Shown piece by piece: positions 1 through 12,795 of a stretch of 12,795 nucleotides of DNA. The stretch comes from an uncultured Sphingobacteriales bacterium. GTDB taxonomy: Bacteria > Bacteroidota > Bacteroidia > Chitinophagales > Chitinophagaceae. The stretch spans positions 1 through 12,795 of the forward strand of contig CAMPKG010000061.1 of the NCBI GenBank assembly GCA_946887085.1. Reading direction: 5' to 3'. A program made the translations under genes and the position numbers. The notes beneath the pieces are model-generated. The model was not told where the DNA came from, did no database searches, and worked only from the letters and a program-made list of their open reading frames with translations. Each line of letters opens with the position of its first letter. The first letter of the stretch is position 1.

Positions 1-387
1 TGCGGCTTGGTTAGCTGAGTATTTTCTGCAAAACGAAAATATAACAAAACCGTTCATAGCTATTTTGTAAGCTTTCACGACAACTTTATCGTAGGCCCTG
101 TAGACATTGGTTATGGTGCAACGGTGAGCAAACACCAAGTAGACATTAATGAAAGCTTCAGGGATTCTCTAAAAAACATCACCAGCAACATAAAGTATTA
201 CAATAATTGGGGATTCGGCCCTTCCGTGTCGGTGTATTACCGTATGCTGCGGGTACTGGCCGGTGGCATTATTTACCAGCCACACATATTGTCGTTAAGC
301 AATTTCGGATTCAAATACGAACACACGATCATGTTCGACCTGCGGATATCTTTTAAAAGAGGCCAGCGTCCGCTTGGAGGAAGCTAA
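1..387 (+). pseudogene. 3' remnant of an outer-membrane-barrel-like protein, interrupted by TGA
   Basis: The frame is open from position 19 to the TAA at 385-387, with a TGA at 16-18 just upstream. Between 19 and 387 the only usual start codon is a GTG at 124, giving an 87-residue protein. The codons before that GTG (about 61-123) already read as plausible protein (HSYFVSFHDN, then IVGPVDIGYG), so coding probably extends upstream of 124. The alternation of polar and aromatic residues, with a final strand such as YEHTIMFDLRISF, resembles the C-terminal strands of a beta-barrel. The TGA could be a nonsense change from TGG (Trp). Alternatives are a frameshift outside the window, or a genuine short gene starting at GTG 124. 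No family is recognised, and the 5' part lies outside the window. Confidence 0.45.
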
Positions 388-465
388 ACTGGCACAGATT
401 TTTTAACACGGAAAATGCTGGCTGTAACCTTTCGGCACTTTGTCGATCAAGGGCGGCTATGCATC

Positions 466-498
466 GGGCTGCCTCTTTGAGGTAGCCCTTCATTTTTT
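466..498 (+). terminator. Rho-independent terminator
   Basis: A 10-bp stem (GGGCTGCCTC at 466-475, GAGGTAGCCC at 479-488, one G-T wobble) closes a TTT loop and is followed by TTCATTTTTT. The T-run is on the + side, so it mainly terminates transcription coming from the barrel remnant. It also sits just past the stop of the opposing lipoprotein gene. Confidence 0.75.
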
Positions 499-500
499 AT

Positions 501-1007
501 CTACTTGTTCCTGTACGATTCCGTCACTTCCAGGTAGAAGTACACTCCGAAAGCAACCTGTTCATAAGTATAATGATATTGAAGGAGGTCGTCGGTGAGC
601 GTAAGTACATCTGCGGTCACAGTGTCTTCAGGAAACCAGGCAGAATTTGGATTGAATAATCTCAGCTTTGTATCGTTCTCCAGCAACTGCCAGTAACCGC
701 CGTCAATAGTTTGAGGATCTGAAGGATCGCATTTTGTCGGGCCTTCATCTCCCCTCATAGTTCCATCGGCATTGTAGACGCCAAAATCGTCCTGGTCACA
801 ACTATCAAAATCAGAAATATTGTCCTCTGTCAGCGAGGTATCGCCATCGTAAATGGAATAGGTCTTCACATGTTCGGGATACCATTTGCCGTTGATCAGC
901 GATTGTTTCTTTGTTTTGGGAACAATGTTCTTGTCTTCTTTGTTATTGCAGGATGCAAAAGCAAGAATAGCGGCGCAGCAAAGCGCAACAGGGGTCAACA
1001 GTTTCAT
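501..1007 (-). CDS. Lipocalin-like domain lipoprotein
   Basis: This is a predicted 168-residue lipoprotein. The N-terminus has a hydrophobic segment ending in FASC, giving a lipidated Cys20, followed by NNKEDK. That acidic/lysine stretch resembles the Bacteroidota lipoprotein export signal, so the protein may face the cell surface (inference). The mature part has the layout of Bacteroidota lipocalin-like small lipoproteins: LINGKWYP near residues 37-44, DSCDQDDFG at 68-76, the DGT turn at 81-83, TKCDPSDPQT at 91-100, a YWQL strand, and LTLTDDLLQYHY at 135-146. Cys70 and Cys93 could form a disulfide. The open frame extends 13 codons upstream to 1046, but a consensus promoter at 1031-1061 would place the transcript start near 1024, so the ATG at 1007 is chosen. 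The gene appears monocistronic. The ligand or role is unknown. Confidence 0.8.
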   Translation of the reverse strand: MKLLTPVALCCAAILAFASCNNKEDKNIVPKTKKQSLINGKWYPEHVKTYSIYDGDTSLTEDNISDFDSCDQDDFGVYNADGTMRGDEGPTKCDPSDPQTIDGGYWQLLENDTKLRLFNPNSAWFPEDTVTADVLTLTDDLLQYHYTYEQVAFGVYFYLEVTESYRNK

Positions 1008-1030
1008 ATCAGCAAAGGCTAGGTTTGTTT

Positions 1031-1061
1031 CAAATATAATCAACAACTATGCCGAATTCAA
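1031..1061 (-). promoter_or_regulatory. Bacteroidota-type promoter for the lipocalin-like lipoprotein
   Basis: On the minus strand, TTG (1061-1059) is followed after 20 nt by TATATTTG (1038-1031), an exact match to the Bacteroidota -33 TTG / -7 TAnnTTTG pattern. Transcription should start near 1024, leaving about a 17-nt leader before the ATG at 1007. Confidence 0.75.
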
Positions 1062-1101
1062 ATGCCGGCCTGCGAATGGCCCCCGGTTGGATAAAATAAA
1101 A

Positions 1102-1132
1102 TTGCTAAAACGAATAAAAAATAGTATTTTTG
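1102..1132 (+). promoter_or_regulatory. Divergent Bacteroidota-type promoter with no clear gene downstream
   Basis: TTG (1102-1104), a 20-nt spacer and TATTTTTG (1125-1132) fit the Bacteroidota promoter consensus as well as the minus-strand promoter 40 bp away. Transcription would start near 1139 and run into the AT-rich gap. The next convincing + strand gene starts only at 4174, so the product, if any, would be a short RNA or a very small protein. Confidence 0.5.
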
Positions 1133-1156
1133 TTATGTTATTCAACCTCGAAAGCG

Positions 1157-1175
1157 GTTGACAAGTTCTTTGACA
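1157..1175 (+). repeat. Two TTGACA direct repeats, 12-bp period
   Basis: GTTGACAAG at 1157-1165 is followed by TTGACA at 1170-1175, so the TTGACA core recurs 12 bp apart. The same core occurs in inverted orientation as a triple repeat at 1418-1447. These may be paired binding sites for a DNA-binding protein. Confidence 0.5.
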
Positions 1176-1231
1176 TAAACGCTATCGCCAAAATCAGTAA
1201 TCTGCGGGTCTTAAAATCTTTTTTTTAAAAG

Positions 1232-1311
1232 AACCTTCACAACCGAACGAAGTGAGCTCGTTAAGTCCGCTGAAAAAATTTCTTAAAAATAACCTTAACA
1301 AACCTTCACAA
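1232..1311 (+). repeat. AACCTTMACAA repeat set
   Basis: AACCTTCACAA is present exactly at 1232-1242 and 1301-1311, and the one-base variant AACCTTAACAA is at 1291-1301. The last two are tandem with a 10-bp period, directly followed by the palindrome TTGTTAACAA. A looser copy (AACCTTGTCAA) starts at 1415 and merges with the CTTGTCAATT array. Confidence 0.5.
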
Positions 1312-1417
1312 TTGTTAACAACAAATATGGAAATAGTTGCTATCACCGCCGCTCAGGAAAAATTTCTTCAAAACTGTCAACCGCTAATTCGTGAAAACAA
1401 ATTTTTTTCGAAAAAAC

Positions 1418-1447
1418 CTTGTCAATTCTTGTCAATTCTTGTCAACA
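1418..1447 (+). repeat. Triple CTTGTCAATT tandem repeat, 10-bp period
   Basis: There are three consecutive 10-bp units: CTTGTCAATT (1418-1427), CTTGTCAATT (1428-1437) and CTTGTCAACA (1438-1447). One unit per helical turn would place identical sites on one face of the DNA. On the minus strand the unit reads AATTGACAAG, related to the GTTGACAAG at 1157. A diverged single copy (CTGTCAACCG) is at 1374-1383. Confidence 0.7.
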
Positions 1448-1469
1448 CATATAAAAAAACGAAAACAGA

Positions 1470-2255
1470 TCACGAATTTGCAATAAGCGACTGCAGGTAG
1501 TCCACAGCTTTTACAATACGGCTGCCATACCAGCTAAACATTTCGCCATCTACCAGCAGTACTTCCGCATTGGGTAAAACAGTTTTTACTTCAGCTATGT
1601 GTTTTTCTTTAAAAGGGAAAGGTTCGGAAGAAAGCAATACAAGTTCCGGGGCAAGCTCACGAAGGGTGTCGGCAGTCACTTCAGGGTAACGGTTCTCCCC
1701 TGCGAACACATTGGTCCACCCCATGGTGGTGATCATATTGCTGATGAAGGTATCGCGCCCCACGCTCATCCAGGGGTCGCGCCAGATGAAATAAGCAACG
1801 CGCTTAGAATTGGCGGCCTTTGCAAGCTTATTGAAACCGTTAACGATGTTCTCCACCAGTTCACTGGCCTTTGCATCGGTACCTGTTAGCTGGCCAACAA
1901 CCTGTATCATTTGCAGGGCCTGCGGTATGTTCTGTATATCGCTGATCCATACGGGAAGTTCCGCAGCCAGTTGTTCGATCTGCTCCTGCGTGTTCTCTTC
2001 TTTGTTGGCGATGATGAGGTCGGGTTGCAGCCCGCGTATCTTATCGATGTGCAATTGCTTGGTACCTCCCACCCTTGTCTTGCTGCGGAACCAGCTCTCC
2101 GGATGCACGCAAAACTTAGTGATGCCCACCACCTCATCATTCAATCCCAGATCAGCTAGTAGCTCTGTCTGCGACGGTACCAGTGACACAATGCGCTTCG
2201 GCGGAAATTGAATTTCCACTTCGCGGCCTAACATGTCAATTATCGTGCGCATCAT
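1470..2255 (-). CDS. BtuF/TroA-like helical-backbone metal (cobalamin) receptor without signal peptide
   Basis: This 261-residue protein belongs to the periplasmic-binding-protein class III family (Peripla_BP_2), best matching BtuF-like cobalamin or siderophore binding proteins. Visible hallmarks are PPKRIVSLVPSQTELL (residues 18-33), FCVHPE (48-53), VGGTKQLHIDKIRGLQPDLI (62-81), the central WRDPWMSVGRDTF (158-170), MGWTNVF (178-184), and the C-terminal DGEMFSWYGSR (236-246). It starts MMRTIIDMLGREVEI with no signal peptide or lipobox, unlike a true periplasmic receptor. It may therefore be cytosolic, or the annotated start may miss exported residues. The start ATG overlaps the stop of the upstream membrane-protein gene (ATGA, 4 bp), indicating translational coupling. 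No ABC permease or ATPase lies nearby. Family assignment is firm; the ligand is inferred. Confidence 0.85.
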   Translation of the reverse strand: MMRTIIDMLGREVEIQFPPKRIVSLVPSQTELLADLGLNDEVVGITKFCVHPESWFRSKTRVGGTKQLHIDKIRGLQPDLIIANKEENTQEQIEQLAAELPVWISDIQNIPQALQMIQVVGQLTGTDAKASELVENIVNGFNKLAKAANSKRVAYFIWRDPWMSVGRDTFISNMITTMGWTNVFAGENRYPEVTADTLRELAPELVLLSSEPFPFKEKHIAEVKTVLPNAEVLLVDGEMFSWYGSRIVKAVDYLQSLIANS

Positions 2256-2599
2256 TCGAACCGGCGGAAATAGAAGAATACGAAGAAGGTAAACAGAATA
2301 TCAGCTGGAAACAGCGCATCTGTGTAGTATACGATGTCCATTGGCGTCTTCAGCACAAAACGAAGAATGAGATTGAGTGCCGTAAGCGAGATGTAAGCGT
2401 AGGCTGCCCATTTCTTCATATCGCAGATGAAGAGCCAGCTAATGGCGTAAGCCAGCAACCAGAGCGGCTGCACCCATATCTTCCCTAAAGGCTCGCTGCT
2501 GTACTCGTAAACGCCGTACAGCAAAAGGCCGGTATGAAATAAAGCCACCAGTGGAAATAACACCGGCGGCTTTTTAATGATTCTGTTGATGAATTGCAT
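2252..2599 (-). CDS. Small four-helix integral membrane protein, unknown function
   Basis: This 115-residue hydrophobic protein has four likely transmembrane segments at about residues 11-30, 40-59, 64-82 and 94-111, joined by short loops. It begins MQFINRIIKKPP, a positively charged N-terminus, and ends FYFRRFE. Aromatic residues and prolines cluster at helix ends. No catalytic motif is seen and no family name can be given with confidence. Its TGA stop overlaps the ATG of the BtuF-like gene downstream, so the two are probably co-translated and may act together, for example in metal or cofactor handling (inference). About 100 bp with a large inverted repeat separates it from the upstream enzyme gene, so readthrough from that gene is uncertain. 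No promoter match was found in that gap. Confidence 0.75.
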   Translation of the reverse strand: MQFINRIIKKPPVLFPLVALFHTGLLLYGVYEYSSEPLGKIWVQPLWLLAYAISWLFICDMKKWAAYAYISLTALNLILRFVLKTPMDIVYYTDALFPADILFTFFVFFYFRRFE

Positions 2600-2611
2600 A
2601 ATTACTAATTA

Positions 2612-2688
2612 CTCATTTGCTCAATATCTCAAATACTCAATTAATGTTTTTTACCTGCATTGAGCCATTATGCCACTGAGCAATTGAG
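2612..2688. repeat. Large imperfect inverted repeat built of TTGAGCMAT-like units
   Basis: Arms 2612-2641 and 2659-2688 are reverse complements at 21 of 30 positions, with a 17-nt spacer containing a T-run (2646-2652). Within the arms a short TTGAG(C/T)-type unit recurs: ATTGAGCCATT starts at 2659 and again at 2683. The other arm carries the complementary CTCAAT pieces. It sits between the stop of the PLP enzyme gene and the membrane-protein start. It could be an extragenic palindromic element, or act as a weak terminator or processing site. Confidence 0.6.
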
Positions 2689-2698
2689 CCATTTAAAA

Positions 2699-4072
2699 TT
2701 ATCCTTTGCTGAATGCATTCAGTATGTCGTACTTGGTAAGGATGTGATATTGCCCGCTTTCGTCTTTGGTAAGGATGGCACCATTGTCTTTGTTGATATA
2801 ATGTGTCAGCCTTTCAAGGGGCGTATTGGCATCTACCGTGGGCAGAGCAGCTTCTTTCACATCGGCTATCATGAAGTCTTTGACATCAGGATTCTCAATG
2901 AGTTTTTTGAACAGTCCGCCTTGCGTGATCGCTCCTGTTACTTCTCCGTCTTTCATCACCGGCACCTGCTCGATATCGTATTTCTTCATCAGGTCGAGTG
3001 CGTCGCTCACTTTGGCGTCTTCATCAATGGTTACCAGCCTGCGACGACCGAGGCCGCCCAGCAGATCCTTCACCGTATCGACATCGAGGAAGCCGCGATC
3101 CAGCATCCATTCATCGTTATATACTTTACCAACATAGCGGCTGCCATGATCGTGGAAGATGACAACAACTACATCGGTCGGCTTCAGTTGGTCTTTCAGT
3201 TGTTTCAGGCCTGCGATAACAGAGCCGGCAGAGTATCCCGCAAAAATGCCTTCTTCTTTGGCGATCTTCCGGGCCATCACGGCGCCGTCTTTATCGGTCA
3301 CTTTTTCAAACTGGTCGATCGCATCCTTGATATAGTTTTGCGGCAGGAAATCCTCACCGAAACCCTCAGAGATGTACGGATACACTTCGTTCATATCCAG
3401 CTCGCCGGTCTCAAACCACTTTTTCAACAAAGACCCGTAAGTATCAATCGCCCATACTTTGATGTTGGGGTTCTTCTCTTTCAGGTACATACCGGTACCC
3501 ACTATAGTACCGCCAGTACCCGCAGCCACCACGAGGTGTGTTATTTTACCTTCGGTCTGCTCCCATATCTCCGGGCCGGTCTGCTCGTAGTGCGCCTGGC
3601 GGTTGGCGAGGTTGTCGTACTGGTTCACATACCAGCTGTTGGGTATCTCGGTAGCCAGTCGTTTGGAAACTGAATAATAAGAGCGCGGGTCTTCGGGTTC
3701 TACATTGGTAGGACAAACGATCACCTCAGCGCCAAGGGCTTTGAGGATGTCGGCCTTCTCTTTCGATTGTTTATCCGTAGTGGCGAAAATGCATTTGTAT
3801 CCCTTTACGATGGCGGCCAGCGCCAGGCCCATACCTGTGTTGCCGGATGTTCCTTCGATGATGGTACCGCCGGGCTTGATCTTGCCTTCCTGCTCAGCTA
3901 CCTCCAGCATCTTCAGAGCCATGCGGTCTTTGATGGAGTTGCCGGGGTTGAAGCTTTCTACCTTAGCATAAACCGCGCACGGAAGATCTGCTGTGACCCT
4001 GTGCAGTTTTATAAGAGGGGTATTGCCAATAGTTTGCAGGATGTTGTCGTAAACACGCTTGTTGGGAGTCAT
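2699..4072 (-). CDS. Cystathionine beta-synthase-type PLP enzyme with C-terminal CBS-domain pair
   Basis: This predicted 457-residue fold-type II PLP enzyme is expected to condense serine or an activated serine with homocysteine (transsulfuration), or to make cysteine. The N-terminal part carries NTPLIKL (17-23), the PLP lysine in SIKDR (Lys48), the substrate/cofactor loop EGTSGNTG (73-80), and the phosphate-binding GTGGT (185-189). SEGFGEDF (235-242) and HGSRYVGK (309-316) are typical of cystathionine beta-synthases. Residues about 345-455 form two CBS motifs, e.g. YDIEQVPVMKDGEVTGAIT and the final ILTKYDILNAF, probably a ligand-sensing regulatory module. Length and domain order fit bacterial CBS enzymes. 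The open frame extends to a TTG at 4108, but MTPNKRVYDN at the ATG (4072) matches the family start better. The long + strand frame inside it is a shadow. Confidence 0.93.
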   Translation of the reverse strand: MTPNKRVYDNILQTIGNTPLIKLHRVTADLPCAVYAKVESFNPGNSIKDRMALKMLEVAEQEGKIKPGGTIIEGTSGNTGMGLALAAIVKGYKCIFATTDKQSKEKADILKALGAEVIVCPTNVEPEDPRSYYSVSKRLATEIPNSWYVNQYDNLANRQAHYEQTGPEIWEQTEGKITHLVVAAGTGGTIVGTGMYLKEKNPNIKVWAIDTYGSLLKKWFETGELDMNEVYPYISEGFGEDFLPQNYIKDAIDQFEKVTDKDGAVMARKIAKEEGIFAGYSAGSVIAGLKQLKDQLKPTDVVVVIFHDHGSRYVGKVYNDEWMLDRGFLDVDTVKDLLGGLGRRRLVTIDEDAKVSDALDLMKKYDIEQVPVMKDGEVTGAITQGGLFKKLIENPDVKDFMIADVKEAALPTVDANTPLERLTHYINKDNGAILTKDESGQYHILTKYDILNAFSKG

Positions 4073-4173
4073 GGGGCGAAGGTAAAAAATAGTTGAAACA
4101 TCCGTCAATTATGGGAATGTGAAACAGAAGGCGAGTGGCAAGGTTTTATAGCCTTCAACAGAAACTTTTGAAT

Positions 4174-4680
4174 ATGAGTGACCATAAAGACCTGCAGAAC
4201 CATGAAGGGATCGAAAAACTGAAGAAGATAGCTATGGATGTGGACATATGTATGTTCTGCACCAATGTGTCGGGGATACCTTTCGATACAAGGCCAATGA
4301 GCACGCAGGATGTGGATGACCAGGGCAACCTTTGGTTCATGAGCAAAAAAGGCAGTAACAAGGACCAGGAAATAAAACAGGACGACCGGGTACAACTGCT
4401 TTATGCCGACAAGAAAAGCTCAGACTACATGACCGTCAACGGCCACGCCGATGTTTTCTACGACAGGCAGAAGGTAGGAGAGCTCTGGAAACCACATGCA
4501 AAAGCATGGTTCACAGAAGGCAAAGATGACCCGGAAATAAGCATTATCCGCGTACGTCCTGAAGAAGCGTATTACTGGGATACCAGGCACGGTGGCATGG
4601 TGGCGTTCTTCAAAATGATGGTGTCTGCCGCCGTTGGAAAGACGATGGATGACAGCGTGGAAGGCTCAATAAAACCTTAG
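4174..4680 (+). CDS. Pyridoxamine 5'-phosphate oxidase-fold protein (general stress protein 26-like)
   Basis: This 168-residue soluble protein has the split-barrel flavin-binding fold of the PNPOx-like family, in the general stress protein 26 branch. Landmarks are an N-terminal helix (EGIEKLKKIAMDV), the strand CMFCTN, the conserved FDTRPMSTQDVDDQGNLWF (37-55), FMSKKGSNKDQEI (55-67), VQLLYADKKSSDYMTVNGHA (73-92), and the WKPHAKAWFTEGKDDPEI motif (105-122). The family usually binds FMN or FAD and may reduce or protect against small oxidised molecules; its substrate is unknown, and it is not expected to be the biosynthetic PdxH. The ATG at 4174 is preferred over an upstream GTG at 4135 because the family begins near MSDHKDLQNHEGIEKL. 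It is divergent from the PLP enzyme gene with about 100 bp between starts. No clean promoter match was found. Confidence 0.87.
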   Translation: MSDHKDLQNHEGIEKLKKIAMDVDICMFCTNVSGIPFDTRPMSTQDVDDQGNLWFMSKKGSNKDQEIKQDDRVQLLYADKKSSDYMTVNGHADVFYDRQKVGELWKPHAKAWFTEGKDDPEISIIRVRPEEAYYWDTRHGGMVAFFKMMVSAAVGKTMDDSVEGSIKP

Positions 4681-4734
4681 GCAAAAATGTTATCCACATA
4701 GTACCAACAGCCTAATAACGAACCATTTACAAAC

Positions 4735-4752
4735 GTATGGTTAAGACCATAC
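4735..4752. repeat. Perfect inverted repeat, possible operator or weak terminator
   Basis: GTATGGT (4735-4741) and ACCATAC (4746-4752) are perfect reverse complements around TAAG. No T-run follows, so it is not a standard terminator. It lies between the stress-protein stop and the start of the small secreted protein, where an operator would be plausible. Confidence 0.4.
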
Positions 4753-4827
4753 AAAGCTGTTGTTAAACCCTTTGAAAAATTATGAAATCGCTAAGCCATG
4801 TATCACCTTTGCTAAAACATAATAGTC

Positions 4828-5190
4828 ATGAAACAGAAAGTTGCCTTCCTTCTCTTCGCAATATTGACCGCCACCGGTGCAGAAGCACGTAAGAACAAAA
4901 AGAATACGGTAGAACTTTCGTACCCCGCCAATAACGCGATCGTTGCAGGCACAGTTGCTGCTCCGCATGAGATAACTGTAAAGACAGACAATACTTTCAA
5001 CATTAATATCACTACCGAGCAGGCAAGCCCAACCGGTCCCCGGGTAATTATCGAGAACGGACGGAACCTGGTAGTATCGGGCAGCACAGACCAAAACCAC
5101 GATTACCACGTGACCTACAATGCCAGCCAGGATGAATTCATCTCGGGCACGTACGACGTCAGCCTGGTTTACACTGCGTCTGTAGAATAG
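4828..5190 (+). CDS. Small secreted beta-rich protein, unknown function
   Basis: This 120-residue protein has a clear Sec signal peptide: MKQK, a hydrophobic core VAFLLFAILTATG, and likely cleavage after AEA at residue 20. The mature ~100 residues begin with a basic stretch (RKNKKN). They then alternate beta-strand-like segments and turns: VELSYPANNAIVAG, EITVKTDN, FNINITTEQA, RVIIENGRNLVVSGSTDQ, YHVTYNA, YDVSLVYTASV. There are no cysteines in the mature part, no lipobox and no T9SS tail, so it is probably periplasmic. The pattern suggests a small beta-sandwich, but no family is recognised. It follows the stress-protein gene by about 150 bp that includes an inverted repeat, so it is likely transcribed separately. 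A terminator lies about 150 bp downstream. Confidence 0.75.
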   Translation: MKQKVAFLLFAILTATGAEARKNKKNTVELSYPANNAIVAGTVAAPHEITVKTDNTFNINITTEQASPTGPRVIIENGRNLVVSGSTDQNHDYHVTYNASQDEFISGTYDVSLVYTASVE

Positions 5191-5204
5191 TCAGAATAAC
5201 CTCA

Positions 5205-5313
5205 GGGCTGGCGCAACGTCGCTCTGCTCTTACGATCATCGCTGGATAGCAGCCATCTGCATTGGCAATACCGCTACTTTATATCGCAAACAATATTAAA
5301 TGCGCCAGGTCCC
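5205..5313 (+). other. Structured untranslated region or possible small RNA
   Basis: GGGCTGGCGCA at 5205-5215 can pair with TGCGCCAG at 5301-5308 and, across a 2-nt bulge, with CCC at 5311-5313. This closes an 85-nt domain. Inside, CTGCT (5224-5228) can pair with AGCAG (5248-5252). TGCATTGGC at 5258-5266 duplicates the 3' arm of the terminator at 5331-5339. It could be a structured 3' UTR of the secreted-protein mRNA or a separate small RNA. No own promoter was found. Confidence 0.35.
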
Positions 5314-5317
5314 GAGC

Positions 5318-5346
5318 AGCCAATGCCCTTTGCATTGGCTTTTTTA
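5318..5346 (+). terminator. Rho-independent terminator upstream of mdh
   Basis: AGCCAATGC (5318-5326), loop CCTTT, GCATTGGCT (5332-5340), then TTTTTA form a perfect 9-bp stem with a T-run. It ends transcription from the small secreted-protein gene ahead of the separate mdh promoter. Its 5' arm could alternatively pair with the upstream copy of GCATTGGC at 5259-5266. Confidence 0.85.
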
Positions 5347-5406
5347 TGTCGGCTGCCGTTATATTAGAATATCCGTACATAACTGTAAATAATACTCGTA
5401 TAACGG

Positions 5407-5440
5407 TTGTCGGCAAAATGATACGCAGGCCTTATATTTG
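5407..5440 (+). promoter_or_regulatory. mdh promoter
   Basis: TATATTTG at 5433-5440 is an exact TAnnTTTG -7 element. A TTG at 5407-5409 lies 23 nt upstream as the -33 element, at the long end of the usual spacing. Start near 5447 gives a leader of about 30 nt, A-rich just before the ATG and without a Shine-Dalgarno sequence. Confidence 0.75.
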
Positions 5441-5476
5441 CAGCCATTCTCTTACTGATAAAAACCATTTAATAAA

Positions 5477-6412
5477 ATGAAAGTAACCGTAGTAGGTGCA
5501 GGCGCAGTAGGCGCTACCTGTGCTGATAACATCGCCCGCAAAGAACTGGTGGAAGAACTGGTGCTCGTTGACATCAAAGAAGGTTTTGCCGAAGGTAAAG
5601 CCCTGGATATAATGCAGACAGCATCGTTGCTTGGTTTTGACACGCGCGTTATCGGCAGCACCAACGACTACAGTAAAACTGCTAACTCTGATGTATGTGT
5701 GATCACTTCAGGTATTCCCCGCAAGCCGGGTATGACCCGCGAGGAGCTGATAGGCACCAACGCTAAAATAGTAGAAGGTGTTGCAAAGAGCCTGCTGGAG
5801 CATTCACCAAATGCGATCATCGTAGTTATCAGCAACCCGATGGATACAATGACCTACCTGACGCTGAAAGCTACAGGCCTGCCTAAGCACCGCATCATTG
5901 GTATGGGCGGCATCCTGGACAGCGCACGTTTTAAATGCTACCTGCAGCAGGCACTCAACTGCTCGTCAAACGACCTGCATGCAACAGTTATTGGTGGCCA
6001 TGGCGATACTACAATGATACCGCTCACTCGTCTTGCATCGCTAAACGGTACGCCCGTGAGCAACCTCCTCAGCGCAGATCAACTGAAACAGATCTCTGCC
6101 GACACAATGGTAGGCGGCGCTACCCTTACCAAACTGCTGGGTACATCTGCATGGTATGCACCGGGAGCTGCGGGAGCTGCTCTGGTAGAAAGCATCATCC
6201 GCAACGAGAAGAAAGTGTTCCCTTGCTGCGTATCGCTGGAAGGCGAGTACGGACAAAACGATATCTGCCTGGGTGTGCCGGTAGTTATAGGCCGCAACGG
6301 TTGGGAAAAGATCGTTGACTATAAGCTGAACGCTGAAGAGCAGGAGCTGTTCAACAAATCGGCGGAAGCGGTGCGCAATATGAACCAGGTATTGGATACA
6401 CTGGTTGCTTAA
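5477..6412 (+). CDS. mdh: Malate dehydrogenase
   Basis: This 311-residue NAD-dependent malate dehydrogenase interconverts malate and oxaloacetate in the TCA cycle, in the cytoplasm. The N-terminal Rossmann motif GAGAVG is at residues 7-12, with the NAD-ribose-binding acidic residue Asp32 in LVLVDI. Substrate-binding arginines lie in the mobile loop PRKPGMTREEL (Arg82, Arg88), the sequence typical of malate rather than lactate specificity. VISNPMD contains Asn120, GGILDSARF holds Asp148 and Arg151, and IGGHGDTTMIP carries the catalytic His175. Length and motifs fit the LDH-like bacterial MDH type. ATG at 5477 directly begins the Rossmann strand MKVTVVGAG. It is monocistronic: its own promoter is at 5407-5440, a terminator precedes it and another follows it. 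Confidence 0.97.
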   Translation: MKVTVVGAGAVGATCADNIARKELVEELVLVDIKEGFAEGKALDIMQTASLLGFDTRVIGSTNDYSKTANSDVCVITSGIPRKPGMTREELIGTNAKIVEGVAKSLLEHSPNAIIVVISNPMDTMTYLTLKATGLPKHRIIGMGGILDSARFKCYLQQALNCSSNDLHATVIGGHGDTTMIPLTRLASLNGTPVSNLLSADQLKQISADTMVGGATLTKLLGTSAWYAPGAAGAALVESIIRNEKKVFPCCVSLEGEYGQNDICLGVPVVIGRNGWEKIVDYKLNAEEQELFNKSAEAVRNMNQVLDTLVA

Positions 6413-6432
6413 TTGCCAACGTCAATATTTTC

Positions 6433-6462
6433 AAAGCCCTCTGCCATTGCAGGGGGCTTTTC
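6433..6462 (+). terminator. Terminator hairpin after mdh
   Basis: AAAGCCCTCTGC (6433-6444), loop CATT, GCAGGGGGCTTT (6449-6460) form a 12-bp stem with one T-G wobble, 20 nt past the mdh stop. The T-run is short (TTTT then C), so efficiency may be moderate. Confidence 0.75.
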
Positions 6463-6540
6463 AATTTAAGACATTTGCGTGACGAACCTCCCCCTTTTCG
6501 GCATCGAATTTGTGAATTTTTAAATACTAAACCTATTTTT

Positions 6541-7479
6541 ATGAAATCCCTAAACCTCACTATCATTCTGCTCTTTTGCTATTTCTGCTCTTTTGCCCAA
6601 CAGTATGTGCCTATGCCTACGGGCGAGGTACAATGGCGCTATAGAAGAATTTTCAACCCACCGTCATATCCGACTACGGACTATCACGACTTTCTACTCG
6701 TTCAAACCGGCGGTGATACTATTTTCGGCGGGGTCACTTACAAAAAAATAATGTGGCGGGAACGCGATACCAAGGTCGTAAAAACTTCGACATACATTCC
6801 CCCCATCCAATCCGTTGTGGCAAATCAAACTGACCGGTTTTACCTTGCCATCCGCGAGGACAATAAAAAAGTGTATGTAAACTCCGGCAACGGAGAAAAG
6901 TTGATGTTTGATTTTACGGCAGCGGTAGGCGACACGTTGCCATACCACAATTTCTACAACTGGCCAGATACACAACTCGTGGTAACGTCTATTGATAGCG
7001 TGCAAATAGGAGCCACTTTCCACAAACGATACAATGCAGACAGGATAAGCAACTTTGGAGGCAGCATATCAATAATAGAGGGGATCGGCACCGACCTTGG
7101 CCTCATTGGATATCTTTACACACCGTATTGTTATTGTTCCTATACCTTCCATTGCTTCAGTGATGGGAACACAAGCTACGTACCCAATGCGCCTTGTGCA
7201 TACATCTGGCCGCAAGGCACACCTACCAATGTTGATGATGTGAAGGAGAAGACAGACATCTTCGTCTTTCCCAATCCATTTCAGGATAAACTGACCATAG
7301 AAACGACGCAATCGGTCTCAATTTTTTTATATAACCTGACCGGCCAACTCGTTCTCAAACAAAACCTGCGAAACAATTCAACTATTCAAACCTCACACTT
7401 ACCTTCGGGTATATATTTACTTAAGCTTACCGGCAGCAGTAGCAACATTGTTGAAACCCGCAAGCTTGTAAAAGAATAA
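6541..7479 (+). CDS. T9SS-exported protein with C-terminal sorting domain
   Basis: This 312-residue secreted protein starts with a Sec signal peptide (MKSLNLTIILLFCYFCSFA, cleavage before QQ, about residue 20). It ends in a type A type IX secretion sorting domain at about 237-312: IFVFPNPFQDKLTI, IFLYNLTGQLVLKQN, LPSGIYLLKL, RKLVKE. It should be carried across the outer membrane by T9SS and released or anchored with removal of the tail. The middle part (21-230) is beta-rich and contains IIEGIGTDLGLIG (178-190), a motif seen in other uncharacterised Bacteroidota T9SS cargo. A cysteine cluster (Cys197, 199, 205, 219) may form disulfides. No catalytic motif is recognised. ATG 6541 is chosen because it begins the signal peptide. 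The next gene starts 8 bp after its stop, so the two are probably co-transcribed. Confidence 0.88.
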   Translation: MKSLNLTIILLFCYFCSFAQQYVPMPTGEVQWRYRRIFNPPSYPTTDYHDFLLVQTGGDTIFGGVTYKKIMWRERDTKVVKTSTYIPPIQSVVANQTDRFYLAIREDNKKVYVNSGNGEKLMFDFTAAVGDTLPYHNFYNWPDTQLVVTSIDSVQIGATFHKRYNADRISNFGGSISIIEGIGTDLGLIGYLYTPYCYCSYTFHCFSDGNTSYVPNAPCAYIWPQGTPTNVDDVKEKTDIFVFPNPFQDKLTIETTQSVSIFLYNLTGQLVLKQNLRNNSTIQTSHLPSGIYLLKLTGSSSNIVETRKLVKE

Positions 7480-7487
7480 TTGACACA

Positions 7488-8120
7488 ATGAAGTTGATCG
7501 CGCTTGTTTTAGCTATTGGAGTTAGCACAAATATTCTGGCCCAGGAGCGCACGATGAACATCGGGGTAGGCGCAGCACCGTCAACCGCATTAAATATTGC
7601 TGCGGATAAAACAACCATGTCAGGCCTTACCGGCCATGTCAACTACTATTCCGTCAGTAAAAAAGGCATAGTCCATGGCATCGGCATAAGCGCTGCACAG
7701 CTTGCCGTAGGAAACCGCGGCATCCTGAGAATTAATGGCAGCGAATATCCTATACTGAATAGGGACAGCTACGCCAATCCCGCATTGACATTAACCGGCT
7801 TTCTCGGACGCGAGGTAAAATTCGGCAGCTCGTCTGTTATGTTTGGCGGTCGGGGTGGTGTGTTCTATGCATTCCAGGAAAACGGGGGCATAGGCATTAC
7901 GGCTGGTGCGGGCGGCAGCTATACGCTACACCTGGACGAGCGCAAAGCGGTAGGGGTTAGCTTCTTCCCGCAACTTTATTATGTCCGTGCATTGCAGATA
8001 GCTTCTCCGAAAGAACGAAATTCAATATTTTTCCTCCCCTCTGTCACCATCAATTATTACCTCGCCCTGCCCAAAATGAAGATGGCTGTCTTGCCAACTG
8101 AAGAAAACCCTGCCGAATAG
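7488..8120 (+). CDS. Outer-membrane-beta-barrel-like secreted protein
   Basis: This 210-residue protein has a signal peptide MKLIALVLAIGVSTNILA (cleavage about 18/19 before QE). The mature chain has glycine-rich amphipathic strands alternating with short turns: MNIGVGAAPS, GLTGHVNYYSVSKKG, GIGISAAQLAVGN, LTLTGFLGREVKFG, SVMFGGRGGVFYAF, GGIGITAGAGGSYTLHL, AVGVSFFPQLYYVRAL and SIFFLPSVTINYYLAL. This pattern resembles a small outer-membrane beta-barrel of eight or so strands. The C-terminus continues past the last strand with a polar tail (MAVLPTEENPAE), which is not typical for a barrel end. It lies 8 bp after the T9SS cargo gene and probably belongs to the same transcript. The function is unknown, and a soluble periplasmic beta protein is an alternative. 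Confidence 0.7.
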   Translation: MKLIALVLAIGVSTNILAQERTMNIGVGAAPSTALNIAADKTTMSGLTGHVNYYSVSKKGIVHGIGISAAQLAVGNRGILRINGSEYPILNRDSYANPALTLTGFLGREVKFGSSSVMFGGRGGVFYAFQENGGIGITAGAGGSYTLHLDERKAVGVSFFPQLYYVRALQIASPKERNSIFFLPSVTINYYLALPKMKMAVLPTEENPAE

Positions 8121-8191
8121 CACGGCGCCTTTGCTAGCCACCATCAAACCGCAAGTCCAATAATTGTGTTTTCTCTGTATTTTACATACCC

Positions 8192-8908
8192 ATGGGTACT
8201 AAAATAAAAATGCTGGGGCTGGTGGGTTTCGGCTGGCTATCAAACGCGGACTACTACCGGTATATCAACGAGGGTATTAACCGGGAGTTGGGTGGTATGA
8301 ACTTTGCCAGCTGCATCATGCACTCGTTCAACCAGGGGGAAATAAAAATCCATATGGATGCGGGAGATGTATCACGCGTGATGGACATGATCATAACCGC
8401 CTGCAAAAACATGGAAAGAAGCGGAGCCGAGGGCCTGGTCTTGTGCGCCAACACCATGCATATGTTCGCAGATAGCATCCAGGCGCAGGTAAATACGCCG
8501 ATCATTCATATCATAGATGCCACAGCTCAGGCAATAAAGGTACGATCGCTTAAAAAGGTGGGCCTGCTCGGTACCAAGCCTACAATGGAACTCGACTTCT
8601 ATAAAGACCGGCTGCAGCAACAGGGAATAGAAGCTATAATACCTGGCGATACTGCTGACCGTGAATTTATCCACCATACTATTTTTGACGAGCTGGCAAA
8701 AGGGATGATGACGGAAGAAACGAAAAGCAGGTATCTCGACATTATCAATAAGCTAGCCGAACGCGGAGCGGAAGGTGTCATTCTTGGCTGCACAGAGATA
8801 CCGCTATTAATAAAGCAAGAAGATGTTACGATGCCGGTATTTGATACTACACGGATACATGCTGAGGCTGCAATCAGATTTTCGCTGGGTAAAACACAAT
8901 ACGCATAA
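8192..8908 (+). CDS. Aspartate/glutamate racemase family protein
   Basis: This 238-residue cytosolic enzyme belongs to the PLP-independent Asp/Glu racemase superfamily, which epimerises amino acids using two cysteines. Both are visible: Cys85 in LVLCANTMHM and Cys200 in GVILGCTEIPLL. Other landmarks are the N-terminal LGLVGFGWLSNADYYRYIN (8-26, aligned with the family GGMS-W-S-YYR-IN motif), HSFNQGEI (44-51), PIIHIIDATAQAI (103-115) and KKVGLLGTKPTMELDFY (121-137). Length is normal for the family. Substrate (aspartate, glutamate or other) cannot be read from sequence. The N-terminal VGFGWLSN departs from the usual GGMSWEST, which may alter specificity. A second Met (residue 7) is an alternative start. 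The stop is 2 bp from the next gene, so the pair forms an operon. Confidence 0.9.
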   Translation: MGTKIKMLGLVGFGWLSNADYYRYINEGINRELGGMNFASCIMHSFNQGEIKIHMDAGDVSRVMDMIITACKNMERSGAEGLVLCANTMHMFADSIQAQVNTPIIHIIDATAQAIKVRSLKKVGLLGTKPTMELDFYKDRLQQQGIEAIIPGDTADREFIHHTIFDELAKGMMTEETKSRYLDIINKLAERGAEGVILGCTEIPLLIKQEDVTMPVFDTTRIHAEAAIRFSLGKTQYA

Positions 8909-8910
8909 CT

Positions 8911-9390
8911 ATGAAACAGACTTCCATCAACCTGCTTACCGTTATACAGCAGGCCATGCACTTGCTGAGAAATATTTCTGACGACGATGCATCTGTAAAG
9001 CCCGCACCGGGCAAATGGTCGCAGAAGGAGATCATCGGGCACTTGCTGGACAGCGCCTGCAACAACCAGCAAAAGTTTGTACGGACCATGCTGGAAGACG
9101 AGAATCATTTCCCACCTTATGCGCAGGACGAATGGGTAGGAGCGCAACGTTACAACGATGCAGACTGGCACGATCTGCTGAGCCTTTGGGAAGCCTATAA
9201 CATACAGCTGGCGCACATTATCAGGAACATCCCCGATGATGCCTTGCAGAAGAAAATATTCATTGGCGATAAGGGACCTTTCACTTTGGGTTTTATCGCT
9301 GCTGATTATGTAGAACACATGAAACACCACCTGAAAGCTGTATTGCCGGACGCCAATTTCCTCAGCAACTATTTCAAAATGATCTATTAA
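8911..9390 (+). CDS. DinB-fold (DinB_2) putative metal-dependent protein
   Basis: This 159-residue protein has the four-helix-bundle DinB/YfiT fold. The conserved metal-binding histidines appear to be His44 in EIIGHLLDSACNNQQKF and His136 and His140 in DYVEHMKHHLKAV near the C-terminus. The family signature PAPGKWSQKEIIGHL (31-45) is intact, as is the central YAQDEWVGAQRYND region (70-83). Members include bacillithiol/thiol S-transferases and many with unknown substrates, and nickel or zinc is the usual metal. It is encoded 2 bp after the racemase gene, so the two products are made together. Whether they share a pathway is unknown. A perfect palindromic terminator follows the stop. Confidence 0.9.
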   Translation: MKQTSINLLTVIQQAMHLLRNISDDDASVKPAPGKWSQKEIIGHLLDSACNNQQKFVRTMLEDENHFPPYAQDEWVGAQRYNDADWHDLLSLWEAYNIQLAHIIRNIPDDALQKKIFIGDKGPFTLGFIAADYVEHMKHHLKAVLPDANFLSNYFKMIY

Positions 9391-9393
9391 TAA

Positions 9394-9419
9394 AAGCGCC
9401 CTGCAATTGCAGGGCGCTT
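9394..9419. terminator. Perfect palindrome acting as bidirectional terminator
   Basis: This 26-bp perfect palindrome has 13-bp arms, GC-rich at the base and with AATT at the centre. It lies between convergent genes ending at 9390 (+) and 9443 (-). On the minus strand it is followed by TTTTATTAATA, a better T-run than on the plus strand (TTCCGCATTT), so it likely serves the minus-strand redox cluster most strongly. Confidence 0.8.
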
Positions 9420-9442
9420 CCGCATTTATATCTGTTAAGGTC

Positions 9443-10438
9443 TTACCAGATCTTGTTGCGCGAACCCTCGAAGCCCTTAGGGCGCACAATGGTAAATACG
9501 CGCGAAATATTGAAACCAAAATGGATTCCACCATCAAACCAATCGTCGGCGCTCTGGCCGATGAACGAACGTTCGGTCATGGCTATAGCGTTGGTCAGCA
9601 TCAGTTGGAACACGTGGCCGCCCGTTTCTATATCCAGGCCTACCGATACCGAATTGTGGTAACCTTTCAGTTCATTAAGACGATAGTAATATTCCCCTGT
9701 CAGTGATATACGGTTTGACAGTTTCAAACGTCCGCCCAGGCCTAAAGCATATATGTTGTTGGGTTCTGCAGTAGTAGGCACCAGGTTGTAATGTATATGC
9801 GTAGGCATCAACTGCAGCGACAGCCAGTTATTGAATTTACGCGCGATCAGTAATTGATTGACATAATACAGCCTGTTACTGAAGTAATATTCAGGCTGTA
9901 CGGTATCGCCTGGGGCTACTACTACCGGCGCTATTGTTGGTGCCGGCATGGTTTGTACAGATATCGCCCCTACATAGCTTACCGAGACCGGCATTGAATT
10001 ATTGTCGGTTTGGCGCAGCAGCTTTATTTTGGTAAAGCCTGCTACCTCTTTCTGGAAACCGCTTCGGCTAATACCAACCATCAGCCAGTCTGTGATTCCA
10101 TAGTCGAAACCGATGGAAGTATTAGCGCCATCAAGTCCAAAGAAATCTTTCAGGCCGGAGTTGATGGGGCCAAAACGGTGGCTCACCCTGAAATCAAGTA
10201 CGCCGTGTGCAACATTCTCAATGCTATGGCCATTGATAATACGGGTAGACTTAAATGTTGATGTAGTATATTCTTTTTTTGGAGCAGCATTGTCCTCTTC
10301 CTCCAGCATACTCATCAGGTCGTCTGATGAGTCCTCATTCGTCTCTGTTTGCTGCTTCTTATCATCCTGTGCATACAGGGCAGCCGGTGACAGGGTCAAC
10401 ATCGCGGCTGTGAACAGAACTGCTGAAGCTATACGCAT
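9443..10438 (-). CDS. DUF5777 family outer-membrane beta-barrel protein
   Basis: This 331-residue exported protein matches the Bacteroidota beta-barrel family DUF5777. The signal peptide MRIASAVLFTAAMLTLSPAALYA is cleaved about residue 23. A charged acidic stretch (about 26-50, DEEE-rich) then leads into KSTRIINGHSIENV and LDFRVSHRFGPI (about 63-92), the family's recognisable N-terminal motif. The remainder shows repeated amphipathic strands and aromatic girdles: TSIGFDYGITDWLMVGISRS, YYFSNRLYYVNQLLIARKF, RISLTGEYYYRLNELKG, SVSVGLDIETGGHVFQLML and a final IHFGFNISRVFTIVRP. The family has no established function. It is the last gene of a same-strand cluster with YceI and cytochrome-like lipoproteins, suggesting a redox or transport role at the outer membrane (inference). 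A terminator lies 24 bp beyond the stop. Confidence 0.88.
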   Translation of the reverse strand: MRIASAVLFTAAMLTLSPAALYAQDDKKQQTETNEDSSDDLMSMLEEEDNAAPKKEYTTSTFKSTRIINGHSIENVAHGVLDFRVSHRFGPINSGLKDFFGLDGANTSIGFDYGITDWLMVGISRSGFQKEVAGFTKIKLLRQTDNNSMPVSVSYVGAISVQTMPAPTIAPVVVAPGDTVQPEYYFSNRLYYVNQLLIARKFNNWLSLQLMPTHIHYNLVPTTAEPNNIYALGLGGRLKLSNRISLTGEYYYRLNELKGYHNSVSVGLDIETGGHVFQLMLTNAIAMTERSFIGQSADDWFDGGIHFGFNISRVFTIVRPKGFEGSRNKIW

Positions 10439-10466
10439 AACTAGTTTTTAAACGCGGGTAAGATAT

Positions 10467-11012
10467 TTATTTCTGGGTTAAGATACTGCTGACTGTTACC
10501 TCTATCTGCCTGGCGATCTTACCTTCCATCAGCTTTGGTATCGAGATATTGTAGTCAGCAGTTTTCACATTGAACTTTGAATTGATTGCAGCTGTATTTC
10601 CTTTTACTACGATGGTGCCGGGCAGCGACACGTCCTTGGTAACGCCATGTATGGTCAGCTTGCCCGCGGTTTTTACGTTATAGCTACCATCTTTGGAAAA
10701 GTTCACTCCCGAAAGGTCGGCGACCTTTCCTTTGAATTCGGCCTTGGGGTATTTATCACTCTCCATGTAGTTCTCATTAAAGTGCTCCTGCATCAGTGCT
10801 TTCTCGAACTTAAAGCTTTTGATAGGCACCTGGAACACCACGTCACCTGTTTTGGCATCCATCACGCCTGCTACTTCATTGTTAAATGCTTCAATGTTTT
10901 CTAGTGGTGTAGCCGAAAAGAAAGAAGCTTTACCCGTGCGTGTCATATACTTTTGTGCATAAAGGTTCGTGGCACTGCAAACTAACATAGCTGCGATCAT
11001 CATCTTTTTCAT
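10467..11012 (-). CDS. YceI family periplasmic protein
   Basis: This 181-residue protein has a signal peptide MKKMMIAAMLVCSATNLYA (cleaved before QK) and a single YceI domain, a lipocalin-like beta-barrel known in some members to bind polyisoprenoid lipids or quinones. Family landmarks are TRTGKASFFSATPLENIEAF (24-43), VVFQVPIKSFKFEKALMQEHFNENYMES (58-85, quoted in two parts: the core strand and the MQEHFNE segment), KYPKAEFKG (87-95), and the highly conserved GKLTIHGVTKDVSLP (117-131). It is 28 bp upstream of the DUF5777 gene and 25 bp downstream of a cytochrome-like lipoprotein gene, all on the same strand, consistent with one operon. Binding a redox-active isoprenoid would fit this neighbourhood, but that is inference. 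Confidence 0.93.
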   Translation of the reverse strand: MKKMMIAAMLVCSATNLYAQKYMTRTGKASFFSATPLENIEAFNNEVAGVMDAKTGDVVFQVPIKSFKFEKALMQEHFNENYMESDKYPKAEFKGKVADLSGVNFSKDGSYNVKTAGKLTIHGVTKDVSLPGTIVVKGNTAAINSKFNVKTADYNISIPKLMEGKIARQIEVTVSSILTQK

Positions 11013-11037
11013 ACGTCTTATTTTATTGCTCTGTTTA

Positions 11038-11412
11038 CTAATTATTTAACGCTCCCTGGTTCACCCATTTGGCGATCAGGTCTATGGAGGCAGCATCGAG
11101 CTGCGGCATTCCTTTCGGCATTTGCGAATAGCCGGGTTGCCATTTAATGGCGCCGATCATCCGTGGCGCAGCATCCTTTGCACCGGTGTGGCTGGACAGG
11201 TTATAACCACCACCCAGGCTGTTAGCATCGTGGCATGCCGGGATCGCGCATTTCGAGGTAAGTATCGGCAACACTTTTGCTGAGAATGAAACCGTGTCTC
11301 CGCCCCCGCCCGACGGCGGTGGTGTGACGGGCGCAGGGTATAATTGGTCTTGTTTGTCGTTATAGCAACCAACTAAAGTTGCGATACATAAAACGGCAAA
11401 TATTCTTTTCAT
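11038..11412 (-). CDS. Single-domain cytochrome c-like lipoprotein with CX4CH site
   Basis: This 124-residue lipoprotein has lipobox LVGC (lipid on Cys16) followed by YNDKQD and a Pro/Gly-rich linker (about 25-40). One cytochrome c-like domain fills the rest: KVLPILTSKCAIPACHDANS gives a CX4CH haem-attachment motif (Cys55, Cys60, His61). A second segment, YSQMPKGMPQLD, supplies a candidate axial Met98, and the C-terminal helix IDLIAKWVNQGALNN is typical of planctomycete-type cytochrome domains. The spacing CX4CH is unusual compared with CXXCH, so haem attachment needs a tolerant maturation system. The domain closely resembles both domains of the neighbouring larger lipoprotein, suggesting duplication. 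It is anchored in an envelope membrane and probably passes electrons. A non-haem structural role is the alternative. Confidence 0.82.
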   Translation of the reverse strand: MKRIFAVLCIATLVGCYNDKQDQLYPAPVTPPPSGGGGDTVSFSAKVLPILTSKCAIPACHDANSLGGGYNLSSHTGAKDAAPRMIGAIKWQPGYSQMPKGMPQLDAASIDLIAKWVNQGALNN

Positions 11413-11461
11413 AGATTTTTGTTCTGCGGTTAATATCTAAAACTACAATTTTTATAGCTCA

Positions 11462-12229
11462 TTAATTATTCTGTGCGCCGTCGGCCACCCATTTTTCAAC
11501 CTGCCGGATCTGGCAAGCCGAAAGTTTAACACCACCTTTAGGCATTGGCGAGTAACCTCCAAGATGGTTGATAGCACCCAGCAGTCTTCCATTATCCACC
11601 ACCTTCTTCAAACCGGCATAGCTATCAAAAGCATAACCTCCCTGCAGCGATGTAGAATTATGGCATCCCTGGCAGTACTTTTCTGTTAACGGCCTAATAT
11701 CAGTGGAATATTTAAAGTTGTTACTGTCGCAGGGGCTGCTGCAATTGGTACCGTTTTTTGCACCCTCATTTATCCACCTGCCTATCATCAATATCTGGCT
11801 GGTACTTAGCCGTGGATTTGGCGCCCTTGGCATACGGTCGTCATTATCGTCCTCGGTAATGGCCTCGTATATCTTTGTACCTTCTGCATCACCCGGCTCA
11901 AAATCGTCGTTATTTACAATTGAGTTATAGTCTGTGAGCTGATAACCATCGGACCTGCTGGCCGCATCATGGCAACCACTTTTAGCACAATTAGAAATGA
12001 AGATGGGAAGAATATCCCTTTCGAAACATATACCGGTATCCACTGGGTTGGAAGGATTGGGATTGTTTGGATTCGGGTTTGGATTTGAGTTACCGGGATT
12101 ACTGTTGTTCCCGCCCGTCGTTGTATTGGGCGTGGCCGGCTGCACAGTTTCCTTATGCGTACAGCTATTCATCATCATTATACCACCTACAAACAATAAG
12201 CCAAGCTTCAGCGTACGTATCATTTCCAT
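11462..12229 (-). CDS. Two-domain cytochrome c-like lipoprotein (CX4CH and CXXCH)
   Basis: This 255-residue lipoprotein has a hydrophobic leader ending NSC (lipid on Cys23). An N/P/G/S/T-rich linker at about 34-64 with NP repeats follows and probably spaces the domains from the membrane. Domain 1: DILPIFISNCAKSGCHDAAS has CX4CH (Cys81, Cys86, His87) with candidate ligand Met133 in DRMPRAP, closed by ILMIGRWINEGAKNG. Domain 2: IRPLTEKYCQGCHNS has canonical CXXCH (Cys186, Cys189, His190) with Met229 in YSPMPKGG, closed by VEKWVADGAQNN. Cys163, Cys167 and Cys239 may form extra disulfides. Both domains belong to the planctomycete-type cytochrome group. The protein could carry up to two haems. Met3 (12223) is an alternative start. 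It is 29 bp after the OB-fold gene and 49 bp before the single-domain relative. Confidence 0.85.
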   Translation of the reverse strand: MEMIRTLKLGLLFVGGIMMMNSCTHKETVQPATPNTTTGGNNSNPGNSNPNPNPNNPNPSNPVDTGICFERDILPIFISNCAKSGCHDAASRSDGYQLTDYNSIVNNDDFEPGDAEGTKIYEAITEDDNDDRMPRAPNPRLSTSQILMIGRWINEGAKNGTNCSSPCDSNNFKYSTDIRPLTEKYCQGCHNSTSLQGGYAFDSYAGLKKVVDNGRLLGAINHLGGYSPMPKGGVKLSACQIRQVEKWVADGAQNN

Positions 12230-12258
12230 TCCAGGTTTTACTTTTTAACTAGTCCGCT

Positions 12259-12669
12259 CTACTCAACAATGCAATCGGTAAGCAGCACATCAAACATTGT
12301 ATTGCCCGAGCAAAAACCTTTCACTGTTACAGTTTTCCCTTTTTCGGCGGTTGCCCCATTGTCCCTCATCGTGCACTGTACATTCATCATATCATTTCCC
12401 TGGAGGCGAATCACCGGTTTACCTTCCTGGTTGGCAATAACCTCCTCAACAATGCCGCTCACTTCAAGTGCCTGGTTCAGAAACTTCTTATTAGCTTCTG
12501 TCTCATTATTGCCGAACTCGTTACAAAGATCGACAGCAGTTATTTCTATTCCTTTTTTATCCTCGACCTTTGCCGGGGCTTTGTTCCACATGGTTATGCC
12601 AACACCCGCGCCAATTGCCACGAATGCTCCAAGAACGATCAGGATAAACGGCCATTTTTTCTTATTCAT
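12259..12669 (-). CDS. Membrane-anchored OB-fold (tRNA_anti-like) protein
   Basis: This 136-residue protein has a basic N-terminus (MNKKK) and one transmembrane segment (about 6-28), anchoring an exported domain. The domain matches the tRNA_anti-like OB-fold family of Bacteroidota: ITAVDLCNEFGNNETEANKKF (43-63, in part), ALEVSGIVEEV (67-77), PVIRLQG (85-91), VQCTM (97-101), KTVTVKGFCSG (112-122) and DVLLTDCIVE (127-136). Despite the name, the family is not shown to bind tRNA, and here it would lie outside the cytoplasm. Four cysteines (49, 99, 120, 133) could form two disulfides. The frame reaches a TTG at 12684, but that codon overlaps the -7 promoter box, so ATG 12669 is the start. It is the first gene of the redox cluster. 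Confidence 0.85.
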   Translation of the reverse strand: MNKKKWPFILIVLGAFVAIGAGVGITMWNKAPAKVEDKKGIEITAVDLCNEFGNNETEANKKFLNQALEVSGIVEEVIANQEGKPVIRLQGNDMMNVQCTMRDNGATAEKGKTVTVKGFCSGNTMFDVLLTDCIVE

Positions 12670-12681
12670 TCTTTTCAGTTT

Positions 12682-12715
12682 CAAAAGTAAATTTTATGAA
12701 GATGGAGACTTACAA
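12682..12715 (-). promoter_or_regulatory. Promoter of the cytochrome/YceI/DUF5777 cluster
   Basis: On the minus strand TTG (12715-12713) precedes TACTTTTG (12689-12682) by 23 nt, matching TTG / TAnnTTTG. Transcription would start near 12675, leaving a leader of about six nucleotides before ATG 12669. The TTG overlaps the stop codon region of the upstream partial frame. Confidence 0.6.
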
Positions 12716-12795
12716 GATTGTGTCGAATCGGGAAAAACTGGTGTTGAACAGAGCTCGCGCAATCACATATTCACCATAGAAGAAATCTCTTATAG
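12710..12795 (-). CDS. Possible C-terminal end of an unidentified gene (partial)
   Basis: On the minus strand one frame is open from the window edge to TAA at 12712-12710 and reads IRDFFYGEYVIARALFN followed by TSFSRFDTIL. The composition looks protein-like, and the position 40 bp upstream of the OB-fold gene, on the same strand, is natural for a neighbouring gene. With only about 28 codons visible this could still be chance. No family is recognised. Confidence 0.35.
   Translation of the reverse strand, partial: IRDFFYGEYVIARALFNTSFSRFDTIL

Follow-up and report, generated by a model that had tools for sequence, protein, structure and literature searches.

The stretch of DNA analysed here (the window, 12,795 nucleotides from an uncultured Sphingobacteriales bacterium) raises the question of what is done by five adjacent genes encoding an anchored OB-fold protein, two c-type cytochromes (CytL and CytS), a YceI lipocalin and a DUF5777 barrel, which the original prediction took for one undescribed redox module of the cell envelope. 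An ORF check of the window showed that all five are present on the minus strand, and the gaps within the block 12684-9443 were 29, 49, 25 and 28 bp, in agreement with the co-oriented genes 25-49 bp apart that had been predicted. The strong terminator expected behind them was also found (Table 1); it is near-palindromic and sits between two convergent genes, so that it stands behind the plus-strand gene as well. A single promoter ahead of the genes could not be established, sigma-70-like sites being no commoner than in shuffled sequence (21 versus 20.1). The motif TAnnTTTG, which we take to be the -7 consensus of Bacteroidetes-type promoters, occurs at 12689-12682 as the sole minus-strand instance from 4738 to the window end; such words number 11 across the window against 10.3 expected, that is, the chance level. 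In the closest relatives, the median gap over 249 adjacent gene pairs was 13 bp and 95% of gaps were below 100 bp; a cultured relative, Taibaiella koreensis (L010), has a similar gene order. Judged jointly with the electron relay proposed below, the five genes stand an even chance of being one operon.

Table 1. Features of the five-gene locus (positions in the window)
Feature	Positions	Strand	Evidence
Intrinsic terminator	9394..9421	-	13-bp stem + U run, -25.5 kcal/mol, z -5.87
DUF5777 (PF19089) outer-membrane beta-barrel, signal peptide by eye, 331 aa	9443..10438	-	Pfam 7.6e-95
YceI-family lipocalin (PF04264), signal peptide by eye, 181 aa	10467..11012	-	Pfam 4e-18
CytS, one-haem c-type cytochrome lipoprotein (CX4CH), 124 aa	11038..11412	-	Profile matches cytochrome c6
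CytL, two-domain c-type cytochrome lipoprotein (CX4CH + CX2CH), 255 aa	11462..12229	-	PSCyt1 5e-9
OB-fold protein, N-terminal membrane anchor (tRNA_anti-like, PF12869), 136 aa	12259..12669	-	Pfam 4.5e-19
Candidate -7 element TACTTTTG, Bacteroidetes-type promoter	12682..12689	-	TAnnTTTG match

The prediction that all products are secreted or anchored held, with a lipobox cysteine at residue 23 of CytL and residue 16 of CytS, a helix in the OB-fold model and signal peptides recognized by eye in the YceI and DUF5777 proteins. The barrel scored 317.3 bits against a DUF5777 gathering threshold of 23.1 and covered positions 1-247 of the 247-position domain. Its predicted structure has 12 strands, and the nearest folds were KdgM, FapF and NanC, with KdgM and NanC close in size; COG4313 channel proteins, FadL and TodX are also similar. 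No haem motif was found in the barrel. A 569-aa protein (P0008) consists of two DUF5777 barrels in tandem. The lipocalin scored 66.6 bits against a YceI gathering threshold of 23.7, and the profile built from its relatives matched solved YceI proteins including 5ixg, 5ixh and 1y0g. The ligands given for YceI proteins in the available passages of one paper are ubiquinone-8, octaprenyl phosphate, octaprenylphenol and other isoprenoids (PMC9113575).

The OB-fold ORF as listed runs to a TTG at 12684. The ATG at 12669, which gives 136 aa, is more likely to be the start because the relatives align from it and the model places a helix at residues 6-28. Structure comparison showed that the model shares with CcmE an OB fold and a membrane anchor. 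However, the chain stops where residue 128 of CcmE aligns, and the C-terminal tail with the haem-binding histidine, presumably His130, is missing; no conserved C-terminal histidine was seen among 26 aligned sequences. Kinship with tRNA synthetases was rejected, since the top Foldseek matches reflect the common OB fold only.

The predicted haem-type lipoproteins were confirmed for CytL by its PSCyt1 match; CytS gave no Pfam match, but it carries CX4CH and its family profile matched cytochrome c6 structures (best 1.7e-6). The CytL family profile (25 of 36 sequences) matched FoxE (E 3.6e-6). In 36 CytL sequences preselected for two haem motifs, the haem cysteines and histidines, M133, P134 and P230 were invariant and M229 was conserved in at least 90%; in 61 CytS sequences preselected for one haem motif, C55, C60, H61 and P99 were invariant and M98 was conserved in at least 90%. 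Both proteins thus show the CXnCH motif and distal methionine of c-type His/Met cytochromes. CX2-5CH is present in every one of the 81 cytochrome hits close to DUF5777 genes of the sample, a count that is partly circular because the search profile itself contains the haem motif, and 79 of the 81 have a downstream MP. The spacings CX4CH and CX5CH are less usual than CX2CH, and an apparent loss of haem in the cytochromes of three loci (L014, L019 and L068) was ruled out, as these sequences carry CX5CH.

Conservation of the gene set was examined in the closest relatives and in a set of 148 Bacteroidota genomes drawn from across the phylum, to which family profiles built from the window's closest relatives were applied. 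A DUF5777 match was present in 62 of the 148 genomes, three of them by weak matches only. Of 83 DUF5777 places found, the four weakest (E >1e-10) were left out and 79 loci were analysed; G048, G075 and G083, whose sole match was among those omitted, are still counted in the 62. Neighbours were genes lying no more than 4 kb from DUF5777 on its own strand, and Pfam was used to identify the families of a selected subset of them; YceI adjacency was measured on the fetched DUF5777 loci rather than from a genome-wide YceI list, and the cupredoxin profile was built without the T9SS tail domain. Length and haem count served as filters for the alignment sets, which kept 76/78 (A3), 24/35 (A5), 25/56 (A6), 21/52 (A7), 60/60 (A4) and 35/35 (A8) of the locus proteins.

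The conservation of the neighbourhood proposed in the original prediction was strongly borne out. Among 88 DUF5777 copies of the closest relatives, the window included, YceI accompanied 81, a cytochrome 78, the OB-fold gene 73 and all three 62. Phylum-wide, YceI was found at 60 of the 79 loci and a c-type cytochrome at 63, and at least one of YceI, cytochrome and OB-fold gene was present at 75. The chance expectation for YceI is about 0.005 (0.5%) per locus, given that genomes hold 4.27 YceI genes on average and are assumed to be 4 Mb in size, and the association of DUF5777 with YceI is far above it. The OB-fold gene was present at 15 of the 79 loci and the three families together at 13. The neighbourhoods thus support a conserved module, but the five-gene set is not the phylum-wide unit; the phylum-wide core is DUF5777, YceI and a one-electron carrier. 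A CytS-type protein is encoded in 59 of the 62 DUF5777 genomes versus 42 of the 86 others (p 3e-10); of the three without it, two have a Rieske-type protein or cupredoxin at the locus and the third locus ends at a contig edge. Cytochrome assembly (PF01578) was uninformative, being found in all 148 genomes, and a link to aerobic respiration was dropped because COX1 occurs in 141 of the 148 genomes regardless of DUF5777 (62 of 62 with it). No ORF in the fetched loci carried two module families on separate parts (E 1e-6).

The carrier itself is exchanged. Six phylum-wide loci encode a secreted Rieske-type protein and lack the cytochrome (Fisher p 6e-6), and no CX2-5CH motif was found in their other neighbours within 4.5 kb. 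On the DUF5777 tree the Rieske label changes four times, or three times when the contig-cut L156 is left out. Both cluster-binding motifs of Rieske proteins, CXH and CX2H, are present in 8 of the 9 Rieske-type neighbours (5 of the 6 that were sampled phylum-wide); in the L087 protein CXH is present and the usual second CX2H absent. At L127 a cupredoxin stands in place of the cytochrome. The exchange is not strict, because cytochromes coexist with a Rieske-type protein at L001, L014 and L019, all outside the phylum-wide sample, and with a cupredoxin at L091 and L096. At L125, L133 and L148 neither carrier lies within reach, and no contig end explains the absence. The quinol-side part varies too: six loci inside one nine-member clade encode NrfD and a 4Fe-4S-type protein and lack YceI, a swap that was probably a single acquisition because it is limited to this clade. 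The NrfD loci also encode a small Tat-like protein, which was rejected as a HiPIP because three sequences gave no Pfam match and the one inspected has no cysteine. This exchange of parts is the best new support for a redox role, and the module does look like the redox module that was predicted.

On this gene set, with its families, haem and methionine signatures, phylum-wide linkage and exchangeable carriers, we propose that the genes form an envelope electron relay from quinol to a carrier at the outer membrane, a reading to which we give even odds. A reduced isoprenoid lipid would donate the electrons; menaquinol is the likeliest such lipid in Bacteroidota. YceI would ferry it through the periplasm, and the probable role of the anchored OB-fold protein is to give YceI or a cytochrome a docking site at the inner membrane. 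Electrons would then move one by one onto a small carrier of high potential held at the outer membrane. In the window this carrier would be the His/Met cytochromes CytL and CytS; elsewhere it would be the Rieske-type protein or cupredoxin. The constant partner in the outer membrane would be the 12-stranded barrel, which would accept the carrier or hold it in position and may open the way to the final acceptor.

Less well supported is the resemblance to a porin-cytochrome conduit that the original prediction drew. Such a conduit would reach an acceptor outside the cell, with CytS on the surface, CytL facing the periplasm and DUF5777 between them. Barrel and cytochrome genes are indeed linked at most loci, as they are encoded together in MtrCAB, and loci with NrfD, 4Fe-4S and EB_dh genes resemble a quinol oxidase connected to this barrel. 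However, MtrCAB-type conduits have a barrel of more than 20 strands that sheathes a multihaem protein. It is unlikely that a DUF5777 barrel encloses a multihaem wire, because 12 strands are predicted, near the size of KdgM and NanC, and the window cytochromes have one and two haem motifs; without a haem motif in the barrel, no known cofactor would bridge the membrane. In the window's relatives CytS starts with CYYDxEE, which resembles the signal that sends Bacteroidetes lipoproteins to the cell surface (PMC5080379) but is not an exact match to it. That signal is K-(D/E)2 or similar just after the lipidated cysteine. The 48 CytS proteins of these relatives average 2.25 acidic residues at +2..+7, and 73 other proteins predicted to be lipoproteins at these loci average 1.0 (p 1e-9); CytL does not differ (p 0.24). 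This signal is kept as a hint only because in the phylum-wide sample the difference falls short of significance (1.45 for 71 cytochromes, both kinds pooled, versus 1.20 for 46 others; p 0.09), and the conduit is considered unlikely. Equally unlikely is an envelope antioxidant of the kind proposed for LcoA-BcnA, in which the quinol held by YceI would quench lipid peroxyl radicals at the outer membrane, with the carriers serving as its electron shuttles. BcnA is described as a YceI protein linked to cytochrome b561, with mutants that accumulate lipid peroxides (PMC9113575), and an inducible system of this kind would fit the histidine-kinase (22 loci) and LytTR (25 loci) genes beside some copies, 3 and 4 of these, respectively, in the phylum-wide sample. 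Among the matches listed, which extend to an E of about 1e-5, however, no b561-type (PF01292) gene lies near any DUF5777 place. As a rule, the potential of His/Met cytochromes is too high for them to reduce a menaquinone again; the antioxidant also leaves the barrel without a role, and the near-universal haem-copper oxidase genes say little for it.

That the barrel is an uptake or export channel for a small hydrophobic or redox-active YceI ligand, with the cytochromes oxidising or reducing that compound, would suit both the lipid-binding YceI family and the resemblance of the fold to channel proteins, some of similar size (KdgM, NanC, COG4313), others FadL and TodX. No recurrent catabolic enzyme family was found among the identified neighbour clusters, though, and carriers of three redox types suit plain electron transfer better, which makes the channel improbable. 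More improbable still is that the genes do separate work and share only their regulation, such as a response to the availability of iron or haem. Gene order differs among loci and the OB-fold and two-haem genes are frequently absent, as would be expected in that case; against it stand the phylum-wide linkage with exchange of carrier types, the short gaps in the closest relatives, and the finding that 13 of 15 OB-fold hits (E up to 1e-20) in the 148 genomes adjoin DUF5777.

The envelope electron relay has partial counterparts elsewhere. Cyc2, a fused one-haem cytochrome and small barrel, likewise pairs such a cytochrome with such a barrel, but the genes and families of the module are separate and no fusion was seen in the searched loci. 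The closest described systems, as far as the passages available describe them, are LcoA-BcnA and Cbp2D of Cellvibrio japonicus, a gammaproteobacterium, and neither has the full set of parts. LcoA-BcnA, a defence of Burkholderia cenocepacia against lipid peroxyl radicals, also ties an envelope YceI-family lipocalin genetically to a cytochrome, but the partner described there is a membrane cytochrome b561 (PMC9113575), whereas the window encodes c-type cytochrome lipoproteins, a DUF5777 barrel and an OB-fold protein. Cbp2D couples a YceI-like quinone-binding domain (X158) to a small c-type cytochrome (X183), but within a single large polypeptide with CBM2 and FnIII, and the available passages name neither a barrel nor an OB-fold protein (PMC12542752). 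The part of PMC5429918 at hand places YceI and cytochrome c in separate lists and does not link them. The literature searches turned up neither a described Bacteroidota system built from such parts nor a paper naming DUF5777 or PF19089, consistent with the predicted novelty of the module.

About two in five of the sampled Bacteroidota genomes (62/148, three weak) carry the DUF5777 barrel family. More tentatively than the relay itself, Bacteroidota may own a general class of outer-membrane electron-transfer system around this barrel, made of a quinol-side part (YceI, or 4Fe-4S and NrfD), a one-electron carrier that can be a c-type cytochrome, a Rieske-type protein or a cupredoxin, and the 12-stranded barrel. 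Such a system would need no multihaem wire to bring electrons as far as the outer membrane or through it. The quinol-side parts and the three kinds of one-electron carrier turn DUF5777 into a testable electron-transfer system and, if this is true, YceI lipocalins would gain a partner other than cytochrome b561.

The five same-strand genes seen in the original prediction were confirmed as a co-oriented, head-to-tail run with a terminator behind it, and they are listed with the neighbouring features in the table below. The TAnnTTTG word, which is not enriched across the window, could at a guess be the promoter of the module. The racemase and DinB genes converge on the module, and the terminator region is common to both sides. 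Among relatives of the larger cytochrome lipoprotein, CytL, a C-x-H-[DE]-P start with a nearly invariant histidine is frequent after the lipidated cysteine (C23-H25 in the window). Where the source was named, close relatives of the proteins came from Flavipsychrobacter, Sphingobacteriales, Chitinophagales or unplaced Bacteroidetes MAGs.

Features of the module and its surroundings in the window
Feature	Position	Strand	Details
Five-gene run	12669 to 9443	minus	head to tail; gaps 29, 49, 25 and 28 bp
OB-fold protein (OB), membrane-anchored		minus	PF12869
CytL, cytochrome lipoprotein		minus	255 aa; two haem motifs; PSCyt1
CytS, cytochrome lipoprotein		minus	124 aa; one haem motif; no Pfam match
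YceI lipocalin and DUF5777 barrel		minus	remaining two genes of the run
Terminator closing the run			-25.5 kcal/mol; z -5.87
TAnnTTTG, single word	12689-12682		candidate promoter (a guess)
Protein with type IX secretion sorting domain	6475-7479	plus	Por_Secre_tail
Asp/Glu racemase-family gene, then directly DinB-family gene	8192-9390	plus	

Conservation of the neighbourhood was determined in two locus sets. Set 1 comprised the best 80 of at least 581 DUF5777 relatives in one-per-species genomes, four plasmid records and the window, giving 88 DUF5777 copies, and partners were counted if encoded up to 3.5 kb away on the same strand. The results showed YceI at 81/88 copies, a cytochrome at 78/88, OB at 73/88 and all three at 62/88; the exact gene order of the window occurred at 11 loci (window counted) and the order Cyt2-Cyt1-OB-YceI-DUF5777 at 12. 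Set 2 was a phylum-wide draw of 148 Bacteroidota genomes, 62 of which had a DUF5777 match (three weak), compared to 0/14 control genomes; 79 of the 83 DUF5777 places were fetched. At these 79 loci a cytochrome was found in 63, YceI in 60, OB in 15, all three in 13 and at least one partner in 75, while about 0.005 YceI genes per locus are expected by chance (4.27 per genome, 4-Mb genomes assumed). Therefore, the core unit is DUF5777, YceI and a one-electron carrier, and the OB gene and the two-haem gene are extras that occur more often in relatives of the window. At the gene-neighbourhood level, both sets strongly support the predicted single module. OB-family proteins also occurred in genomes lacking DUF5777 (8 of 22 matched genomes, for example G106, locus L164).

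Some copies lie on plasmids. The Hymenobacter volaticus plasmid (L002) has cytochrome-YceI-DUF5777 twice (867-5178 and 7289-9199), with an identical YceI protein accession, adjoining truncated haemoglobin and hemA. On the Emticicia plasmid pEMTOL02 (L001, 2050-10130), Rieske-DUF5777-YceI-cytochrome is accompanied by genes for CcsA (cytochrome c biogenesis), a sigma factor and an outer-membrane barrel. One protein of 569 aa (P0008) contains two DUF5777 barrels in tandem.

Beside set 2 DUF5777 genes, CX2-5CH was kept in 81/81 cytochrome matches, a count that is partly circular as the profile itself contains the motif, and a later MP in 79/81. The CytS family profile matched cytochrome c6 and that of CytL matched FoxE. 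At six set 2 loci (L087, L105, L109, L141, L155 and L162) the cytochrome was absent and a secreted Rieske-type protein was present (exclusion, Fisher p 6e-6); CX2-5CH was absent from the other neighbours searched within 4.5 kb. All six proteins matched one profile (E 1e-47 or better), L109 was confirmed by Pfam (PF00355), and five had both CXH and CX2H, L087 having CXH without the usual CX2H. The Rieske label required four changes on the DUF5777 tree, forced by starred branches, or three without the short contig L156. At L127 a cupredoxin lipoprotein (PF00127, 8e-14) took the place of the cytochrome. Counting cytochromes on either strand (66/79), Rieske-type proteins and cupredoxin, a carrier was present at 73/79 loci. 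The remaining six comprise three loci truncated by a contig end (L092, L114 and L156) and three with no carrier within reach (L125, L133 and L148). A CytS-type protein occurred in 59/62 DUF5777 genomes versus 42/86 others (p 3e-10), the three exceptions having a Rieske-type protein (G113, L155), a Rieske-type protein and the cupredoxin (G062, L141 and L127) or the contig-cut L156 (G023). However, the exchange is not strict, as Rieske adjoins a cytochrome at set 1 loci L001, L014 and L019, and cupredoxin does so at set 2 loci L091 and L096. Carrier exchange is the strongest argument for the predicted redox function, which is well supported by it.

NrfD proteins are quinol-reactive membrane subunits. 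Relatives of 4Fe-4S, NrfD and Ig-like proteins lay beside DUF5777 and a cytochrome, with YceI absent, at six loci (families named by Pfam at L138, for 4Fe-4S also at L137, otherwise by profile). This places a quinol-side part beside the same barrel, but the evidence is weaker than the Rieske case because all six fall in one nine-member clade of the DUF5777 tree (100*). An EB_dh-type protein was found at three of them and in two further members of this clade, and an additional cytochrome, roughly 340 aa long, at four other loci without YceI.

Profile searches (same strand, within 4 kb) showed relatives of a propeller-type histidine kinase at 22 loci (3 in set 2) and of a LytTR response regulator at 25 (4 in set 2), both families being named by Pfam at L026, suggesting that the module is inducible in some lineages. 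The flavobacterial copies L053 and L063 have Lipoprotein_15 repeats (Pfam) upstream, L063 also a LytTR regulator (Pfam) and L053 a haem-binding/cytochrome P460 protein; L069 and L082 resemble the upstream Lipoprotein_15/LytTR arrangement by eye.

Searches within one literature collection returned no paper naming DUF5777 or PF19089, none with YceI together with tRNA_anti-like and none combining YceI, Bacteroidota and cytochrome; under older phylum names, the results listed contained no description of this gene set either. Cbp2D of Cellvibrio japonicus (PMC12542752) and LcoA-BcnA of Burkholderia cenocepacia (PMC9113575) are precedents for YceI working with a cytochrome, not for this system. LcoA-BcnA combines cytochrome b561 and a YceI lipocalin in a defence against lipid peroxyl radicals (PMC9113575), and an antioxidant role here would be of that kind; unlike that system, no b561-type gene lay near DUF5777 among the matches listed, and we consider such a role unlikely. 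A true trans-membrane conduit, which the barrel beside cytochrome lipoproteins had brought to mind in the original prediction, is similarly improbable, and the results speak against a literal porin-cytochrome arrangement. A relay from quinol to carrier at the outer membrane has about an even chance of being correct.
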